Shown here: one piece after another, positions 1 through 64,000 of the stretch
Position numbering within the stretch: the first letter of the stretch is position 1
Layout of the letters: each line of letters opens with the position of its first letter
DNA from: Schumannella sp. 10F1B-5-1
GTDB taxonomy: Bacteria > Actinomycetota > Actinomycetes > Actinomycetales > Microbacteriaceae
NCBI RefSeq assembly: GCF_006517535.1
Contig: NZ_VHQH01000036.1
Span: forward strand, 202,638-266,637
DNA: 64,000 nt
Direction of reading: 5' to 3'
The notes under the pieces: generated by a model
Database searches by the model: none
What the model was told of the DNA's origin: nothing
Seen by the model: the letters and a program-made list of their open reading frames with translations, nothing else
Program-made: the position numbers and the translations under genes

Positions 1-1
1 G

Positions 2-1324
2 AACCGCGCCGCCCCGCACCTCGCCCGTGTCGTGGCGCCGGTGTGGCTCGCCTCGCCCTACGAGGTGCCGTCGATCAGCGATGAGCTCGCCTTCGACGCC
101 GTCGTGCTCGTGGATGCGGGCACCGTCACGCTCGCCGAGACGCTCGGCGCGATCCGCCGGGCCAAGCAGCTCGTGGCCGTCGGCGACCCGGTCACCCAGA
201 CCCCTTCGCCGTTCACGACCGCCGTGCTGCAGCCCGACGACCCGGCGCGCACGGCGCCGTTCGACGTCGACGAGCTGCACGACCGCTCCGCGCTGGCGCA
301 GCTCTCGAGCCTGCTGCCCGTGCTCTCGCTCACCCGCAGCTACCGTGCCGGCGGCGACGACCTCGCCGAGCTCGTGAACCGCAAGTTCTACGGCGGGCGC
401 ATCGACTCGCTGCCGTGGGCCGGTTCGTTCCTGGGGCACAACTCGCTCGCGCTCGACTACGTCGAGAACGGCACCGGGCTGCCCGACACCGTCACCGGCG
501 CGGTCGAGAGCGTGGATGCCGAGGTCAACCGGGTCGTCGACCTCGTCATCGAGCACGTCACCACCCGTCCGCGCGAGTCGCTGATGGTCGTGACCGCGAA
601 CGAGCGCCACGCCGTGCGCGTGCAGCAGGCCGTGCTGTCGGCGGTCGGCGCGCGCCCGGAGCTCACCGACGCGCTGCTCGGCGACCGGCCCGAACCCTTC
701 GCCGTGACCACGATCGACCGCGCGCTCGCGCAGAGCCGCGACCGCGTGATCTTCTCGCTCGGCTACGGGCGCACCCCGCACGGCCGGGTGCTGAGCGACT
801 TCGGCGCGCTCGGGCGGCCGGGCGGGGAGCGGCTGCTCGCCGTCGCGATGACCCGCGCGCGGCGCTCGCTCGTGATCGTCACCTGCTTCCGCCCCGCCGA
901 CGTCGACGAGGGCCGCATGCAGCACGGCGCGATCGCGCTCGCCGAGATCCTCGACGAGATCGCCGACCGCCGCGACGATCCGCCGCAGGTCGACGCCTCC
1001 GACCCGATGCTGGTCGACCTGGGCCGCCGTCTCGCCGAGCGCGGTCTGCGCGTGGCTCTCGGCCACCGCGGCAAGCTCGGTCTCGTGGCCGCCAACGGCG
1101 GCACCTGCGTCGTCGTCGACACCGACGCGGCGCTGCTCGGTCGCAGTCTGCGCGAGTCGCTGCGCCTGCGCCCGGAGGTGCTGCGCCGCCTCGGCTGGCA
1201 CTACGCCCGCGTGCACGCCTTCGAGCTCTTCGCCGATCCCGACGGCGTCGCCGACCGCATCGCCCGGCTGGCCGGGATCGCGACCGGTGGGCCGATCACC
1301 GAGGAGATCCCGGTCGTTGGCTGA
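2..1324 (+). CDS. Superfamily I helicase-like protein, C-terminal part (5' end outside window)
   Basis: The frame is open from the first bases, so the gene begins upstream of the window. The visible 440 residues resemble the C-terminal half of UvrD/Upf1-type helicases. A Walker B-like strand reads VVLVDAG (about nt 101-121), followed by a GDP-type motif III (about nt 181) and a motif VI reading MTRARRS (about nt 848-868). The usual acidic residue of Walker B (VDEA) is replaced here by VDAG, so ATP hydrolysis may be weak or lost, although I cannot see the Walker A region. The last 110 residues form a small alpha/beta domain that could be a nuclease-like fold, but I see no complete PD-(D/E)XK signature. 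The role is probably in nucleic-acid repair or processing. Confidence 0.75.
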   Translation, partial: NRAAPHLARVVAPVWLASPYEVPSISDELAFDAVVLVDAGTVTLAETLGAIRRAKQLVAVGDPVTQTPSPFTTAVLQPDDPARTAPFDVDELHDRSALAQLSSLLPVLSLTRSYRAGGDDLAELVNRKFYGGRIDSLPWAGSFLGHNSLALDYVENGTGLPDTVTGAVESVDAEVNRVVDLVIEHVTTRPRESLMVVTANERHAVRVQQAVLSAVGARPELTDALLGDRPEPFAVTTIDRALAQSRDRVIFSLGYGRTPHGRVLSDFGALGRPGGERLLAVAMTRARRSLVIVTCFRPADVDEGRMQHGAIALAEILDEIADRRDDPPQVDASDPMLVDLGRRLAERGLRVALGHRGKLGLVAANGGTCVVVDTDAALLGRSLRESLRLRPEVLRRLGWHYARVHAFELFADPDGVADRIARLAGIATGGPITEEIPVVG

Positions 1325-1523
1325 CGCCGTCGAACCGGATGCGCGACCCGGCGACGCCCCCGACCCCCGGCCCGGCACCGCATCCGCCGCCCCGCGTCGT
1401 CGCCGTCGCGTGACGACCGCGCCCCCGCCCGGCAGCGACCCGCATCCCGCGCCCGAGCCGGCCCGGGGCAGCGGGACCGACAACGACGCGCGCATGCGCG
1501 CCGAGAAGCCGCCGCACTACTGA
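1317..1523 (+). CDS. Small proline-rich hypothetical protein
   Basis: A TTG start overlaps the last codons of the helicase gene and gives a 68-residue, Pro/Ala/Arg-rich, probably disordered protein. It ends MRAEKPPHY. A similar ending (LRxDKPPHW-type) is common on small uncharacterised Micrococcales proteins encoded after helicase-type genes, which is the main reason to keep it. No domain is recognised. The overlap suggests translational coupling with the upstream gene, and a strong hairpin 17 bases after the stop fits the end of that transcript. Confidence 0.45.
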   Translation: MADAVEPDARPGDAPDPRPGTASAAPRRRRRVTTAPPPGSDPHPAPEPARGSGTDNDARMRAEKPPHY

Positions 1524-1539
1524 CGAACCGGCGCACGAC

Positions 1540-1572
1540 GAAGGGCCGGGGAGCAGTGCTCCTCGGCCCTTC
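1540..1572. terminator. Bidirectional hairpin between convergent genes
   Basis: Two 15-base arms (GAAGGGCCGGGGAGC and GCTCCTCGGCCCTTC) pair around a three-base loop with one mismatch. It lies between the small protein gene on the plus strand and mscL on the minus strand, so it can end both transcripts. There is no long T tract, as is usual at this GC content. Confidence 0.75.
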
Positions 1573-1585
1573 GCGACAACGATGA

Positions 1586-2071
1586 TCAGCTCGCCGGCTT
1601 GGCCTCCGGCGCGCCGCTGTCGTACGGCGGGTGGTCGTCGGCGCCGCGCTGCGCGGCGTTCTGCGACGACAGCAGGTCGCGGATCTGCACGAGCAGGTCG
1701 ATCTCGCTCGGCGGCTGGTCGGCCGGCGGCGCCTCCTCCTCCTTCTTCTTCGTGAAGGAGATCTTCTTGAGGTAGTTCATGGGCGTGATCAGCGCGAAGT
1801 AGACGACGATCGCGATCAGCAGGAACTGGATGATCGCCGCGATCACCGAGCCCCACGACAGCACGACCGCCGGCACGTCGCCGGCCTTCTCGCGCAGCGT
1901 GATGCCAGCGCTGTTCAGGTCGTCCGCGTTGAAGAGCAGCGTGATGACCGGGTTGAAGATGCCGTTCACCAGCGCGGTGACGATCGCCGTGAACGCCGTG
2001 CCGATGACGACACCGACGGCCAGGTCGATCACGTTGCCGCGGAGGACGAAGTCCTTGAATCCCTTGAGCAT
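1586..2071 (-). CDS. mscL: Large-conductance mechanosensitive channel MscL
   Basis: This 161-residue membrane protein forms a pentameric pore that opens under membrane tension to release solutes during hypo-osmotic shock. The N-terminus MLKGFKDFVLRGNVIDLAVG is the family signature: the amphipathic S1 helix followed by TM1. TM2 lies at about residues 67-90, and a charged cytoplasmic helix (KKISFTKKKEEE) follows. The Pro/Asp-rich tail makes it longer than the roughly 136 residues of E. coli MscL. The ATG at 2071 is preferred because GAAAGG sits just upstream and the conserved MLKGFKDF begins there; an in-frame GTG lies at 2086. Confidence 0.95.
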   Translation of the reverse strand: MLKGFKDFVLRGNVIDLAVGVVIGTAFTAIVTALVNGIFNPVITLLFNADDLNSAGITLREKAGDVPAVVLSWGSVIAAIIQFLLIAIVVYFALITPMNYLKKISFTKKKEEEAPPADQPPSEIDLLVQIRDLLSSQNAAQRGADDHPPYDSGAPEAKPAS

Positions 2072-2112
2072 GCCGGACCTTTCCACTGAGGGGGATCCGG
2101 ACGGGGACCGGA

Positions 2113-2433
2113 TCAGCTGGAGGAGGAACCCGACGACGAGGACGAGCCCGAGGAACCCGAGGAGGCGCTGCCGGAGCTCGACGACGACGACGAGGACGAC
2201 GAGCCGGAGCCGGACCCCGAGGAGCTCGACGACGATCCGCCGCCCGACTTCACGCTAGCGCGGCTGTCGGTGCGGTAGAAACCCGAGCCGTTGAAGGTGA
2301 CGCCCACCGCGCTGAACAGCTTGCGCAGCTTGCCGCCGCACGCCGGGCACTCGGTGAGCGAGTCGTCGGTGAAGGCCTGCTGGATGTCGAAGGCGTTCCC
2401 GCACTCGGTGCAGCGGTAGGAGTAGGTGGGCAT
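2113..2433 (-). CDS. FmdB-type zinc ribbon protein with Ser/Gly tail
   Basis: A 106-residue protein of the FmdB/putative regulatory protein family. The N-terminal 60 residues hold the zinc ribbon, with CTEC and CPAC cysteine pairs, then the usual FNGSGFYRTD segment. The last 45 or so residues are almost only serine and glycine, so that part is a disordered low-complexity tail and is much more extreme than in typical members. The protein lies 41 bases downstream of mscL's start region on the same strand, next to the folate cyclo-ligase gene, an order common in actinobacteria. Its biochemical role is unknown; regulatory function is only a family assumption. Confidence 0.85.
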   Translation of the reverse strand: MPTYSYRCTECGNAFDIQQAFTDDSLTECPACGGKLRKLFSAVGVTFNGSGFYRTDSRASVKSGGGSSSSSSGSGSGSSSSSSSSSSGSASSGSSGSSSSSGSSSS

Positions 2434-2508
2434 GGGCGACCTCAGGTCAGCGGACGGATCCGGGCGGGGGAGCGGCGGTGCTCCGGGAGCGAGCGGCGAG
2501 CTCCAGGA

Positions 2509-3096
2509 TCAGGAGGCCCGCAGCTCGGTGATGCCGCCGGGGGTCACGACCCCGTCGACCGGCACGTCGTGGCGCTCGCTCGGCACCTCGTCGACGAGCT
2601 CGTCGTCGAAGATCACAGCATAGACGGGCGGGCAACCCTCCACCGATCCGAGGGTCTTGTCGAAGTAGCCGCGGCCCCAGCCCATGCGCATGCCCTGTCG
2701 GTCGACGCTCGCCGCGGGCACCAGGATGAGGTCGACCTCGTTGATCGCGAGGGGGCTGAGCAGCTCGCTGGTCGGCGTCGGCATGCCGAGCACGTCCTCG
2801 TCCTCCTCGGCGCCGTCGTAGGTCGCCCAGTCGAGCAGCCCGTCGACGCGGGAGATCGGCAGCAGGATGCGCACCCCGGCCGCGTCGGCGGCGCGCAGGA
2901 ACGCGCGGGTCGGCGGCTCGTCGGGAGTGGAGAGGTACGCGGCGATCGAACGCGCCCCGGTGCGCTGCAGCAGCGCACCCAGGTGCGAGGTCAGCGCCTG
3001 CTCGTCGTTCGCGCGCTCGGTCGAGGTGCGGATGCGGCGGCGCTCGCGCAGCTCGGCGCGGAGGGCGCGCTTGGCCAGGTCGATGTCGTCGGGCAC
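2509..3096 (-). CDS. 5-formyltetrahydrofolate cyclo-ligase
   Basis: This 195-residue enzyme converts 5-formyl-THF and ATP to 5,10-methenyl-THF, returning the storage folate to one-carbon metabolism in the cytoplasm. The N-terminal helix contains KRALRAELRERRR (basic, phosphate contacts). The C-terminal nucleotide-binding signature GMRMGWGRGYFDKTL lies at about residues 135-149, and the HDVPVDGVVTP segment near the end is also typical. Length matches the family. Translation begins at a GTG. It is divergent from galU, and the 71-base gap must hold both promoters. Confidence 0.93.
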   Translation of the reverse strand: MPDDIDLAKRALRAELRERRRIRTSTERANDEQALTSHLGALLQRTGARSIAAYLSTPDEPPTRAFLRAADAAGVRILLPISRVDGLLDWATYDGAEEDEDVLGMPTPTSELLSPLAINEVDLILVPAASVDRQGMRMGWGRGYFDKTLGSVEGCPPVYAVIFDDELVDEVPSERHDVPVDGVVTPGGITELRAS

Positions 3097-3167
3097 GTGC
3101 CGATTCTAGGTCGGCATCCAGGACAACCCGTCTCCCTGGCGGGCATGCGGCCCGCTAGCATCGCTGA

Positions 3168-4115
3168 ATGGCCATCACGAAAGCCGTCATCCCCGTCGCC
3201 GGACTCGGAACGCGCTTCCTCCCCGCGACCAAGGCGATGCCGAAGGAGATGCTCCCCGTCGTCGACCAGCCCGCGATCCAGTACGTGGTGGAGGAGGCCG
3301 TGCAGGCCGGCCTGCACGACGTGCTCATGGTCACCGGTCGCAACAAGACGGCCCTCGAGAACCACTTCGACCGCGTGGGCGAGCTCGAGTCGGTGCTGAC
3401 CGCGAAGGGCGACGTCGAGAAGCTCGAGAAGGTCAAGCACTCCACCGACCTCGCCGACGTGCACTACGTGCGCCAGGGCGACCCCAAGGGCCTCGGCCAC
3501 GCCGTGCTGCGCGCCAAGATGCACGTCGGCCACGAGCCCTTCGCGGTGCTGCTCGGCGACGACATCATCGATGCGCGCGACCCCCTGCTGACCCGGATGC
3601 TCGAGGTGCAGCAGTCGCGCAGCACCACCGTCATCGCGCTGCTCGAGGTCGACCCCTCGCAGACCCACCTCTACGGCATCGCCACGGTCGAGTCGACCGA
3701 CGAGGACGACGTCGTGAAGATCACCGGCCTGGTCGAGAAGCCCCCGCCGGGCGAGGCGCCGTCGAACCTGGCCATCATCGGCCGCTACGTGCTGCGCCCC
3801 GAGGTGTTCGACATCCTCGAGCAGACCCCGCCGGGCAAGGGCGGCGAGATCCAGCTGACGGATGCGCTGCAGGCGATGGCCCAGGGCCCGGCCTGGGCGG
3901 GCGGCGTCTACGGCGTCGTCTTCCGCGGCCGCCGCTACGACACCGGCGACAAGCTCGACTACATCAAGGCGATCGTGCAGCTCGCCTCCGAGCGCGACGA
4001 CCTCGGCCCGGAGCTGCGGCCCTGGCTGAAGGAGTTCGCGGGCGGACTCGACAGCGACGGCTCGGCCGCCGAAGCGGACGGCGTCCGCGACGATGGCGAT
4101 CCCGACGCTGCGTGA
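3168..4115 (+). CDS. galU: UTP--glucose-1-phosphate uridylyltransferase
   Basis: GalU makes UDP-glucose from UTP and glucose-1-phosphate for cell-wall glycopolymers, glycolipids and trehalose. The N-terminal nucleotide-binding signature PVAGLGTRFLPATKAMPKEM (residues 9-28) and the following PVVDQPAIQYVVEEA segment are diagnostic. Later motifs include LLGDDI (about residue 128) and a VEKPPPGEAPSNL loop with the sugar-binding Glu-Lys. The length of 315 residues is slightly above the usual 290-300 because of an acidic C-terminal extension. The 3' end overlaps the next gene by 23 bases. Confidence 0.96.
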   Translation: MAITKAVIPVAGLGTRFLPATKAMPKEMLPVVDQPAIQYVVEEAVQAGLHDVLMVTGRNKTALENHFDRVGELESVLTAKGDVEKLEKVKHSTDLADVHYVRQGDPKGLGHAVLRAKMHVGHEPFAVLLGDDIIDARDPLLTRMLEVQQSRSTTVIALLEVDPSQTHLYGIATVESTDEDDVVKITGLVEKPPPGEAPSNLAIIGRYVLRPEVFDILEQTPPGKGGEIQLTDALQAMAQGPAWAGGVYGVVFRGRRYDTGDKLDYIKAIVQLASERDDLGPELRPWLKEFAGGLDSDGSAAEADGVRDDGDPDAA

Positions 4116-4740
4116 CGGCGCGGTCTCGATCCGACCCATCCGGCTGCGCGACGCCCGCGCCCTCGAGCGCGAGCTGACCCTCAACCGCGCCTGGCTGCGC
4201 CAGTGGGAGGCCACGAACCCGCTGGGTCCGGTCACGATCGACACCCGCTCGAGCATCCGCTCGCTGCTCGCGAACGCGCGAGCCGGCGGCGGCATCCCGT
4301 TCGCGATCGAGGTCGATGACGAGTTCGTCGGGCAGCTGAACGTGTCGGGGCTGACCTACGGCTCGCTGTCGTCGGCGTCGATCGGCTACTGGGTATCCGA
4401 GCGCGTGGCGGGGCGCGGGGTCACGCCCACGGCGGTCGCGCTGGCGACCGACCACTGCTTCTTCGGGCTCGGGCTGCACCGCATGGAGATCTGCATCCGA
4501 CCCGAGAACGGGCCGAGCCTGCGCGTGGTCGAGAAGCTCGGCTTCCGCTATGAGGGACTGCGTCGGCGGTTCATCCACATCAACGGCGACTGGCGCGACC
4601 ACTTCTGCTTCGCCCTCACGGTCGAGGAGCTGCCGCAGGGCGTGCTGCGGCGCTGGCGCGAGGGGCGGGTGCCGGCGACGGTGGGCCGGGTGCCCGACGA
4701 GGACCGGCTGGCCGCCCAGCGTCCGCTGCGCTTCGGCTGA
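4093..4740 (+). CDS. GNAT-family N-acetyltransferase, RimJ/RimL type
   Basis: A 215-residue cytoplasmic acetyltransferase of the GNAT fold that would transfer acetyl from acetyl-CoA to an amino group, possibly a ribosomal protein N-terminus as in RimJ. The acetyl-CoA-binding segment includes ERVAGRGVTPTAVAL (motif A, Q/R-x-x-G-x-G/A type, about residues 104-118). The later EICIRPENGPSLRVVEKLGF stretch is the conserved C-terminal half of the domain. The start lies inside the end of galU, so the two are probably co-transcribed and coupled. The substrate cannot be assigned from sequence. Confidence 0.88.
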   Translation: MAIPTLRDGAVSIRPIRLRDARALERELTLNRAWLRQWEATNPLGPVTIDTRSSIRSLLANARAGGGIPFAIEVDDEFVGQLNVSGLTYGSLSSASIGYWVSERVAGRGVTPTAVALATDHCFFGLGLHRMEICIRPENGPSLRVVEKLGFRYEGLRRRFIHINGDWRDHFCFALTVEELPQGVLRRWREGRVPATVGRVPDEDRLAAQRPLRFG

Positions 4741-4869
4741 GTTCAGGATGCGCGCCGCGCGCGGCCCGCGACCTCGCGCCGTGTCCCCCGAACGGGGTGC
4801 GACCTCAAGCTGAGGTTGAAGCCCGCGCGCCTCCGCGGCGCACGCAGATCGCGCCCGTACTGTGCCCCC

Positions 4870-5829
4870 ATGGAACTCACCGGACTCGGCACCGCGGTCA
4901 TGGTCGCCGTCGCCGCGCTCCTGTGGTTCGCCTATCTGATCCCCACGTGGACGCGCCGGCGCGAGTACCTCGCGACCGAGCGCAACGCCACGCGGCTGCA
5001 GCAGACCATCCGCATCATGGCCGAGTCGGCCGAGGCGCCCGAAGAGGTGCGGCTCGAGGCGAAGGCCCGCGACGTCGCCCACCAGGCGCGACTCCTGCGC
5101 GAGCAGGACCGCCAGCGCGTCGCGCGCGAGGAGGCGGAGCTGGCTGCCGTGCGGCGCCGTGAGGACCCGCAGATCGTGCGCGCCCGTCAGGGTCGCAGCC
5201 GCCTGCGCCGCGTGCGTCTGATCAGCGCCGGCGGTCTGCTCGCCGGCCTCGTCGTCGCGGCGATCCAGGGAGTCGCGCTGCTCGCCGCCCCGGTGACCGC
5301 CGGCGGCATCATCGTGCTCGCCGTCGCGGCGATCGTCGCCGTCAGCTCGGCGGGAACTCTGCGCACACTCGCGCGTCGTCGGGTCGCGGCTCCCCGGCTC
5401 GCTGCCGAGACGACCGCGCCCACACGCCAGCAGCTGCGCGACTTCGCGATGGAGCAGAGCGGGCAGGCCGCGCCGGCGCCCGGCTGGACCCCGGTGCCGC
5501 TGCCCCGGCCCCTCTATATCGACGCGCCGCAGCGGCAGACCGCCGAGCCGGGCATCGACGCGCAGCGGCGCATGCGCGCCGCCGCGGCCGAGGCCGAGCG
5601 CCGTCTGCGCGACGCGCACGCCCAGCCGGGCGTTGTCGCGTTCCCCGCCCCACGCACGGCCGAGACCGCGTCGCCGACGGCCGAGCCGCGCCGTCGGGCC
5701 GAGGGCTCGACGAGTTCGCCGGCCCCCACCGCTCCGCCGAGCCGCTGGTCGTCGATGGGCGTCGTGGGCGACGTCGCCGGCTCGGGACTCGACCTCGACG
5801 AGGTGCTGCGCCGCCGGCGCACGGGCTGA
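4870..5829 (+). CDS. Membrane protein with coiled coil and long charged tail
   Basis: An uncharacterised 319-residue protein. One N-terminal transmembrane helix (residues 8-24) is followed by a long basic and acidic helical stretch rich in Arg, Glu and Gln (about residues 30-110, probable coiled coil). Two hydrophobic helices follow at about residues 120-165, then a disordered Ala/Pro/Arg-rich tail. A similar protein commonly follows galU and the RimJ-type gene in Microbacteriaceae. The ATG at 4870 is chosen because MELTGLGTAV leads straight into the first membrane helix; an earlier in-frame start at 4816 would add a non-homologous basic leader. The stop overlaps the pdxH start (TGATG), indicating coupling. 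Confidence 0.8.
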   Translation: MELTGLGTAVMVAVAALLWFAYLIPTWTRRREYLATERNATRLQQTIRIMAESAEAPEEVRLEAKARDVAHQARLLREQDRQRVAREEAELAAVRRREDPQIVRARQGRSRLRRVRLISAGGLLAGLVVAAIQGVALLAAPVTAGGIIVLAVAAIVAVSSAGTLRTLARRRVAAPRLAAETTAPTRQQLRDFAMEQSGQAAPAPGWTPVPLPRPLYIDAPQRQTAEPGIDAQRRMRAAAAEAERRLRDAHAQPGVVAFPAPRTAETASPTAEPRRRAEGSTSSPAPTAPPSRWSSMGVVGDVAGSGLDLDEVLRRRRTG

Positions 5830-6503
5830 TGTCCGACTCGCTCGCGCGGCACGACGACTACGACGGGCCTCCGTTCGACGAGTCGCTGATCGATCGCGAT
5901 CCCTTCGTGCAGCTGCGTCGCTGGCTGGGCGACGCCGAGGCGGCGGGACTGCCCGACGCGAACGCGATGGTGCTCGGCACCGTCGACCCCGATGGCGCCC
6001 CGAGCAGCCGCACGGTGCTGCTCAAGGGCCTCGCCGGTCCCGACGGGCCTGCGCTCGAGTTCGTGACCAACAGCGAGTCGCGCAAGGGGATCGCGCTGGC
6101 GTCCGAGCAGCGGGTCACTCTGCTCTTCCCCTGGTACGCGCTGCGGCGTCAGGTGATCGTCGACGGGGTCGCGCATCCCGCCCCTGCCGCCCTGAGTGAC
6201 GAGTACTGGGCGACGCGCCCGCGCGGCTCGCAGATCGGCGGCTGGGCCAGCCGGCAGTCGCGGCCGGCGGCCGATCGCGCCGAGCTCGAGCGCGCGGTCG
6301 CCGCGGCCGAGGCGCGCTTCGCCGACGTGGATGCGGTGCCCCGCCCGCCGCACTGGGGCGCCTGGCTCGTCGAGCCCCGCTCGGTCGAGTTCTGGCAGGG
6401 TCGACCGTCGCGGCTGCACGATCGGCTCGTGCTCGAGCGCGTGCCGGCGGCCGGACGACCCGCCGTCGACGCCGCCTGGCGCCTCCTGCGCCGCCAGCCC
6501 TGA
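5829..6503 (+). CDS. pdxH: Pyridoxamine 5'-phosphate oxidase
   Basis: The FMN enzyme oxidises pyridoxamine or pyridoxine 5'-phosphate to pyridoxal 5'-phosphate with O2, supplying PLP to enzymes such as the aminotransferase encoded later in this window. Recognisable segments are PNAMVLGTVDPDG and PSSRTVLLKG (N-terminal FMN binding), a YWATRPRGSQIGGWAS-type central motif, and the C-terminal PPHWGAWLVEP ... EFWQGRPSRLHDR signature. Length (224 residues) is normal. Its ATG overlaps the upstream stop codon. Confidence 0.95.
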   Translation: MSDSLARHDDYDGPPFDESLIDRDPFVQLRRWLGDAEAAGLPDANAMVLGTVDPDGAPSSRTVLLKGLAGPDGPALEFVTNSESRKGIALASEQRVTLLFPWYALRRQVIVDGVAHPAPAALSDEYWATRPRGSQIGGWASRQSRPAADRAELERAVAAAEARFADVDAVPRPPHWGAWLVEPRSVEFWQGRPSRLHDRLVLERVPAAGRPAVDAAWRLLRRQP

Positions 6504-6506
6504 GCG

Positions 6507-6538
6507 TCATCCGGTGCGCCCGAAGAGCGCCCGGATGA
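6507..6538. terminator. Hairpin after pdxH
   Basis: TCATCCGGTGCGC pairs with GCGCCCGGATGA around a short loop, with one bulged base. It begins four bases after the pdxH stop. There is no T tract, so its role as a terminator is inferred from position and stem strength. Confidence 0.5.
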
Positions 6539-6647
6539 GCACTTCCGATCCGTCCTGATCGCGATTGATCGCACCCGCGTCCGGCCTGGAAACACGGGGC
6601 AGAACCCACCGCGGGAACCCCGGGGTCGCGGTGCTACTCTCGCCCCC

Positions 6648-7304
6648 ATGACGCGCGTCGGATACATCTGGGTCGGGCCGCTGGAGCACAACGCCGAGTT
6701 CCAGCGCGACCTGCTGCGCGCCAAGGGCGTCGACCGGATGTTCGAGGACATCAGCGCCCACACCTCGACCCCGATCCGCAGCGAGCTGACCTCGGCGCTC
6801 GAAGAGGTCGGCCCGGGCGACACGCTCGTCGTGTGGCGTCTCGACCGCCTCGGCTCGACCATGTCGTCGGTGCTCGCGCTGCTCGAGCTGCTCGGCAAGC
6901 GCCGCGTCGGCGTCGCCACGATCGCCGAGGGTCTCGACACCTCGGGCGACGGGGGAGAGGCGCTGCTCGCCACGATCGCCGCCTTCACCCAGCTCGACCG
7001 CTGCCTGACCCGCGAGCGCACGATGGCGGGCGTCTACGCGGCCCGGGCCCGCGGTCGCGTCGGCGGACGCCCCCGCGCGCTCTCGACGACCAACGTCGAG
7101 CGCGTGATCATGATGAAGGAGCAGGGCGCCACGGTGCGCGAGATCGCCCAGGAGATGGGCACCTCGCGGGCGACCGTGTACCGCGTGCTCGAGACCGCCA
7201 CGGGCGGTCGGGATGCCGAGGCCGAAGAGCGCCGCGAGCTCACGGTGCGCTGGGCGACCCCGGCGATCGGCGACGGCACCGAGCCGCTCATCGCCGGCGA
7301 CTGA
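6648..7304 (+). CDS. Resolvase/invertase-like DNA-binding protein lacking the catalytic serine
   Basis: This 218-residue protein has the two-domain layout of small serine recombinases: a resolvase N-domain (residues 1-125), then a GRVGGRPRAL linker and a C-terminal helix-turn-helix (VREIAQEMGTSRATVYRVL, about residues 163-181). The active site appears lost. Where resolvases read GYARVST, this protein reads GYIWVGP, replacing both the arginine and the nucleophilic serine. The DRLGR motif is DRLGS. Strand exchange is therefore unlikely, and a DNA-binding or regulatory role is inferred. It stands alone, with no inverted repeats or transposase nearby, and base composition matches its neighbours, so it does not look recently acquired. 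Confidence 0.8.
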   Translation: MTRVGYIWVGPLEHNAEFQRDLLRAKGVDRMFEDISAHTSTPIRSELTSALEEVGPGDTLVVWRLDRLGSTMSSVLALLELLGKRRVGVATIAEGLDTSGDGGEALLATIAAFTQLDRCLTRERTMAGVYAARARGRVGGRPRALSTTNVERVIMMKEQGATVREIAQEMGTSRATVYRVLETATGGRDAEAEERRELTVRWATPAIGDGTEPLIAGD

Positions 7305-7496
7305 CGCTCAGAGCGCATCCCGCGCATCCCGCCCGAGATCTCCCTTCCGGAGGGCGTTCGCGCGACATGCCGCGTCACGACACGCCCGACGCGGCGTGTC
7401 GCCGACAACCCCTCCCGCGGAGTGATCTGGTGATCGTGTTCGAATCGGGATGATCGGATCTGATCCGTTTCGGACAGGTTTGTGTACTCTGTGCAC

Positions 7497-8258
7497 GTGA
7501 TCGCAGCGCAGCGACGACAGCTCATCCTCGAGACCGTGCACCGGGACGGTGCCGTGTCGATCCGCGCGCTCGCCGAGCTGCTCGACACCTCGGCCATCAC
7601 GATCCGCCGCGACCTCGACTACCTCGACTCGATCGGCCGCCTCACCCGCTCGCACGGCGGCGCCGTCAGCGGCCAGCCGCTGCACGAGTCCTCGTGGTCG
7701 GAGAAGGTCGGGCAGGCCGCCGAGGCGAAGGCGGCGATCGGCCGCGCCGCTGCCGAGCTCGTCGGCGAGGGCGACGTCGTCGTGATCGGCCCGGGCACGA
7801 CCACGGCCGAGCTCGCCCGGGCCCTGGCCGGCCGCGCCGGGCTCACGGTCTTCACGAACTCGCTCCTGGTGGCCGACATCCTGGTCGACTCGCCCGGAAA
7901 CGAGGTCGTCGTGACGGGCGGAACCCTGCGGGCCGGCATCCGGGCGCTCGTCGGCGAGGGCACGACCCGGATGCTGCGCGGGCTGCACGCCGATCTCACC
8001 TTCCTGTCGGGCAACGGCATCGACGCCGAGTTCGGGGTGTCGACGCCGAACCTCACCGTCGCCGAGACGGATCGCGCGATGGCCTCGGCGGGGCATCGCG
8101 TGGTGTCGCTCGTCGACCACACGAAGTTCGGCGAGCGCGCCGCGATCCAGACGCTCGCGCCGTCGGCGATCGACCAGGTCATCACCGATCGGGGCACGGA
8201 TGCGGCCGCGATCGCGGCCCTGTCGGCGGTCGGCATCGACGTCACGGTGGTGCCGTGA
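7497..8258 (+). CDS. DeoR-family transcriptional regulator of the adjacent sugar importer
   Basis: A 253-residue repressor-type protein. The N-terminal winged helix (RRQLILETVHRDGAVSIRAL, then TSAITIRRDLDYLDSIGRLTRSHGGA) is the DeoR signature, and the C-terminal half is the ribose-isomerase-like sugar-phosphate sensor domain (GPGTTTAELARAL near residue 95, later VDHTKFG). It is divergently spaced but co-oriented with the YtfQRT-type operon, starting 182 bases upstream of ytfQ, and so is its likely regulator. Effector is unknown, probably a phosphorylated sugar. The GTG at 7497 fits family N-termini; in-frame GTGs at 7491 and 7482 are possible. Confidence 0.9.
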   Translation: MIAAQRRQLILETVHRDGAVSIRALAELLDTSAITIRRDLDYLDSIGRLTRSHGGAVSGQPLHESSWSEKVGQAAEAKAAIGRAAAELVGEGDVVVIGPGTTTAELARALAGRAGLTVFTNSLLVADILVDSPGNEVVVTGGTLRAGIRALVGEGTTRMLRGLHADLTFLSGNGIDAEFGVSTPNLTVAETDRAMASAGHRVVSLVDHTKFGERAAIQTLAPSAIDQVITDRGTDAAAIAALSAVGIDVTVVP

Positions 8259-8439
8259 TGGCCCGCTTCGATTGCGAATCGGCAACGGCGTCCGCCGGTG
8301 CTGGACTTATGAACACGGTTTTGCAACAATCACGTCCGGACACGTTCTCTTCTGAGAGTTCGTGATCCTTTCTGAGCAGAACGGCATCCTCGCCGCTCTC
8401 GCCCACCCGGCAGTCACATCAACAAGGAAGTTGGTTCCC

Positions 8440-9510
8440 ATGGCACTCCAGCGCACCTCGCGCGGCCTGGTCGCCGCCGTCTCCCTCGCGGCGGCGGTCG
8501 GACTGATCCTCACCGGTTGCACCAACACGGGCACCGGCTCGAACACCTCGTCGGGCTCCTCCGAGCAGAAGGTCAAGTCCAGCGACGGTCCCACCTGCGA
8601 CATCTCGACCTACGGCGGCGAGAAGATCGACCTCAAGGACGCCGTCGTCGGCTTCTCGCAGTCGGAGAAGGAGGACAACCCCTTCCGCATCGCCGAGACC
8701 CAGTCGATCAAGGACGAGGCCGCCAAGATCGGCGTCAAGAAGCTGATCACCACCAACGCGCAGTCGACCCTGTCGAAGCAGATCAGCGACATCCAGGACA
8801 TGATCTCGCAGGGCGCCAACGTGCTGATCGTCGCCCCGCTCAACAGCGACGGCCTCGAGCCGGCCCTGTCGGCGGCGCGCGAGAAGAACATCCCCGTCAT
8901 CACGGTCGACCGCAAGCTCAACGCCGAGGCCTGCAAGGACTACGTCTCGTTCCTCGGATCGGACTTCGTCGAGCAGGGCAAGCGCGCCGCCGACCAGCTC
9001 ATCAAGGGCACCGGCGGCAAGGGCAAGGTCGCGATCCTGCTCGGCGCCTCGGGCAACGGCGTGACCACCGACCGCACCAAGGGCTTCGTCGACGAGATCA
9101 AGGCCGAGGCTCCCGGGATCGAGATCGTCGCCCAGCAGACCGGCGACTTCGCCCGCGACAAGGGCCAGTCGGTGACCGAGCAGCTGCTGCAGTCGAACCC
9201 CGAGATCACGGCGATCTACGCCGAGAACGACGAGATGGGACTCGGCGCCCAGGCCGCGATCATCGCCGCCGGCAAGACCCCGGGCACCGACATCCAGCTC
9301 TACTCGATCGACGGCACCAAGAACGCGGTCTCGCAGATCGTCGCCGGGCAGTACAACGGCGTCGTCGAGTCGAACCCGCGCTTCGGACCGCTGGCCTTCA
9401 AGACCCTGAAGTCGTTCCTCGCGGGTGACGCGGTCGGCCAGGACATCATCATCGAAGACGGCGAGTACGACGCCGACAACGCGAGCAGCAAGGTCGACGG
9501 GGCCTACTGA
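8440..9510 (+). CDS. ytfQ: Sugar ABC transporter substrate-binding lipoprotein, YtfQ type
   Basis: A 356-residue extracytoplasmic binding protein, anchored as a lipoprotein: a basic N-terminus, hydrophobic core and lipobox ILTGC (Cys about residue 27), then a Ser/Gly/Thr linker. The mature part is a periplasmic-binding-protein type 1 fold. Similarity to E. coli YtfQ (galactofuranose binding) is seen in FRIAETQSIKDEA, the TGDFARDKGQSVTEQLL stretch, YAENDEMGLGAQAAI and YSIDGTKNA. The ATG at 8440 has AAGGAAG 9 bases upstream. It heads an operon with an ATPase and two permeases. Ligand is inferred from family only. Confidence 0.9.
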   Translation: MALQRTSRGLVAAVSLAAAVGLILTGCTNTGTGSNTSSGSSEQKVKSSDGPTCDISTYGGEKIDLKDAVVGFSQSEKEDNPFRIAETQSIKDEAAKIGVKKLITTNAQSTLSKQISDIQDMISQGANVLIVAPLNSDGLEPALSAAREKNIPVITVDRKLNAEACKDYVSFLGSDFVEQGKRAADQLIKGTGGKGKVAILLGASGNGVTTDRTKGFVDEIKAEAPGIEIVAQQTGDFARDKGQSVTEQLLQSNPEITAIYAENDEMGLGAQAAIIAAGKTPGTDIQLYSIDGTKNAVSQIVAGQYNGVVESNPRFGPLAFKTLKSFLAGDAVGQDIIIEDGEYDADNASSKVDGAY

Positions 9511-9635
9511 TCCCTCGCCGCCGGCCCGGCGGGTCCACCACCACGGATCCGCCGGGCCGGCGCACCCGTGCCCGGCCCGGCAGGCACCCTGCACGCCGAC
9601 CGGGCCACCCGAGACCCGAGGAAGAAGGACCGACT

Positions 9636-11261
9636 GTGACGGTGCAGTCCCCATCCACCCCCGCGACCACGTCGACCTCGCCCGTGCTGCAGGCCCGTGG
9701 CGTGTCGAAGCGCTTCGCGGGCGTCACCGCGCTCGACGGCATCGACTTCACGGTGCTGCCCGGCGAGGCGCACGCGCTCATGGGCGAGAACGGCGCCGGC
9801 AAGTCGACGCTGATCAAGGTGCTGACCGGCGTCTACCAGCCGGATGACGGCGAGCTCGCGCTGCACGGCGAGCCCGCCCGCTTCGCCCGACCGCTCGACG
9901 CGCAGAAGGCGGGGGTGTCGACCATCTACCAGGAGGTCAACCTGATCCCCCTGATGTCGGTCGCGCAGAACATCTTCCTGGGCCGCGAGCCCCGCGGGTT
10001 CCTGGGCCTCATCGATCACCGCCGCATGTACGCCGATGCGCGCGAGCTGCTGGGCACCTACGGCATCCAGGTGGATGTGCGCCGCCCGCTGCGCAGCCTC
10101 GCCCTCGGCGTGCAGCAGATGGTCGCCCTCGCCCGCGCCGTGAGCATCAACGCGCGCGTCGTCATCATGGACGAGCCGACCTCGTCGCTCGAGACCGCCG
10201 AGGTCGAGACGCTGTTCCGGGTGATCGGCATGCTGCGCGCGCAGGGCATCGCGATCGTCTACGTCAGCCACCGCATGGATGAGATCTACCGCGTCTGCGA
10301 GAAGGTCACGGTGCTGCGCGACGGTCGGGTCGTGCACGTCGGCGACCTCGCCGACCTGCCGCGCGTCGAGCTCGTGTCGAAGATGCTCGGCCGCAGCGTC
10401 GACGCCGTCGAGAAGCGCGGTGCGACCGCGTTCGGCGAGGAGTCGCACGTGAGCGAGGCGACCCCCGTGCTCACGGCGACCGATCTCAGCCGCCGTCACC
10501 AGATCGACGGCGTCGGCCTCAGCATCCGCCCGGGCGAGGTCGTCGGACTCGGCGGCCTGCTCGGCGCGGGGCGCTCCGAGACGCTCAAGGGCATCTCGGG
10601 CGTGATGCAGCTCGACCGCGGCTCGGTCGTGATCGACGGCCAGACCGTGCGCTCGGGATCGGTGCCCGCGGCGATCCGCGCCGGCATCGTCATGCTGCCC
10701 GAGGACCGCAAGGCCGAGGGCATCATCCCGGGCCTCTCGGTGCGCGACAACATCGTGCTCGCCGCGCTGCCGCGCCTGTCGCGCGCGGGCTTCAGCTCGC
10801 GCCGCAACCAGGATGCGGTCGTCGACGTGTTCATGCGCCGCCTGCGCATCAAGGCCTCGAGTCCCGACCAGGCCGTGTCGGAGCTGTCGGGCGGCAACCA
10901 GCAGAAGGTCATGATCGCCCGCTGGCTGGCCATGAGCCCCAAGGTGCTGCTGCTCGACGAGCCGACGCGCGGCATCGACGTCGGCGCCAAGGCCGAGGTG
11001 CAGGCGCTGATCGACGAGCTCGCCAAGGAGGGCCTCGCGATCGTGCTGGTCTCGAGCGAGCTCGAGGAGGTCGTCGAGGGCGCCGACCGCGTGGTCGTGC
11101 TGCGCGACGGCCAGGTCGTGACCGAGCTGACCGGCGACCAGGTCGACGAGAAGCATCTGCTCGACGCGATCGCCGGCGACGGCGCAGCGACCTCGACCGC
11201 AGCCGCCGCATCCACTGCTTCGGATGCGGCCCCCGAGACCCCGACGGAGGAGCGCGCATGA
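9636..11261 (+). CDS. ytfR: Sugar ABC transporter ATPase with two nucleotide-binding domains, YtfR type
   Basis: This 541-residue cytoplasmic ATPase powers sugar import. Domain 1 (about residues 12-245) has Walker A GENGAGKST (about residue 50), and VIMDEPTSSLE as Walker B. Domain 2 (about 270-515) has the degenerate P-loop GGLLGAGRSE, the signature LSGGNQQKV and Walker B LLLDEPTRGIDVG. That asymmetry is typical of RbsA/XylG/YtfR proteins of the CUT2 family. A GTG start follows GAAGAAGGA. The C-terminal 25 residues are an Ala/Thr-rich tail not needed for the fold. The stop overlaps the next start (ATGA). Confidence 0.92.
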   Translation: MTVQSPSTPATTSTSPVLQARGVSKRFAGVTALDGIDFTVLPGEAHALMGENGAGKSTLIKVLTGVYQPDDGELALHGEPARFARPLDAQKAGVSTIYQEVNLIPLMSVAQNIFLGREPRGFLGLIDHRRMYADARELLGTYGIQVDVRRPLRSLALGVQQMVALARAVSINARVVIMDEPTSSLETAEVETLFRVIGMLRAQGIAIVYVSHRMDEIYRVCEKVTVLRDGRVVHVGDLADLPRVELVSKMLGRSVDAVEKRGATAFGEESHVSEATPVLTATDLSRRHQIDGVGLSIRPGEVVGLGGLLGAGRSETLKGISGVMQLDRGSVVIDGQTVRSGSVPAAIRAGIVMLPEDRKAEGIIPGLSVRDNIVLAALPRLSRAGFSSRRNQDAVVDVFMRRLRIKASSPDQAVSELSGGNQQKVMIARWLAMSPKVLLLDEPTRGIDVGAKAEVQALIDELAKEGLAIVLVSSELEEVVEGADRVVVLRDGQVVTELTGDQVDEKHLLDAIAGDGAATSTAAAASTASDAAPETPTEERA

Positions 11262-12220
11262 GCTCGGTCACCATCCCGCTGCCGCGCCAGGGCTCGGCGC
11301 TCAAGCTGCTGCAGAAGTACGGCGTCTACCTGGCGATCGTGCTCATCCTCGTGGCGAACCTGATCTTCACGCCCAACTTCTTCACGGTCGACAACCTGCG
11401 CACGCAGCTCGTGCAGGTCGTGCCGGTGCTGATCGTGGCGCTCGGCATGGCCCTCGTGATCGGCACCGAGGGCATCGACCTCTCGGTCGGCGCCGCGATG
11501 GCGATGGCGGCGGCCGTGCTGCCGCTCTACATCGGCTACGGATTCCTGCCGGCGCTGCTCATCGCGATCGTCGCCGCCCTCGTGATCGGCCTGGTCAACG
11601 GCGCGCTGATCGCCTTCATCGGCGTGCAGCCGATCGTGGCGACGCTGTCGCTCATGGTCGCCGGGCGCGGACTCGCGCTGCTCGTCGCGGGGGAGCAGCT
11701 GCGCCCCGTGATCGACCCCGGCGTGCTCGCGCTCGGGCGCGGCACGATCCTCGGCGTGCCGTGGGCCGTGCTGGTCGCGGCGGCGCTGGTCGCGATCGTC
11801 GCGGTGCTCGTGAACCGCACGACCTTCGGCAAGCAGCTCGTCGCGATCGGCGGCAACCGCCGCGCCGCCGAGCTCGCCGGCCTCCCGGTGAAGCGCATCC
11901 TGCTGGTCATCTACCTCGTCTGCGCCGGTCTCGCGGCCGTCGCCGGCATCATCGGCACGGCCCGTCTCGCGGCCTCGGTGCCGTCGACGATCGGCAACCT
12001 GATCGAGCTGTCGGCGATCACCGCCGTCGTGGTCGGCGGCACGCCGCTGAGCGGCGGCCAGGTCAAGATCGCCGGCACCGTCGCGGGCGCTCTGCTGCTG
12101 CAGATCATCACGGCGACGCTCGTGAAGCACAACGTGCCCGACGCGTACTCGCAGATCATCCAGGCGGCGATCATCGTGGTCGCGGTCTACATCCAGCGTG
12201 GGAAGGTCTTCAGCAAATGA
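11258..12220 (+). CDS. ytfT: Sugar ABC transporter permease, YtfT type
   Basis: A 320-residue polytopic membrane protein of the CUT2 (BPD_transp_2) permease family, forming half of the transmembrane channel. It has about eight to ten hydrophobic helices. The conserved segment GTEGIDLSVGAAMAMAAAV lies at residues 68-86, and VVVGGTPLSGGQVKIAGTVAGALL near the C-terminus. The GGNRRAAELAGLPV motif is the loop that contacts the ATPase. The start overlaps the end of ytfR (ATGA) and has GGAGGAG upstream; its own stop overlaps yjfF. A heterodimer with the next permease is expected. Confidence 0.9.
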   Translation: MSSVTIPLPRQGSALKLLQKYGVYLAIVLILVANLIFTPNFFTVDNLRTQLVQVVPVLIVALGMALVIGTEGIDLSVGAAMAMAAAVLPLYIGYGFLPALLIAIVAALVIGLVNGALIAFIGVQPIVATLSLMVAGRGLALLVAGEQLRPVIDPGVLALGRGTILGVPWAVLVAAALVAIVAVLVNRTTFGKQLVAIGGNRRAAELAGLPVKRILLVIYLVCAGLAAVAGIIGTARLAASVPSTIGNLIELSAITAVVVGGTPLSGGQVKIAGTVAGALLLQIITATLVKHNVPDAYSQIIQAAIIVVAVYIQRGKVFSK

Positions 12221-13212
12221 CCGCGATCGAGCCGAGTGCCGGCCCCGCTTCGTCGTCGCAGCTGGCGCGCGAGCGCGCCGTCGGCGTCGTGCAGTCGTTC
12301 GGTGCGCCCATCGTGCTGGCGATCGTCGTCATCGTCGCGGCGTTCTCGTTCCCGACGTTCTTCACGGTCACGAACCTGACGAACATCCTGCTGCAGTCGT
12401 CGTTCCTGCTGATCGTCGCGATCGGCATGACCTTCGTGATCGTGACCGGCGGCATCGACCTGTCGGTGGGATCGGTGTTCGCGCTGGGCGGCGTGCTCGC
12501 CGCCTACGCCTCGCAGTGGGGATGGGTGGCCGCGCTCGTGGTCCCGCTCGTCGTCGGAGCGGTGATCGGCGTGATCCAGGGCGCTCTCGTTGCCTGGGGC
12601 GGCATGGCGCCGTTCATCGTCACGCTCGCCGGACTGCTCGCCGTGCGGGGCATCGTGCTCGCGATCACGAACGGCGGGTCGACGACCCCGCTCATCACCG
12701 ACCCGGTGCTGAAGGGCATCGGCCAGGGCGGCTTCGCGAGCATCGAGTGGCCGGTCGTGATCGGCCTCGTGCTGCTGGTCGTGGGCATCGTGCTGCTCAC
12801 CCGCTCGCGCACCGGCCAGGGCGTGATCGCGGTCGGCGGCTCGGAGAACGCGTCGACGCTCATGGGTCTGCCCGTCGCCCGGGTGAAGCTGTCGGTCTAC
12901 GTGCTGAGCGGGCTCACCGCCTCGCTCGCGGGCGCGCTCAACGCCGCGTACACGTCGTCGGGCGTCCCGGTCGTGGGCGTCGGGCTCGAGCTGTCGGCGA
13001 TCTCGGCGGTTGTGATCGGCGGCACGCTGCTGACCGGCGGCAAGGGCTCGCTCGTCGGCACGCTCGCCGGTGTGCTGCTGCTCGGCGTCATCCAGAACGT
13101 GATCAACCAGGTCGGATCGCTCACCTCGTCGGTGCAGTCGATCGTGTCGGGCGGGTTTCTGGCGGTCGTCGTCATCATCCAGACGGTGCTGTCGCGGCAG
13201 CAGCGGCTGTAG
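12217..13212 (+). CDS. yjfF: Sugar ABC transporter permease, YjfF type
   Basis: The second CUT2 permease of the operon, 331 residues with about ten membrane helices. Key segments are VTGGIDLSVGSVFALGGVL (residues 75-93), GGSENASTLMGLPVARVKL (ATPase-contacting loop) and LSAISAVVIGGTLLTGGKGS. The GVGLELSAISAVVIGGTLL and LMGL segments resemble E. coli YjfF closely. The frame is open much further upstream, but the ATG at 12217 is chosen because it overlaps the ytfT stop (ATGA) and gives a normal family length. This completes the SBP-ATPase-permease-permease set. Confidence 0.9.
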   Translation: MTAIEPSAGPASSSQLARERAVGVVQSFGAPIVLAIVVIVAAFSFPTFFTVTNLTNILLQSSFLLIVAIGMTFVIVTGGIDLSVGSVFALGGVLAAYASQWGWVAALVVPLVVGAVIGVIQGALVAWGGMAPFIVTLAGLLAVRGIVLAITNGGSTTPLITDPVLKGIGQGGFASIEWPVVIGLVLLVVGIVLLTRSRTGQGVIAVGGSENASTLMGLPVARVKLSVYVLSGLTASLAGALNAAYTSSGVPVVGVGLELSAISAVVIGGTLLTGGKGSLVGTLAGVLLLGVIQNVINQVGSLTSSVQSIVSGGFLAVVVIIQTVLSRQQRL

Positions 13213-13290
13213 CGGCGTCGGCGCTGGCCGCGCCCTCAGCGGCCGGCGGTGCCGGTGGCGGCGGCGTGGCGCGCGGAGGAGGATGACCGC

Positions 13291-13773
13291 ATGCTCCCTC
13301 GCGCGCTCCGCCCCGCCGTGGCGGCCTTCTCGCGCACGCGGCTGTTCCGTCGCGTCGGCCCGAGCGTCATGCCCGGATTCGAGCGGATGCTCACCCGCGC
13401 GACCGGCGGACGGGTCATCTCGAGCGGGCTCGTCGTGCCCTCGCTTGAGCTGCACACGACCGGCGCGAAGAGCGGCCAGCCGCGCTCGGTGAAGCTCATG
13501 TGCTGCCCGACGCGGAGCGGCTGGTACGTGACCGGCAGCAACTTCGCGCGGGAGTCGCATCCGGCCTGGACCGCGAACCTGCTCGCGCATCCCGGCGCCT
13601 CGATCACGATCGGGCTCAACGAGGTGCCGGTGCGCGCCGCGCTCGTACCGGAAGTGCGCCGCGAGGAGGTCTGGGCCGAGCTCGAGCAGAACTGGCCCGG
13701 GTACCGCGGCTACGAGCGCTCGAGCGGCCGCGAGCTGCGCATCTTCCTGCTCGCACCGGCACTCGCCGGCTGA
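13291..13773 (+). CDS. Deazaflavin (F420)-dependent nitroreductase-family protein
   Basis: A 160-residue protein of the DDN family (F420H2-dependent quinone reductases and nitroreductases of actinobacteria). The split beta-barrel core shows LELHTTGAKSGQPRSVKLM (about residues 49-67), then a GWYVTGSNFARESHPAWTANLLAHP segment (74-98) that in Ddn relatives contacts F420 phosphate. The ATG at 13291 is selected by a strong GGAGGAGG 8 bases upstream. The gene sits just before the tRNA-Ala and outside the island. The physiological substrate is unknown; quinone reduction is the usual family proposal. Confidence 0.85.
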   Translation: MLPRALRPAVAAFSRTRLFRRVGPSVMPGFERMLTRATGGRVISSGLVVPSLELHTTGAKSGQPRSVKLMCCPTRSGWYVTGSNFARESHPAWTANLLAHPGASITIGLNEVPVRAALVPEVRREEVWAELEQNWPGYRGYERSSGRELRIFLLAPALAG

Positions 13774-13870
13774 GCCGCCGGTCGGGCCGCCGGCCGACTC
13801 CGCGGCGGTGGATGCGGCGCCGGCGATGGTCAGGCGGCGCGGCTCCGGGATGCTAGGCTTTTCGAGTTCC

Positions 13871-13943
13871 GGGCCCATGGCGCAGTTGGTAGCGCGTCTC
13901 GTTCGCAATGAGAAGGTCGGGGGTTCGAATCCCCCTGGGTCCA
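13871..13943 (+). tRNA. tRNA-Ala (anticodon CGC)
   Basis: A 73-nucleotide cloverleaf. The acceptor arms GGGCCCA and TGGGTCC pair with the G3:U70 wobble that identifies alanine tRNAs, and the discriminator base is A. The anticodon loop TTCGCAA gives CGC, reading GCG codons. The T arm is GGGGG TTCGAAT CCCCC. CCA is not fully encoded (ACCG follows). The 3' half is repeated 18.4 kb downstream, so the gene is the insertion site of the island. Its intact 3' half is presumably supplied by the inserted element. Confidence 0.96.
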
Positions 13944-13946
13944 CCG
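13894..13946 (+). repeat. Left attachment-site repeat (53 bp, within tRNA-Ala)
   Basis: From the end of the D arm through the anticodon arm and T arm to three bases past the discriminator, this stretch is identical to 32250-32302. It begins GCGTCTCGTTCGCAATG and ends CTGGGTCCACCG. Sequences diverge at once on both sides, so the repeat boundaries are sharp. Confidence 0.85.
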
Positions 13947-13959
13947 TTTCCACGAATAT

Positions 13960-13985
13960 GAAGGCCGCGAGATATCGCGGCCTTC
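13960..13985 (+). terminator. Hairpin downstream of tRNA-Ala
   Basis: GAAGGCCGCGA pairs perfectly with TCGCGGCCTTC around GATA, 17 bases after the tRNA 3' end. It probably ends the tRNA transcript. It differs from the hairpin that follows the right-hand repeat, so it most likely arrived with the element. Confidence 0.65.
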
Positions 13986-14371
13986 CATTTCGGGCCTGCA
14001 CTTTCGGCGAACGCGTCGCCGGCATCAGGGCCGCTCGGCGACAAGGACATCGCCGGACATCCGCAACCCTCGCGGTCGTTGGCCCCACCAGTGCCTCCAC
14101 CGAGACTTCGTGACATGCGCGGATGAGCCAGAAGGTTCGGCTGAGGTCCGATCGTCACGAACTCGTGCCGTGCGGGACGTGTGTCTGCGTGCGCACACGG
14201 GTCTGCCGGCGCATACTCGCGTTGCTCGACGACGAGAGGCGGTGATCGTCACGAGCAGCGACCCGAACGAGCGCGCGGTCGTCCCCGACGGCTCCCACGT
14301 CTGGACGGTGACCAAGCCCGGCAACGATCCGCGCAACTCGAAGGGCTCGCGTGTGTCAGTGGTGACGGGAA
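13986..14371. other. Left margin of the island, with no convincing complete gene
   Basis: This 386-base stretch between the tRNA hairpin and the small membrane protein gene holds no complete gene that I can support. Open frames are short and Arg/Ser-rich, as expected for non-coding high-GC DNA. The exception is the fragment from 14242 described separately. An integrase gene would be expected here in an intact element, and none is seen. Confidence 0.6.
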
Positions 14372-14400
14372 TCAGCGGGGTGAACGTCTCGGCTCATCGA
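14242..14400 (+). pseudogene. Possible remnant of a small DUF2188-like gene
   Basis: From a GTG preceded by GAGAGG, about 53 codons read like a real small protein (VVPDGSHVWTVTKPGNDPRN is the clearest part). This recalls the start of DUF2188-type domains in Microbacteriaceae, though without their characteristic C-terminal part. After that the frame turns into Arg-rich translation of the opposite strand of the next gene, as if truncated or frameshifted. The family suggestion is weak, and this may simply be a chance frame. Confidence 0.25.
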
Positions 14401-14656
14401 GCACGCCCGCGGCGACGCAGGTCAGTGGGGCGCCGATGGCGATCACTCCGACGCAGCCGTAGAAGAAGAGCGGATTCTGCGTGGCGATACCGGCCGCGAA
14501 GGTGGCGGCGAGGGTGAACATCCAGATGCCGAACGCCCAGGAGGAGGTTCTCGCGGACCGGGCGCGCGGCAGGTCGTCATCGGCTGGTCGTGGCACCGGT
14601 CCTCTGCCCAGGGCGGCGTCCCGGTTCATGCGCGCGCCACCAGGCTCGTTCGCCAT
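14372..14656 (-). CDS. Small two-helix membrane protein, hypothetical
   Basis: A 94-residue frame with a hydrophilic N-terminus (about 40 residues) and two convincing hydrophobic helices separated by a short loop (TSSWAFGIWMFTLAATFAAG and the segment around FFYGCVGVIAIGAPLTCVAAG). It is probably an integral membrane protein with both ends on the same side. No family is recognised. The start is uncertain; the ATG at 14656 has GGGGAG very close upstream, and ATGs at 14629 and 14671 are alternatives. It stands alone on the minus strand at the island's left margin, back to back with the dehydrogenase operon. Confidence 0.5.
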   Translation of the reverse strand: MANEPGGARMNRDAALGRGPVPRPADDDLPRARSARTSSWAFGIWMFTLAATFAAGIATQNPLFFYGCVGVIAIGAPLTCVAAGVLDEPRRSPR

Positions 14657-14710
14657 CGACTCCCCGATCATCGGTCTGCCGGTTCTCGGCCACGCCACGG
14701 TATCCGAGAG

Positions 14711-14729
14711 TGTTCATCTATACTGTACA
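14711..14729 (+). promoter_or_regulatory. Candidate operator/-10 region A upstream of the dehydrogenase operon
   Basis: The 19-mer TGTTCATCTATACTGTACA contains a TATACT -10-like hexamer within an imperfect inverted repeat (TGTTC...GTACA). It matches the site at 18379-18397 (minus strand) at 16 of 19 positions. That makes it a probable binding site for a regulator of the island, with the GntR protein encoded at 18417-19103 the first candidate. The start codon of the operon lies about 80 bases downstream. Confidence 0.5.
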
Positions 14730-14810
14730 CGGGTGTGTGCTCGCGCTTCGTCGCTTCGAGGCGGTCGCCGCCGCAGCCCGCCATCACCCGCTCACCGAAG
14801 AGAGGCCGCC

Positions 14811-15785
14811 ATGAAGGCACTGCAGTTCACAGCCCAGGACACCGCGGAGATGGTGGACCTGCCCGTTCCCGACATCGCCGACGACGAGGTCCTCGTCGCA
14901 CTGCGCGCCGTGGGCGTCTGCCATTCCGACATCGAGCTGCTCGAGGGGCGATACATCATCCCCTTCAGCTATCCGATCATCCCCGGCCACGAGTGGGCCG
15001 GCGAGGTCGTGCGGGTCGGCGCCAAGGTGACCGACTTCGCCCCCGGCGACCGGGTCGTCGGCGAGTGCGTGATCGGGCTCGACCACTTCGGGTTCTCGAT
15101 CAGCGGCGCCGGCGCCGAGTTCTTCGTCACCAAGTCCGCGTGGCTGCACGAAGTGCCCGCGAACGTCTCGTGGACCAACGCCGCGCTCGTGGAGCCGTTC
15201 AGCGTCGCCTACGGCGCGCTGCGCAAGGCGGGCAACGTGGATGCGAGCGACGTCGTCGTCGTGCTCGGCGCCGGGCCGATCGGCCTCATGATCGCGGCGG
15301 CCTCGGCCGCGCTCGGCGCGACAACGATCGTCGTGGAGCCGTCGGAATCGCGTCGCGATGCGGCGATCGCGCTCGGCGCGCACTCGGCCGTCGCTCCTGA
15401 GGACATCGTGGCGAAGCTCGCCGAGCTGTCCGGTGGACGCGGGGCCGATGTCGTGCTCGAAGCGAGCGGTCGTCCCGAGGTCATGGCGCAGGCGCTCGAA
15501 CTCGCCGCGTTCCAGGGGCGCGTGATCTACGTCGGCATCGATGTGGGCCGCGACGCGCCGGCCAAGCTGGGCCTGATCCAGTCGAAGGAGCTCTTCATCA
15601 CCGGCCTGATCGGCGCGCCCGGCGCCTGGCCGGCCACACTGCGCTTCCTCTCGACCACCGGCCTCGACTTGAGCTCGCTCGTCACCGGCCGTTTCGATCT
15701 GGCGGACTCGCTCAAGGCGATCGAGGCGGCGCACGACCGCACCGTCACGATCAAGGCGCACATCGAGTCGAGCGCGACTCTGTGA
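14811..15785 (+). CDS. Medium-chain zinc-dependent alcohol/polyol dehydrogenase
   Basis: A 324-residue NAD(P)-dependent MDR dehydrogenase, in the sorbitol/threonine dehydrogenase branch. Catalytic-zinc residues are visible: CHSD (Cys about residue 38), GHEW (His/Glu about 62-63) and VEPFSVAYG (Glu about 127). The Rossmann motif is VVLGAGPIGLM (about residues 148-158). The structural-zinc lobe with four cysteines is missing, replaced by a short GECVIGLDHFGFS loop, so the protein is shorter than the usual 340-360 residues. It is the first gene of a three-gene coupled operon (stop overlaps the next GTG). The substrate is unknown, probably a secondary alcohol or polyol. Confidence 0.88.
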   Translation: MKALQFTAQDTAEMVDLPVPDIADDEVLVALRAVGVCHSDIELLEGRYIIPFSYPIIPGHEWAGEVVRVGAKVTDFAPGDRVVGECVIGLDHFGFSISGAGAEFFVTKSAWLHEVPANVSWTNAALVEPFSVAYGALRKAGNVDASDVVVVLGAGPIGLMIAAASAALGATTIVVEPSESRRDAAIALGAHSAVAPEDIVAKLAELSGGRGADVVLEASGRPEVMAQALELAAFQGRVIYVGIDVGRDAPAKLGLIQSKELFITGLIGAPGAWPATLRFLSTTGLDLSSLVTGRFDLADSLKAIEAAHDRTVTIKAHIESSATL

Positions 15786-16231
15786 CCGCGACGTCGAGCT
15801 CGTCCTCCACGGCGCCGTTCGCGATCGAGGCGACTCTCGGCGGCGGAGTCGCGATCGCGGTCGTGCGAGCACGCGCGGGCGCCGCGCGCGAGGATCGCGA
15901 CGCGCTGCTGACCGACGGCGTCTTCGCCGTTCTGGAGCACATCAACGCCGCGACCGCGGAAGTTCCGCGTGGCCGTTCGATCCTCGATGTCCGTCTCGCG
16001 GACGACCTCGACTCCGCGCATCTGCCGGGAACCGAGGCCTTCGTCGAGGCCGTGCGCGGGCTGATGCAGGCTCACACGCTGGAGTCGGGTCCGGAAGCCC
16101 CGGCCCTCACGTTGCTCGTGTCGACCGAGGGGCAGGCGGATGCGCGCGAGCGCACGGTCGCCTACCTCACCGGCGACCACGGTGACTTCTCGCGCGGCGC
16201 CACCTACGACTTGCGGGAGGTGCGCCCGTGA
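15782..16231 (+). CDS. Small SDR-associated protein, hypothetical
   Basis: A 149-residue protein whose GTG overlaps the dehydrogenase stop and whose own stop overlaps the following SDR start (GTGA), so all three are translationally coupled. No Rossmann glycine motif or Tyr-Lys pair is present. The C-terminal half resembles the last third of short-chain dehydrogenases: a helix EAFVEAVRGLMQAHTLE, a strand ALTLLVST, then VAYLTGDHGDFSRGATYDLRE, similar to the end of SDRs where the beta-7 strand follows a glycine. It may be a non-catalytic subunit paired with the next protein. That is inference; I do not recognise a named family. Confidence 0.7.
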   Translation: MTATSSSSSTAPFAIEATLGGGVAIAVVRARAGAAREDRDALLTDGVFAVLEHINAATAEVPRGRSILDVRLADDLDSAHLPGTEAFVEAVRGLMQAHTLESGPEAPALTLLVSTEGQADARERTVAYLTGDHGDFSRGATYDLREVRP

Positions 16232-16932
16232 GCGTGCTCGTCACCGGAGCCGGCGGGGGTATCGGATCCGCGATCGCCGCCGCTCTCGAAGCCGCCGGGC
16301 ACGAGGTCGTGCGTCACGATGTCCGCGGCTCGGCGGCTCATCCGGTCGACATCGAGGGCGACATGACGGACGCGGCCGATTCCGCGCGCCTCGTCGCCGA
16401 GAGCGAGCGCCGCGGCGTCGACTCCGTGCTTGCAGCCCACGGCATCGCGGCCGCTCGTGACCTGGCGGGAACCGACCGCGCGTTCCTCGAGCGGGCGATG
16501 CGGATCAACGCCGTCTCCGTGTTCCATCTCTACGACGCCCTCGCCGAGCGCGTCCGCGCCAGCGGCGGGGCCTTCGTCGTGATCTCGAGTCAGGCCGGAC
16601 TCGTCGCCGAGGCGAATAACGGGCCGTACTGCGCCTCCAAGTTCGCCTTGATCGGATGGGCGCGCGGCCTCGTCGCCGCGGGAGGTGCGCCGCGCCTTCG
16701 CGTGCTGTGTCCGGGCGCGACCGAGACGCCGCTGCTGCGATCGGCGTTCGAGGGCATGGCCGCGTCTGCAGGGATCAGCTACGACCAGGTGCTCGCCGAG
16801 CGCTCGGCGAGCGTGCCAGCCGGGCGTCTCGGTCGGCCGGAGGACCTCGGCGCGGCTGCGACGTGGCTGGTCGAGGTGCCGAGCCCTGCGCTCATCGTGG
16901 CCGCCGTCACCGGCGGTGAGGTGCTCAGCTGA
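16228..16932 (+). CDS. Short-chain dehydrogenase/reductase
   Basis: A 234-residue NAD(P)-dependent oxidoreductase of the classical SDR family. The cofactor motif TGAGGGIG is at residues 6-13, a conserved NA(V) at about 92, catalytic Ser in VISSQAG (about 115) and the YCASK Tyr-Lys pair (about 132-136), followed by PGATETPL. It is the last gene of the operon starting at 14811, and the strong hairpin after it probably ends the transcript. It likely acts in the same pathway as the MDR dehydrogenase. The substrate is unknown. Confidence 0.9.
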   Translation: MSVLVTGAGGGIGSAIAAALEAAGHEVVRHDVRGSAAHPVDIEGDMTDAADSARLVAESERRGVDSVLAAHGIAAARDLAGTDRAFLERAMRINAVSVFHLYDALAERVRASGGAFVVISSQAGLVAEANNGPYCASKFALIGWARGLVAAGGAPRLRVLCPGATETPLLRSAFEGMAASAGISYDQVLAERSASVPAGRLGRPEDLGAAATWLVEVPSPALIVAAVTGGEVLS

Positions 16933-16947
16933 GGTCATGACGCTGGC

Positions 16948-16996
16948 GACAGCGAGAGGGCCGGGAAGCGGATCGCTCCCCGGCTCTCTCGCTGTC
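16948..16996. terminator. Hairpin between convergent island operons
   Basis: GACAGCGAGAGGGCCGGG pairs with a near-complementary CCCGGCTCTCTCGCTGTC arm across a short loop. It sits between the SDR gene and the convergent PanE-like gene, so it can serve both. Confidence 0.7.
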
Positions 16997-17016
16997 CCGC
17001 GGGCGGGACGGAAGGG

Positions 17017-18042
17017 TCAGATACCCGTGATCAGGCGCTGGAGGTTGTCCGGCGAGCCGGCGATCTCACCCGATTCGATCAGGTGCGCGATCTCAACGGT
17101 GCGCTGGTTCGCGGGCGTCGGGACCCCGACCTGGGCTCCGATCTCGACGACATAGCCGTTGAGCTGGTCGACTTCGCCGCGGCGTCCCTTCTGCCAGTCC
17201 TGCAGCACGGTCGTCTTCGTCTTCGGCAGCGACCACTGCGTGTAGACGGCGTCGAGCATCGACTCGACGAAGCCGTCCGGGTTCGCCGGATCGACGTCGG
17301 TCAGCCCGAAGATCGGCACGACGGATCGACCGCTCGCCACCGCGACGTGGATGGCTTCCTTGCCGGTCTTCAGCATGAAGTCGTGCATGCCGGGGAGGCG
17401 TGCGGCCGACAGCAGCGGCAGGTCGACGATCGCGCTGGTGACGAGCTCGGCGGCGTTGACGACGAGCTTCATCCACTTGGCGCTGCGGATGTCGTCCACA
17501 GCCACGGCGGTGCCCGCGTGCCGCAGGATGTCGGTGATCTCGGTCTCGCGACCCACGGTCGCGTCGCTGAGGCTTCCGACGGCGAACCACGTGCCGGCGG
17601 GTCCGGTGTGGCGTTCGACGAGGCCGGGCTCCCACATGGCGGCGGCGATCTCGATGACCGCGCCGAGCGTGCGATGAGGTCCGAACACGTCGCTCATGAT
17701 GTCGACGGTCATGCCGTTCTGCAGCCCGACCGCGATGCCGTCGGGCGCCAGGTAGGGCTCGATCAGCTGGCAGGCCCAGCGGGTGTCGTAGGCCTTCATG
17801 ACGACGAGCACCACGTCGAAGCGCTCGCCGCGGAGGGTCGCGACATCGGAGAGGTTGAGCGCGCGGATGGGCGCGGTCGCTCGGGTTCCGTCGGGCAGAT
17901 CGACCCGGATCCCGTGCTCGCGCAGCGCCGCGACGTTCTCGGGCCACTGCTCGATGATCGTGACGTCGTGGCCGGCGTCGACCAGGTCGCACGCGATTCC
18001 GGCGCCGTTCGCGCCGCTGCCCAGTATGGCGATGTGCGGCAC
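17017..18042 (-). CDS. Ketopantoate reductase-family (ApbA/PanE) oxidoreductase
   Basis: A 341-residue NADP-binding protein. The N-terminal Rossmann motif ILGSGANGAGIACDL is at residues 5-19. The catalytic Lys and Asn region AKWMKLVVNAAELV is at about residues 183-196, and a KTTVLQDWQKGRRGEVDQLNG stretch in the C-terminal domain matches the ApbA C-domain consensus (S-M-x-D-x-x-x-G-R-x-x-E-x-D-x-x-N-G). It is longer than PanE (about 300) and sits in a catabolic island, so true ketopantoate reduction for CoA synthesis is unlikely. It more probably acts on another 2-oxo or hydroxy acid. It lies three bases after the Dabb gene in the same operon. Confidence 0.85.
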   Translation of the reverse strand: MPHIAILGSGANGAGIACDLVDAGHDVTIIEQWPENVAALREHGIRVDLPDGTRATAPIRALNLSDVATLRGERFDVVLVVMKAYDTRWACQLIEPYLAPDGIAVGLQNGMTVDIMSDVFGPHRTLGAVIEIAAAMWEPGLVERHTGPAGTWFAVGSLSDATVGRETEITDILRHAGTAVAVDDIRSAKWMKLVVNAAELVTSAIVDLPLLSAARLPGMHDFMLKTGKEAIHVAVASGRSVVPIFGLTDVDPANPDGFVESMLDAVYTQWSLPKTKTTVLQDWQKGRRGEVDQLNGYVVEIGAQVGVPTPANQRTVEIAHLIESGEIAGSPDNLQRLITGI

Positions 18043-18045
18043 GCC

Positions 18046-18348
18046 TCAGCTCCGGGCGTAGTCGACGACGGCGCGGGTGCGCACGAGCGGGTCGATCGCG
18101 GCGATTGCGGCCTGGTGCGCCGGGTGCGCCTGGTAGGCCTGCAGCGATTCGAGGTCGGGGTGCTCGGTGACGAGAACGAGCGGCCAGTGCGTTGGGATGC
18201 CTCCGATGTCGTCACCGAGCTCGAGCGAGAGCACGCCCGGAATGACTCCGGCGAGCGGCTCGAGCTGCCCGCGGATGGTGCTGACGGTCTCGGCGCGCGC
18301 GGTGGCGTCCTCGGCGACGAGATCGAAGGCGACGATGTGCCGGATCAC
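18046..18348 (-). CDS. Dabb-family (stress-responsive A/B barrel) protein
   Basis: A 100-residue dimeric alpha/beta-barrel protein. The family signature is the start IRHIVAFDL (strand 1), ELGDDIG and the ending HPAHQAAIAAIDPLVRTRAVVDY. Such proteins occur in catabolic operons and sometimes act as cyclases, isomerases or decarboxylases; here the function is unknown. The start codon is GTG, with AAAGGAG just upstream. It is the first gene of a two-gene operon with the PanE-like gene, 31 bases downstream of the palindromic site B. Confidence 0.82.
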   Translation of the reverse strand: MIRHIVAFDLVAEDATARAETVSTIRGQLEPLAGVIPGVLSLELGDDIGGIPTHWPLVLVTEHPDLESLQAYQAHPAHQAAIAAIDPLVRTRAVVDYARS

Positions 18349-18378
18349 GTGATCTCCTTTGATTGCCTGACGTGAACG

Positions 18379-18397
18379 CGTTCAGTATAGGTGAACA
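18379..18397 (-). promoter_or_regulatory. Candidate operator/-10 region B upstream of the Dabb operon
   Basis: On the minus strand this reads TGTTCACCTATACTGAACG, an imperfect inverted repeat with TATACT in its centre. It differs at only three positions from the site at 14711-14729. It lies between the GntR gene's 3' end and the Dabb start, so the latter operon seems to have its own regulated promoter. Confidence 0.5.
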
Positions 18398-18416
18398 GCC
18401 TGGGCAGGGCATGGGC

Positions 18417-19103
18417 TCAGTCGAAGATGTGCGGGTGGCGCGCCAGCTCGAGGCGCGTGCGACGGATGTGACCGGCGAGCACGCGCTCCGCGTCGTCGGC
18501 GTCGCGGCTCTCGATCGCCCGCACCAGCATGTGATGCTCATCGTGCACGATCCGGTTGCTGTCGGCGTCGAGGCCCAGCGAGTAGAGCCGACGGTAGTGC
18601 TGAGTGCGATTCCAGAGGCGCTCCACGGTCTCGCCGAGCGTCAGGGTGCGGGCGCCCGAATAGGTCGCGAGGTGGAACCGGTGGTCGAGCTCGAGGAACT
18701 CCTCGACGGCGACTCCCGCCTCCATCCGCGCCGCGAGCGCACCCAGCTCGGCGATCGCGTCGTCGCTCAGGGCGGGGATGCTGTAGGTCAGCAGGAGCGG
18801 CTCGATGCGCTCGCGGATGCGGTAGAGCTCGTCGCATTCGTCGAGGTTCAGGCTCGACACCCAGGCGCCGGTGTTCGCCACCAGTCGCACCAGGCCCTCG
18901 GCCTCGAGCAGGCGCAGCGCCTCGCGCACCGGCAGTCGGCTCGCGCCGTGCTGCGCGGCGACGTCCTCCTGTCGGATGCGCGTGCCGGGCGGGTACTCGC
19001 CGTGCAGGATCGCCGTGCGCAGCGCTTCGGCGACGCGCTCGCTCGCTCCGCCATCGCGGGGGATCACGGCCGGCGCATCGGGCGCGGTCGGGGTCGAAGC
19101 CAT
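18417..19103 (-). CDS. GntR-family (FCD-type) transcriptional regulator
   Basis: A 228-residue regulator. The winged helix at about residues 18-85 reads RVAEALRTAILHGEYPPGTRIRQEDVA, then SRLPVREALRLLEAEGLV, typical of FadR-like GntR proteins. The C-terminal FCD domain is all-helical and keeps the metal/ligand residues as ELDHRFHLATY and the later H in HDEHHMLVRAIESRD, followed by a terminal HI. It would sense a small carboxylate or sugar acid. The ATG at 19103 is preferred for its GAGAGG upstream; an in-frame GTG at 19133 overlaps the upstream stop. It lies in the operon of the VOC and HIBADH-like genes, probably controlling the island's catabolic promoters. Confidence 0.88.
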   Translation of the reverse strand: MASTPTAPDAPAVIPRDGGASERVAEALRTAILHGEYPPGTRIRQEDVAAQHGASRLPVREALRLLEAEGLVRLVANTGAWVSSLNLDECDELYRIRERIEPLLLTYSIPALSDDAIAELGALAARMEAGVAVEEFLELDHRFHLATYSGARTLTLGETVERLWNRTQHYRRLYSLGLDADSNRIVHDEHHMLVRAIESRDADDAERVLAGHIRRTRLELARHPHIFD

Positions 19104-19129
19104 GCGCACAGCCTCTCGCGCGGTCGGCG

Positions 19130-20047
19130 TCACGCGCTCGCGTCGGACGGAGCGGCGGGGCCGACGACGCCGTCGCGCGTGATCTCGGCCACCGCCGACC
19201 AGTCGAGCTCCGCCAGATCGGGTCGCGCGAGGGCGGCGTCGAAGATCTCGGCGAGCACGGGAGCGACGGCGAGGTCGACGCCGAGACCGGCCGCGGCGTC
19301 CTGCGCGAGACCGAGGTCCTTGCGACCGAGGCCCACGGTGAAGCCCGGGGGAGCATAGCGGCGCTCGGCGATCATCGGCCCGTAGCCGCCATAGGCGGAG
19401 CCGGTGAACGCGGCATCGGTGAGGATCTCGACGAACGCCGACGGGTCGACCCCGCCGCGCTCGACCAGGGTCACCGACTCGGCGATGGCCTGCAGTGCGT
19501 GAAGGAGGTTGTAGTTGACGCCGATCTTCACCAGGGCGGCGCGAGTCGGATCGTCACCGAGCACCCAGGTGCGCTTGCCGAGCAGATCGAGGACGGGCTG
19601 CGCGCGCTCGATCGCCGTGGCGGCGCCGGCGGCGACGATGTTGAGCTTCCCGGCTGCCGCGAGCGGCGAGCGGCCGAGCACGGGTGCGGAGACGAAATCG
19701 ACACCGGATGCGGTGTGCAGCTCCGCCAGCCGCCGGCAGGCGTCGACGCTGAGCGTCGCCATCGCGATGTGCAGCGCGCGGCGACCCGTCGCGGAGCGGC
19801 CGGCCGAGGCGAGCAGATCGGCGTCGAACACGGCCTCGCTGGCGGCGTCGTTCGCGAGCATCGAGATGATCAGGTCGTGCCCCGTGGCGAGCTCCGCGGC
19901 CGAGCCGGCGAGCGCGGCTCCGCGCATGACGAGCGCGTCAGCGGCCGACGCGGTGCGGTTCCAGACCGTGACTCCGACGCCCTGGTCGAGCAGGCGTCGG
20001 GCCATCGCCGCGCCCATCTCGCCGAGTCCGATGATGCCGACCTTCAT
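19130..20047 (-). CDS. 3-hydroxyisobutyrate dehydrogenase-family NAD(P)-dependent oxidoreductase
   Basis: A 305-residue beta-hydroxyacid dehydrogenase. The N-terminus KVGIIGLGEMGAAMARRLL holds the Rossmann motif. The conserved substrate-binding segment is VDFVSAPVLGRSPLAAAGKLNIVAAG (about residues 115-140), with a catalytic-Lys region AALVKIGVNYNLL (about 171-183, GxxxxxK-like; Lys in ALVKIGVN). FTVGLGRKDLGLAQDAA near the C-terminus is also typical. The ATG at 20047 follows GGAG. A second in-frame ATG at 20101 overlaps the VOC stop. It would oxidise a beta-hydroxy acid or reduce the semialdehyde; the substrate is unknown. Confidence 0.88.
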   Translation of the reverse strand: MKVGIIGLGEMGAAMARRLLDQGVGVTVWNRTASAADALVMRGAALAGSAAELATGHDLIISMLANDAASEAVFDADLLASAGRSATGRRALHIAMATLSVDACRRLAELHTASGVDFVSAPVLGRSPLAAAGKLNIVAAGAATAIERAQPVLDLLGKRTWVLGDDPTRAALVKIGVNYNLLHALQAIAESVTLVERGGVDPSAFVEILTDAAFTGSAYGGYGPMIAERRYAPPGFTVGLGRKDLGLAQDAAAGLGVDLAVAPVLAEIFDAALARPDLAELDWSAVAEITRDGVVGPAAPSDASA

Positions 20048-20097
20048 GCTGTGCTCCTTCGTCCCAATGATCGTCGCCGTGCCGTCGTCGACGGCGC

Positions 20098-20622
20098 TCA
20101 TGCGTTCGGTCGCGCCGGATGCCAGAGCGTCCGCTCGGCATCCTTCTCGTAATCCTTGCCGTCAGGGAAGCTCACGAGCTCGAACTGCATGCCCCACGGG
20201 CTGAGGAAGTAGATCCAGCGTTGCCCGAGCGCGGCGCCGACGCTCGCGACGGGTTCGCCCATGACCCGGATGCCCTGCTCGCGCAGGTACGCGACCGCCG
20301 CATCCATGTCGTCGACGTAGAGGGCGAGGTGATGGCCGCCGATGTCGCTGTTGCGTGGTTGCGGCGCCTGGCCGTCGGCGGCGTCGTAGAGAAAGACCTC
20401 GTAGTTCGAGCCGTTCGCCATGCGGAAGAAGCGGATCTCGGTGATCTCGGAACGCGGATGCACGCCGATCTGCCGGGTCATCCAGTCGTCGTCGGCGCGC
20501 TTGGTCCCGAGGGTGTAGGCGCGCTCGCCGCCGAGCACGTCGACCAGGAATGCCTCGGCCTGGTCGAGGTCGGGAACGGTGAAACCGATGTGGTCGGTTC
20601 CGCGGAGTCCGGGAAGGGGCAT
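20098..20622 (-). CDS. VOC-superfamily (glyoxalase-like) protein
   Basis: A 174-residue metal-dependent protein of the vicinal-oxygen-chelate fold. Two beta-alpha-beta-beta-beta modules are seen, the first starting TDHIGFTVPDLDQAEAF (His about residue 11), the second at GGHHLALYVDDMDAAVAYL. A Glu near the end (GMQFELVSFP) completes the usual His/Glu metal set. The ATG at 20622 follows AAGGAGG; an earlier in-frame start at 20652 would lie in the promoter. First gene of the operon VOC-HIBADH-GntR, divergent from the E1/E2 genes. It might act as an isomerase, epimerase, lyase or dioxygenase. Confidence 0.85.
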   Translation of the reverse strand: MPLPGLRGTDHIGFTVPDLDQAEAFLVDVLGGERAYTLGTKRADDDWMTRQIGVHPRSEITEIRFFRMANGSNYEVFLYDAADGQAPQPRNSDIGGHHLALYVDDMDAAVAYLREQGIRVMGEPVASVGAALGQRWIYFLSPWGMQFELVSFPDGKDYEKDAERTLWHPARPNA

Positions 20623-20642
20623 ATCGACCTCCTTGACGTATT

Positions 20643-20653
20643 TTGGATACATT
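20643..20653. promoter_or_regulatory. TTGGATACATT motif in the VOC promoter region
   Basis: This 11-mer lies 21 bases upstream of the VOC start codon on the minus strand, overlapping the probable -10 region. A close copy (TTGGATGCAAT) occurs in the divergent E1 promoter at 20705-20715. AT-rich sites of this shape resemble half-symmetric GntR-family operators. The assignment is inferred. Confidence 0.4.
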
Positions 20654-20698
20654 ACCGCGATGAGATGGGTTCGCCGACGCTAAAGACTCGTCTCGGTC

Positions 20699-20727
20699 TT
20701 GAGATTGGATGCAATCGCCCGTACAGT
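20699..20727 (+). promoter_or_regulatory. Promoter of the E1/E2 operon
   Basis: TTGAGA and TACAGT are separated by exactly 17 bases, a good housekeeping sigma match. The spacer begins with TTGGATGCAAT, a near copy of the motif in the divergent VOC promoter, so a shared regulator could block both. The predicted transcript start is about 38 bases ahead of the ATG at 20772, with GGGGAG as the ribosome site. Confidence 0.6.
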
Positions 20728-20771
20728 GACGACGCCGATGACCGTCGGCCCACACTCAACGGGGAGCAGCC

Positions 20772-22976
20772 ATGCCACGCATCCGCCGACTCGAGACCGG
20801 CGTCGACTGGGTCGAGCTCACGACGACCGCCGCCGACTGGAAGGGCGCCGACCCGGTGCTGCTGCGGGGGATGCTCGCCGAGCTCCACCTGATCCGCGCC
20901 TTCGAGGAGACGGTCCTCGAACTCGCCGGCGAGGGGCTCGTGCACGGCCCCGCCCACTCGTCCATCGGCCAGGAGGGCGGAGCCGTCGGCTCGATCATCG
21001 CCCTGCGCTCCACCGACGCTGTCAACGGCTCGCACCGCGGCCACCACCAGTTCCTGGCGAAGGCGCTCACCCACGTCACCGGCGGTGAGTTCGACCTCGC
21101 GGCGCTCGTCGACGACACCACGCAGGGTGTGCTGCAGAAGACGCTCGCCGAGATCCTCGGCCTCGCCCAGGGCTACTGCCGCGGCCGCGGCGGCTCGATG
21201 CACCTGCAGTGGTTCGAGGCCGGAGCGCTCGGCACCAACGCGATCGTCGGGGGCGGCGCCGCGATGGCGGCCGGCAACGCCTGGGCGCAGCGCCACTCAG
21301 GCACGACCGACCTCACCATCAACTACTTCGGCGACGGCGCCGCGCAGATCGGCTCGGTGCTCGAGTCGATGAATCTCGCCGCGACGTGGAAGCTGCCCGT
21401 CTGCTTCTTCATCGAGAACAACATGTACGCCGTCTCGACCAGATCCGACGAGATCAGCGCCGACACGCGTTTCTCGGTGCGCGGCCAGGGCTTCGGCATC
21501 CCCTCCTGGCGCGTTGACGGCATGGACCCGCTCGCGGTGCACCTCGCCATGGAGCAGGCCGCCGAGCGGATGCGCTCGGGCGAGGGCCCCGCGGTCGTCG
21601 AAGTCGAGGTCTACCGCTTCTTCCACCAGAACGGCCCCTACCCGGGCAGCGCCTTCGGCTACCGCACGAAAGACGAGGAGGCGAGCTGGCGAGCTCGTGA
21701 TCCCCTCGAGCGCGTCGCCGACGAGATGATCAAGCGCGGCCTCGTCGACGCCGCCACGGTCGCCTCGGTGCGACAGCAGGCCCAAACGGCGATGACCGCC
21801 GCCGTCGGCCAGTTGCTCGAAGCCGACCCCGAGAACGCGGGCAAGCGCCGCATCATCCCCGCGCTCTGGCCCGACCCCTCGTTCGTCGACGTGGGCGTGC
21901 GCGGCGACGCGAGCGAGCTCGACGCCCTCGCCGTCGCCGATCCCCTCGACCACACCGGCGCGTGGACCGACATCAAGTTCGTCGACGCGGTCGCGAAGAC
22001 CATGGAGCGCCGGATGGACGAGGATGCGCGCATCGTCGTCATGGGGGAGGACGTGCACCGGCTCGGCGGCGGCACAAACGGCGCCACGAAGGGGCTCGCG
22101 ACGCGCTTCGGCTCCGACCTGCTCGCCGAGGGCCGCGTACTCGGCACCCCGATCAGCGAGAACGCCTTCACCGGGCTCGCCGGCGGGCTTGCGCTCGATG
22201 GCCGCTTCCGTCCCGTGGTCGAGTTCATGTACCCCGACTTCATGTGGGTCGCCGCCGACCAGGTGTTCAATCAGGTCGGCAAGGCTCGCCACATGTTCGG
22301 CGGCGACAACCCGGTGCCGTTCGTGCTGCGCACCAAGGTCGCCATGGGATCGGGCTATGGCTCACAGCACCTCATGGACCCGGCGGGCCTGTTCGCGACC
22401 GCCCCGGGATGGCGCATCGTCGCCCCGTCGACGGCCGCCGACTACGTCGGCCTCATGAACGCGGCCCTCGCGCTCGAGGACCCGGTGCTCGTGATCGAGC
22501 ATGTCGACCTCTACGCTCATGCCGACCGCGTCCCCGCCGACTCGCTCGACTACATCCTGCCGCCCGGCCGCGCCGCGGTGCGCCGCACTGGCGACGAGGT
22601 CACCGTCATCAGCTATCTCTCGATGGTCGGCCATGCGGCCGAAGCGATCGAGCAGACCGGCATCGACGCCGATCTCATCGACCTGCGCTGGCTCGACCGC
22701 GCTTCGCTCGACTGGGAGACCATCGAGACGAGTGTCAAGAAGACCGGCGCGGTGCTGATCGTCGAGCAGGGAGCCCAGGGAACGTCCTACGGCGGCTGGC
22801 TCGCCGACGAGATCCAGCGCCGCCTGTTCGACTGGCTCGACCAGCCCGTGCAGCGGGTGACCGGGAGCGGATCCAGCCCGAGCATCTCGAAGGTGCTCGA
22901 GCGAGCGGCCATCGCCCGCACCGAAGAGATCGTCGCCGGCCTCGGGGCCGTGCGCCGCGGAATGGGGATGTGCTGA
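20772..22976 (+). CDS. TPP-dependent 2-oxoacid/acetoin-type dehydrogenase E1, fused alpha and beta subunits
   Basis: A 734-residue protein joining the two E1 subunits normally encoded separately. The alpha half (about 1-345) has the TPP-binding motif GDG at about 187 with NNMYAVST at about 216, and HGPAHSSIGQEG near residue 57. The beta half (about 395-734) starts IKFVDAVAKTMERRMDEDARI and carries VMGEDV, TPISENAFTGLAGG, and FMYPDFMWVAADQVFNQVGK, as in AcoB/PDH-beta. It would decarboxylate or cleave a 2-oxo acid or alpha-diketone and load the acyl group onto E2. It is coupled to the E2 gene by a TGATG overlap. No E3 is in the window. Confidence 0.9.
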   Translation: MPRIRRLETGVDWVELTTTAADWKGADPVLLRGMLAELHLIRAFEETVLELAGEGLVHGPAHSSIGQEGGAVGSIIALRSTDAVNGSHRGHHQFLAKALTHVTGGEFDLAALVDDTTQGVLQKTLAEILGLAQGYCRGRGGSMHLQWFEAGALGTNAIVGGGAAMAAGNAWAQRHSGTTDLTINYFGDGAAQIGSVLESMNLAATWKLPVCFFIENNMYAVSTRSDEISADTRFSVRGQGFGIPSWRVDGMDPLAVHLAMEQAAERMRSGEGPAVVEVEVYRFFHQNGPYPGSAFGYRTKDEEASWRARDPLERVADEMIKRGLVDAATVASVRQQAQTAMTAAVGQLLEADPENAGKRRIIPALWPDPSFVDVGVRGDASELDALAVADPLDHTGAWTDIKFVDAVAKTMERRMDEDARIVVMGEDVHRLGGGTNGATKGLATRFGSDLLAEGRVLGTPISENAFTGLAGGLALDGRFRPVVEFMYPDFMWVAADQVFNQVGKARHMFGGDNPVPFVLRTKVAMGSGYGSQHLMDPAGLFATAPGWRIVAPSTAADYVGLMNAALALEDPVLVIEHVDLYAHADRVPADSLDYILPPGRAAVRRTGDEVTVISYLSMVGHAAEAIEQTGIDADLIDLRWLDRASLDWETIETSVKKTGAVLIVEQGAQGTSYGGWLADEIQRRLFDWLDQPVQRVTGSGSSPSISKVLERAAIARTEEIVAGLGAVRRGMGMC

Positions 22977-24337
22977 TGGCGAGCATCGTGCGCATGCCCT
23001 CGGCGCTCGCCGGCGTGACCGAAGCCGCGATCCAGAGCTGGCTCGTCGAGGTCGGCGACAGCGTCGAGGTCGGCATTCCGATCGCCGAGATCGAGACCGA
23101 GAAGGCCGTCATCGAGTACGAGGCGGAGGCCGCAGGGACGATCGGGCGGGTGCTCGCCAAGGCGGGCGCGACGCTGGTGGTGGGAGAGCCGATCGCCGTG
23201 CTGCTCGCGCCCGGCGAGAGCGACGACGCGATCGATGCGGTGCTCGCCGAGGTCGGCCACGCGTCGGCGGTGCCGGCGGTCGAGACCGAGCCTTCCGTCG
23301 GGGAGGCGGCTATCGCAGCGACCGTCGGCGGTTCGGAGGCTCCCGCCGCGACGACCCCCGCCGCGGCGACCGGCGAGTCCGGCGCCGAGGCAACCGCCGT
23401 GCCGACGCCGGTATCCGGAGCTCGCCGGTTCATCAGCCCGCTCGCGCGCCGTCTCGCCCGCCAGCGCGGCGTCGATCTCGGCGCAGTCGAGGGCACAGGA
23501 CCCGGTGGGCGCATCACACGACGCGACGTCGATGCGGTGCCAGCGAACACCGAAGTCGGCGGCACCAACGTTCCTGACAGCGCTCCATCCGCTGCCGTGC
23601 CGACGTCCGACGCTGCTGCCGCAGCGCCGCCGCAGCGTTCGGCCGGCCCGCACGGCGCCGAGAGTGCCGAGATTCCGCACACCGGCATGCGCCGTGCGAT
23701 CGCCCGGCGACTCACCGAGTCGAAGTCGACGGTTCCGCACTTCTACCTCGAAGCCGAGTGCCGTGTCGACGAGCTCATCGCGCTGCGCACGGGCGTCAAC
23801 GAGGCGGCGGCGAAGCCGCTCTCGCTGAACGATTTCATCGTCAAGGCGGTCGCGCTCGCGCTCGTCGACGTGCCTGAGGCGAACGCCATCTGGGGCGAGG
23901 ACGCCATCACGCGGTTCTCCGGCGTCGACCTGGCGATCGCGGTGTCGATCGACGGCGGGCTCGTCACCCCGGTCGTCCGCGGCGTCGAGCGGCTCACGTT
24001 GAGCGAGCTCAGCGCGAGCATCGCCGACCTCGCCGAGCGCGCTCGCGCGGGTCGCCTCAAGCAGCGCGAGCTCGACGGCGGATCGTTCTCGGTCTCGAAC
24101 CTCGGCATGTTCGGCATCACCGCGTTCTCGGCGATCATCAACCCGCCGCACGCCGGGATCCTGGCTGTCGGCCGTGCCGTGCCGAAGCCGGTCGTGATCG
24201 ACGGCGAGCTCGCCGTCGGCACGGTCATGACCGTCGCCCTCTCCGCCGACCACCGAGTGATCGACGGCGCCGTGGCGGCTCAGTGGCTCGGCGCGTTCCA
24301 GCGCCGCATCGAGAATCCGCTGTCGATCCTGATCTGA
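22976..24337 (+). CDS. Dihydrolipoamide acyltransferase (E2)
   Basis: A 453-residue E2 that transfers the acyl group from E1 to CoA. Domains in order are one lipoyl domain (residues 1-80; lipoyl-Lys in IETEKAVIEYEAEA, about residue 43), an Ala/Thr/Glu-rich linker, a peripheral-subunit-binding domain (ISPLARRLARQRGVDLGAVEG ..., about 150-185), a second linker, and the catalytic domain (about 230-453), with the active-site signature SADHRVIDGAVAAQWL (His and Asp near residue 425). Length suits a single-lipoyl E2. It needs dihydrolipoamide dehydrogenase from elsewhere. The substrate is set by the fused E1. Confidence 0.93.
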   Translation: MASIVRMPSALAGVTEAAIQSWLVEVGDSVEVGIPIAEIETEKAVIEYEAEAAGTIGRVLAKAGATLVVGEPIAVLLAPGESDDAIDAVLAEVGHASAVPAVETEPSVGEAAIAATVGGSEAPAATTPAAATGESGAEATAVPTPVSGARRFISPLARRLARQRGVDLGAVEGTGPGGRITRRDVDAVPANTEVGGTNVPDSAPSAAVPTSDAAAAAPPQRSAGPHGAESAEIPHTGMRRAIARRLTESKSTVPHFYLEAECRVDELIALRTGVNEAAAKPLSLNDFIVKAVALALVDVPEANAIWGEDAITRFSGVDLAIAVSIDGGLVTPVVRGVERLTLSELSASIADLAERARAGRLKQRELDGGSFSVSNLGMFGITAFSAIINPPHAGILAVGRAVPKPVVIDGELAVGTVMTVALSADHRVIDGAVAAQWLGAFQRRIENPLSILI

Positions 24338-24348
24338 CAGCGGTCCTC

Positions 24349-24385
24349 GGGGATGTCGGCGCCTGGTGGTGGTGCCGACATCCCC
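24349..24385 (+). terminator. Hairpin after the E2 gene
   Basis: GGGGATGTCGGC pairs with GCCGACATCCCC across a 13-base loop, starting 11 bases after the E2 stop. Confidence 0.65.
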
Positions 24386-24442
24386 TGTGTCGCTCGGCCG
24401 TTCTGCCGCTCGGCCGTCCGCATCGGCGTCGCCTCCGACGAC

Positions 24443-24479
24443 GAAGCGGGGATCCGCACCCGATGCGCATCCCCGCTTC
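24443..24479 (-). terminator. Hairpin after the M24 gene
   Basis: GAAGCGGGGAT pairs with ATCCCCGCTTC across a 15-base loop. It lies 38 bases beyond the stop of the minus-strand M24 gene and probably ends that transcript. Together with the preceding hairpin it fills the 179-base convergent gap. Confidence 0.6.
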
Positions 24480-24516
24480 TCCTGCCCGTGCGCCTCCCGA
24501 AGACGGGGCGTCTCTC

Positions 24517-25899
24517 TCAGGCCTCGCCGCGGCCCCAGCTGGTGTTGAGATGCGACTGCGAGTCGCGCTGCAGGTTCATCGGGCCGTCGATCGTGTAGTA
24601 GCGGCGACCGCCCGCGACCATGAGCTCTTCCGCCGGGAACTTGGTGATGACCTGGCAGCCGTCCTTAGTGACGACGATCTCCTCTTCGATCCTCGCGGCG
24701 CCCCAGCCATCGGCGGCGGGCCAGTAGGTCTCGAGAGCGAACACCATGCCCTCCTCCAGCACCTCGGGGTGGTCGAACGAGACCAGGCGGGAGAAGATCG
24801 GCTTCTCCCAGATCGAGAGTCCGACGCCGTGGCCGTACTGCAGCGCGAACGCGGCTTCCTCGTCGGGGAATCCGAACTCCTGGGCCTTGGGCCACACCGC
24901 GACGATGTCGGCGGTGGTGGCCCCCGGCTTCACCAGGGCGATCGCGCGATCCATGTACTCGCGAGCGCGCATGTAGGCGTCGCGCTGCGCGACGCTCGCC
25001 GAGCCGACCGCGAAGGTGCGGTAGTAGCAGGTGCGATAGCCGTTGAAGCTGTGCAGGATGTCGAAGAAAGCAGGATCACCAGGCCGGATGAGACGGTCGG
25101 AGTAGACGTGCGGGTGAGGGGAGCACCGCTCGCCCGAGATTGCGTTGACCCCCTCCACGTACTCGGAGCCGAGATCGTAGAGCGTCTTGGCGACGAGGCC
25201 GACGGTCTCGTTCTCGCGGATCCCCGGGCGCAGGAACTCGTAGAGGTTGTCATAGGCGGCGTCCACCATCGACGCGGCCTGGGTGAGCAGGGAGACTTCG
25301 TCGTCGGTCTTGATGCGCCGGGCTTCGAGGAACACCTGCTGTCCGTCGCGCACCGTGATTCCGGCCTCCTGCAGGGCGAAGAGGATCGGCAGCTCGATGA
25401 CGTCGACGCCCAGCGGCTCGTTCTGCAGCCCGAGGATCTCCAGCTCGCGCCTGACCTTGACGGCCAGCTCCCTGGCGATGTTCGCATCCGGGTGGAAGGC
25501 GCCGCGCAGAACCGAGATGCCCGCGCGGGCGCCCGAGACCTCGCGCGGCTTGACGGCGCCGTGGTGGGCGGCGTGCGGGTCGCTGTCGAGTTCGGCGCTG
25601 GTCTCGTTGAGCCACGGGTTGTGCAGCTGGTGATGCTTCGCTGCCGAGCCGAAGTCCCACGAGATCGGGTCTCCGGTGCGGGCGAGCAGGGCGAAGCGGA
25701 TCATCTTGTCCATCGCCCAGGTGCCGATGTGGGTCGAGGTCATGTAACGGATGTTCGCGAAGTCAAAGGCGAGCACCGCGCCGAGATCGGAGGCGTCGAG
25801 CTGAGCCCGCAGTCGCGCGACCCGCTCACGCCGAAGGCGCTCGAAGTCGACTCTCTGCTCCCAGTCGACGGCCATGGTGCCGGAGGTGGCGGTGCCCAT
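24517..25899 (-). CDS. M24-family (creatinase/aminopeptidase P-like) hydrolase
   Basis: A 460-residue protein with the creatinase N-domain (about 20-215) and pita-bread C-domain (about 220-445). Of the five metal ligands of M24 peptidases, the first Asp (AFFDILHS), the His (GHGVGL) and the two Glu (ALETYW and RIEEEIVV) are present. The second Asp seems replaced by Cys (TCYYRTF where peptidases read SDxTRTF). It may thus be a non-peptidase member, like creatinase or DddP-type lyases. The C-terminus adds about 30 residues after FPAEELMVAG. The ATG at 25899 follows GAGAGGA; a longer frame to 26001 runs into the promoter. Divergent from the XRE-cupin gene. Confidence 0.85.
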   Translation of the reverse strand: MGTATSGTMAVDWEQRVDFERLRRERVARLRAQLDASDLGAVLAFDFANIRYMTSTHIGTWAMDKMIRFALLARTGDPISWDFGSAAKHHQLHNPWLNETSAELDSDPHAAHHGAVKPREVSGARAGISVLRGAFHPDANIARELAVKVRRELEILGLQNEPLGVDVIELPILFALQEAGITVRDGQQVFLEARRIKTDDEVSLLTQAASMVDAAYDNLYEFLRPGIRENETVGLVAKTLYDLGSEYVEGVNAISGERCSPHPHVYSDRLIRPGDPAFFDILHSFNGYRTCYYRTFAVGSASVAQRDAYMRAREYMDRAIALVKPGATTADIVAVWPKAQEFGFPDEEAAFALQYGHGVGLSIWEKPIFSRLVSFDHPEVLEEGMVFALETYWPAADGWGAARIEEEIVVTKDGCQVITKFPAEELMVAGGRRYYTIDGPMNLQRDSQSHLNTSWGRGEA

Positions 25900-25981
25900 G
25901 ATGTGGTTCCTCTCGCTCGAACGACTCTGTTCTGACGCGTCGCGATGTTCAGCGACACTAAACGGAGCCAGTGTAAACACA

Positions 25982-26000
25982 TGTTCGGCCTGGATGAACA
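25982..26000. promoter_or_regulatory. Candidate operator C between the M24 and XRE-cupin genes
   Basis: TGTTCGGCCTGGATGAACA is a 19-bp inverted repeat with TGTTC/GAACA arms. It has the same length and arms as sites A (14711) and B (18379) but a different centre. It lies 83 bases ahead of the M24 start on one side and 95 ahead of the XRE start on the other. Confidence 0.45.
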
Positions 26001-26094
26001 CTTCGGGCTGAGCTCGGCCAGCCGTGCACTAGTCTGGCGCCACCGGATCAGGGGAGATCCTCGCGTTTCCGGTGTCGACCGGCGAGGAGAGAGA

Positions 26095-26823
26095 ATGCGA
26101 GCGGATCTGGGTGCGCGGCTGCGGGCGGCGCGCGAGGCGAAGGGTCTCAGCCTGCGCAAGGTCGCTGTCGAGCTCGGCGTCTCGCCCAGCCTGCTGTCAC
26201 AGGTCGAGACCGGCAAGACGCAGCCGTCGGTCAGCACCCTGTATGCGCTGGTGAACCATCTCGGGGCCTCGCTCGACGACCTCCTCGGCACGGCGGCGAT
26301 GCTCGGCTCCGGCGATCCGGAATGTGACGACCGTCCCGAAGACCTCCCCTCGGACGATGTCGTGCAGCGTGCCGCCGACAATCCGATCATCGACATGGAG
26401 AACGGCGTGCGCTGGGAGCGCCTTGCCGTAGGACCGGGAAACCTGGTCGATCCGCTCGTCGTGACCTATCGCCCCGGGGGCAGCAGCTCGGTCGACGGGC
26501 ATCTGATGCGGCACTCCGGCATCGAGTACGGCTACCTGCTCGAGGGCGAACTCATCCTCCAGCTCGATTTCGATCGCCACACGATCCGCGCCGGAGACTC
26601 GTTCTGCTTCGACTCGATCCGGCCGCACCTGTACTCGAATGAGAGCGGCGCGCCCGCCCGCGGGCTGTGGTTCGTCGTCGGGCGGCGGGACTTCACGCCG
26701 CCCGATGCGGCCGATTCTGCCTCGCCGGAGGCGGTCGTTCGCGGCGGGATCGGCAACGCCATCGACGTGCTCAATGCGCTGCAGGGCATGAATCGTGGCG
26801 CTTCCGCCGCGGAGCTCGACTGA
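26095..26823 (+). CDS. XRE-family regulator with C-terminal cupin domain
   Basis: A 242-residue transcription factor. The N-terminal helix-turn-helix (LGARLRAAREAKGLSLRKVAVELGVSPSLLSQVETGKTQPSVSTLYALV, residues 5-53) is a clear XRE/HTH_3 domain. After a linker, the C-terminal cupin (about 145-215) shows a HSGIEYGYLLEGELIL strand pair, a D-x-x-x-I-x-x-GDS-FCFDS turn and HLYSN, the ligand-binding barrel. Such proteins usually control the adjacent catabolic genes in response to the substrate, here the divergent M24 gene and the downstream ABC importer. The ATG at 26095 has GAGGAGAG upstream; the longer frame begins inside the promoter. Confidence 0.9.
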   Translation: MRADLGARLRAAREAKGLSLRKVAVELGVSPSLLSQVETGKTQPSVSTLYALVNHLGASLDDLLGTAAMLGSGDPECDDRPEDLPSDDVVQRAADNPIIDMENGVRWERLAVGPGNLVDPLVVTYRPGGSSSVDGHLMRHSGIEYGYLLEGELILQLDFDRHTIRAGDSFCFDSIRPHLYSNESGAPARGLWFVVGRRDFTPPDAADSASPEAVVRGGIGNAIDVLNALQGMNRGASAAELD

Positions 26824-26860
26824 GCGCCACTCGACGGTTTGCTCGCATCGAACACTCGCG

Positions 26861-26889
26861 TTGCCGAGCGTGTAGTCCTGCTGTACAGT
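26861..26889 (+). promoter_or_regulatory. Promoter of the second sugar ABC operon
   Basis: TTGCCG and TACAGT are separated by exactly 17 bases, and the ATPase ATG is 41 bases downstream. The -35 lies inside an imperfect inverted repeat (ACACTCG...CGAGCGTGT, 26852-26873) that could be an operator, perhaps for the XRE-cupin protein encoded just upstream. Confidence 0.5.
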
Positions 26890-26929
26890 CGCTCCATCGA
26901 CTACGCCGAGGTATCGATTGGAGACCGAC

Positions 26930-28462
26930 ATGACGACGCACGACGTCGCATCCGAACCCCTGCTCAGTCTGCGCGGCGTGAGCAAGTCGTTCGATGGAAC
27001 GCCGGTTCTCAAGAACCTCGACCTCGACGTCCACGCCGGCCAGACCCTGATCCTGCTGGGAGAGAACGGCGCCGGGAAATCGACGCTGAAGAACATCCTC
27101 TGCGGGCTCGTCAGCTCCGACTCCGGAGAGATCGTGTTCGGCGGCGAGACCCAGTCCCGCTGGAGCGGCGCCCGAGCCTCCGAGCTCGGCCTCGGCGCCA
27201 TCCACCAGGAACTCAGCCTCTTCCCGAACATGTCTGTCGCTGAGAACGTCAACATCCACCACCTCGGCACGCGTGGACCGTTCGTCAGCATGACCGCCCT
27301 CGAGCGTCGCACCGACGCGCTCTTCCGTGATCTGCTGGGAATCGACCTCGACAGCTCCCGCCTCGTCGGCGAGCTGCCGCTCGGTCAGCGTCAGCTCGTC
27401 GAGATCGTGAAGGCGATCCAGGTCTCCTCCAGCGTCCTCGTACTCGACGAGCCCACGACGTCGCTCAGCCTCGACGAGCGTCAGCAGCTCTTCGCTGTCA
27501 TGCGCCGACTGCGGGAGAAGGGGTACGCCCTCATCCACGTCACCCACTTCCTCGAAGAAGTCGAGGCGGTCGGCGACCGGGTCGCGATCATGCGCGACGG
27601 GGCCATCGTCGCCCTCGCGGAGAAGGGCGAGCTGTCGACGCACCAGATCGAGGAGGCCATGGTCGGCCGCGAGCTGGCTGAGGTCACCCGCGACGCCAGC
27701 CGTGTCACCGCCGACAGCCCCGTCGTGCTCGAGGTGCGCGACCTGCGCGAGGATCAGCTTCTCGACGGCGTCTCCTTCTCGGTGCGTGCCGGCGAGATCG
27801 TCGGCATCGCCGGGCTCACCGGGGCCGGCCGCAGCGAGCTCATGCAGTCGATCGTCGGTGTTCGCGCCGCCGAGGGGGAAGTCATCCTCGAAGACGGACC
27901 CTTCGAGCGCCGCTCCATCCCCACCGCCAAGAAGCGTGGACTGGTGCTCGTCTCCGAGGATCGTCGCGACGAGCAGGCTTTTCTCGAGCGGCCCGTGCGC
28001 GAGAACATCACCTCGCAGCTGATGGATCGCTTCACCACCGGATGGGGGTGGATCCAGTCGCGCGTCGAGAACGAGATCGCGTCGCGTCTGGTCAAGGACT
28101 TCGACGTCAAGACCGCGGGCACCGAGGCCGATCTGGGATCCCTGTCCGGCGGCAACCAGCAGAAGGCGATCCTGGCGCGCTGGCTCAGCGTCGGCCCCAA
28201 GGTCTGCCTCCTCGACGAACCCACCAAGGGCATCGACGTTGGGGCGAAGGCTCAGGTGCAGCACACCGTGTTCGGTCTCGCCGAACAGGGCGTCGGCGTC
28301 GTGGTGGTTTCCAGCGACCTGCCGGAGCTGTTCACGATGAGCGATCGCATCCTCGTCATGAAGCAGGGGCGGATCTCCGCCGAACTCGCGCGCGCCGACT
28401 TCGACGCCACCGCGATCCTTCGCGCCGCCTCCAGCTCCGTCGAAACGGAGGGAACCCGATGA
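26930..28462 (+). CDS. CUT2-type sugar ABC transporter ATPase (island copy)
   Basis: A 510-residue double-domain ATPase. Domain 1 has Walker A GENGAGKST (about residue 45), the PLGQRQLVEIVKAI signature in place of LSGGQ, and LVLDEPTTSL. Domain 2 has the degenerate P-loop GLTGAGRSE (about 300), LSGGNQQKA and CLLDEPTKGIDVG. This layout is that of RbsA/MglA/XylG. The ATG at 26930 follows GGAG. The stop overlaps the next gene's ATG. It is distinct in sequence from the ytfR product at 9636, so the island brought its own importer. The transported sugar or polyol is unknown. Confidence 0.9.
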   Translation: MTTHDVASEPLLSLRGVSKSFDGTPVLKNLDLDVHAGQTLILLGENGAGKSTLKNILCGLVSSDSGEIVFGGETQSRWSGARASELGLGAIHQELSLFPNMSVAENVNIHHLGTRGPFVSMTALERRTDALFRDLLGIDLDSSRLVGELPLGQRQLVEIVKAIQVSSSVLVLDEPTTSLSLDERQQLFAVMRRLREKGYALIHVTHFLEEVEAVGDRVAIMRDGAIVALAEKGELSTHQIEEAMVGRELAEVTRDASRVTADSPVVLEVRDLREDQLLDGVSFSVRAGEIVGIAGLTGAGRSELMQSIVGVRAAEGEVILEDGPFERRSIPTAKKRGLVLVSEDRRDEQAFLERPVRENITSQLMDRFTTGWGWIQSRVENEIASRLVKDFDVKTAGTEADLGSLSGGNQQKAILARWLSVGPKVCLLDEPTKGIDVGAKAQVQHTVFGLAEQGVGVVVVSSDLPELFTMSDRILVMKQGRISAELARADFDATAILRAASSSVETEGTR

Positions 28463-29490
28463 CCGAGGTCTCCTCGCGCCGCCGCGTGCGCGTGCCCGTT
28501 CAATCGCTCGTCCTGCTCGGCGTGATCGTGGTCGCCTCGCTCGTGTTCTTCGTGCTCTCGCCGAGCTTTCTCAGCGTCGGCAACGTCGGCAACGTGCTGC
28601 TGCAGGCGGCACCCACCGTCGTCGCCGCGGTCGGCATGACCTTCGTCATCATGACCGGCGGCATCGACCTCTCGGTCGGCTCGCTCATCAATCTCGCGAT
28701 GGTCGCGGCGATCGCCGCCTCGGGCGTCACCTCGGCATCGTCGGGCGACTCCTCAGGGTGGACCTACGTGGTCGCGATCGCCGTCGCGCTCGCCTGCGGC
28801 CTGTTCAACGGTCTTGCGATCAACCTGCTCAAGGTGCACCCGCTGCTCGTCACCCTCGGGACGCTCACGCTCTATCGCGGCATCGCCCTGCACATCACGG
28901 GTGCGGGCGACCGCGCGGCCGCCGGCCCGATCACCGCCTTGGGCCGTGGCGACATCGGCGGCATCGCAGTGCCGATCATCGTCGCGATCGTCGTCGTGCT
29001 GCTCGGATCCTTCGTGATGCGCTCGACGGTGTTCGGCCGCCAGGTCGTCGCGCTCGGCGGATCTGAGCGATCCGCTCGCGAGACCGGGCTCCCGGTCCGA
29101 CGGCTCCGGATCGCCGTCTACGTGATCTCGGCGCTCTGCGCGGTCATCTCCGGCATCCTGACCGTCGGCCAGATCGGAACACTTCAGGTCTCTCTCGGCG
29201 TGAACTACGAGTTCACTGTCATCACCGCGGTGATCGTCGGAGGGACCAGCCTCTTCGGGGGGAAGGGCTCGATCGTCGGCACCGCGCTCGGGGCTCTGCT
29301 GCTGACGGTGATCGTCAACGGGCTCAACAGCATCGACGCATCCATCTACGTGTACGACGTCGTTCGCGGCCTCGTGCTCGTCGCCGCGGTGCTCGCCGAC
29401 TCGCTCACCACTCGACGTCTGTCGCTGCGCCGACGCGGCCGACAGAAGCAGATCCTTGCCGAAGCCACCTCGGCGGGAGCACACGCCTGA
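28459..29490 (+). CDS. CUT2-type sugar ABC transporter permease 1 (island copy)
   Basis: A 343-residue membrane permease with about ten helices. The hallmark segment MTGGIDLSVGSLINLAMVAA is at about residues 65-85, the ATPase-contact loop GGSERSARETGLPVRRLRI at about 197-215, and VIVGGTSLFGGKGSIVGTALGALL near 255. A basic tail of about 25 residues ends the protein. The ATG overlaps the ATPase stop (ATGA). It forms the channel with the permease encoded at 30617; the binding-protein gene lies between them. Confidence 0.9.
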   Translation: MTEVSSRRRVRVPVQSLVLLGVIVVASLVFFVLSPSFLSVGNVGNVLLQAAPTVVAAVGMTFVIMTGGIDLSVGSLINLAMVAAIAASGVTSASSGDSSGWTYVVAIAVALACGLFNGLAINLLKVHPLLVTLGTLTLYRGIALHITGAGDRAAAGPITALGRGDIGGIAVPIIVAIVVVLLGSFVMRSTVFGRQVVALGGSERSARETGLPVRRLRIAVYVISALCAVISGILTVGQIGTLQVSLGVNYEFTVITAVIVGGTSLFGGKGSIVGTALGALLLTVIVNGLNSIDASIYVYDVVRGLVLVAAVLADSLTTRRLSLRRRGRQKQILAEATSAGAHA

Positions 29491-29537
29491 GCCACCGGCC
29501 GCGGCGATCACACAGTACGCAACGAAGGGTATTGATC

Positions 29538-30539
29538 ATGGGCAAGACCAGAATGACGGCGTTCGCCGTCGGCGCCGTGGTCGTCATGGCGGGCGCGCTC
29601 GCCGGATGCAGCTCGGAGGTGCCAGGCACCTCGTCCGGCTCGGCCAGCGGTGACGACATCACGATCGGCGTCTCGTTCGACAACATGACCGCGTTCCGCG
29701 AGGGCGAGAAGGCCGCACTCGACAAGGCTGCGAAAGAGCTCGGCGTGAAGCTGAAGTACCAGGTCGCGCAGCTCGACGCGCAGACCCAGTCGACGCAGAT
29801 CCAGACCCTCATCTCTCAGGGCGCCAGGGCGATCGTCGCGATCCCGAGCGACATCGAGGCCATCAAGGCCGACATCGACTCGGCTCAGGCCGACGGTGTG
29901 CCGATCGTCACGCTGGACCAGGCCCCGTCCGAGACTTCCTGGGTCAGCTACCACGTCGGCGGCGACCCCCACGCCGACGGCCTGGCCGCGGGCAAGAAGT
30001 TTGTCGAGCTCGCCGCAGGCAAGCCGTACAAGCTTCTCGAGCTGCAGGGCGCGCTGAACAACGACAACGGCATCCGCCGGTCGTCGGGTCTGCACGAGGG
30101 GATCAAGGACGCGCCGAACATCACGATCGTGTCGTCGATCCCCACCGACTGGAAGCCGGAGCCCGCGCTCACCGGCATCCAGAACACGCTGCAGAAGTAC
30201 CCCGACCTCGACGGCATCTTCATCCCCACCGACGGTCAGATCCCGCCGGCGTACTCCGCGCTGAAGGCCGCCAACCGCTTCGTGCCCGCCGGTCAGGAGG
30301 GGCACGTCGACATCGTCGCGATCGACGGCGACTCGAACGGCTGCAAGGCCGTCAAGGACGGGTACGTCGACATGGACATCGCCACACCGATTCCGGCGAT
30401 GACCAAGAACGCTCTCGAGGCCGCCATCGCTGCGGCGAAGGGCAAGCCCAAGAACAAGGCCGAGTTCCTGCCCGGCACCCCCTACACGCCCGCTGACGTC
30501 GACAAGCTCGCGTCGCAGGTGTGGGGTTGCGCGAGTTAG
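29538..30539 (+). CDS. Sugar ABC transporter substrate-binding lipoprotein (island copy)
   Basis: A 333-residue binding protein with a lipoprotein signal (basic KTR, hydrophobic stretch, lipobox ALAGC at about residue 22) and a Ser/Gly linker. The mature domain is a type 1 periplasmic-binding fold (Peripla_BP_4): ITIGVSFDNMTAFREGEKAAL, then ISQGARAIVAIPSD, PIVTLDQAP, and IVAIDGDSNG. It resembles RbsB-like proteins but not YtfQ in detail. GAAGGG precedes the ATG at 29538. It would be anchored outside the membrane and decide importer specificity. Ligand unknown. Confidence 0.9.
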   Translation: MGKTRMTAFAVGAVVVMAGALAGCSSEVPGTSSGSASGDDITIGVSFDNMTAFREGEKAALDKAAKELGVKLKYQVAQLDAQTQSTQIQTLISQGARAIVAIPSDIEAIKADIDSAQADGVPIVTLDQAPSETSWVSYHVGGDPHADGLAAGKKFVELAAGKPYKLLELQGALNNDNGIRRSSGLHEGIKDAPNITIVSSIPTDWKPEPALTGIQNTLQKYPDLDGIFIPTDGQIPPAYSALKAANRFVPAGQEGHVDIVAIDGDSNGCKAVKDGYVDMDIATPIPAMTKNALEAAIAAAKGKPKNKAEFLPGTPYTPADVDKLASQVWGCAS

Positions 30540-30616
30540 AGCCCTCGTGCGGTGGCCGGGCACGCCCGGCCACCGCATTCCTCTCACCGACTCCACCACC
30601 TCGAGGAGACACGATC

Positions 30617-31603
30617 ATGGTCCGTCGACCGTTCACCGGAATCCTGCGCACGGCGCCGATGGTGCCGGTTCTCGTCATCGCGGTGATCGCGTTCGCGCTG
30701 CTCGCGGACGGGTTCACGAGCCCGACGAACCTCTACAACATCCTGCGCGACAGCTCGGTCCTCATGGTCGCCGCCACCGGCACCACTCTCGTGTTCCTCA
30801 TCGGCGGCCTCGACCTCTCGGTGGGATCGGTCGTCGCCGGCTCGGCGGTCGGCGCCGCGATCGCGATGAGCACCACCCGCAGCGTGCTGTTCGGCGTCGT
30901 GGTGGGGGTCGTGATCGGCATCGTGATCGGAGTGCTCAACGGGCTGCTCATCGGCTACGCCAAGCTCGTTCCCTTTGTGCTCACTCTCGGCATGCTCCTC
31001 GTCGTGCGCGCGGTGGCCTACCTCGCCGCGGCTGTCGCCGCCGGTGCTGGCGGAACCGCCGCCGCCGTGGGAGACCTGCCCGAGTCGGCCACTCTCTTCG
31101 GCCGCGGCTTCATCGCCGCCGTGCCGAATCTCTTCGTCCTCGCGATCGTCGTGGTCGCCGTCACCGCCGTACTGCTGGCGAAGACCCGCTACGGGCGCTA
31201 CGTGCGGCTGGTGGGGCAGAACGAGACGGCTGCACGCTTCAACGGCGTGAACGTGCCTTTCATCAAGCTCGTCACCTACACGATCGCCGGACTGCTCAGT
31301 GGAATCGCCGGGGTGATGCTCTCGATGCGGCTCGGATCAGGCAACCCCGCTTCGGGAGACGACCTGCTGTTGCGCGCCATCACCGCCGCGATCATCGGAG
31401 GCACCGCTCTCGCCGGCGGACACGGCGGCGTCGTGCGCACGGTCTTCGGAGCACTCGTCATCATCGCGCTCAGCAGCGGCCTCAGCCTCATGGGATTCCA
31501 GTTCTGGGACCAGTCGATCGTGCTCGGCATCGTCATCCTCCTCGGCACTCAGCTCACGCGCCGATGGACGCGGGGGAGCCGAGCTGCCGTTCGCGCGATC
31601 TGA
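30617..31603 (+). CDS. CUT2-type sugar ABC transporter permease 2 (island copy)
   Basis: A 328-residue polytopic permease. The signature IGGLDLSVGSVVAGSAVGAA is at about residues 62-81, the loop GQNETAARFNGVNVPFIKL at about 205-223, and AIIGGTALAGGHGGVVRTVFGAL at about 260-282. It follows the binding-protein gene by 77 bases with GAGGAGA upstream of the ATG, and is the last gene of the operon. It is the last intact gene of the island; decayed sequence begins about 75 bases later. Confidence 0.9.
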   Translation: MVRRPFTGILRTAPMVPVLVIAVIAFALLADGFTSPTNLYNILRDSSVLMVAATGTTLVFLIGGLDLSVGSVVAGSAVGAAIAMSTTRSVLFGVVVGVVIGIVIGVLNGLLIGYAKLVPFVLTLGMLLVVRAVAYLAAAVAAGAGGTAAAVGDLPESATLFGRGFIAAVPNLFVLAIVVVAVTAVLLAKTRYGRYVRLVGQNETAARFNGVNVPFIKLVTYTIAGLLSGIAGVMLSMRLGSGNPASGDDLLLRAITAAIIGGTALAGGHGGVVRTVFGALVIIALSSGLSLMGFQFWDQSIVLGIVILLGTQLTRRWTRGSRAAVRAI

Positions 31604-31678
31604 CGTCGGCATTCACGGCGTCTCCGCACGGACGGTGAATCGGACCGCGCGCATTGATCGTCTGAGACGATAGAGACG

Positions 31679-32045
31679 GTGACGGTCGACAGCTGCAGGT
31701 GTTCGCCGAGGTCGCTCGTCTCGGGAGCTTCACCGCGGCAGAGCGAGAGCTTCAGGTAGTCCAGTCGGCGGCGTCGGCGACCATGGCGGCGTTGGAGACC
31801 GAGCTGGGGTGAGAGTCTCTTCGAGCGGACCACGCGGCGAGCGTCGCTTACGGCCGCGGGCGAGGCGCTGCTGCCGTGGGCGCGCCGCTCGGCCGAGGCC
31901 ATCCAAGGTGGCGCGGATGCGGTCAGCAGCGCCGCCGGGGAAGTGTCCGGTCGAGCACGACTCGGCGTCGCCGTCGGCGACGATCTCCCGAGCATCCCGG
32001 CGTCGTCGGGGGCGTTCCGGGTCGCGAATCCGGGCGTAGCCGCCG
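31679..32045 (+). pseudogene. LysR-family regulator, frameshifted and truncated
   Basis: The translation reads clearly as a LysR N-terminus, but only by changing frame. Frame 1 from 31681 gives RQLQVFAEVARLGSFTAAER, continues through a helix-turn-helix with SAASATMAALETELG, and meets a stop at 31810. Frame 2 from 31811 resumes with SLFERTTRRASLTAAGEALL and the start of the effector domain (RLGVAVGDD ... FRVANPGV). The apparent start GTG at 31679 is in yet another frame. About 120 residues of homology remain of the usual 300, and the gene is lost well before the right attachment repeat. It is dead and was probably an island-borne regulator. Confidence 0.75.
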
Positions 32046-32249
32046 CTCGAGTCATTCACCGTCTATCGAGCCAGGAACGAGTGGTCGGGTCTGATGATGT
32101 CGAACGGTCGGCTCTCGGGTGCGCCGCATCGTCTCGAGCAGACGGAAGACCTTCCTCTTTCCTGCCACTGGCGGTGTCGGATGCAGTCGGATCGAGTCGG
32201 ATCTCCGGCCTGCAAACCCTGGAGAACAGAGGCGACGATCCCCGCTGGA
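32046..32249. other. Non-coding right margin of the island
   Basis: About 200 bases between the LysR remnant and the right repeat. I find no complete gene, integrase fragment or inverted repeat here. Frames in this stretch are short and unlike proteins. Confidence 0.5.
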
Positions 32250-32302
32250 GCGTCTCGTTCGCAATGAGAAGGTCGGGGGTTCGAATCCCCCTGGGTCCAC
32301 CG
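32250..32302 (+). repeat. Right attachment-site repeat (truncated tRNA-Ala 3' half)
   Basis: This 53-bp stretch is identical to 13894-13946: anticodon arm, variable loop, T arm, 3' acceptor strand and ACCG. The 5' acceptor strand and most of the D arm are absent, so it cannot be a working tRNA. It is followed by a strong hairpin that was probably the terminator of the tRNA before integration. Confidence 0.88.
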
Positions 32303-32311
32303 GAGAACGAC

Positions 32312-32341
32312 ACGAAAGCCCCGCTCAGGCGGGGCTTTCGT
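32312..32341 (+). terminator. Hairpin after the right repeat
   Basis: ACGAAAGCCCCGC pairs perfectly with GCGGGGCTTTCGT around TCAG, 9 bases after the repeat, followed by a short CGTTT run. It looks like the ancestral tRNA-Ala terminator, displaced by the island. Confidence 0.75.
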
Positions 32342-32394
32342 CGTTTCGGGGATCGCGCCGGACACCCCCCGTGGCGCTCGCGGTCGCCGGCGCC

Positions 32395-32985
32395 TCAGGC
32401 CAGGCGCACCTCGCTCGCGCGGGCGATGAGGTCGAAGGCGCGATCGAGGCAGTCGCCGAGGTCGGCCGATTCGTCGGCGACCCAGAGCGCCCAGCCGAGC
32501 TCGCTCGCGGCCATCGACGCGGAGGCGACGGCCTGCGCCTCGACGGGGGAGCCGATCAGCTCGGCGAGGGCGTCGTCGAGCTGCTTGCGCTGCTCGGCGC
32601 GGTCGAAGGCGAGTCGGCGGCGCAGGGATGCGGTGGCCGAGATCATGCGGATGTGCGCGCGCAGCGACTCCGGGCGTTCGCGTGCGAGCGCGGCGGTGGT
32701 CTCGAGGGCGGCGCGCACGGCATCCATCGCACTCGCGCCAGGGGAGCGGGGGGCGTCGCGCAGGGCCTGGATGAGGGTGCCGCGACCGGTGCGGGTGGAG
32801 GTGACGACCGCATCCTCTTTCGACTCGAAGTAGCGGAAGAACGTCGCGCGCGAGATGCCGATGTGCTGCGCGATCTCCTCGACGGTGACGGCGTCGAAGC
32901 CGCGCTCGGCGCAGAAGTCGGCCGCGGCGTCGGCCAGCTGCGCTCGCAGGATCTCGCGACTCCGGTCTCTCAGCAGCTCCGCCAT
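32395..32985 (-). CDS. TetR-family repressor of the adjacent MFS gene
   Basis: A 196-residue regulator. The N-terminal DNA-binding domain (AAADFCAERGFDAVTVEEIAQHIGISRATFFRYFESKEDAV, about residues 20-60) matches the TetR HTH including the FFRYF motif. The C-terminal ligand domain is all-helical and unspecific. It is divergent from an MFS transporter gene, with a perfect palindrome in between, so autoregulation and control of efflux are expected. The inducer is unknown. Confidence 0.9.
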   Translation of the reverse strand: MAELLRDRSREILRAQLADAAADFCAERGFDAVTVEEIAQHIGISRATFFRYFESKEDAVVTSTRTGRGTLIQALRDAPRSPGASAMDAVRAALETTAALARERPESLRAHIRMISATASLRRRLAFDRAEQRKQLDDALAELIGSPVEAQAVASASMAASELGWALWVADESADLGDCLDRAFDLIARASEVRLA

Positions 32986-33022
32986 GCGACCGAGTCTACA
33001 AGATGATACGGTGACGCGGTAC

Positions 33023-33037
33023 TGAGACGCCGTCTCA
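33023..33037. promoter_or_regulatory. TetR operator
   Basis: TGAGACGCCGTCTCA is a perfect palindrome with 7-base arms about a single central base. It lies between the divergent TetR and MFS genes, 20 bases ahead of the MFS start. Position and symmetry fit a TetR dimer site. Confidence 0.7.
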
Positions 33038-33056
33038 CACGAGAGGATCCCCGATC

Positions 33057-34520
33057 ATGACTGCCCCATCGTCATCCGACACGACGTCTGCCGCGCCATC
33101 CAGCCGGCCCGCCCGCGCCAGGCACCCGAACCTCGTCGTCGCCGTGCTGGCTCTGGCCGGCATGGGGGCCTCGTTCATGCAGACGATCCTCATCCCGATC
33201 CAGCCCGAGCTGCCGCGTCTGCTGAACGCCTCGAGCGACGACACGGCGTGGGTCATCACGGCGACGCTCGTCGCCGCGGCGGTCTGCACGCCCGTCGCCG
33301 GACGCCTCGGCGACATGTTCGGCAAGCGCCGCGTCGCCATGGCGCTGCTCATCGTGCAGGCGGCCGGCGCCATCCTCGCCGCGCTCTCGAACGCGCTGCT
33401 GCCGATGATCATCGCGCGCGTGTTGCAGGGCATGGCGGCCGGCGTGATCCCGCTCGGCATCTCGCTGCTGCGCGACACGGTGCCGCCGAAGAAGCTCGGC
33501 TCGTCGATCGCCCTCGTCAGCGCGACGCTCGGCGTCGGCGGCGCGCTCGGCCTGCCGCTCAGCGCCGTCGTCGCCGAGAATCTCGACTGGCACGTCCTGT
33601 TCTGGGTCGCGGCCGGCATCGCCCTGCTGTGCGTGCTGCTCTATGCGGTGATCGTGCCGTCGACGGGGATGCGCAGCCCCGGTCGCATCGACATCGCGGG
33701 CATCGTCGGCCTCGCGCTCGGTCTCGTGGGCGTGCTCGTCGCCGTCTCGCGCGGCGGCGACTGGGGCTGGGGCGACCCGCGCACCCTCGCGCTGCTGATC
33801 GGCGGCGTGGTCGTGCTCGTCATCTGGGGCGTCGTCGAGCTGCGCGTGCGCGAGCCGCTCGTCGACCTGCGCGTGAGCGTGCGCGGACCCGTGCTGCTCA
33901 CGAACCTCGCCTCCGTCGCGATGGGCTTCGCGCTGTTCTCGTCGAACATCGTCTTTCCGCAGCTGCTCGAGCTGCCGGCGGCGACCGGCATCGGACTGGG
34001 GCTGACGCTCACGGTCGCGGCGCTCATCCTGGCCCCGTCGGGTCTCGCGATGATGGCGATGTCGCCCGTCGCCGGCCGGCTCGAGCGTCGCCACGGGCCG
34101 AAGCCGCTGCTGATCGCGGGTGCCGCCGTGATCGCGATCGCGTATGGCGGGGCGCTGCTGTTCCACGCCGAGTGGTGGCAGATCCTGGTGCTCAACATCC
34201 TGCTCGGCGTGGGCATCGGCCTCGGCTACGCGGCCATGCCGACGCTCATCATGCAGGCGGTGCCGGCGCACGAGACCGGCGCGGCCAACGGACTCAACGC
34301 GCTCATGCGCTCGCTCGGCACGAGCGTCGCCTCGGCGGTCGTCGGCGCGATCCTGGCGCAGTCGATGACCACGGTGAACGGCGTTCCCGGCCCGAGCGAG
34401 GGCGGCTTCCTGCTGGCCCTCACACTGGGACTCGGCGCGGCGGTCGTGTGTCTCGTGATCGCGGCGTTCATCCCGCGCCCGAAGAAGCTCGACACGGGAG
34501 CGATCGAGCTCGCGGAGTAG
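33057..34520 (+). CDS. MFS drug-type efflux transporter
   Basis: A 487-residue inner-membrane protein of the major facilitator superfamily with about 14 helices, resembling the DHA2 (drug:H+ antiporter) group. Motif A appears as GRLGDMFGKRRVA (about residues 82-94). A motif C-like stretch VSATLGVGGALGLPLSAVV follows near 155-173. The N-terminal 25 residues are a disordered Ser/Ala tail. The ATG at 33057 follows GAGAGGAT. Regulation by the divergent TetR protein through the palindrome at 33023 is likely. The substrate cannot be read. Confidence 0.9.
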   Translation: MTAPSSSDTTSAAPSSRPARARHPNLVVAVLALAGMGASFMQTILIPIQPELPRLLNASSDDTAWVITATLVAAAVCTPVAGRLGDMFGKRRVAMALLIVQAAGAILAALSNALLPMIIARVLQGMAAGVIPLGISLLRDTVPPKKLGSSIALVSATLGVGGALGLPLSAVVAENLDWHVLFWVAAGIALLCVLLYAVIVPSTGMRSPGRIDIAGIVGLALGLVGVLVAVSRGGDWGWGDPRTLALLIGGVVVLVIWGVVELRVREPLVDLRVSVRGPVLLTNLASVAMGFALFSSNIVFPQLLELPAATGIGLGLTLTVAALILAPSGLAMMAMSPVAGRLERRHGPKPLLIAGAAVIAIAYGGALLFHAEWWQILVLNILLGVGIGLGYAAMPTLIMQAVPAHETGAANGLNALMRSLGTSVASAVVGAILAQSMTTVNGVPGPSEGGFLLALTLGLGAAVVCLVIAAFIPRPKKLDTGAIELAE

Positions 34521-34587
34521 CGGCGGGCACGGCCGGCGGCCTGCCGGATTCCCGGCGGCACCTCGCCCCGCGCTCTACGATCCGAGG

Positions 34588-35547
34588 ATGAGCAACCTCG
34601 AGCACGAGCCCGGCGAGGTGCTGCTGGCGAGCCCGCCGGCGAGCGGCATCGAGATCCTGGAGCCGCGGGAGGTGCCGCTCGGCGGACCCCGCGCGATGCT
34701 CGTGCACCGCACCCTGCCGCAGCGGGCGCGCAGCCTGATCGGCGCGTGGTGCTTCGTCGACCACTACGGGCCGGCGGACCTGGCCGAGACCGCGGGCATG
34801 GTCGTGCCGCCGCACCCGCACATCGGGCTGCAGACCGTGAGCTGGCTGTTCGAGGGCGAGATCGAGCACCGCGACTCGGTCGGCTCGCGGGCCACCGTGA
34901 CGCCGGGCACGCTCAACCTGATGACGGCGGGGCGCGGCATCCAGCACTCCGAGTACTCCACGGCGTCGACGCGGATGCTGCACGGCGTGCAGCTGTGGGT
35001 CGCGCTGCCCGGCGGGGAGCGCCGTCGAGAGCCCGCGTTCGCGGCGACGGAGGCGGTCGCGTTCGAGATCGGGGAGGCGCGCATCCAGCTGTTCATCGGC
35101 GAGCTGGCGGACCGCAGTGCCGCCGCCGCGGTGCTCTCGCCGCTGCTCGGGGCCGAGGTGCGGATCGCACCCGGAGCCCGGGTGAGTCTGCCCGTCACGG
35201 CGTCGTTCGAGCACGGCGTGCTGGTCGATCAGGGCGCGGTGACCGTGGATGGCGTCGAGGTCGCGCCGACGCAGCTGGCGTACCGCGCGCCCGGGTCCGG
35301 GAGCATCGAGCTCGCGGCCGGGGCGGAGGGCGCACGACTGCTGCTGCTCGGCGGCGAGCCCTTCGGCGAGCAGCTCGTGATGTGGTGGAACTTCGTCGGC
35401 CGCGATCACGACGAGATCGCGCAGGCCCGCGCCGACTGGCAGCAGCGCCTCGGGGGAGCCGACACGCGCTTCGACGCGATCGACGACGACCGCGCCCCGC
35501 TGCCGGCGCCCGAGCTGCCGCCGGTGCGGCTGCGCCCGCGCGACTGA
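34588..35547 (+). CDS. Pirin-family protein
   Basis: A 319-residue bicupin. The N-terminal cupin shows the pirin metal motif HPHIGLQTVSWLFEGEIEHRDS (His-x-His and later His/Glu, about residues 73-94), then the family segment TPGTLNLMTAGRGIQHSEYS (about 103-122). The C-terminal cupin is less conserved and has no metal set, as is usual. Bacterial pirins are non-haem iron proteins, with quercetin dioxygenase activity in some and regulatory roles in others. There is no operon partner that indicates a function here. Confidence 0.9.
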   Translation: MSNLEHEPGEVLLASPPASGIEILEPREVPLGGPRAMLVHRTLPQRARSLIGAWCFVDHYGPADLAETAGMVVPPHPHIGLQTVSWLFEGEIEHRDSVGSRATVTPGTLNLMTAGRGIQHSEYSTASTRMLHGVQLWVALPGGERRREPAFAATEAVAFEIGEARIQLFIGELADRSAAAAVLSPLLGAEVRIAPGARVSLPVTASFEHGVLVDQGAVTVDGVEVAPTQLAYRAPGSGSIELAAGAEGARLLLLGGEPFGEQLVMWWNFVGRDHDEIAQARADWQQRLGGADTRFDAIDDDRAPLPAPELPPVRLRPRD

Positions 35548-35599
35548 GCAGAGCCTGACGACGCGGGTGCTCGCGCCGGCCCCGCCCTAGCGTGGAGGC

Positions 35600-36031
35600 A
35601 TGGTCGCCCGCATCAGCAACGTGACGTTCCACGCCGAGAACCCGACCGAGCTGGCCCGCTTCTGGGCGGCCGCGATGGGATACCCCAAGCCGACCGGCTG
35701 GCCGGCGGACGAGGTCGCCGAGCTGCGCGCCGCCGGGTTGAGCGACGACGACATCGCGGCGCGGGCCGAGGCCTGGGACCAGGATCCGGCGCACCAGCGC
35801 TTCTACTTCACCCGCTATCGGCACGAGCGCCGCCAGCGGAATCGGATGCACATCGACGTCACGCCCTTCGACGACCGGCGCGCATCCCGGGCCGAGCTCG
35901 AGGTCGAGCGCGACCGGCTCATCGCCCTCGGCGCGACGCTCGAGAAGGAGCTCACCGAGCCGTGGGGGCCCTACGAGGAGTACGCGATCATGATGCGCGA
36001 CCCCGAGGGCAACGAGTTCTGCCTGCAGTGA
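35600..36031 (+). CDS. VOC/glyoxalase-like domain protein
   Basis: A 143-residue protein with a glyoxalase_6-type VOC fold: ISNVTFHAENPTELARFWAAAMGY at the start (His about residue 9), RNRMHIDVTPFD in the middle (His about 86), and MMRDPEGNEFCLQ at the very end (Glu about 139). The His/His/Glu set fits a metal site. The stop overlaps the next start (GTGA), so it is coupled to the following gene. Enzyme activity unknown; antibiotic-resistance-like and isomerase roles both occur in the family. Confidence 0.87.
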   Translation: MVARISNVTFHAENPTELARFWAAAMGYPKPTGWPADEVAELRAAGLSDDDIAARAEAWDQDPAHQRFYFTRYRHERRQRNRMHIDVTPFDDRRASRAELEVERDRLIALGATLEKELTEPWGPYEEYAIMMRDPEGNEFCLQ

Positions 36032-36702
36032 CGAGGGAGCGGCGCCGTGACGTCGGCGGCGACGTGCGCTTCCACGGCCGCATCGCCGGCTTCGGCGCGG
36101 CGTCGGGCACCCGGCTCGTCGTCGGGCACTGGGCGCGGTCGCCCTTCGGCGCGGTGACCGACGTGATGGTCGAGAACGCCGACGGGCACCGGATGCTGTT
36201 CGCCCCGCATCCCGCGCTCGCCGACTTCGTGGCGCAGACGTATCGCTTCGATGAGGTCGTGGTCGCGCCGCTGGACGTCGATCGCGAGGGCCGCACACTC
36301 GCGCTGCGCTCGCCGCGGCTCGAGCTGTCGTTTGCGGTCGGGCGGCGCACCCCTCTCGGCCGGCTGCTGCGACTCGTCCCAAGGCCGCTCGCGGTCGATC
36401 CACGCTGGCTGGCGGCGATCGACCCCGTCGCGCGCCGCCTTGCACCGGGTTCGGGCACCGCCGGGTCCGCGGGCGGCGGCGCGCGGGAGTTCTACGGCGT
36501 CACCGACGCCTGGCGCCTCGACGCCGCCGCGGCGCGACTCGACGGCGTCGGTCTGGGGGCGATGGCGCCGGTCGATCCGCCGGTCGGGTTCGGCTTCGCC
36601 TCGCCGCCGCGGACCCCGTCGATGGTCGCCGTCGTCACGACGATCCGGCGAGCATCCAGCCGCGCTCGTCGACCAGCACGATCGGATCGCCGAGCTCGTT
36701 GA
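36028..36702 (+). CDS. Conserved hypothetical protein
   Basis: A 224-residue protein beginning at a GTG that overlaps the upstream stop. No membrane segment or known motif is seen. The body is beta-rich (GDVRFHGRIAGFGAASGTRLVVGHW, then FGAVTDVMVENADGHRMLFAPH), with LALRSPRLELSFAVGRRTPLGRLLRLVPRPLA in the middle and a VTDAWRLDAAAARLDG stretch. It looks like an uncharacterised actinobacterial family. The last 22 codons, which are Arg/Ala-rich, overlap the convergent response-regulator gene by 68 bases, so the true end may be less conserved. Confidence 0.7.
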   Translation: MTRERRRDVGGDVRFHGRIAGFGAASGTRLVVGHWARSPFGAVTDVMVENADGHRMLFAPHPALADFVAQTYRFDEVVVAPLDVDREGRTLALRSPRLELSFAVGRRTPLGRLLRLVPRPLAVDPRWLAAIDPVARRLAPGSGTAGSAGGGAREFYGVTDAWRLDAAAARLDGVGLGAMAPVDPPVGFGFASPPRTPSMVAVVTTIRRASSRARRPARSDRRAR

Positions 36703-37312
36703 CCGCGCGACCGGCCCGGCCGATCAGCTCGGGCGCGAGCGCGGCGGGCACGTGCACGTCGTGCGCGCGGGCGGCCGCGACGAGCTCGCCCGAGTCGAGC
36801 GTCTCGCCGTGACGCTCGGCGAGCTCGCGCAGCAGGGCGAACTGCAGCGGATCGAGGTCGAGCAGGGTGTCGCCGCGCCAGGCGAAGCCGTCGCGGATGT
36901 CGAGCACGAGGTCGTCGACCCGCAGGCTGCCGGCGGTGAGTCCGCGGCGCCGGGCGGCTCCGGCGACACAGGTCACGACCTCCTCGACGCCGAAGGGCTT
37001 CGTCACGTAGTCGTCGGCGCCGGCCGTGAACGCCGCCATGCGGTCGTCGAGCTCGGCCCTCCCGGTCAGGAAGATGACATGGGCTCGGCTGCCGGCCGCG
37101 CGCATCCCGGCGACCACCTCGGTGCCGAGGCGGTCGGGCAGCATCATGTCGAGCAGCACCACGTCGGCGTCGACGGCCAGCGGGATCGCGGCCTCGCCGG
37201 ACGCCGCGGTCGTCACGCGCCAGCCCTCCAGCTCGAGCGCGATGCGCAGCACGTGGGTGATCGGCTCCTCCTCGTCGACGATGAGGATGCGGAGCGCGGG
37301 GTCGGATTCCAT
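36635..37312 (-). CDS. Orphan response regulator, OmpR-like
   Basis: A 225-residue two-domain regulator. The receiver domain (1-118) has the acidic pair IVDEEEP (residues 10-12), the phospho-acceptor Asp in VVLLDMMLPD (about 52), Thr in FLTGRA (about 80) and Lys in VTKPFG (about 102). The C-terminal domain (about 125-215) is a winged helix with LDLDPLQFALLRELAERHGETLDS, similar to OmpR-type effector domains. No histidine kinase gene is adjacent. The ATG at 37312 is chosen because an upstream start at 37351 would add a basic leader unlike the family. Confidence 0.85.
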   Translation of the reverse strand: MESDPALRILIVDEEEPITHVLRIALELEGWRVTTAASGEAAIPLAVDADVVLLDMMLPDRLGTEVVAGMRAAGSRAHVIFLTGRAELDDRMAAFTAGADDYVTKPFGVEEVVTCVAGAARRRGLTAGSLRVDDLVLDIRDGFAWRGDTLLDLDPLQFALLRELAERHGETLDSGELVAAARAHDVHVPAALAPELIGRAGRAVNELGDPIVLVDERGWMLAGSS

Positions 37313-37448
37313 GCCCCCCACTCTTCGCCGCCCAGCCGTGCGCCACGTCATCCGGCGGGAGTAGTCCGCTGAACGCCGCCCGGGAATCGGCTCAGCGGCC
37401 GGCGACGACCTGCCGCAGATCGGTTCGAGGGTCGTTTCGGGTCTCCCC

Positions 37449-37721
37449 TCAGTGGAAGAAGGGCACGATGAGCCAGACGCCGAACAGCACTCCGATGGCG
37501 CACAGCGCGAAGCAGATCACGGCACCGAGCCGCGGCAGCGCGGAGCCCGTCGAGGCGGTGCCAGAGCCCGATGCCGATCCGGCGCCTCCGAGGGAGTACA
37601 GCCGCACGCCCAGGGCGAACACCACCACCAGAGCCACCGAGGCGATGAGCGCCACGACGAAGACGGAGCCGAGCGCCGCCCAGTCGATCTGGATGCCTGC
37701 TTCCGACGCCGCCCGGATCAT
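37449..37721 (-). CDS. Small membrane protein next to the phosphate transporter
   Basis: A 90-residue protein with two membrane helices (about 17-42 and 66-88) joined by a Gly/Ser/Thr-rich loop. Its ATG overlaps the pit stop codon (ATGA), so it is translated with the transporter. Comparable small proteins follow PiT genes in actinobacteria, which suggests an accessory or stabilising role, but none is demonstrated in this sequence. Confidence 0.75.
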   Translation of the reverse strand: MIRAASEAGIQIDWAALGSVFVVALIASVALVVVFALGVRLYSLGGAGSASGSGTASTGSALPRLGAVICFALCAIGVLFGVWLIVPFFH

Positions 37722-38860
37722 CCTCGTGCTCCCGCGCTCGCGCTCACCGGTTCCTCCTCGTCACGCACGTCGTCCGGCGAGACCGGCGCGCGGCGCGACA
37801 GCGCGACGAAGCCGAGCGTCGCCCCGATCGCGAGCACCGCCACGACCACCACGCCCACCGTGCCGATGCCCGAGAGCAGTGCGGCGAGAGCACCGACGAT
37901 CGCGGCGGCCGGCAACGTGAAGACCCAGCCGGTCGCGATGCGGCCCACGACGCGCCAGCGCACGGCGGCCAGCTTGCGACCGAGCCCGGCGCCGATGACC
38001 GCGCCCGAGGTGACCTGCGTCGTCGAGAGGGCGAATCCGAGATGACTGGAAGCGAGGATCGTCGCCGCGGAGCTCGTCTCGGCGGCGAAACCCTGCGGAG
38101 TCTCCACCTTCGTGATGCGCGTTCCGACGGTCTTCATGATGCGCCAGCCGCCCAGGTAGGTGCCCAGGGCGATCGCCAGCCCGCATGCCGCGATCACCCA
38201 GAGCTGCGGGGCTGTGCCGCCGCGCTGATAGCCGGCGGCGACGAGTGTCAGCGTGATCACGCCCATGGTCTTCTGCGCGTCGTTCGTGCCGTGGGCGAGG
38301 GAGACGAGCGAGGCGGAGACCGTCTGCCCGACCTTGAAGCCGCGCTTGGCCCCCGGAATCTGCGCCTGCCGTGTGATGCGGTACGCGGCGAATGTCGCGA
38401 GCAACGCGATCACGGCCGCGATGATCGGCGACGCGAGCGCCGGGAGCACGACCTTCGAGACCAGCACGCCCCAGTCGATCGCGCCCGTTCCCGCCCCGAT
38501 CAGGGCGGCGCCGATGAGTCCGCCGAACAGCGCGTGCGACGAGCTCGAGGGCAGCCCTAGCAGCCAGGTCGTCAGGTTCCAGAGCACGGCGCCGACGAGC
38601 CCGGCGAAGATCAGCACGGGCCCGACAGTCGTATCGCCGTCCTCGCGGATGATGCCGTTCGAGATGGTCGAGGCGACCTCGGTCGACAGGAATGCACCGA
38701 CCAGATTGAGTACGGCGGAGATCAGCACCGCCATGCGCGGCGACAGCGCCCCGGTGGCGACGGAGGTCGCCATGGCGTTGGCGGTGTCGTGGAAGCCGTT
38801 CGTGAAATCGAAGGCGAGGGCGAGCACGATGACGAGGATCACGATGAGCAGCGGTTCCAT
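37718..38860 (-). CDS. pit: Low-affinity inorganic phosphate transporter, PiT family
   Basis: A 380-residue membrane protein that imports phosphate, usually as a metal-phosphate complex, driven by the proton gradient. Two inverted repeats of the family carry the signatures FDFTNGFHDTANAMAT (residues 17-32) and SLAHGTNDAQKTMGV (about 187-201), with GLPSSSSHALFGGLIG (about 103-118) and LSTTQVTSGAVIGAG (about 273-287). About ten helices are seen. The frame runs open far upstream into the next gene's antisense, but the ATG at 38860 is the family start. Co-translated with the small membrane protein. Confidence 0.95.
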   Translation of the reverse strand: MEPLLIVILVIVLALAFDFTNGFHDTANAMATSVATGALSPRMAVLISAVLNLVGAFLSTEVASTISNGIIREDGDTTVGPVLIFAGLVGAVLWNLTTWLLGLPSSSSHALFGGLIGAALIGAGTGAIDWGVLVSKVVLPALASPIIAAVIALLATFAAYRITRQAQIPGAKRGFKVGQTVSASLVSLAHGTNDAQKTMGVITLTLVAAGYQRGGTAPQLWVIAACGLAIALGTYLGGWRIMKTVGTRITKVETPQGFAAETSSAATILASSHLGFALSTTQVTSGAVIGAGLGRKLAAVRWRVVGRIATGWVFTLPAAAIVGALAALLSGIGTVGVVVVAVLAIGATLGFVALSRRAPVSPDDVRDEEEPVSASAGARG

Positions 38861-38946
38861 GGCCGACGCCTTCCTGGCCCCCGTTCGGGGGACGGGGGGG
38901 ATGCTACGGCCGCGGCGTGAACCCGCGGTGAACGGGCCGAATCGCC

Positions 38947-41900
38947 TCACCGCAGCTCGCGCAGCCGCGCCGCGACCCCGCCGCCCTGGTTCGTGCGGCG
39001 CTCCGAGCCGACCGCGATCGCGAGCAGCACCGCTCCCGCGGTCGCGAGCGTGATCCACCACGGCAGCGACTCGACTCCGCGGCCGAGCTGCGAGGCGAAC
39101 ACCACGACGTTCTCCAGCGGGAGCGCCGCGATGCCGAGCACGAAGGGCGAGCGCAGGCGCAGCGCGACGCCCGCGAGGATCGACACCAGCGCCACCGCGA
39201 TCACGAAGATCGCGCGCCAGGTCTGCGGATCGGTGCCGGTCGCGACCACCGACGGCAGCATCGTGAGCACGAGCCCGGGTGCGATCAGGTGCGGCGAGCC
39301 GGAGAACCCGGCGGGCCACGAGCTCAGGGTCGGCGGCGTCGGCGCGGCGGGGCGCATCCCGGAGCGCAGCTCGATCACGAAGTGCACGGCGCCCGCCGCG
39401 AGCACGGCCAGGCCGAGCGGCAGCGAGAACCATTCGACGCGCAGGTCGCGCGGACTCCAGCCGACCACGCCGACCACCCACGCGATCGCGTAGACCGCGG
39501 CCGCCGGCGGCATGAGCGTGGTGATCGGCACCCGCCGCGTGCGCATCGCGATCGCCAGCACCAGGATCAGCAGCGCCATCATGAGCACCCAGAGCGTCCA
39601 GATCGCGAACCAGTCGCGACGCACCGCCGTCATCGGCCCGAGCGCCAGCATCAGCACGGGGGCGAGCAGCACCCAACGGGATGTCGCGATCGCCGCGTTG
39701 ACGGTCGAGACGGCCGCGAGTGCGCGCGAGCTGCGGATCAGCGTCGCGCCGATCGCCGCGACGAGGAGGGCGCCGCCGAGCGCCAGGAGGAGCACCGGCA
39801 CCATCACGGGCGCGCCCGCGACCGGAGCCGCGTCGACACCGAGCCCCCAGCGCATGCCCTGGACGGCCGCGCTCGCCGCCGCGACCCCCGACAGGGCGAG
39901 CACGGGCAGCTGGAGGCGCGCGAGGCGCCCGCGGAGTCCGCGACCCGGTCGCACGGCCGCGCCGATCGCGAGCAGCAGGGCGGAGGCGCCCAGGAGACCG
40001 ATCGTGCGCCACGGCGCGAGAGCTCCCACTCCATTGCCGATCGTCACGAGCAGCACCAGGGTCGGCACGATCGCGCAGGCGAGGCCGGTGGCCGCGAGGG
40101 CGGCGCCCGCGCGCCGGCGCACGACGAGCAGGGTGCCGACGGCGAGAGCGCCCAGCGCCGGCGGGAGCAGGTACGGCTCGGGCACGTCGACCCCGGCGAG
40201 ACCCCACACGCACCAGAGCGCGGCCGTCCAGCACCCCGCAGCGATCCACCATCCGGAGCGTCGACGGGCGAAGACCGACGACGCCGCGGCGCCTAGTCCG
40301 CCGATCAGCAGCACCAGGCACGCCGTGCCGAGGCCGGAGGCCTCGCGCACGAGAGCGAGCAGCACGGCGACCGCGCCGGTGACGTAGGTGGACAGCTCGA
40401 TCGCGGCGCGCGCCGGCCGCAGCTGGGCCGCCGGCAGCCGCGCCTCGAGCAGCTGGCGGATCGACCCCGTGCCGCCCAGCACCGCCGCGACGAGCACGGC
40501 GATGATCGGCAGGGTCACGGGCGAGGCGCTCGTGGCGAGCACCTGAGCGCCGAGCGAGATGATCGCGACCGCCGCCGACGGGATCACGAGGGCCGCGGCG
40601 ATCGCCCGCACCCCGAGCCCCGGGTCGCGGCGGCGCACGAGCAGCAGCGTCAGCGCGACTCCGCCGATCAGCGCCGTCGAGAGCGCCGTCCAGCCGGAGC
40701 GCTCGGTCAGCACCGTGCCGATGCCGATCAGGAACGGCACCGCGGTGACACCGAGCAGCGCGAACCACCACGAGGCCGGGATGCGCGGCAGCAGCGTCGC
40801 GACGAGCGAGACGACCGCCGCGGCCGAGGTGACGAGGCAGAGCAGCGCGAGCGTGCCCACCCCCGCGTCGCCGAGGCTCGAGGCGAGGATCGCCAGGGCG
40901 TAGGCGTAGCCGACGCCGACGTGCAGGGCCCGCAGCGGGGCGGGCACGGTGGCCGCGGCGAGACCGAGCACGACGATGGCGCCCGCGCCGGCGAGCTCGG
41001 GCAGCGCCGAGCCGGAGCGGTCGGCCCACGCCGCGCAGGCCGCGAGCAGCGCACCGAGATGCGCGAGGGCGATGAGCGGGGCACGGAGCGCCGGCCGGCG
41101 ACGTCGGATCGCCGGGATCACGAGCAGGGCGATCGCGGCCGCGGCCGACACGGCCAGCAGCGCCCCGACCTGGGCGGCGAGCGGGAATCCCGTCCAGAGC
41201 GCGCCGGCGCCCAGCGCTCCGGCGCCGAGCCACGTGGAGACGGTCGTCAGCGGGCCGACGGCGGCGCCGGCTTCGGCGCGGGTGCGGGCCAGGAGCCGTG
41301 CGGTCACAGCGACGCCGAGGGCGACGGCGGCCAGGCCGATGACGGCCGCGAGACTCTCGGCGGGGGAGTAGATGCCGACGCGGTCCATCGTGCCAGCCAC
41401 GTCGTCGGGACGGCTCGTGCCGAAGTCGAGACCGGCGGCGGAGACCGGGCCGAGCAGCGGCGTCGCCAGCTGCATCGCGGCGGCGAGGACGATCTGCAGA
41501 GCGGCGACGCCGAACGCCAGGAAGGCGCCGATGTCGAGCAGCCGCGCCCGGGCCACGACCCGCGACGGCGCCGCCGTCAGCAGCACCAGCGCGAGCGCGG
41601 CGGCGGCCGACACGAGCGCCAGGTAGGCGGCATCGACTCCCGGGCGCGTGCTGAACGGCGCGATCGCGAAAGAGCCGACCGTCAGCATCCCGGTCAGGAA
41701 GCTCCAGAAGCCGGGCAGCTGGGCGCGGCTCGCGACGGCGGCGAGAGCCGCGAGCGCCAGCAGGGTGCCGGCCACGACGGCGACCGCGTTCGCGGCCGTG
41801 CCCGCGCCCTCGAAGAACAGCAGCGCGAGGTTCGGCAGCACGCCGACGACGAGCAGCACCTGCACGACGGTCGCGGTCGTGCGGTCGGCCTCCATCGCGC

Positions 41901-42818
41901 CGAAGCGGCCCCGCAGCCGCGGCAGCGCCAGCAGCTGCCAGCCCGTCGCGAGCGCGAAGGCCGCCAGCTGAAGGCCGATGCGGCCGAGCGCCGGCGACAC
42001 CGAGAACCCCCAGATCAGCGGAGCGACGACGATCGCGAGCATGCCGCTCCACAGCCAGGTGCGCAGGCGCAGCAGGGTTCCGATCGCGGCGAGCAGGATG
42101 CCGGCCGCGGCCGCCCCGACGGCGGCGGCCGCCCATCCGCCGAGACCCGTCGGCAGCAGCTGCGCGACCGCCCAGACGTCGAGGCCGACGAACACGACCC
42201 CGAGCGCGCCGATCGCCTCCGACGAGAAGGTCAGGTCTCGACGGCGCAGCAGCACCGCGCCCACGAGGAACACCGCCGTGGTGGCGCCGATGATCGCCGC
42301 CCGGGTGCCGAGGTCGGTGAGGTCGGGGTTGAGGAACGTGAAGACGAGCGCGGCGACCGCGACGAGTCCGGCGCCGGCGACGGCGAGCACCGACTGCACG
42401 CTGACGGTCGACTCGGGAGCGGGGACGACGGGCACCGGTCCGGCCGGGATCGGCGGGACGGGTGCGAGAGGCGGCGCGGCCGGCGGCCAGCCAGTGGCGA
42501 GCGGCGTGGATGCGGGCATCGGCGGGGCAGACATCGGCGGGGCGGGCATCGGCGGAGTGGGCTCGGGCACGAGCTGTGGGGTCGTGGCCGGGGTCGTCAG
42601 CACCCCGAGCGGCAGCGCATCGACGAGGCGCTGGCGCCGCCGCAGCGCGTCGGCCGCCTCGAGCGATGCCTGCCAGGCCGCATCCGCCTCGGGGCCCGCG
42701 AGCGCGACACCGCAGCTCGGGCAGACGCTGCCCGCCGGCAGGGGGGGGTGGAGCAGCGGGGGCAGGCGTTCGGGTCGAGCAGTCGATCGACCGTCGCCAG
42801 CGTCCAGGGAGCCGTCAT
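38947..42818 (-). CDS. Giant polytopic membrane protein with N-terminal zinc ribbon (SCO7613-like), frameshifted
   Basis: Translated from the ATG at 42818, the protein starts TAPWTLATVDRLLDPNACPRC, with the first cysteine pair of a zinc ribbon. A one-base loss in a C8 tract (42741-42748, G8 on the plus strand) shifts the frame. With one more C the translation continues LPAGSVCPSCGVALAG, giving the second cysteine pair, then a helix and the main frame. The rest, over 1,200 residues, is a Pro-rich linker followed by more than 30 hydrophobic helices, matching the SCO7613 C-terminal domain membrane proteins of actinobacteria. As read, initiation inside at GTG 42603 would give a 1218-residue protein without the ribbon. 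Function unknown. Confidence 0.75.
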
Positions 42819-42914
42819 GGATCGGAGTCTAGGAATGCTCGGCCGGGAATCCGACGGGGGCCGCCCGGACGTTCCCTGCACGCCGGGGAATGCTCAGCTC
42901 GCGCGGGCGAACCC

Positions 42915-43325
42915 TCAGGAACCCTCGGCCATGCGCGCGCGGAAGCCGGCCTGGTTGTGGCGCGGCAGGGTGCCCGGCTCGCCGAACATCAGCACGACCT
43001 CGGCGGCCTCGTCGAAGGGGTTGTGCGCCGAATGCGGCACGCCCGCGCGCACATAGGCCGCGTCGCCCGTGCCGAGGTCGTGGCCGACGCCGTCGATGTC
43101 GACCTCGAGCCGGCCGCGCACGACGAGGTAGAGCTCGTCGAGGTCGCGGTCGGTCGACTCGTCGTGCCGGTGCTCGCCTTCCGATGCGCCGGGCTCGAAG
43201 CGCCAGATCTGCACGCTCGGGCCGAGTCGGTTCTCGTCGGGGAAGTACCAGTCGACGCCGACCGGCTGGCCGCCGTCGTGCAGGGGGTAGGCGGCGTGCA
43301 GCTCGCCGCGGCGCTGGATGCTCAC
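42915..43325 (-). CDS. Cupin-domain protein
   Basis: A 136-residue single-domain cupin. Conserved elements are GVDWYFPDEN, HRHDESTDRDLDELYLVVRG (His/His/Glu of cupin motif 1), GDAAYVRAGVPHSAHNPFDE (His of motif 2). The metal set seems complete, so it may be a small dioxygenase, isomerase or sugar epimerase-like enzyme. The GTG at 43325 has GGAG upstream; the frame extends further to 43421 but that leader is basic and not family-like. It stands 67 bases beyond the TetR gene on the same strand. Confidence 0.82.
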   Translation of the reverse strand: MSIQRRGELHAAYPLHDGGQPVGVDWYFPDENRLGPSVQIWRFEPGASEGEHRHDESTDRDLDELYLVVRGRLEVDIDGVGHDLGTGDAAYVRAGVPHSAHNPFDEAAEVVLMFGEPGTLPRHNQAGFRARMAEGS

Positions 43326-43392
43326 AGCGGGGTCTCCGATCGATCGCGTGTCCGGTGGTGAGGCGGTGCGGTGGTGAGGAGCGGATGCGGGG

Positions 43393-43905
43393 TCAGTGCG
43401 CGAGGCGCGCGACCAGCGCATCCATCATGGCGGCATCGACGCGCGCGAAGCCGCCGCCGCGCAATGCGCCGAAATAGAGGCCGTCGCTGACGAGCAGGAT
43501 GATCTCCGCCTGCACCGGGTCGTCGACCACGCGGATGATCAGGTCGTGCCAGCTCTGCTCGGCCCGGCGCAGCGCGGCCTCGGCCGAGCCGCCGCCGAGG
43601 CGGGCGAGCGCGACCATGACCCGGTCGAGCTCGTTGTCGGTGTCGATCGACGAGCGCAGGAAGCGCTCGACGACGCCGTCGGGCTGCGCCTCGAGCTCGC
43701 GGATGTAGTCGGCGGTGAGGGTGTCGAGGTGGATGCCGATGGCATCCACCAGCGCGGCCTTGCCGGCGAAGTGGTGCAGCAGCCCGCCCTTCGACATGCC
43801 GGCGCGGCGGGCGATCGCGTCGAGCGTGAAGCCGCCCTCGCCGGATTCGGTCAGCAGGGCGACGGCGGCGTCGATCAGGTCGTCGCGGTGGGAGTCCCGG
43901 GGCAC
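43393..43905 (-). CDS. TetR-family repressor of the second MFS gene
   Basis: A 170-residue protein with the TetR HTH at about residues 12-45 (LLTESGEGGFTLDAIARRAGMSKGGLLHHFAGKAALVDAIG). The C-terminal ligand-binding domain is helical (DELDRVMVALARLGGGSAEA). The start is GTG. It is divergent from a DHA2-type MFS gene with a 28-bp inverted repeat in between, the arrangement seen for SmvR/SmvA and similar biocide-efflux pairs. The inducer is unknown. Confidence 0.88.
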   Translation of the reverse strand: MPRDSHRDDLIDAAVALLTESGEGGFTLDAIARRAGMSKGGLLHHFAGKAALVDAIGIHLDTLTADYIRELEAQPDGVVERFLRSSIDTDNELDRVMVALARLGGGSAEAALRRAEQSWHDLIIRVVDDPVQAEIILLVSDGLYFGALRGGGFARVDAAMMDALVARLAH

Positions 43906-43924
43906 GCGACCATCCTACGCTGGC

Positions 43925-43952
43925 AAACTATACCGACCAGACGGTACAGTTT
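43925..43952. promoter_or_regulatory. TetR operator in the MFS promoter
   Basis: A 28-bp imperfect inverted repeat: AAACTATACCGACC is mirrored by AGACGGTACAGTTT (arms AAACTxTACCG). It lies between the divergent TetR and MFS genes, ending only four bases before the MFS ATG, so binding would block initiation directly. Confidence 0.75.
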
Positions 43953-43956
43953 CAGC

Positions 43957-45510
43957 ATGAGCACCACCGCACCGATCCACGTCGTCACGCCCGCCGACCC
44001 GGCCGACCCCGGCGACGCCCCGCGCACCGGTCGCCGCGGCTGGGCCGCGCTCGTCGTGCTCATGCTGCCGACGCTGCTCATCTCGATCGACAACACCGTG
44101 CTGAGCTTCGCGCTGCCGACCATCGCCCGCGACCTCGAGCCGACGGCGCAGGCGCAGTTGTGGATCGTCGACGCCTATCCGCTCGTGCTCGCCGGCCTGC
44201 TCATCGCCATGGGCAACCTCGGCGACCGCGTCGGCCGCCGCCGCATGCTGCTGATCGGCTCGAGCGGCTTCGCCGTCATCTCGGTGCTCGCCGCCTTCGC
44301 GCCGACCGCCGAGCTGCTCATCGCGGGCCGCATCCTGATGGGCCTCTTCGGCGCGATGATCATGCCGTCGACGCTGTCGATGCTGCGCTCGATCTTCCTG
44401 AACCGCGCCCAGCGCCGGCTCGCGATCGCGATCTGGGCCACCGGCTTCTCGCTCGGCTCGGCGATCGGCCCCATGGTCGGCGGTCTGCTGCTGCAGCACT
44501 TCTTCTGGGGCTCGGTGTTCCTCATCGCGGTGCCCGTGCTCATCCCGCTGCTCGTGCTCGCGCCCCTGCTGGTGCCCGAGAGCCGCGACCCGAACCCCGG
44601 CCCCGTGGATGCGATCGCCATCGCCCTCTCGGTGCTGACGATCGCCCCGCTGGTCGGCGCCGTGAAGACGCTCGCGACCGGGGGAGCGCCCTGGCTCGTG
44701 GCGCTGCTCGCGGTCGTCGGCGTGGTCAGCGGAGTGCTGCTGGTGCGCCGTCTGCTCGGCAGCCGGGCGCCGATGCTCGACGTGCGGCTGTTCCGCCGCG
44801 GCGCGTTCTCGGGCGCGATCCTCATCAACCTGGCGTCGGTCATCGCACTCGTCGGGCTGCTGTTCTTCGTGACCCAGCACCTGCAGCTCGTGGTGGGGCT
44901 CGACGCCTTCAGCTCGGCGCTCGTGCTCGCGCCCGGCGTGCTCGCGCTGATCGTGTTCAGCTTCGTCGCCGTGCGGCTGGTGAAGCGCATCCGCCCCGGC
45001 TACGTCATCGCGGCGTCGGTGCTGGCCGCCGGGCTCGGCTATCTCACGCTCGGCCTCGGCGGCTCGGGCGTGAGCGTGCTGCAGATCGCGATCGCCTTCG
45101 TGCTCGTCGGCGCCGGCATCGGCGCGGCCGAGACGCTGTCGAACGACCTCGTGATCGCGAGCGCCCCGGCCGACAAGGCGGGCGCGGCGGCGGGAGTCTC
45201 CGAGACGGCGTACGAGCTGGGTGCCGTGCTGGGCACGACGATCCTCGGCGGGCTCGTGACCGCGCTCTACCGCGCCAACCTCGAACTGCCCGACGGCCTC
45301 GGGGCGGCCCAGGCCGGGTCGGCGCGCGAGACGCTGGGCGGGGCCATCCACGTCGCCGACGGCCTGCCGGCCGAGCTGGGGCATGCGCTGCGCGAGGCCG
45401 CTCGCGCCGCCTTCGATCTCGGGGTCATGTCGACGGCGTTCGCCGGGGCCGCGCTCATGCTGCTGGCCGCGACGCTCGCGCTCGTGACGCTGCGCCGCGC
45501 CCGCGCCTGA
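43957..45510 (+). CDS. MFS transporter, 14-helix DHA2 (SmvA/QacA-like) type
   Basis: A 517-residue efflux protein. Characteristic segments are SIDNTVLSFALPTIARDLEP (motif D1 and first helix, about residues 46-65), GNLGDRVGRRRMLLIG (motif A, about 87-102), and the motif C-like ATGFSLGSAIGPMVGGLLLQHFFWG (about 163-187), typical of the QacA/SmvA/EmrB group exporting quaternary ammonium compounds, dyes or drugs. About 14 hydrophobic helices are countable. The ATG at 43957 lies just after the operator, so the mRNA leader must be very short. Repressed by the TetR protein encoded divergently, by inference. Confidence 0.9.
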   Translation: MSTTAPIHVVTPADPADPGDAPRTGRRGWAALVVLMLPTLLISIDNTVLSFALPTIARDLEPTAQAQLWIVDAYPLVLAGLLIAMGNLGDRVGRRRMLLIGSSGFAVISVLAAFAPTAELLIAGRILMGLFGAMIMPSTLSMLRSIFLNRAQRRLAIAIWATGFSLGSAIGPMVGGLLLQHFFWGSVFLIAVPVLIPLLVLAPLLVPESRDPNPGPVDAIAIALSVLTIAPLVGAVKTLATGGAPWLVALLAVVGVVSGVLLVRRLLGSRAPMLDVRLFRRGAFSGAILINLASVIALVGLLFFVTQHLQLVVGLDAFSSALVLAPGVLALIVFSFVAVRLVKRIRPGYVIAASVLAAGLGYLTLGLGGSGVSVLQIAIAFVLVGAGIGAAETLSNDLVIASAPADKAGAAAGVSETAYELGAVLGTTILGGLVTALYRANLELPDGLGAAQAGSARETLGGAIHVADGLPAELGHALREAARAAFDLGVMSTAFAGAALMLLAATLALVTLRRARA

Positions 45511-45534
45511 CGATGAGGGGCCCGACGCGCATCC

Positions 45535-45551
45535 TGCGCGCCGGGCCCCTC
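45535..45551. terminator. Hairpin between the MFS and convergent aldehyde dehydrogenase genes
   Basis: GAGGGGCCCG pairs with CGGGCCCCTC, and an inner GCGCA/TGCGC pair extends the stem. It lies between the stops of the two convergent genes. Coordinates given cover the arm starts; the full structure runs from 45535 to 45551. Confidence 0.6.
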
Positions 45552-45569
45552 GGGTGTCAGAGCCTCAGC

Positions 45570-46937
45570 TCACTCCGGCAGGCGGATCATCTTGCGGTTG
45601 AGGAACTCGCCGATGCCCACCGCGCCGAGCTCGCGGCCCGTGCCGGACTGCTTCACGCCGCCGAAGGGCAGCTCGGCCGCCTCGGCGCCGACGACGTTGA
45701 TGAACACCATGCCCGACTCGATGCGATCGGCGACGCGCAGCGCCTGCTCCTCGTCGGGGGTGAAGACGTAGGAGCCCAGCCCGAAGTCGGTTCCGTTCGC
45801 GACCTCGATCGCCTCGTCCTCCGAGTGCACGCGGTAGAGCGACGCGACCGGTCCGAAGAACTCCTCGCCGAAGGCGGGGTTGGCGCGGTCGATGTCGGCC
45901 AGCACGCCCGGGAAGAACTGGGTGCCCTGGCGCGGCTGCGGCTCGAGCAGCGCGGTGGCGCCGTTCTCGATCGCCCGCTTGACCTGGCCGTCGAGGCGCT
46001 CGGCGGCGGCCTCCGACGAGAGCGGTCCGAGCTCGGTGTCGTCGGAGGTCGGGTCGCCGGGGGCGATCTGCCCGATCGCGGCCGTGAACTTCTCGGCGAA
46101 GGCGTCGTAGAGCGAGTCGATCACGATGAAGCGCTTGGCCGCGTTGCACGACTGGCCGCCGTTGTCGAGGCGACCGGCGACGGCGGCCTCGACCGTGGCA
46201 TCCAGGTCGTCGCTGCCGAGCACGATGAACGGGTCGGAGCCGCCGAGCTCGAGCGCGACCTTCTTGAGGTGGCGGCCCGCGATCTCGGCGACGGCCGCGC
46301 CGGCGCGCTCGGAGCCGGTCAGCGAGACGCCGCGCACACGGCGGTCGGCGATGATCGGCTCGATCTGGTCGGTCGACGCGAAGATGTTGACGTAGGCGTT
46401 CACCGGGATGCCGGCCTCGTGGAAGATCTGCTCCTGCACGAGCGCCGAGTCGGGGCACTGCGGGGCGTGCTTGAGCAGGATCGGGTTGCCCACGATCAGG
46501 TTCGGTCCGGCGAAGCGGGCGACCTGGTAGTAGGGGAAGTTCCACGGCATGATGCCGAGCAGCGGCCCGAGCGGGGCCTTGCGCAGCAGGGCTCGGCCGC
46601 CCTCGACCGCGATCGGCTCGTCGGCGAGCAGCGCCTCGGCGTTGTCGGCGTAGTACTGGTAGATCGCCGCGGCGAACTCGACCTCGCCGACCGCCTGCGG
46701 GCGGGGCTTGCCCATCTCGCGGGTGATGATCGCGGCGAGCTCGTCGACGCGGGCCAGGTGGATCTCGGCCACCTTCGCGATCGCGGCGGCGCGGTCGGCG
46801 ACGGTGGTCTCGCGCGCCCAGCTGTGCCAGGCGTCATCCACCTTCGCGATCGCGGCCTGCACCTCCTGGTCGCTCGCGAAGGGCACCTCGGTGCCGGTCT
46901 GCCCGGTGAAGGGGTCGACGACGGTGAATCCGGTCAC
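45570..46937 (-). CDS. NAD(P)-dependent succinate-semialdehyde dehydrogenase-type ALDH
   Basis: A 455-residue aldehyde dehydrogenase. The catalytic residues are Glu in LELGGSDP (about residue 228) and Cys in GGQSCNAAKR (about 262), with the cofactor segment PWNFPYYQVARF (about 130). The GVKQSGTGRELG stretch near the end is typical of SSADH-like enzymes (GabD2). The GTG at 46937 has AAGGAGAG upstream; an in-frame start at 46970 is less likely. It lies 34 bases after gabD in a three-gene cluster. Both would oxidise succinate semialdehyde to succinate, or this one may take a related semialdehyde. Confidence 0.88.
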   Translation of the reverse strand: MTGFTVVDPFTGQTGTEVPFASDQEVQAAIAKVDDAWHSWARETTVADRAAAIAKVAEIHLARVDELAAIITREMGKPRPQAVGEVEFAAAIYQYYADNAEALLADEPIAVEGGRALLRKAPLGPLLGIMPWNFPYYQVARFAGPNLIVGNPILLKHAPQCPDSALVQEQIFHEAGIPVNAYVNIFASTDQIEPIIADRRVRGVSLTGSERAGAAVAEIAGRHLKKVALELGGSDPFIVLGSDDLDATVEAAVAGRLDNGGQSCNAAKRFIVIDSLYDAFAEKFTAAIGQIAPGDPTSDDTELGPLSSEAAAERLDGQVKRAIENGATALLEPQPRQGTQFFPGVLADIDRANPAFGEEFFGPVASLYRVHSEDEAIEVANGTDFGLGSYVFTPDEEQALRVADRIESGMVFINVVGAEAAELPFGGVKQSGTGRELGAVGIGEFLNRKMIRLPE

Positions 46938-46970
46938 GTTCTCTCCTTGCGCTGGTGGTAGGTGGTGCAC

Positions 46971-48434
46971 TCAGGATGCGGGGATCAGCGTGTACTTCGT
47001 CTCGAGGTACTCGTGGATGCCCTCGGCGCCGCCCTCGCGGCCCATGCCCGACTGCTTGACGCCGCCGAAGGGCGCCGAGGCGTTCGAGACGAGGCCCGTG
47101 TTGAGACCCATCATGCCGGTGTCGATGCTGGCGATGAGGCGGTGGCCGCGCGCGACGTCCTGCGTGAAGGCGTAGCCGACGAGGCCGTACTCGGTGCTGT
47201 TGGCGATGCGCACCGCCTCGTCCTCGTCGCGGAAGGTGATGATGCCGAGCAGCGGGGCGAAGATCTCCTCGGTCAGCATGCGGGCGTCCTTCGCGAGGCC
47301 CGTCACGACGGTCGGCTCGAAGAAGGTGCCCTCGCCCTCGACGGCCTTGCCGCCGGTGAGCACGGTGGCTCCCTTGGCGACCGCGTCGTCGATCAGCTCG
47401 GCGCTGTTCTTCACGGCCTTGTCGTCGATCAGGGGTCCGATGTTGACGCCGTCCTCGGTGCCGCGGCCGACCTTCATGGCGGCGACGCGGTCGCGCAGGC
47501 GCGTGGCGAACTCGTCGGCGACCGACTCGTGCACGATGAAGCGGTTCGCGGCCGTGCAGGCCTGGCCGATGTTGCGGAACTTCGCGAGCAGGGCGCCCTC
47601 GACCGCCTTGTCGAGATCCGCATCCTCGAACACCAGGAACGGGGCGTTGCCGCCGAGCTCCATCGAGGTGCGCAGCACGTTGTCGGCGGCCTGCTTGAGC
47701 AGCTGCACGCCGACCGGGGTCGAGCCGGTGAAGCTGAGCTTGCGCAGACGCGGGTCGGCGATGATCGGCGCCGAGATCTCGCGCGAGCGGTCGCTCGAGA
47801 TGACGTTGACGACGCCCGCGGGCACGCCGGCGTCGATCAGCAGCTGCGCGAACAGCTGCGTGGTCAGCGGGGTCAGCGCGGCGGGCTTGATGACGACCGT
47901 GCAGCCGGCGGCGAGGGCCGGGGCGATCTTGCGCGTCGCCATCGCGAGCGGGAAGTTCCACGGCGTGATGAGGAACGCGGGACCGACCGGGCGGTGCGAC
48001 ACGACGGTGGTGCCGGTGCCCTCGGGGTTGAGGCCGTAGCGGCCCGTGATGCGCACGGCCTCCTCGCTGAACCAGCGCAGGAACTCGCCGCCGTAGGTGA
48101 CCTCGCCGTCGGCCTCGGCCAGCGGCTTGCCCATCTCGAGCGTCATGACGAGCGCGAAGTCGGCGCGGCGCTCCTGCAGCAGCTCCCACGCCTTGCGCAG
48201 GATCTCGCCGCGCTTGCGGGGTGCCGTGGCGGCCCATGCGTCCTGAGCGGCGACCGCCGCATTCAGGGCTCGGATGCCGTCGGCGGCCGTCGCGGCCTGC
48301 AGCTCGGCGAGCACCTCGTTCGTCGCCGGGTCGTGCACGGCGAAGGTGCGGCCTTCGCTCGAGTCGACCCACTCGCCGCCGATGAGGAGGCCGGTGGGGA
48401 TGCTGTCGATGAGCTGGCGCTCGCGGTCGTTCAC
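46971..48434 (-). CDS. gabD: NAD(P)-dependent succinate-semialdehyde dehydrogenase
   Basis: A 487-residue ALDH of the GabD class. Markers are IGGEWVDSSEGRTFAVHDPATNEVL (N-terminus), TPWNFPLAMATRKIAPALAAGC, the general-base Glu in MELGGNAPF (about residue 260) and nucleophilic Cys in GQACTAANRF (about 293), then the C-terminal GVKQSGMGREGGAEGIHEYLETKY. It oxidises succinate semialdehyde from GABA transamination to succinate, feeding the TCA cycle. It shares the direction of gabT upstream (46-base gap) and of the second ALDH downstream. Confidence 0.93.
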   Translation of the reverse strand: MNDRERQLIDSIPTGLLIGGEWVDSSEGRTFAVHDPATNEVLAELQAATAADGIRALNAAVAAQDAWAATAPRKRGEILRKAWELLQERRADFALVMTLEMGKPLAEADGEVTYGGEFLRWFSEEAVRITGRYGLNPEGTGTTVVSHRPVGPAFLITPWNFPLAMATRKIAPALAAGCTVVIKPAALTPLTTQLFAQLLIDAGVPAGVVNVISSDRSREISAPIIADPRLRKLSFTGSTPVGVQLLKQAADNVLRTSMELGGNAPFLVFEDADLDKAVEGALLAKFRNIGQACTAANRFIVHESVADEFATRLRDRVAAMKVGRGTEDGVNIGPLIDDKAVKNSAELIDDAVAKGATVLTGGKAVEGEGTFFEPTVVTGLAKDARMLTEEIFAPLLGIITFRDEDEAVRIANSTEYGLVGYAFTQDVARGHRLIASIDTGMMGLNTGLVSNASAPFGGVKQSGMGREGGAEGIHEYLETKYTLIPAS

Positions 48435-48480
48435 GTCGATGTGCTCCTTCGGGAGAGGTGGATGAAGAGGGATGCGGTCG

Positions 48481-49833
48481 TCAGGCCCGTGCGAGCGCCG
48501 CGATCACGACGTCGAGGCCCTCGCCGAGCAGCTCGTCGCTGATCGCGAGCGACGGCAGGAAGCGCACGACGTTGCCGTAGGTGCCGCAGGTGAGCAGCAC
48601 GACGCCGTCGGCGTGGGCGGCGGCCGCGACGCGAGAGGTGAGGCCCGCATCCGGCTCGCCCGTGGCGGGGTCGACGAGCTCGATCGCCATCATGGCGCCG
48701 CGTCCGCGCACCTCGGCGATGCGCGGGTCGGCGGCGGCCGCGAACTTCTCGCGGATGATCTCCTCGATGCGGCGGGCGCGGGCGAGCAGGTCGCCCTGCT
48801 CGTAGAGCTCGATCGCGGCGAGGGCCGCGGCGCAGGCGAGCGGGTTGCCGGTGTAGGTGCCGCCCAGGCCGCCCGCGTGCGGCGCATCCATGATCTCGGC
48901 GCGGCCGGTGATCGCCGAGAGCGGCAGGCCGCCCGCGATGCCCTTCGCCGTGACGACCAGGTCGGGCACGATGCCCTCGTGCTCGCTGGCGAACATGTCG
49001 CCCGTGCGGCCGAAGCCCGACTGCACCTCGTCGGCGATGAAGACGACGTCGTTGGCGTTCGCCCACGCGACGAGCGCCGGAAGGAAACCCTCGGCCGGCA
49101 CGATGAAGCCGCCCTCGCCGAGGATGGGCTCGATGATGATGGCGGCCAGGTTGGCGGCGCCGATCTGCTTCTCGATCTGCGTGATCGCGATCTTCGCCGC
49201 CTCGGCGCCGGTCAGGCCGCCATCGCGCAGCGGGTAGCTGAGCGGGGCGCGGTAGACCTCGGGTGCGAAGGGGCCGAAGCCGCTCTTGTAGGGCATCGAC
49301 TTGGCGGTGAGCGCCATCGTCAGGTTCGTGCGGCCGTGGTAGGCGTGGTCGAAGGCGACGACGGCCTGCTTGCCGGTGTACGAGCGGGCGACCTTGATCG
49401 CGTTCTCGACGGCCTCGGCGCCGGAGTTGAAGAGCGCGCTGCGCTTGGCGTGGTCGCCGGGGGTGAGGCGGTTGAGCGCCTCGGCGACCTCGACGTAGCC
49501 CTCGTAGCCGGTGATCGTGAAGCAGGTGTGGGTGAAGGCGTTGACCTGCGCGGTCACGGCCGCGGCGACCTCGGGGGCGGAGTTGCCGACGGTCGTGACG
49601 GCGATGCCCGAGCCGAGGTCGATGAGCGAGTTGCCGTCGGCGTCGACCACGACGCCGCCGCCGGCGGCCGTGATGTAGACGGGCAGCGTGACCCCGACGC
49701 CGTTCGCGACGGCGGCCTGCTTGCGGGCGTGGATCTCGCGCGAGCGAGGACCGGGGATCTCGGTGACGAGACGGCGCTCCTGGGGGAGTCCGGGGCCTCC
49801 GACGGTGGATGCGGTGGTGTCGACGAGCGTCAT
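48481..49833 (-). CDS. gabT: 4-aminobutyrate--2-oxoglutarate transaminase
   Basis: A 450-residue class III PLP aminotransferase. The PLP pocket shows NSGAEAVENAIKVARSYTGK (about residues 105-124), an aromatic-containing FDHAYHGRTN, the Asp in IADEVQSGFGRTG, and the Schiff-base Lys in VTAKGIAGGLP (about 289). These and the length match GabT. The enzyme moves the GABA amino group to 2-oxoglutarate, giving succinate semialdehyde for the dehydrogenases downstream. The ATG at 49833 has GAGGAAGG upstream. It is divergent from the PucR-type regulator, with a clear inverted repeat between. Confidence 0.93.
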   Translation of the reverse strand: MTLVDTTASTVGGPGLPQERRLVTEIPGPRSREIHARKQAAVANGVGVTLPVYITAAGGGVVVDADGNSLIDLGSGIAVTTVGNSAPEVAAAVTAQVNAFTHTCFTITGYEGYVEVAEALNRLTPGDHAKRSALFNSGAEAVENAIKVARSYTGKQAVVAFDHAYHGRTNLTMALTAKSMPYKSGFGPFAPEVYRAPLSYPLRDGGLTGAEAAKIAITQIEKQIGAANLAAIIIEPILGEGGFIVPAEGFLPALVAWANANDVVFIADEVQSGFGRTGDMFASEHEGIVPDLVVTAKGIAGGLPLSAITGRAEIMDAPHAGGLGGTYTGNPLACAAALAAIELYEQGDLLARARRIEEIIREKFAAAADPRIAEVRGRGAMMAIELVDPATGEPDAGLTSRVAAAAHADGVVLLTCGTYGNVVRFLPSLAISDELLGEGLDVVIAALARA

Positions 49834-49902
49834 GCGCGGGCCTTCCTCGGGGTGGTGTTGCTGTCACGCTAGGCCGCGCCCGCCGGGGATGCGATGGACG
49901 AC

Positions 49903-49930
49903 TCGGCAGATTCACCGCATCCTCTGCCGA
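49903..49930. promoter_or_regulatory. Inverted repeat between gabT and its regulator
   Basis: TCGGCAGA and TCTGCCGA are perfect inverted copies separated by 12 bases, with a third CGGCAG half-site three bases further on (49933-49938). The position between the divergent gabT and PucR-type genes suggests a binding site of that regulator, controlling both directions. Confidence 0.65.
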
Positions 49931-49958
49931 AACGGCAGGCTGGGGCTACAGTGTGCCC

Positions 49959-51479
49959 ATGCCGGTGACCATCGACGATCTGCTGCGCGAACGCGATCTC
50001 GGTCTCACCGCGCTCGTGCGCGGTGTCGAGCCGGCCGAGGGCGTCGGCTGGGCCTCGAGCAGCGACCTCGCCGACCCGACGCCCTTCCTGGCCGGACGCC
50101 AGCTCGTGCTCACGACCGGCAGCCAGTTCGCGGGCGACGCGGTCGACGACGACGCCTACTCCGCCTATGTCGCGCGCCTCGCCGACGTCGGCGTCGTCGG
50201 CATCGGCTTCGGCACCGAGGTCGTGCGCGAGGGCACGCCCGAAGGACTCGTGGCCGCCTGCCGCGCGCACGGGCTCACCCTGCTCGAGGTGCCGTATCGC
50301 ACGCCGTTCCTCGCTGTGATCCGCTTCGTCGCGGCGCGCATCGAGCGCGAGGCGCGCGCCCGCGACGAATGGGCGCTCGCGGCGCAGCGGGCGATCTCGG
50401 GCGCCGCGCTCGGCGTGGGCGGGGCGGCGGCCGCGCTCGACGAGCTGGCGCGGCGGCTCGAGGCGCGCATCCTGTTCTACGACGAGTCCGGGGCCGTGCG
50501 CTCCCGCCACCCGCGGTCGGAGGAGCCGCGCGGCGACGCCGCCGCCGCTCTCGAGACGTCGGTCGGCGCCGAGGCGGCCCGGCTGCTGGCCGCGGGCCGT
50601 CGCGCGGGCAGCGAGCTCGACGTCGGCGACCGGCACGTCTGGTTCCAGACCCTCGGCGCCGGCGGGCGGCTCGACGGCGTGCTCGCCGGGGTCGCGGCGA
50701 CCGCGCCCGATCGCTCGGGCCGGGCCGTCGTCGCCGGGGCGGTCGCGCTCACCGAGGTCTCGGCGGGGGCGGCACGCGAGGCCGTGCGCCTGGCGCGGGC
50801 CGTGCGCCGCCGTGCGCTGTCGGCGCTGCTCGCCGGTCGGCGCGACGACGCCGTCGAGCTGCTGGCCGAGCTCGGCGCCACGGTGCCCGCGGGCGCCGTC
50901 ACCGTCGTGGTCGCCCGGCTCGCCGCCGACCCGGCGCGCACGCCTCGGCTCGATCGCGCCTTCGCCGCGCTCGGCGACGCGCTCGCGGCCGAGATCGACG
51001 GACGCCTCGTGCTGGTGGCCGAGCGGCTGCGCGCCGAGGCGCTGGCCGAGCGTCTGGCCGAGCTCGGGGCTGCGGTCGGCACGGCCGCCCAGCTCGGCGT
51101 CGATGCTCTCGAAGCCGGCGCCGCGCGGGCGGGGTCAGCGGCGCGGCGCGCGGCCGCCGGTCAGATCGTCGACTGGGGCGGGCTGCCGGCCGAGCCGCTC
51201 GGGCTCGCGATCGCCGGCGGCGGTCTGCGCGAGCTCGCGGCGGCGCGCCTCGGGCCGCTCGAAGACGATCCGGCGGCGGCTGAGCTGCTGCGCTGCGCGC
51301 GCGTCTGGCTGGAGCACAACGGCGCGTGGGATGCGGCGGCGCGCGAGCTCGGCATCCACCGGCACAGCCTGCGCGATCGCATCACCAAGCTCGAGCAGCG
51401 GCTCGGGGTCGACCTGGCGCGCTTCGACGCGCGGGCCGAGCTGTGGATGCTGCTGCGGGCGCGGGAGGCGGCTCAGTAG
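49959..51479 (+). CDS. PucR/CdaR-family regulator of GABA catabolism
   Basis: A 506-residue regulator. The N-terminal PucR domain (about 1-125) reads LTALVRGVEPAEGVGWASSSDLADPTPFLAGRQLVLTTGSQF. A GGDEF-like central region is replaced by an Ala/Arg-rich helical section. The C-terminal HTH_30 domain (about 445-500) contains WLEHNGAWDAAARELGIHRHSLRDRITKLEQRLGVDLA. Such activators occur beside gabTD in actinobacteria, supporting activation of the cluster by GABA or succinate semialdehyde. The ATG at 49959 is chosen because the PucR domain starts there; the frame extends upstream into the operator region. Confidence 0.87.
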   Translation: MPVTIDDLLRERDLGLTALVRGVEPAEGVGWASSSDLADPTPFLAGRQLVLTTGSQFAGDAVDDDAYSAYVARLADVGVVGIGFGTEVVREGTPEGLVAACRAHGLTLLEVPYRTPFLAVIRFVAARIEREARARDEWALAAQRAISGAALGVGGAAAALDELARRLEARILFYDESGAVRSRHPRSEEPRGDAAAALETSVGAEAARLLAAGRRAGSELDVGDRHVWFQTLGAGGRLDGVLAGVAATAPDRSGRAVVAGAVALTEVSAGAAREAVRLARAVRRRALSALLAGRRDDAVELLAELGATVPAGAVTVVVARLAADPARTPRLDRAFAALGDALAAEIDGRLVLVAERLRAEALAERLAELGAAVGTAAQLGVDALEAGAARAGSAARRAAAGQIVDWGGLPAEPLGLAIAGGGLRELAAARLGPLEDDPAAAELLRCARVWLEHNGAWDAAARELGIHRHSLRDRITKLEQRLGVDLARFDARAELWMLLRAREAAQ

Positions 51480-51571
51480 CCGTCGCGCGCGAGGGCGACC
51501 ATGGCGCGGATCGCGCCGATCGCCGTCAGCAGGGTGGCGACGCCGATGATGCCGGCCAGCACGTGGACCAT
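51473..51571 (-). CDS. Small single-helix membrane protein (32 residues)
   Basis: From the ATG at 51571 a 32-codon frame encodes one hydrophobic helix (VLAGIIGVATLLTAIGAI) and a short polar end. A strong AGGAGGT lies 5 bases upstream, which is the best argument that it is real. The 3' end overlaps the end of the regulator gene on the other strand by 7 bases. No family is known to me; the size suggests a helper of a larger membrane protein, but that is speculation. Confidence 0.5.
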   Translation of the reverse strand: MVHVLAGIIGVATLLTAIGAIRAMVALARDGY

Positions 51572-51645
51572 GAGGACCTCCTGGTTCGCGGGCCGCGCGG
51601 GTTCGCGGCAGCACGATCCCAGATTACCGGGCGCCGGGGCGTCGG

Positions 51646-52290
51646 TCAGACCTGGGCGTCGGGGTTCTCGGCCCACTCGGCCATGACGCGCCGCTCGGCC
51701 GCCTGGATGTCGAGCTCGCTCAGATCGACCTCGACGAAGGCGCGGATGCGCGACTCGCGGTCGCGCAGATAGCTCGCGTCGTGCGGCGACGGCAGCTCGG
51801 CGAGCCGCCGATCGAGCGCCTGCGACACCTCGAGCCAGGCCTCGGAGCGCGCCTCCTCGATCAGCGCATCCAGGGCCTCGGTGTCGTCGGCGACGGTCGC
51901 GAGCGCGTTGGCGAGCAGCCGCAGCACCTGCGGTCCGCGGCGGTGCTGCTCGTCGCGTTCGACGACCTTGCCGCCGGGGAACCGCCGGCGCGGCTTGTCC
52001 CCCTGCTCCTCGGCCCGGTGGTCCGACTCCATGCGCTGCGCCGCCGACACGTTGTGGCGCGCGAGCAGCAGGTACTCCTCGCGCGCGCCGAGCAGCAGCA
52101 CGGCGTGGTCGTAGTCGCGGCGGTCGCGCAGCGCGGCCACGATCAGCAGGTTCTTGACGGCCATCCGCACGGCCGAGCGGGCGAGCAACAGGCCGTCGGA
52201 GATGACCTGGTCGAGCGGCGTCGGCGGCAGCGGCGCCGGCGGCTCGAAGGTGCCGAGGTCGGCGCGACGTCGGCGGCGGAACCAGGCCAT
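51646..52290 (-). CDS. Conserved hypothetical protein, basic N-terminus
   Basis: A 214-residue, mostly helical, soluble protein. It opens with AWFRRRRRADLG, then a Pro-rich stretch and charged helices (VISDGLLLARSAVRMAVKN, GAREEYLLLARHNVSAAQRMESDHRAEE). No catalytic motif or membrane segment is seen. The ATG at 52290 follows GAGAGGAG at good spacing; an in-frame GTG two codons earlier would sit too close. It stands between the small membrane protein and the divergent ABC genes. A role cannot be assigned. Confidence 0.75.
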   Translation of the reverse strand: MAWFRRRRRADLGTFEPPAPLPPTPLDQVISDGLLLARSAVRMAVKNLLIVAALRDRRDYDHAVLLLGAREEYLLLARHNVSAAQRMESDHRAEEQGDKPRRRFPGGKVVERDEQHRRGPQVLRLLANALATVADDTEALDALIEEARSEAWLEVSQALDRRLAELPSPHDASYLRDRESRIRAFVEVDLSELDIQAAERRVMAEWAENPDAQV

Positions 52291-52545
52291 CGTCACTCCT
52301 CTCGAACCCGCGCGGCGATGCGTGCTTCCAGGCTAGTGGCGGCCGCTGCGCGCCGGCGCATAGCTCCGTCATAGCGGTCCCGAGCATTCCCCCAGCCGGG
52401 CATAGGGATGCCATAGCGAGCATCCCTACGGTCCGAACCGGGAGCACAGCGCTCCGCATCGCATCCGGCGTCCGCGCCGGTGTCCGTCTCCGCCTCGGCG
52501 GCCCCAGCACGGGGTCGGCGACGAGCGGCCCCACAGAGGAGACCC

Positions 52546-54135
52546 ATGTTCGGCAGGTACCTGCGCCGCGAGCTCGGCAACCGGCGGCGGCAGACCGTCA
52601 TCATCGCGATCGGCATGGCGCTCGCCGTGGCCCTCGTGATCGTCGTGAACGCGGTCTCGGCCGGCGTCAAGGACGCCCAGGCCCAGGCTCTCGCCTCGGT
52701 CTACGGCGTCGGCACCGACATCACCGTGACCTCGACGCCGCAGCGCCCCGACGGCACCACCGGCCAGGGAGGACCGCAGCAGTTCGACTTCGGCGCCCAG
52801 GACGGCTCGACCTCGACGGATGGTGAGACGCAGGAGGTGAACCAGTCGCGGCTCGAGGTGGCCCGCGGCAGCGGCACCCTCACCGCGGCGAACCTCGCGA
52901 CCGTCGCCAAGACCGACGGCGTCGCCTCGGCGACCGGAGTGCTCTCGCTGACGAATTCGACGTTCTCGGGCACCCTGCCCACCTTCACCCAGGGGCAGGA
53001 CGGCACCCAGGGCGGCTTCGCCGGTCCCGGTCAGAGCAGCGACAGCGGCTCGACCGACTCGGCCCCCACGGGCGGCGCCGACGGCGCAGGCGGCAGCTCC
53101 TTCGGCATCGAGTCGTTCACGGTGCTGGGCGTCGACCCCACGGCGGATGCGGTGGGCCCGCTCTCGGCCGTGACCCTGAGCGACGGCGTCGGCCTCGACA
53201 AGAGCGACGTCGGCAAGGACGTGGCCGTGCTCGACAGCAGCTACGCCACGACCGAGGACCTCGCGGTCGGCGACACGATCACGCTCGCCGACACCGACTT
53301 CGAGATCGTCGGCATCGTCGCGTCGACCGACTCCTCGTCGGAGACCGCCGCGAACGTCTACATCCCGCTCGACGTCGCGCAGACGCTCAGCGGCGAAGAG
53401 GACGCGCTGACCAGCATCTACGTCAGCGCCGACTCGGCCGATGACATCGACGCCGTGCAGACCGCGCTGGAGAAGAAGCTCGAGAACACGACCGTCAGCA
53501 CCCAGGCCGACCTGGCATCCACCGTCTCGGGATCGCTCTCGAGCGCGGGCAGCCTGGTTGCGAACCTCGGCACCTGGCTGTCGATCCTGGTGCTCGCCGC
53601 GGCGTTCCTCATCGCGATCCTGTTCACGATCTCGGGCGTCACCCGCCGCACCCGCGAGTTCGGCACCCTCAAGGCGATCGGCTGGTCGAACCGCCGCATC
53701 GTGGGACAGGTCGCGGGCGAGAGCCTCGTGCAGGGTCTCATCGGCGGCGCCGTGGGCGCGGTCGTCGGCCTCGCCGGGGTGCTGATCGTGAACCTCGTCG
53801 CGCCGACGCTGAGCGCCTCGGTCGGGTCCACCGGCGGTCGCATGGGCGGCGGCACGGATGCGGCGGCCGGTGCGGCTCCCACGGCGGCGGCCAGCGCGGC
53901 GGCCGGCGACGGCACGGGCCAGGCGGCCGGCGGCTTCGGCGGCGGAGGCCCGGGCTTCGGCGGCGGCGCCTCGACCTCGAGCACGACCGACATCGCCCTG
54001 CACGCCCCGATCACCCTGTGGATCATCGCCGCGGCCGTCGGCCTGGCCCTGCTCGGCGGACTGCTCGCCGGCGCGATCGGCGGATGGCGGGCCTCGCGCC
54101 TGCGCCCGGCCGAGGCGCTGCGCTCGGTGGCCTGA
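52546..54135 (+). CDS. ABC transporter permease, MacB/FtsX type
   Basis: A 529-residue membrane protein of the FtsX family. One N-terminal helix (residues 17-38) is followed by a large extracytoplasmic domain (about 40-340) of MacB periplasmic-core type, rich in Asp/Thr/Ser. Three C-terminal helices follow (about 348-370, 400-420, 490-512). The FtsX signature GVTRRTREFGTLKAIGWSNRRI lies after the second helix. A Gly/Ala-rich insertion of about 70 residues precedes the last helix. The ATG at 52546 has GAGGAG upstream. With the adjacent ATPase it would export a peptide, lipid or drug, or act in envelope maintenance. Confidence 0.9.
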   Translation: MFGRYLRRELGNRRRQTVIIAIGMALAVALVIVVNAVSAGVKDAQAQALASVYGVGTDITVTSTPQRPDGTTGQGGPQQFDFGAQDGSTSTDGETQEVNQSRLEVARGSGTLTAANLATVAKTDGVASATGVLSLTNSTFSGTLPTFTQGQDGTQGGFAGPGQSSDSGSTDSAPTGGADGAGGSSFGIESFTVLGVDPTADAVGPLSAVTLSDGVGLDKSDVGKDVAVLDSSYATTEDLAVGDTITLADTDFEIVGIVASTDSSSETAANVYIPLDVAQTLSGEEDALTSIYVSADSADDIDAVQTALEKKLENTTVSTQADLASTVSGSLSSAGSLVANLGTWLSILVLAAAFLIAILFTISGVTRRTREFGTLKAIGWSNRRIVGQVAGESLVQGLIGGAVGAVVGLAGVLIVNLVAPTLSASVGSTGGRMGGGTDAAAGAAPTAAASAAAGDGTGQAAGGFGGGGPGFGGGASTSSTTDIALHAPITLWIIAAAVGLALLGGLLAGAIGGWRASRLRPAEALRSVA

Positions 54136-54196
54136 GCCGGCCGCCCGGCACCGCATCCCGAACCCGATCTCACGACCCTCCCGAACGGAGAACGAC

Positions 54197-54868
<672 letters not shown>

Positions 54869-54900
54869 GCTGGTGAGGGCTGCCTGACGAGTGGGGCCCG

Positions 54901-54940
54901 GGGCGCCCGCCCGCGCGATCAGTCGCGCGGGCGGGCGCCC
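54901..54940. terminator. Strong GC hairpin between convergent genes
   Basis: GGGCGCCCGCCCGCGCGA pairs perfectly with TCGCGCGGGCGGGCGCCC around TCAG. The stem includes the stop and last codons of the convergent ogt gene, so it can stop transcription from both sides. Confidence 0.75.
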
Positions 54941-55566
54941 TCGAACGCGAGCAGCGCCGTCTTGGCCTCGGTTCCGCCGAGGTACTGCCCGATCGTGCCG
55001 TCGGCGCGCACGACCCGGTGGCAGGGCACGACGATCGGCAGCGGGTTGGTCGCGCAGGCCGTGCCGACCGCGCGCACGGCCTTCGGGCTCCCTGTCGCGA
55101 GGGCGACCTCGGCGTAGCTCTCGGTGCTGCCGAAGGGGATGCGCGGCAGGTGCTCGACGACCGCCCGGCGGAACCCGGCGGTCAGCCGCAGGTCGAGCGG
55201 CAGCTCGAAGGAGCGGCGTCGCCCGGCGAAGTACTCGTCGAGCTGATGGGCGGCGCCGTCGGTGCGGGCGGGGCTGCGCAGGATGCGCGGACTCAGCTTC
55301 TCGGCCAGCGACGCCAGCACCCGATCGTGGTCCTCGCGGGCGAAGGCCACGCGCACCAGCCCGGCCGGGGTCGCCGCGAGCAGCAGCGATCCGTAGGGCG
55401 AGTCGATCTCGCGGTACGCGACCTCGTCGAGTCCCTCGGCGGCGGCGGCGCGCTCGAGGCGCGTGTGCAAGGCCGCGAGCCGGGCGGCCGAGGCCGCGTC
55501 GGCCTCGGCGTCGGCGGACGGGATGCGCAGCGCATCCATCAGGTCGTCGTCCAGAGCGTCGTTCAT
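54919..55566 (-). CDS. ogt: Methylated-DNA--protein-cysteine methyltransferase
   Basis: A 215-residue repair protein that transfers alkyl groups from O6-alkylguanine to its own cysteine. The active-site motif is VVPCHRVV (Cys about residue 179), preceded by the HTH region with FGSTESYAEVA and GSPKAVRAVGTACATNPLP (Arg finger). The N-terminal 60 residues form a longer helical extension than in E. coli Ogt (171 residues). Its ATG overlaps the stop of the upstream ECF sigma gene (ATGA), so both are co-translated; the sigma factor may control DNA-damage or alkylation response. Confidence 0.93.
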   Translation of the reverse strand: MNDALDDDLMDALRIPSADAEADAASAARLAALHTRLERAAAAEGLDEVAYREIDSPYGSLLLAATPAGLVRVAFAREDHDRVLASLAEKLSPRILRSPARTDGAAHQLDEYFAGRRRSFELPLDLRLTAGFRRAVVEHLPRIPFGSTESYAEVALATGSPKAVRAVGTACATNPLPIVVPCHRVVRADGTIGQYLGGTEAKTALLAFEGARPRD

Positions 55567-56078
55567 CGCGTCTCTCCTCTGCTCGTGCCTGTCGCGCCGA
55601 GTCGGGCGCGCAGGGCTCTCACTCCGTCGGAGGCCGCCTTGCGCGCGGCGGCGCTCGTGCCGCCGATCACGCGGGCGACCTCGTCGTGGGGGAGACCGAC
55701 CAGGTGGTGGTAGGCCACCGCCTGGCGCTGCCGCTCGGGCAGCCCCGCGACCGCGCGCAGCAGATCGAGGTCGCCGAGCGGGCCGTTCTGAAGCGGCGCC
55801 GGCCGGTCGGCGATCTCGTCCATCGGCACGGCCCGCCGGACCCGCGCCCGGATGAGGTCGACGCAGCGCCGGTGCGCGATCGTCACGAGCCAGGCCTCGA
55901 CGTTCGCGTCGCGGTCCAGCTCGGGATAGCCGCGCAGCGCCGCCAGGAACGTCTCGCTCCAGGCGTCGTCGGCGTCGTCGACGCCCACGATCGCGCGGCA
56001 CACGCGCAGCACGGTCGGCCCGTGCCGCTGCACGATCACCTCGAACGGCTGGATGCCCAGCCCGGCTCTCTCGGTCAC
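55563..56078 (-). CDS. ECF-type RNA polymerase sigma factor
   Basis: A 171-residue sigma-70 family protein of the extracytoplasmic-function type. Region 2 (about 10-80) includes AWSETFLAALRGYPELDRDANVEAWLVTIAHRRCVDLIRAR, typical of the -10-binding helices. Region 4 (about 105-160) includes LPERQRQAVAYHHLVGLPHDEVARVIGGTSAAARKAASDGVRALRARL, the -35-binding HTH. No anti-sigma gene is adjacent; instead it is coupled to ogt. The GTG at 56078 fits the family start; the frame continues upstream without protein-like sequence, and an in-frame GTG six bases earlier is possible. Confidence 0.87.
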   Translation of the reverse strand: MTERAGLGIQPFEVIVQRHGPTVLRVCRAIVGVDDADDAWSETFLAALRGYPELDRDANVEAWLVTIAHRRCVDLIRARVRRAVPMDEIADRPAPLQNGPLGDLDLLRAVAGLPERQRQAVAYHHLVGLPHDEVARVIGGTSAAARKAASDGVRALRARLGATGTSRGETR

Positions 56079-56207
56079 TCCCACACCCGGTAGTCGTCGG
56101 CGGCCGCCGGGATGTGAGGTCCCACCGCGATTCGAGGTCGCATCCCGATCAGCGTGCCACGCGGCGTCCTCAGCCGACAGCTCGCACCCGTCGCCTACCC
56201 TGGCCGG

Positions 56208-57233
56208 GTGGTCCTGACGCGCGAGCCGGCGATCGCGCCCGCGCGGCGTCGTTCGCGCTGGCGCCCGGTGCTCGTGCTCGGCGCGGTGCTGCTCGTGCTG
56301 GTCGGCCTGCGCATCGCGACCTCGGGCGGCACGGTCAGCCTGACGAACGCCGTGCAGGACTTCGTGACGCTCTCGCTCAGCGTCGTGATCGAGTCGCTGC
56401 CCTTCGTGATCCTCGGCGTGCTGATCTCGACCGTCGTGCAGCTCTGGGTTCCGGACCGCTGGTTCTTCGCGATCCTGCCGCGCAACGGCGTGCTGCGACG
56501 CGGCGTGCTGTCGCTGCTCGGCGTGCTGCTGCCGGTGTGCGAGTGCGGCAACGTGCCCCTCGCCCGTGGCCTCGTGGTGCGGGGGCTGAGCGTGCCCGAG
56601 GCGATGACCTTCCTGCTCGCGGCGCCCATCCTGAACCCGATCACGATCGTCACGACCGTGCAGGCCTTCGGCTGGGGCGACGGGATCGTCGTGTGGCGCA
56701 TCCTCGGCGGCTTCCTCATCGCCAACTTCGTCGGTTGGCTGCTCACCCGCCACCCGCATCCGGATGCGATGCTCACGCCCGACTTCCAGGCCGCCTGCGC
56801 CGCGCACGCGCACGACGCCGACGATCGCACGCACCGCCTCAGCCGCGGCGCCCGCATGGTGACGGCCGAGATGAGCGCGGTGCTGCCGGCGCTGTTCGTC
56901 GGCTCGGCGCTGGCCGGACTCATCCAGGTCGCGATCTCGCGCGAGGTGCTCGTCGGGCTCGGCGGCGACCCGGTGCTCAGCGTGCTGGCGCTCATGGCGC
57001 TCGCCTTCGTCGTGGCGATGTGCTCGAACGTCGACGCCTTCTTCGTGCTCTCGCTCGGGTCGACCTTCTCGCCCGGTGCGATCGTCGCGTTCCTCGTCTT
57101 CGGACCGATGATCGACGTGAAGATGCTCGCGCTCATGCGCACGACCTTCACGGCGCGCACGCTGCTCATCGTGACGGGCGTCGTGGCGCTGTTCGTCGCC
57201 GCTCTCGGATTGGGGCTGAACCTTGCGCGCTGA
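56208..57233 (+). CDS. Permease of the UPF0718/DUF318 family
   Basis: A 341-residue membrane protein with about eight helices. The conserved core has ESLPFVILGVLISTVVQL and LLPVCECGNVPLARGLVVRG, with the cysteine pair CEC that marks these putative permeases (about residues 110-112). An NPIT motif in LNPITIVTTVQAF and CSNVDAFFVLSL near 275 are also family features. A GTG at 56208 is preferred; TACCCT 12 bases upstream could be a -10 of a leaderless transcript. An earlier ATG at 56154 is an alternative. The gene overlaps the next by 11 bases and pairs with the TIGR03943 protein. Confidence 0.85.
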   Translation: MVLTREPAIAPARRRSRWRPVLVLGAVLLVLVGLRIATSGGTVSLTNAVQDFVTLSLSVVIESLPFVILGVLISTVVQLWVPDRWFFAILPRNGVLRRGVLSLLGVLLPVCECGNVPLARGLVVRGLSVPEAMTFLLAAPILNPITIVTTVQAFGWGDGIVVWRILGGFLIANFVGWLLTRHPHPDAMLTPDFQAACAAHAHDADDRTHRLSRGARMVTAEMSAVLPALFVGSALAGLIQVAISREVLVGLGGDPVLSVLALMALAFVVAMCSNVDAFFVLSLGSTFSPGAIVAFLVFGPMIDVKMLALMRTTFTARTLLIVTGVVALFVAALGLGLNLAR

Positions 57234-58017
57234 CCGTCTCGTGGCCCGCTGGATCGGACCGCTGCTCGCCCTCGTCGCCGTCGTCGCGACGCTGTGGCTG
57301 GCCGCGACCGGCAAGCTGTCGCTCTACATCCACCCGCGCTACACGGTGTTCGCGGTCGTGATGGCCGTGCTGGGCGGCGTCGCGGTGCTCGGCGGCTGCG
57401 TCGTGATGCTGCGTCGAGATGCGCGCCCGCACCACCATGAGGGTGAGCACACCCACGCCCACGACGCCGACGAGATCGGCCCCGGCCTCCTGCGGCGCCC
57501 GCGCCTGCTGCGCTCGCTCACGGTCGGGCGCGTGCTGATCGTCGTCGGCGCGCTCACGGCGCTGCTCGTGCTGCCTCCGGCGGCACTGACCTCGGCGACC
57601 GCACAGAGCCGCGCGCTCGCGACCTCGGCCGACGCGCTGACCGCCGGATCCCCGCAGCTCGTCGGCGGCGACACCTCGCAGTTCTCGGTCAAGGACTGGG
57701 CGTCGCTGCTGCGCTCGGGCGGCGAGAGCGCCGTGGCGGGCAAGACCGTCGAGGTCAGCGGGTACCTGCTCGACAACGGCGACGCGGACGTCGTCTACGT
57801 GGCCCGGCTGATGGTCACCTGCTGCGCCGTCGACGCGCAGCCGGTCGGCATCCCCGTCTACCTGCCCGACTGGGCGAAGGACCACAAGGTCAACAGCTGG
57901 GTGAAGCTGACGGGCCGGTTCCAGCAGAACCCGAGCGGCTCCGGCGCCGTGCCGGTCGTGGTCGTGCCCGCCGAGCTCGCGTCGATCGCCGAGCCCGACC
58001 AGCCCTACGTCTACTGA
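57223..58017 (+). CDS. TIGR03943-family membrane protein
   Basis: A 264-residue protein. Two N-terminal helices (about 10-28 and 42-62) precede a His-rich loop (HHHEGEHTHAHDAD, about 70-83), a third helix (about 103-120), and a C-terminal soluble domain. The latter has VEVSGYLLDNGD and VTCCAVDAQPVGIPVY, the cysteine motif of the family. The TTG start lies inside the end of the permease gene. TIGR03943 and UPF0718 genes are regularly adjacent, implying a joint membrane function, maybe in metal handling given the His-rich loop; that is inference. Confidence 0.85.
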   Translation: MRADRLVARWIGPLLALVAVVATLWLAATGKLSLYIHPRYTVFAVVMAVLGGVAVLGGCVVMLRRDARPHHHEGEHTHAHDADEIGPGLLRRPRLLRSLTVGRVLIVVGALTALLVLPPAALTSATAQSRALATSADALTAGSPQLVGGDTSQFSVKDWASLLRSGGESAVAGKTVEVSGYLLDNGDADVVYVARLMVTCCAVDAQPVGIPVYLPDWAKDHKVNSWVKLTGRFQQNPSGSGAVPVVVVPAELASIAEPDQPYVY

Positions 58018-58057
58018 GTCCGCCGACCGAGCAACCCGACCGAGCCATCCGCATCCC

Positions 58058-59416
58058 ATGACCCCCTGGCACCGCACCCTCGCGATCGTCGTCGCGGCGC
58101 TCGTCGTCGTGGTCGGCGGCCTCGCGCTCGGCAACGCCGTGCGTCCGCCCGGCGTCGTGCGGGCCGACTACGACGGCTCCGCCCTCGTCGAGCAGCAGGG
58201 CGCGCGCGTCGTGCTGCACCTCGACCGTGCGGTGGAGGGCCTGAAGAAGGCGGATATCACGGTCGTCCCCGCCGCGTCGTTCTCCTTCCAGAAGTCGGGT
58301 GCCGCGGTCACGCTCACCTTCCCCGACCGCCTGAAGTACGGCGTCGACTACCGGCTGAGCCTGCGCCTGCCGGGCTCGGGCGAGCGCACGACGCTCGAGC
58401 AGCGCATCCGCACGCCCTGGCCGACCGTGCGCACCCTGCTGCGCGACGCGCCCGACCCGGATGCCGACCAGATCCTGTCGCGCTCGCTCGACGGGGGAGC
58501 CACGACGGTCGACTTCGCGGCCCCGCGCATCGCCGAGTACGCCGAGCTGCCCTCGCAGCTCGCGGTCACGACGCTCGACGACAACGGCGCGGCCACGCTG
58601 CAGCTCATCACCCTGCCCGAGCGCAGCGCCGACACGATCACGACGCCCGAGCACGCGTCGATCGATCTGCTGCGCTCCTCGGGACCGAGCGGACTGCTCG
58701 GCTACACCCTGACCACCCCGCCCGGCGTCGAGCCGGCGCTGGACCACGTGCTCGAGTTCTACGACCCGACCAGCGCGGCCGGCATCGGCACCCCGATCAC
58801 CGGTCTCGACGGGCAGCCGCTCTCGGTGCTCGACTACGTCTGGGTGCCGGGCACGACCTCGCTCGTCGCGCAGGCGACCGATCAGTCGCTGCTGCTGATC
58901 GACCCGACCCGCGGGGATGCGCCCGTGCCGCTCGGCTCGCACGGCGAGCTGCGCGGATTCCTGCCGAACACCTCCACGCTCGTCGTCGCCGACCCCGACG
59001 GCGGCTCGACGATCGACTTGACGACGGGCGAGACGACGCCGCTCGCCGTGCCCGGCGATGAGCAGCCCGCCGGCGATTACCGCGGCGAGGTGACGGTGCT
59101 GGATGCCGAGGGCCGCTACCTCGAGGTCGTCTCCTCACCCGACTTCACGCGCGGCGCGACGGACTTCCGCGTCGTGCTCGCCGGGCCCGACGGAGCGCGC
59201 GAGCTGTACCGTCCGGCCGACGACGGCACGCGCATCCGGCAGGCCTGCCTCTCGCCGAACGCGCAGTACCTCGCGGTCGAGACGGTCTCGCCCGAGGGGC
59301 GCAGTGACGACTATCCGCAGACGCCCGCGTTCACGGCCATCTCGACGGTCGTGGTCGACGTGTCGACGGGTGCCGTCGCGCGCGGTCTGCCGGGCTTCGA
59401 TCCGTCGTGGTGCTGA
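58058..59416 (+). CDS. Secreted or membrane-anchored beta-propeller-like protein, hypothetical
   Basis: A 452-residue protein with an N-terminal hydrophobic helix (RTLAIVVAALVVVVGGLALG, residues 6-25), acting as an anchor or signal peptide. An Ig-like segment with repeated beta strands follows (about 40-130), and then blades that resemble TolB/WD40-type repeats (ITGLDGQPLSVLDYVWVPGTTSLVAQ, then QSLLLIDPTRG, LVVADPDGGSTIDLTTGET, ACLSPNAQYLAVETVSPEG). The protein ends FDPSWC, so a lone cysteine is at the C-terminus. It starts 40 bases after the TIGR03943 gene. No function can be named. Confidence 0.75.
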   Translation: MTPWHRTLAIVVAALVVVVGGLALGNAVRPPGVVRADYDGSALVEQQGARVVLHLDRAVEGLKKADITVVPAASFSFQKSGAAVTLTFPDRLKYGVDYRLSLRLPGSGERTTLEQRIRTPWPTVRTLLRDAPDPDADQILSRSLDGGATTVDFAAPRIAEYAELPSQLAVTTLDDNGAATLQLITLPERSADTITTPEHASIDLLRSSGPSGLLGYTLTTPPGVEPALDHVLEFYDPTSAAGIGTPITGLDGQPLSVLDYVWVPGTTSLVAQATDQSLLLIDPTRGDAPVPLGSHGELRGFLPNTSTLVVADPDGGSTIDLTTGETTPLAVPGDEQPAGDYRGEVTVLDAEGRYLEVVSSPDFTRGATDFRVVLAGPDGARELYRPADDGTRIRQACLSPNAQYLAVETVSPEGRSDDYPQTPAFTAISTVVVDVSTGAVARGLPGFDPSWC

Positions 59417-59443
59417 CGGTCCGGGCTGACGCTTCCCCGCTGA

Positions 59444-60310
59444 TCAGCCGCTCGCGCGCGTCGTCATCGTGACGCCGACGGCGCCCTCGAGCTCGCGGCG
59501 GGTGAGGGTGACGGTCACGGCGCCGAGCTCTGACAGCGAGCGCACGTGGGTTCCGCCGCACGGGATGCGCGCCGCGCCCTCCGGGAGGTCGGCCACCCAC
59601 CAGCGGCGGTCGGTCAGGCCCTCGCCGTCGGCGTCGATGCGCACCACCGCGCCCGTCGTCGTCCAGCCAGCGAGGATGCGGTCGACCTCGTGCCCGAGCG
59701 CCGCCAGGTCGTCGAGGGCGGCCGGGTCGAAGCCGGCCTTGCGCACCGACTTGCCGACCCGGAACTCGTCGACCGAGCCGTTCGGCGTGATCGTCGAGGT
59801 CTCGATCGCGGTGCCGTCGAAGTCCGGCGCGCCCAGCGCGTCGGTGCGTCCTTCCTTGCGCCACGCGCCCGCGAGCGCCCGGTTCAGGGCCAGCGACGCC
59901 AGGTGGCAGGCCGTGTGACCCACGCTCAGCGCCTGACGCTGATCGGCCTCGACCGCGAGCATCACCGTGTCGCCCTCGGCCACCGCGGCATCGGCCGCCA
60001 CGAGGTGCACGACGACGAACGCCCAGCCCTCGGTGCCCTTGCGCACGGGCACGTCGGTCCCGGCGAACAGGGTCTCGCCGTCGGTCGCGCCGACCACCGC
60101 ATCCACGATCTCGATCGCCTCGCCGTTCGCGACGAGCATGGCGCTGTCGGGGCCCTGATCGGGCCAGCCGGCGTCGACGGGATGCACGGGCGTGCGATCG
60201 ACGAGCACCGCCAGCCGGTCGCCGAGAGGCTGCATGTGCAGCACGGCCGCCGTCTCCTCGATCGAGCCGGCGGCGTAGGTCACGAGGGTGTCGGTGCGGG
60301 GGAGGGTCAC
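59444..60310 (-). CDS. AlaX-like alanyl-tRNA editing/metal-dependent hydrolase
   Basis: A 288-residue protein related to stand-alone AlaX and ThrRS/AlaRS editing domains, which remove wrongly attached serine from tRNA-Ala. The zinc-site motif HTACH (HxxxH, about residue 131) and the downstream CGGTHVRSL motif (about 250) are both present. An N-terminal beta-barrel of the AlaRS type is seen (PVHPVDAGWPDQGP ... about 40-100). Domain order fits AlaX type II. Whether it edits tRNA or hydrolyses a small substrate cannot be told. Confidence 0.85.
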   Translation of the reverse strand: MTLPRTDTLVTYAAGSIEETAAVLHMQPLGDRLAVLVDRTPVHPVDAGWPDQGPDSAMLVANGEAIEIVDAVVGATDGETLFAGTDVPVRKGTEGWAFVVVHLVAADAAVAEGDTVMLAVEADQRQALSVGHTACHLASLALNRALAGAWRKEGRTDALGAPDFDGTAIETSTITPNGSVDEFRVGKSVRKAGFDPAALDDLAALGHEVDRILAGWTTTGAVVRIDADGEGLTDRRWWVADLPEGAARIPCGGTHVRSLSELGAVTVTLTRRELEGAVGVTMTTRASG

Positions 60311-60374
60311 GTCTTCACGCTACCGGGCGCTCGTAAGGCGGCACCGCGATATGGCGTCGGGCGATACTGGGTCG

Positions 60375-60812
60375 ATGATCTCCACCGCCCTCGCGAGCGA
60401 GCTGCGTGCGGCGGGGCTGCGCTGGGATCCGATCTCGGGCGACGCCTTCCAGCTCGCCGGGCGTGAGTTCGAGGGCGACGTGTTCACGGTCAGCGACATG
60501 ACGATCGAGCCGCACCGCTATGCGACCGGCATGGTGCTCGGTTTCAACGGCACGACCGAATGGGCGCTCGACTCGGTCGCGCTCGACGACGCGCTGTGGC
60601 TGCCGCGGGAGGATCAGCTTCGCGAGCTGCTGCGTGGAGCGTTCCGCTCGCTCGAGCGACGCGCGGGCTCCGTCGGCGACGACGGAGCCGCCACCTCGAC
60701 CGAGTATGTCGTCACGATCGCGCTGCGGGATGCCACCCGCACCTTCGCGAGCGACGATCCGGCCGAGGCCTACGGTCGAGCGCTGCTCGAGCTCATCCGC
60801 GCGGCGGACTGA
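60375..60812 (+). CDS. Conserved hypothetical protein
   Basis: A 145-residue soluble acidic protein with alternating strands and helices (ALASELRAAGLRWDPISGDAFQLAG, FEGDVFTVSDMTIEP, RELLRGAFRSLERRAG). No signal, membrane segment or catalytic motif is found. The ATG at 60375 is the most natural start, just 65 bases from the divergent AlaX-like gene. Its last 20 bases overlap the end of the convergent DUF4349 gene. Similar small proteins are common in Microbacteriaceae but uncharacterised. Confidence 0.7.
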   Translation: MISTALASELRAAGLRWDPISGDAFQLAGREFEGDVFTVSDMTIEPHRYATGMVLGFNGTTEWALDSVALDDALWLPREDQLRELLRGAFRSLERRAGSVGDDGAATSTEYVVTIALRDATRTFASDDPAEAYGRALLELIRAAD

Positions 60813-61671
60813 GGAGAAGCGCTCGCCGACGACGGCGCACGACCAGCAGCACCACGAGCCCGATCACGGCCAGCGCCACGATCCAGGGCGTCAGCGCGCC
60901 GAGCACGACCAGCAGTCCGGCCCAGAAGGCGAGGAACGCCGCCCAGCCGACCGCGAGGCCGTCGAGGAAGCTCTGCGGCTTCGGCGTCGGAGCGGCGGCG
61001 GGCGAGTTCAGCTCGAGCGTGATCGTCGACAGGGCCACCTGGTCGTCGAGGCCACGCTTCTGCGCCTGCAGGCTCTCGAGCTCAGCCTGACGCGCGCTCA
61101 GAGCGTTCTCGAGCGCGACCAGGTCGGACGTCGTGTCGGCCTTCGCCAGCAGCGCGGTGAGGCGGTCGACGGAGGCCTGCAGCGCCGTGATGCGCGCATC
61201 CGTGTCCCGCACGAGGGTCGTGACGTCATCGCTCGTGATCGACACCGACTCGACGTGGCCGAGCTTCTCGAGCTTCGTCCGCGTCGCATCGAGGTCGTCG
61301 GCCGGGATGCGCAGGGTCAGGCTGGCCGAGGCCGGGCCATCGGCGCTCGCCGCCTGCTCGTCGCGCGCATCCACCCGCCCGTCGACGGCCGCGACCAGCT
61401 CGCCGGCCTTCGTGGCGGCCTCGGCCGGATCGTCGACCGTCAGGGTCACGGTGCCGGTGGTGATCTTCGCGCGGTCGACGTCGGCGGGGGTCGCGGCGTT
61501 CACGCCGCCGCTGTCGGCCCGGCTGTCGCTCTGCGACGAGCCGCCGCGCGACTGGTCGGCCTGGTCGGCCGAGCGCGGGCTCGAGCCGCTGCTCGCCGTG
61601 CAGCCGGCGAGGCCGAGGGTGAGCGCGAGCGCGATGGTCGCGCCGCCGATGATCAGGGGAGTCCTCGTCAT
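60793..61671 (-). CDS. DUF4349-domain lipoprotein
   Basis: A 292-residue secreted protein. The N-terminus is a lipoprotein signal with lipobox GLAGC (Cys about residue 24), followed by a Ser/Asp/Gln-rich linker. The DUF4349 domain (about 70-285) has ITTGTVTLTVDDPAEAATKAGELV, LTLRIPADDLDATRTKLEKLG, a coiled coil (VRDTDARITALQASVDRLTALL ... ARQAELESLQAQKRGLDDQ), and STITLELNSP. A C-terminal helix (about 250-280) and an RRRRR tail anchor the other end. The ATG at 61671 is set by the signal peptide. Function unknown; envelope-located. Confidence 0.9.
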   Translation of the reverse strand: MTRTPLIIGGATIALALTLGLAGCTASSGSSPRSADQADQSRGGSSQSDSRADSGGVNAATPADVDRAKITTGTVTLTVDDPAEAATKAGELVAAVDGRVDARDEQAASADGPASASLTLRIPADDLDATRTKLEKLGHVESVSITSDDVTTLVRDTDARITALQASVDRLTALLAKADTTSDLVALENALSARQAELESLQAQKRGLDDQVALSTITLELNSPAAAPTPKPQSFLDGLAVGWAAFLAFWAGLLVVLGALTPWIVALAVIGLVVLLVVRRRRRALLLSPPRG

Positions 61672-61865
61672 GCTCGAAGCGTGCTCGCGCAGCCGTCGCC
61701 GCACCAGACAACGTTTTGGTCGAGTTGTTCGTCGGCGTCGACTGGGCGAGCGCTGGATGCCGACTGGCAGCACCGTGCGGATCGACCCGCGCCACGTTGC
61801 CGCTTCGTAGCGTGGGACCACGGCGGACGCCCCGCACCGCCGGCAAGCCGAACGAAGGAGTGCGT

Positions 61866-62060
61866 ATGGGAATCCTCGATGACGCCAAGGACGCGGCGCA
61901 CGCCGCCGGCGAGAAGGTCAGCCGCACCGTCGACGACGCCAAGGAGCGCATCTCGGATGCCGCCGAGGAGCGTCAGGCGGATGCGAAGGTCAAGCAGGCC
62001 GAGGCCGACCGCGACCGCGTGAAGGCGAAGAACGACTTCAAGGAGGGTCTGCGCGACTGA
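61866..62060 (+). CDS. Small hydrophilic CsbD/LEA-like stress protein
   Basis: A 64-residue, highly charged, helical protein (GILDDAKDAAHAAGEKVSRTVDDAKERISDAAEERQAD ...), with 11-residue-like DAKxxAxxAG repeats as in late-embryogenesis-abundant or CsbD-type proteins. Such proteins are often induced by desiccation or general stress. GAAGGAG lies 6 bases upstream of the ATG. It is a single-gene unit, followed by a strong hairpin. Family assignment rests on composition only. Confidence 0.75.
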   Translation: MGILDDAKDAAHAAGEKVSRTVDDAKERISDAAEERQADAKVKQAEADRDRVKAKNDFKEGLRD

Positions 62061-62096
62061 GGTCGCCGACTCCTCCACCGGACTGCTCCGGTACCG

Positions 62097-62130
62097 CGAT
62101 GCCCGCCCCGGGTCCCCAGGGCGGGCATCG
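62097..62130. terminator. Hairpin after the small stress protein gene
   Basis: CGATGCCCGCCC pairs with GGGCGGGCATCG across a ten-base loop, followed by TT. It lies between the stress protein gene and the convergent aldo/keto reductase gene and can serve both. Confidence 0.75.
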
Positions 62131-62186
62131 TTCTGCGTGGGGTCGACCTGGGCGCGGGCCGACCCACCCGCGCTAACCGGCCCGCA

Positions 62187-63020
62187 CTACTTCGGCTCGT
62201 GCAGGTCGGGGTCCATCCCGGTGCGCTCGCCGGTCTCGAGCGTGGCGATCGCGGCGAGGTCGTGCGCATCCAGCTCGAAGTCGAAGACCTCGAGGTTCTG
62301 GCGGATGCGGTCGAGCGAGTTCGACTTGGGGATCACGACGAGCCCCTGCTGCAGGTGCCAGCGGATGACGACCTGCGCCGGGGTGCGTCCGTGCCGCGCG
62401 GCGATCTCGGCCAGCACGGGCTCGTCGAGCACGGTGCCGCGGCCGAGCGGCGCCCACGACTGGGTCAGGATGCCGTGCTCGGCATCGAAGGCGCGGGTCG
62501 TGTGCTGTGGCAGTCGGGGGTGCAGCTCGACCTGGTTGATGACCGCCTTCTCGCCCGTCTCGGCGATGAGGCGCTCGATGTGGTGCGGGTGGAAGTTGCT
62601 GACGCCGATCGACTTCACGACGCCCTCGTCGCGCAGGCGCTGCAGCGCGCGCCAGGTGTCGACGTAGAGGTCCTGGGCGGGGCACGGCCAGTGGATCAGG
62701 TACAGGTCGATGTAGCCGAGATCGAGCTCGGCCAGGCTGCGCTCGGCGGCGCGGAGGGTCTGATCGAAGCCCTGGTCGTCATCCCACACCTTCGTGGTGA
62801 CGAAGACGTCGTCGCGGGCGACGCCCGAGGAGCGCACGCCGCGGCCGACCTCGGCCTCGTTGCGGTAGAGCTTGGCCGTGTCGACGTGGCGGTAGCCGAG
62901 GCGCAGGGCGCCGTCGACGAGCTGCTCGGCGATGCCGGTGTCGACCTTGTACACCCCCAGACCGAGCTGCGGGATGCGGTGGCCGTCGGCGAAGTCGAGG
63001 TACGGGGTGCTCACGCTCAC
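62187..63020 (-). CDS. Aldo/keto reductase
   Basis: A 277-residue NADPH-dependent TIM-barrel oxidoreductase (2,5-diketogluconate reductase-like group). The catalytic tetrad is visible: Asp/Tyr in HVDTAKLYRNEAEVG (about residues 45-59), Lys in VTTKVWDD (about 77) and His in LIHWPCP (about 110). The cofactor motif IPKSNSLDRIRQNLEVFDFEL (about 230-250) is typical. The start codon is at 63020. It would reduce aldehydes or ketosugars. It does not appear to belong to an operon with its neighbours. Confidence 0.92.
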   Translation of the reverse strand: MSVSTPYLDFADGHRIPQLGLGVYKVDTGIAEQLVDGALRLGYRHVDTAKLYRNEAEVGRGVRSSGVARDDVFVTTKVWDDDQGFDQTLRAAERSLAELDLGYIDLYLIHWPCPAQDLYVDTWRALQRLRDEGVVKSIGVSNFHPHHIERLIAETGEKAVINQVELHPRLPQHTTRAFDAEHGILTQSWAPLGRGTVLDEPVLAEIAARHGRTPAQVVIRWHLQQGLVVIPKSNSLDRIRQNLEVFDFELDAHDLAAIATLETGERTGMDPDLHEPK

Positions 63021-63075
63021 ACGGTAGCGGCGGGGGCTGTTCGGGTCAGCAGTTCGGTCACGACTTCGGTGCGGG

Positions 63076-64000
63076 TCACGACCGCAGCGTCTGCACCGGC
63101 TCGGTGTCGGGGATCGGGGAGGCGTCGCGCCCGCGCAGGTCGGGCAGCGCCCGTACGGCGACGAGCGGGATGATCGCGGCGAACAGCCCGAACGCGGCCG
63201 CGGCGAGGAACCCGCCGTGCGCGTCGAAATGGTCGATCATGACGCCGGCGATCGCCGAGCCGGCCGCGGCGCCGATCAGCTGCCCGGTGCCGACCCAGCC
63301 GTAGGCCTCGGCCGTGTCGCTGAACTTCACGCTCGACGAGACCGCCGCGAACATGACCGCCAGCGCCGGCGCGATCGCGATCCCGGCGATCAGCACGGCG
63401 GCCGTGAGCGTCCAGAACTCCCAGGCGATCACGGTGCAGACGGCCCCGACGAAGAAGATCACGAGGCGCTTGCCGAGGCTCCACGACCCGACCGGGGCGT
63501 GGCCGAGCGCGAGTCCGCCGATGAGCGAGCCGACGGCGAACACCGACAGCACGGCGCCCGACTCGACGCTGCCCTCGCCGAACGACGCGACGACGCTCGC
63601 CTCGATCGCCGCGCAGGCGCCGATCAGCACGAAGCCGACGATCGTGACGACCAGCACGGTCGGGCGGGTCAGCACCTTGCCGAAGGCGCGCTTCGAGCGC
63701 GGGATGCGCACTCGGCCGACCTCGGGCGAGAAGATGAACCACGCGCCGCCGCCGACGCAGAACACGACCGCGACGAGGATCGCCACGACGGTCGAGATCT
63801 GGGTCGCGATGAAGGTCGTGACGACCGGGCCGGCGACCCAGATGATCTCCTGGGCCGAGGCATCCAGCGAGAACAGCGGCGTGAGCTGGCGCGAGGTGAC
63901 CATCTTCGGGTAGATGGTGCGCACGGCGGGCTGCACGGGCGGGAACGCGAGGCCCCCGAGCAGACCCACGACCATGTAGACGGGCAGCGGCGTGCCTTCG
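63076..64000 (-). CDS. MFS transporter, C-terminal part (5' end outside window)
   Basis: The frame stays open to the last base of the window (EGTPLPVYMVVGLL at the edge), so the start is upstream. The 300-plus visible residues hold about ten hydrophobic helices and the mid-loop FSPEVGRVRIPRSKRAFGKVL. A second-half GGLALGHAPVGSWSLGKRL (motif A-like) is also seen. The C-terminus is hydrophilic (RGRDASPIPDTEPVQTLRS). The layout resembles actinobacterial MFS proteins of unassigned substrate. It ends 55 bases from the aldo/keto reductase start on the same strand. Confidence 0.85.
   Translation of the reverse strand, partial: EGTPLPVYMVVGLLGGLAFPPVQPAVRTIYPKMVTSRQLTPLFSLDASAQEIIWVAGPVVTTFIATQISTVVAILVAVVFCVGGGAWFIFSPEVGRVRIPRSKRAFGKVLTRPTVLVVTIVGFVLIGACAAIEASVVASFGEGSVESGAVLSVFAVGSLIGGLALGHAPVGSWSLGKRLVIFFVGAVCTVIAWEFWTLTAAVLIAGIAIAPALAVMFAAVSSSVKFSDTAEAYGWVGTGQLIGAAAGSAIAGVMIDHFDAHGGFLAAAAFGLFAAIIPLVAVRALPDLRGRDASPIPDTEPVQTLRS

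Follow-up and report, generated by a model that had tools for sequence, protein, structure and literature searches.

What does a homologue of the serine recombinases do for its host once the residues that cut DNA have been replaced? The window, by which we mean the whole 64,000-nucleotide stretch analysed here, raises this question with an open reading frame, free of internal stops, for a dead serine recombinase that we call dRes (Table 1). Residues 5–137 of the protein match Pfam Resolvase (5.1e-24) and residues 140–183 match HTH_7 (3.3e-11), both above cut-off, and the best Foldseek matches of its AlphaFold2 model (mean pLDDT 85.5, pTM 0.59, with a poorly defined tail) are the Tn3 and gamma-delta resolvase structures. 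Together with retained counterparts of Arg45, Asp67 and Arg68 (Arg44, Asp66 and Arg67 in window numbering), the resolvase N-terminal domain and the C-terminal HTH have the makeup of a small serine recombinase.

The active site itself has changed. The first-pass annotation had read GYARVST as GYIWVGP and DRLGR as DRLGS, with Arg8, Ser10 and Arg71 altered, and alignments with gamma-delta resolvase and Gin (GYVRVST at the first motif), gap-free at both sites, bear this out. With gamma-delta numbering on the left and window numbering on the right, the changes are Arg8 to Trp8, Ser10 to Gly10, Thr11 to Pro11 and Arg71 to Ser70; Gln14, nearly invariant when aligned with intact relatives, is His14 here. 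In Tn3 resolvase, S10 is the nucleophile, R8 and R68 contact the scissile phosphate and R71 is proposed to do likewise, and a resolvase S10A mutant forms synaptic complexes all the same (PMC4499144, in excerpt). Near position 10 of the window protein there is no other serine that could stand in for Ser10, the earliest serine of the protein being Ser36.

Table 1. Features of the dRes locus, in window coordinates.
Feature	Position	Strand	Basis
dRes (218 aa), a dead serine recombinase proposed to regulate transcription	6648..7304	+	Pfam Resolvase and HTH_7; 13 orthologues, one clade
Codons 8–10 (Trp8-Val9-Gly10), replacing catalytic Arg8 and Ser10	6669..6677	+	gamma-delta resolvase alignment
Codon 70 (Ser), replacing catalytic Arg71	6855..6857	+	gamma-delta resolvase alignment; Ser 12/13, Thr 1/13
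C-terminal HTH, residues 138–184, with invariant GTSRAT.YR.L segment	7059..7199	+	invariant columns, 11 sequences
DeoR-family regulator	7497..8258	+	Pfam, synteny; between dRes and gafA in 11/13 dRes loci
Element E1, TGGACT – 17 bp – AACAAT, conserved spacer; candidate dRes operator	8302..8331	+	13/13 loci
Element E2, a pair of TCTGA motifs 20 bp apart; candidate operator for DeoR	8351..8375	+	motif presence versus DeoR across loci
Element E3, CAACAAGGAAGTTG, inverted repeat around likely gafA Shine-Dalgarno	8420..8433	+	16 exact copies, 14 genomes
gafA/ytfQ-like sugar-binding protein	8440..9510	+	best NCBIfam YtfQ 5.8e-54, under cut-off; PDB YtfQ 6hyh/2vk2
gafB/ytfR-like ATPase	9636..11261	+	best NCBIfam YtfR 1.6e-173, under cut-off
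gafC/ytfT-like permease	11258..12220	+	NCBIfam AraH 1e-48, YtfT 1.4e-47, both under cut-off
gafD/yjfF-like permease	12217..13212	+	best NCBIfam YjfF 3.6e-68, under cut-off

Close orthologues of dRes (E≤1e-50) were found in 12 of 398 sampled genomes of the family Microbacteriaceae, belonging to six of 85 genera and including four of the five genomes of its own genus. An order-level search of 396 genomes, some of them from the same family, returned dRes only from its own genome; the other 11 known carriers went unmatched there and hence lie outside that sample. Two named records, both from Microbacteriaceae, also carry the gene, a Frigoribacterium sp. MAG (JANYEI010000110.1; L047) and a Lacisediminihabitans sp. 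MAG (JANYGT010000048.1; L048). The 13 distinct orthologues compared throughout are the 12 from sampled genomes and L048, with L047 not counted separately.

None of these orthologues has an intact active site. Arg8 and Arg71 are lost in all 13, with an invariant Trp8 in place of the former, and at position 10 Gly is found in 11 of them, Asp in one and Ser in one; His14, Tyr6, Gln19, Asp34, Arg44, Asp66 and Arg67 are invariant as well. The sole orthologue with Ser10, from genome G222 (L036:7435-8079, minus strand), keeps Trp8 and Ser70; it also reads RART where most other orthologues read RERT. In a tree of 58 rows, in which the substituted active-site columns were left in, the 13 dRes sequences form a single clade with 100/100 support on a long stem (1.51). 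The next-best family matches, at 47% identity or less, have an intact (G/A)YxRxST motif wherever that stretch was read, and a contig scan in which 79 of the 80 listed loci were translated found the intact motif absent, among the matches listed, only from L047 and L048. A recent arrival of the gene from a phage or a plasmid is unsupported, since all matches in 174 phage records and in the best 5000 plasmid records fall below 60% identity.

Substitution rates were compared over 11 pairs, where dN/dS spans 0–0.42 in the catalytic domain (the maximum between our genome and G130), 0–0.23 in the HTH and 0.10–1.14 in the tail. Between our genome and G173, the Nei-Gojobori dN and dS are 0.027 and 0.269 in the catalytic domain, 0.010 and 0.252 in the HTH, and 0.321 and 0.496 in the tail, while G173 and G118 have a dN of 0 in both domains at dS values of 0.29 and 0.22. 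The catalytic domain is constrained though dead, the HTH more so and the tail hardly at all. Beyond the HTH (window 7200-7301), the fast-evolving tail of most orthologues contains a recurrent LTxxFxTP-like stretch. The decay of a single local copy is ruled out by the changes that the 13 orthologues have in common and by this purifying selection. The earlier statements that the HTH and fold are well kept, and that this suggests selection for a non-catalytic role, are thus both supported: HTH_7 scores above cut-off, the model matches resolvases, the HTH is conserved across the clade and both domains are under purifying selection. The best explanation of the sequences is that dRes is a domesticated small serine recombinase whose ability to cut DNA has been lost.

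Could dRes still recombine DNA, through another nucleophile or with the help of a partner subunit? The retention of Arg44, Asp66, Arg67, Gln19 and Asp34 in 13 of 13 orthologues and the Ser10 of G222 could be read in this way, and further matches to the recombinase family in G222, G173, G007, G203, G248 and G090 could supply partners. We nevertheless consider it hardly credible, because the clade as a whole has lost two catalytic arginines and, in 12 of 13 members, the nucleophile; because the only other matches in our own genome (E≤10) are two weak and partial ones over the HTH region; and because copies of E1, the putative target of dRes, are found at dispersed genes. For the last reason, we also rejected E1 copies as pairs of recombination sites, which would lie close together.

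If dRes is a domesticated protein, its neighbours may indicate what it was kept for. In the window and in all ten fetched orthologue loci, the operon downstream of dRes encodes two permeases, an ATPase and a sugar-binding protein; the DeoR gene, where present, lies between dRes and this operon, and the binding-protein gene was found at both named loci (L047 and L048) too. The window genes on the other side of dRes recur in only four of the ten fetched loci, and at L043, which encodes an intact relative at 47% identity, none of the neighbour genes of dRes was found. An orthologue of the binding protein (E≤1e-100) is present in 13 of the 398 genomes, namely the 12 carriers of dRes and G167, which has a 59% homologue. 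The YtfQ, YtfR and YjfF models are the best NCBIfam matches for three of the subunits and AraH edges out YtfT for the first permease, with all four subunits falling short of the curated cut-offs for YtfQ, YtfR, YtfT and YjfF (for YtfQ, 183 versus 510 bits). The YtfQRT/YjfF transporter, for which the name GafABCD has been proposed, binds galactofuranose and arabinofuranose (PMC10191376, in excerpt), and we predict that the operon encodes a furanose ABC importer of this type, furanoses being an uncommon ring form of sugars.

The link between dRes and the operon extends to a short DNA element. E1, a 30-bp element that reads TGGACTTATGAACACGGTTTTGCAACAATC in the window, precedes the binding-protein gene at all 13 loci. 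Over the 21 sites used for a matrix, 14 of its 30 positions do not vary, including nine within the spacer. A relaxed E1 pattern allowing up to 3 mismatches, searched in the 398 genomes, matched all 12 dRes genomes and one of the 386 others (G310, with a single site at 3 mismatches), and a reversed-pattern control matched two of 398. A stricter pattern again matched 12 of 12 dRes genomes and left G167 and G048 unmatched, and a matrix scan of 1.05 Mb of other loci gave no site above 10 bits. The match in G310 is probably due to chance, as is an E1-like copy with 3 mismatches at a PhyH gene of G203.

Beyond the operon, E1 recurs at a second kind of gene. Eight genomes (G000, G118, G173, G007, G203, G091, G341 and G248) have an E1 copy that is unlinked to the operon and lies upstream of a gene for a GH2 glycosidase. 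Pfam, applied to four of these eight proteins, finds GH2 domains in them, with Laminin_G_3 at the C-terminus, and by eye their N-termini resemble signal peptides. Among solved structures, the one closest to the GH2 protein of our own genome is beta-D-galactofuranosidase 2 (9j6n, E 3.8e-157, over residues 148–739), so that its predicted function matches the furanose-type transporter. Both GH2_18, which includes 9J6M, and GH2_19 are described as furanosidases (PMC12243196, in excerpt). On sequence grounds, the GH2 proteins are apparently secreted and beta-galactofuranosidase-like.

The association of E1 with GH2 genes also holds in genomes where the site is weaker. A matrix scan, in which the eight GH2 sites formed part of the matrix, placed an E1-like site of 22 bits at the GH2 gene of G222, where the fit needs one inserted base, and one of 33 bits at that of G090, between the divergent dRes and GH2 genes. 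GH2 proteins of at least 54% identity, a line drawn post hoc, are encoded in 10 of the 12 dRes genomes and all ten have an E1 or E1-like site, while G130 and G029 have only relatives at 37–38%; the 49% GH2 paralogues of G000 and G173 gave no E1-like site in the matrix scan. GH2 relatives (54–58%) adjoin the locus itself in G090 (L041), where the gene is divergent from dRes, and in G167 (L156), where it follows the binding-protein gene; this proximity supports a functional link. The GH2 reading frame of the G341 MAG (G341:C211:38237-40003) contains one in-frame TAG. In G248 (L186:2278-5493), a 3-mismatch E1-like site precedes a gene for a 1072-residue glycoside hydrolase that is MGH1-like and contains a Laminin_G domain, an apparently secreted protein and possibly a third member of the regulon.

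Which protein would E1 serve? The DeoR-family regulator has to be weighed here, with dRes then incidental, since in 11 of 13 loci its gene separates dRes from the operon. The loci that depart from this arrangement speak against it. In G222 and G029 no DeoR gene was found by genome search (E≤1e-40; at 95–96% completeness of these assemblies the absence is uncertain), and both genomes keep E1 and have lost E2. Conversely, in G167, which has DeoR (57%), the binding protein (59%) and GH2 (58%), there is no dRes (E≤1e-50) and no E1 in the 18 kb around these genes. At the 11 loci with DeoR, T(C/T)TGA is present in both copies in eight and in one copy in three. Across the loci compared, E1 tracks dRes and E2 tracks DeoR, and we rejected DeoR as the E1-binding protein on the strength of G222, G029 and G167, which make regulation of E1 by DeoR very improbable. 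Upstream of the DeoR gene (window ~7430-7480), GATC/TGATC repeats can be seen by eye in most of the 11 loci and may be a DeoR autoregulatory site.

E1 could also be bound by another regulator encoded elsewhere, with dRes a passenger or in some other local role. Resolvase-type dyads or inverted repeats were not found in E1 (the best centre over the 21 sites has 47% complementary positions), so that it lacks the dyad symmetry looked for in an operator, and the tie between dRes and E1 is one of distribution and adjacency. We regard this as distinctly unlikely all the same, since the 12 genomes with E1 among the 398 are those with dRes, bar the one 3-mismatch match in G310; since dRes stays upstream of the operon under purifying selection; and since E1 is missing from G167, which encodes DeoR, a GH2 protein and the binding protein and has no dRes. 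Two features of a candidate regulator are thus present, a gene that adjoins the operon across genera and an operator-like element that is co-distributed with it and lies at matching genes.

From the clade-wide catalytic loss, the purifying selection, the operon linkage and the co-distribution with E1, we infer that dRes is a dedicated transcription regulator of a furanose regulon, a reading that we put at a probability of about 0.74. The regulon would consist of the adjoining GafABCD-type importer and, at another chromosomal site, an apparently secreted GH2 beta-galactofuranosidase. A dRes dimer most likely binds E1, which would act as the promoter with TGGACT and AACAAT as its hexamers 17 bp apart, and bound dRes would exclude RNA polymerase for as long as neither the sugar nor a breakdown product is there. 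A DeoR-type second repressor with E2 as its own operator would add control in most species. The E1 hexamers are loosely promoter-like, each with four of six consensus bases, and a sigma-70 consensus scan, in which at least 9 of 12 bases were needed, called no promoter at E1; for this reason we lowered our estimate from 0.77. The first-pass annotation had offered a DNA-binding regulator or an architectural protein as possible roles. The regulator is the one we favour, because of the linkage to a single furanose transporter operon and the presence of E1 at matching genes, and a general architectural role fits this distribution less well.

Bound at E1, the same protein might activate the gaf and GH2 genes instead of repressing them. 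Off-consensus hexamers at which no promoter is called are what activator-dependent promoters look like, and the nine invariant spacer positions would suit an activator too. If E1 is a promoter, however, its 17-bp spacer would need no distortion, and a site that overlaps the core promoter would fit occlusion better, so that we consider activation possible and rather doubtful.

Repression by a bound dRes would have a precedent in the resolvases. Tn3 resolvase bound at res autoregulates tnpR and tnpA, and the TnpR proteins of Tn3 and gamma-delta, which have the same fold and HTH type as dRes, control transcription at res promoters (PMC7157771, in excerpt). TnpR is an active recombinase and controls its own transposon's genes at res sub-sites, whereas in dRes Arg8, Ser10 and Arg71 are gone and the linkage is to sugar genes of the host. 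In none of the 12 genomes does the dRes promoter have an E1 copy within 3 mismatches, and classical autoregulation is therefore not seen, although the weak GH2 site of G090 stands between GH2 and the divergent dRes gene. dRes may work like a resolvase-type repressor, yet its sequence lacks residues by which an active recombinase is defined.

Bacterial sugar regulators belong to few families (LacI, DeoR, AraC, GntR, ROK and others). E. coli GafABCD (YtfQRT-YjfF) resembles the window operon in the kind of transporter and in its sugar-linked control, and the regulators named for it are GalR, GalS and AraC (PMC10191376, in excerpt). If our reading is right, the window operon would answer to a recombinase-derived sugar regulator, an unusual origin, for which the regulon and a candidate operator are already in hand. 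To our knowledge, none of GalR, GalS and AraC is a recombinase homologue. Domesticated enzymes of mobile elements are, like dRes, kept by their hosts under purifying selection, and a review of such enzymes gives serine recombinases roles of the kind of resolution, inversion and integration or excision, with no catalytically dead sugar regulator among them (PMC8987985, in excerpt). In titles and the openings of abstracts we found no report of a catalytically dead serine recombinase acting as a regulator, in a search that most subscription papers lay outside.

dRes would then be a clear example of a possible route from DNA-cutting enzyme to transcription factor, in which the residues lost, the residues kept and the target can all be named. 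Other genes annotated as 'recombinase family protein' may hide regulators, which positions 8, 10 and 71 together with genome context could reveal, and the locus marks a predicted system for galactofuranose or arabinofuranose utilisation in Microbacteriaceae. More speculatively, the former active site could have become an effector pocket for a furanose or its phosphate, since Tyr6, Trp8, His14, Gln19, Asp34, Arg44, Asp66 and Arg67 are invariant in the 13 orthologues. If a sugar-sensing site derived from the active site governed the DNA binding of the same protein, dRes would be a new class of one-component regulator; we think this unlikely.

Read on its bottom strand, E1 contains TGTCCGAAA or TGTCCAAAA (TGTCC(G/A)AAA) in 16 of the 21 sites, that is, in 10 of 13 gafA sites, our own not among them, and in six of eight GH2 sites, our own among them. 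TGTCCGAAA also starts the stretch upstream of a gene identical to that of gamma-delta resolvase in L207, a stretch that we take to be site I of res. We set this likeness to gamma-delta res aside as evidence, since it is short, was noticed post hoc and is absent from our own gafA site. We also rejected looping of the DNA from E1 to E3 by a resolvase-like tetramer, as the helical phasing of the E1–E3 distances, which were derived by hand, is weak (0.04 at 10.5 bp in a thinned set, 0.08 with a variable period).

The 14-mer of E3, CAACAAGGAAGTTG, has 16 exact copies in the 14 genomes searched, all of them at genes preceded by E1 (11 gafA and five GH2), and it may be a regulon-specific translational element or a second DNA element. 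Its loop holds the likely Shine-Dalgarno sequence; the gafA copy of G341 has one base changed, and in G167 the arms differ in sequence yet still pair.
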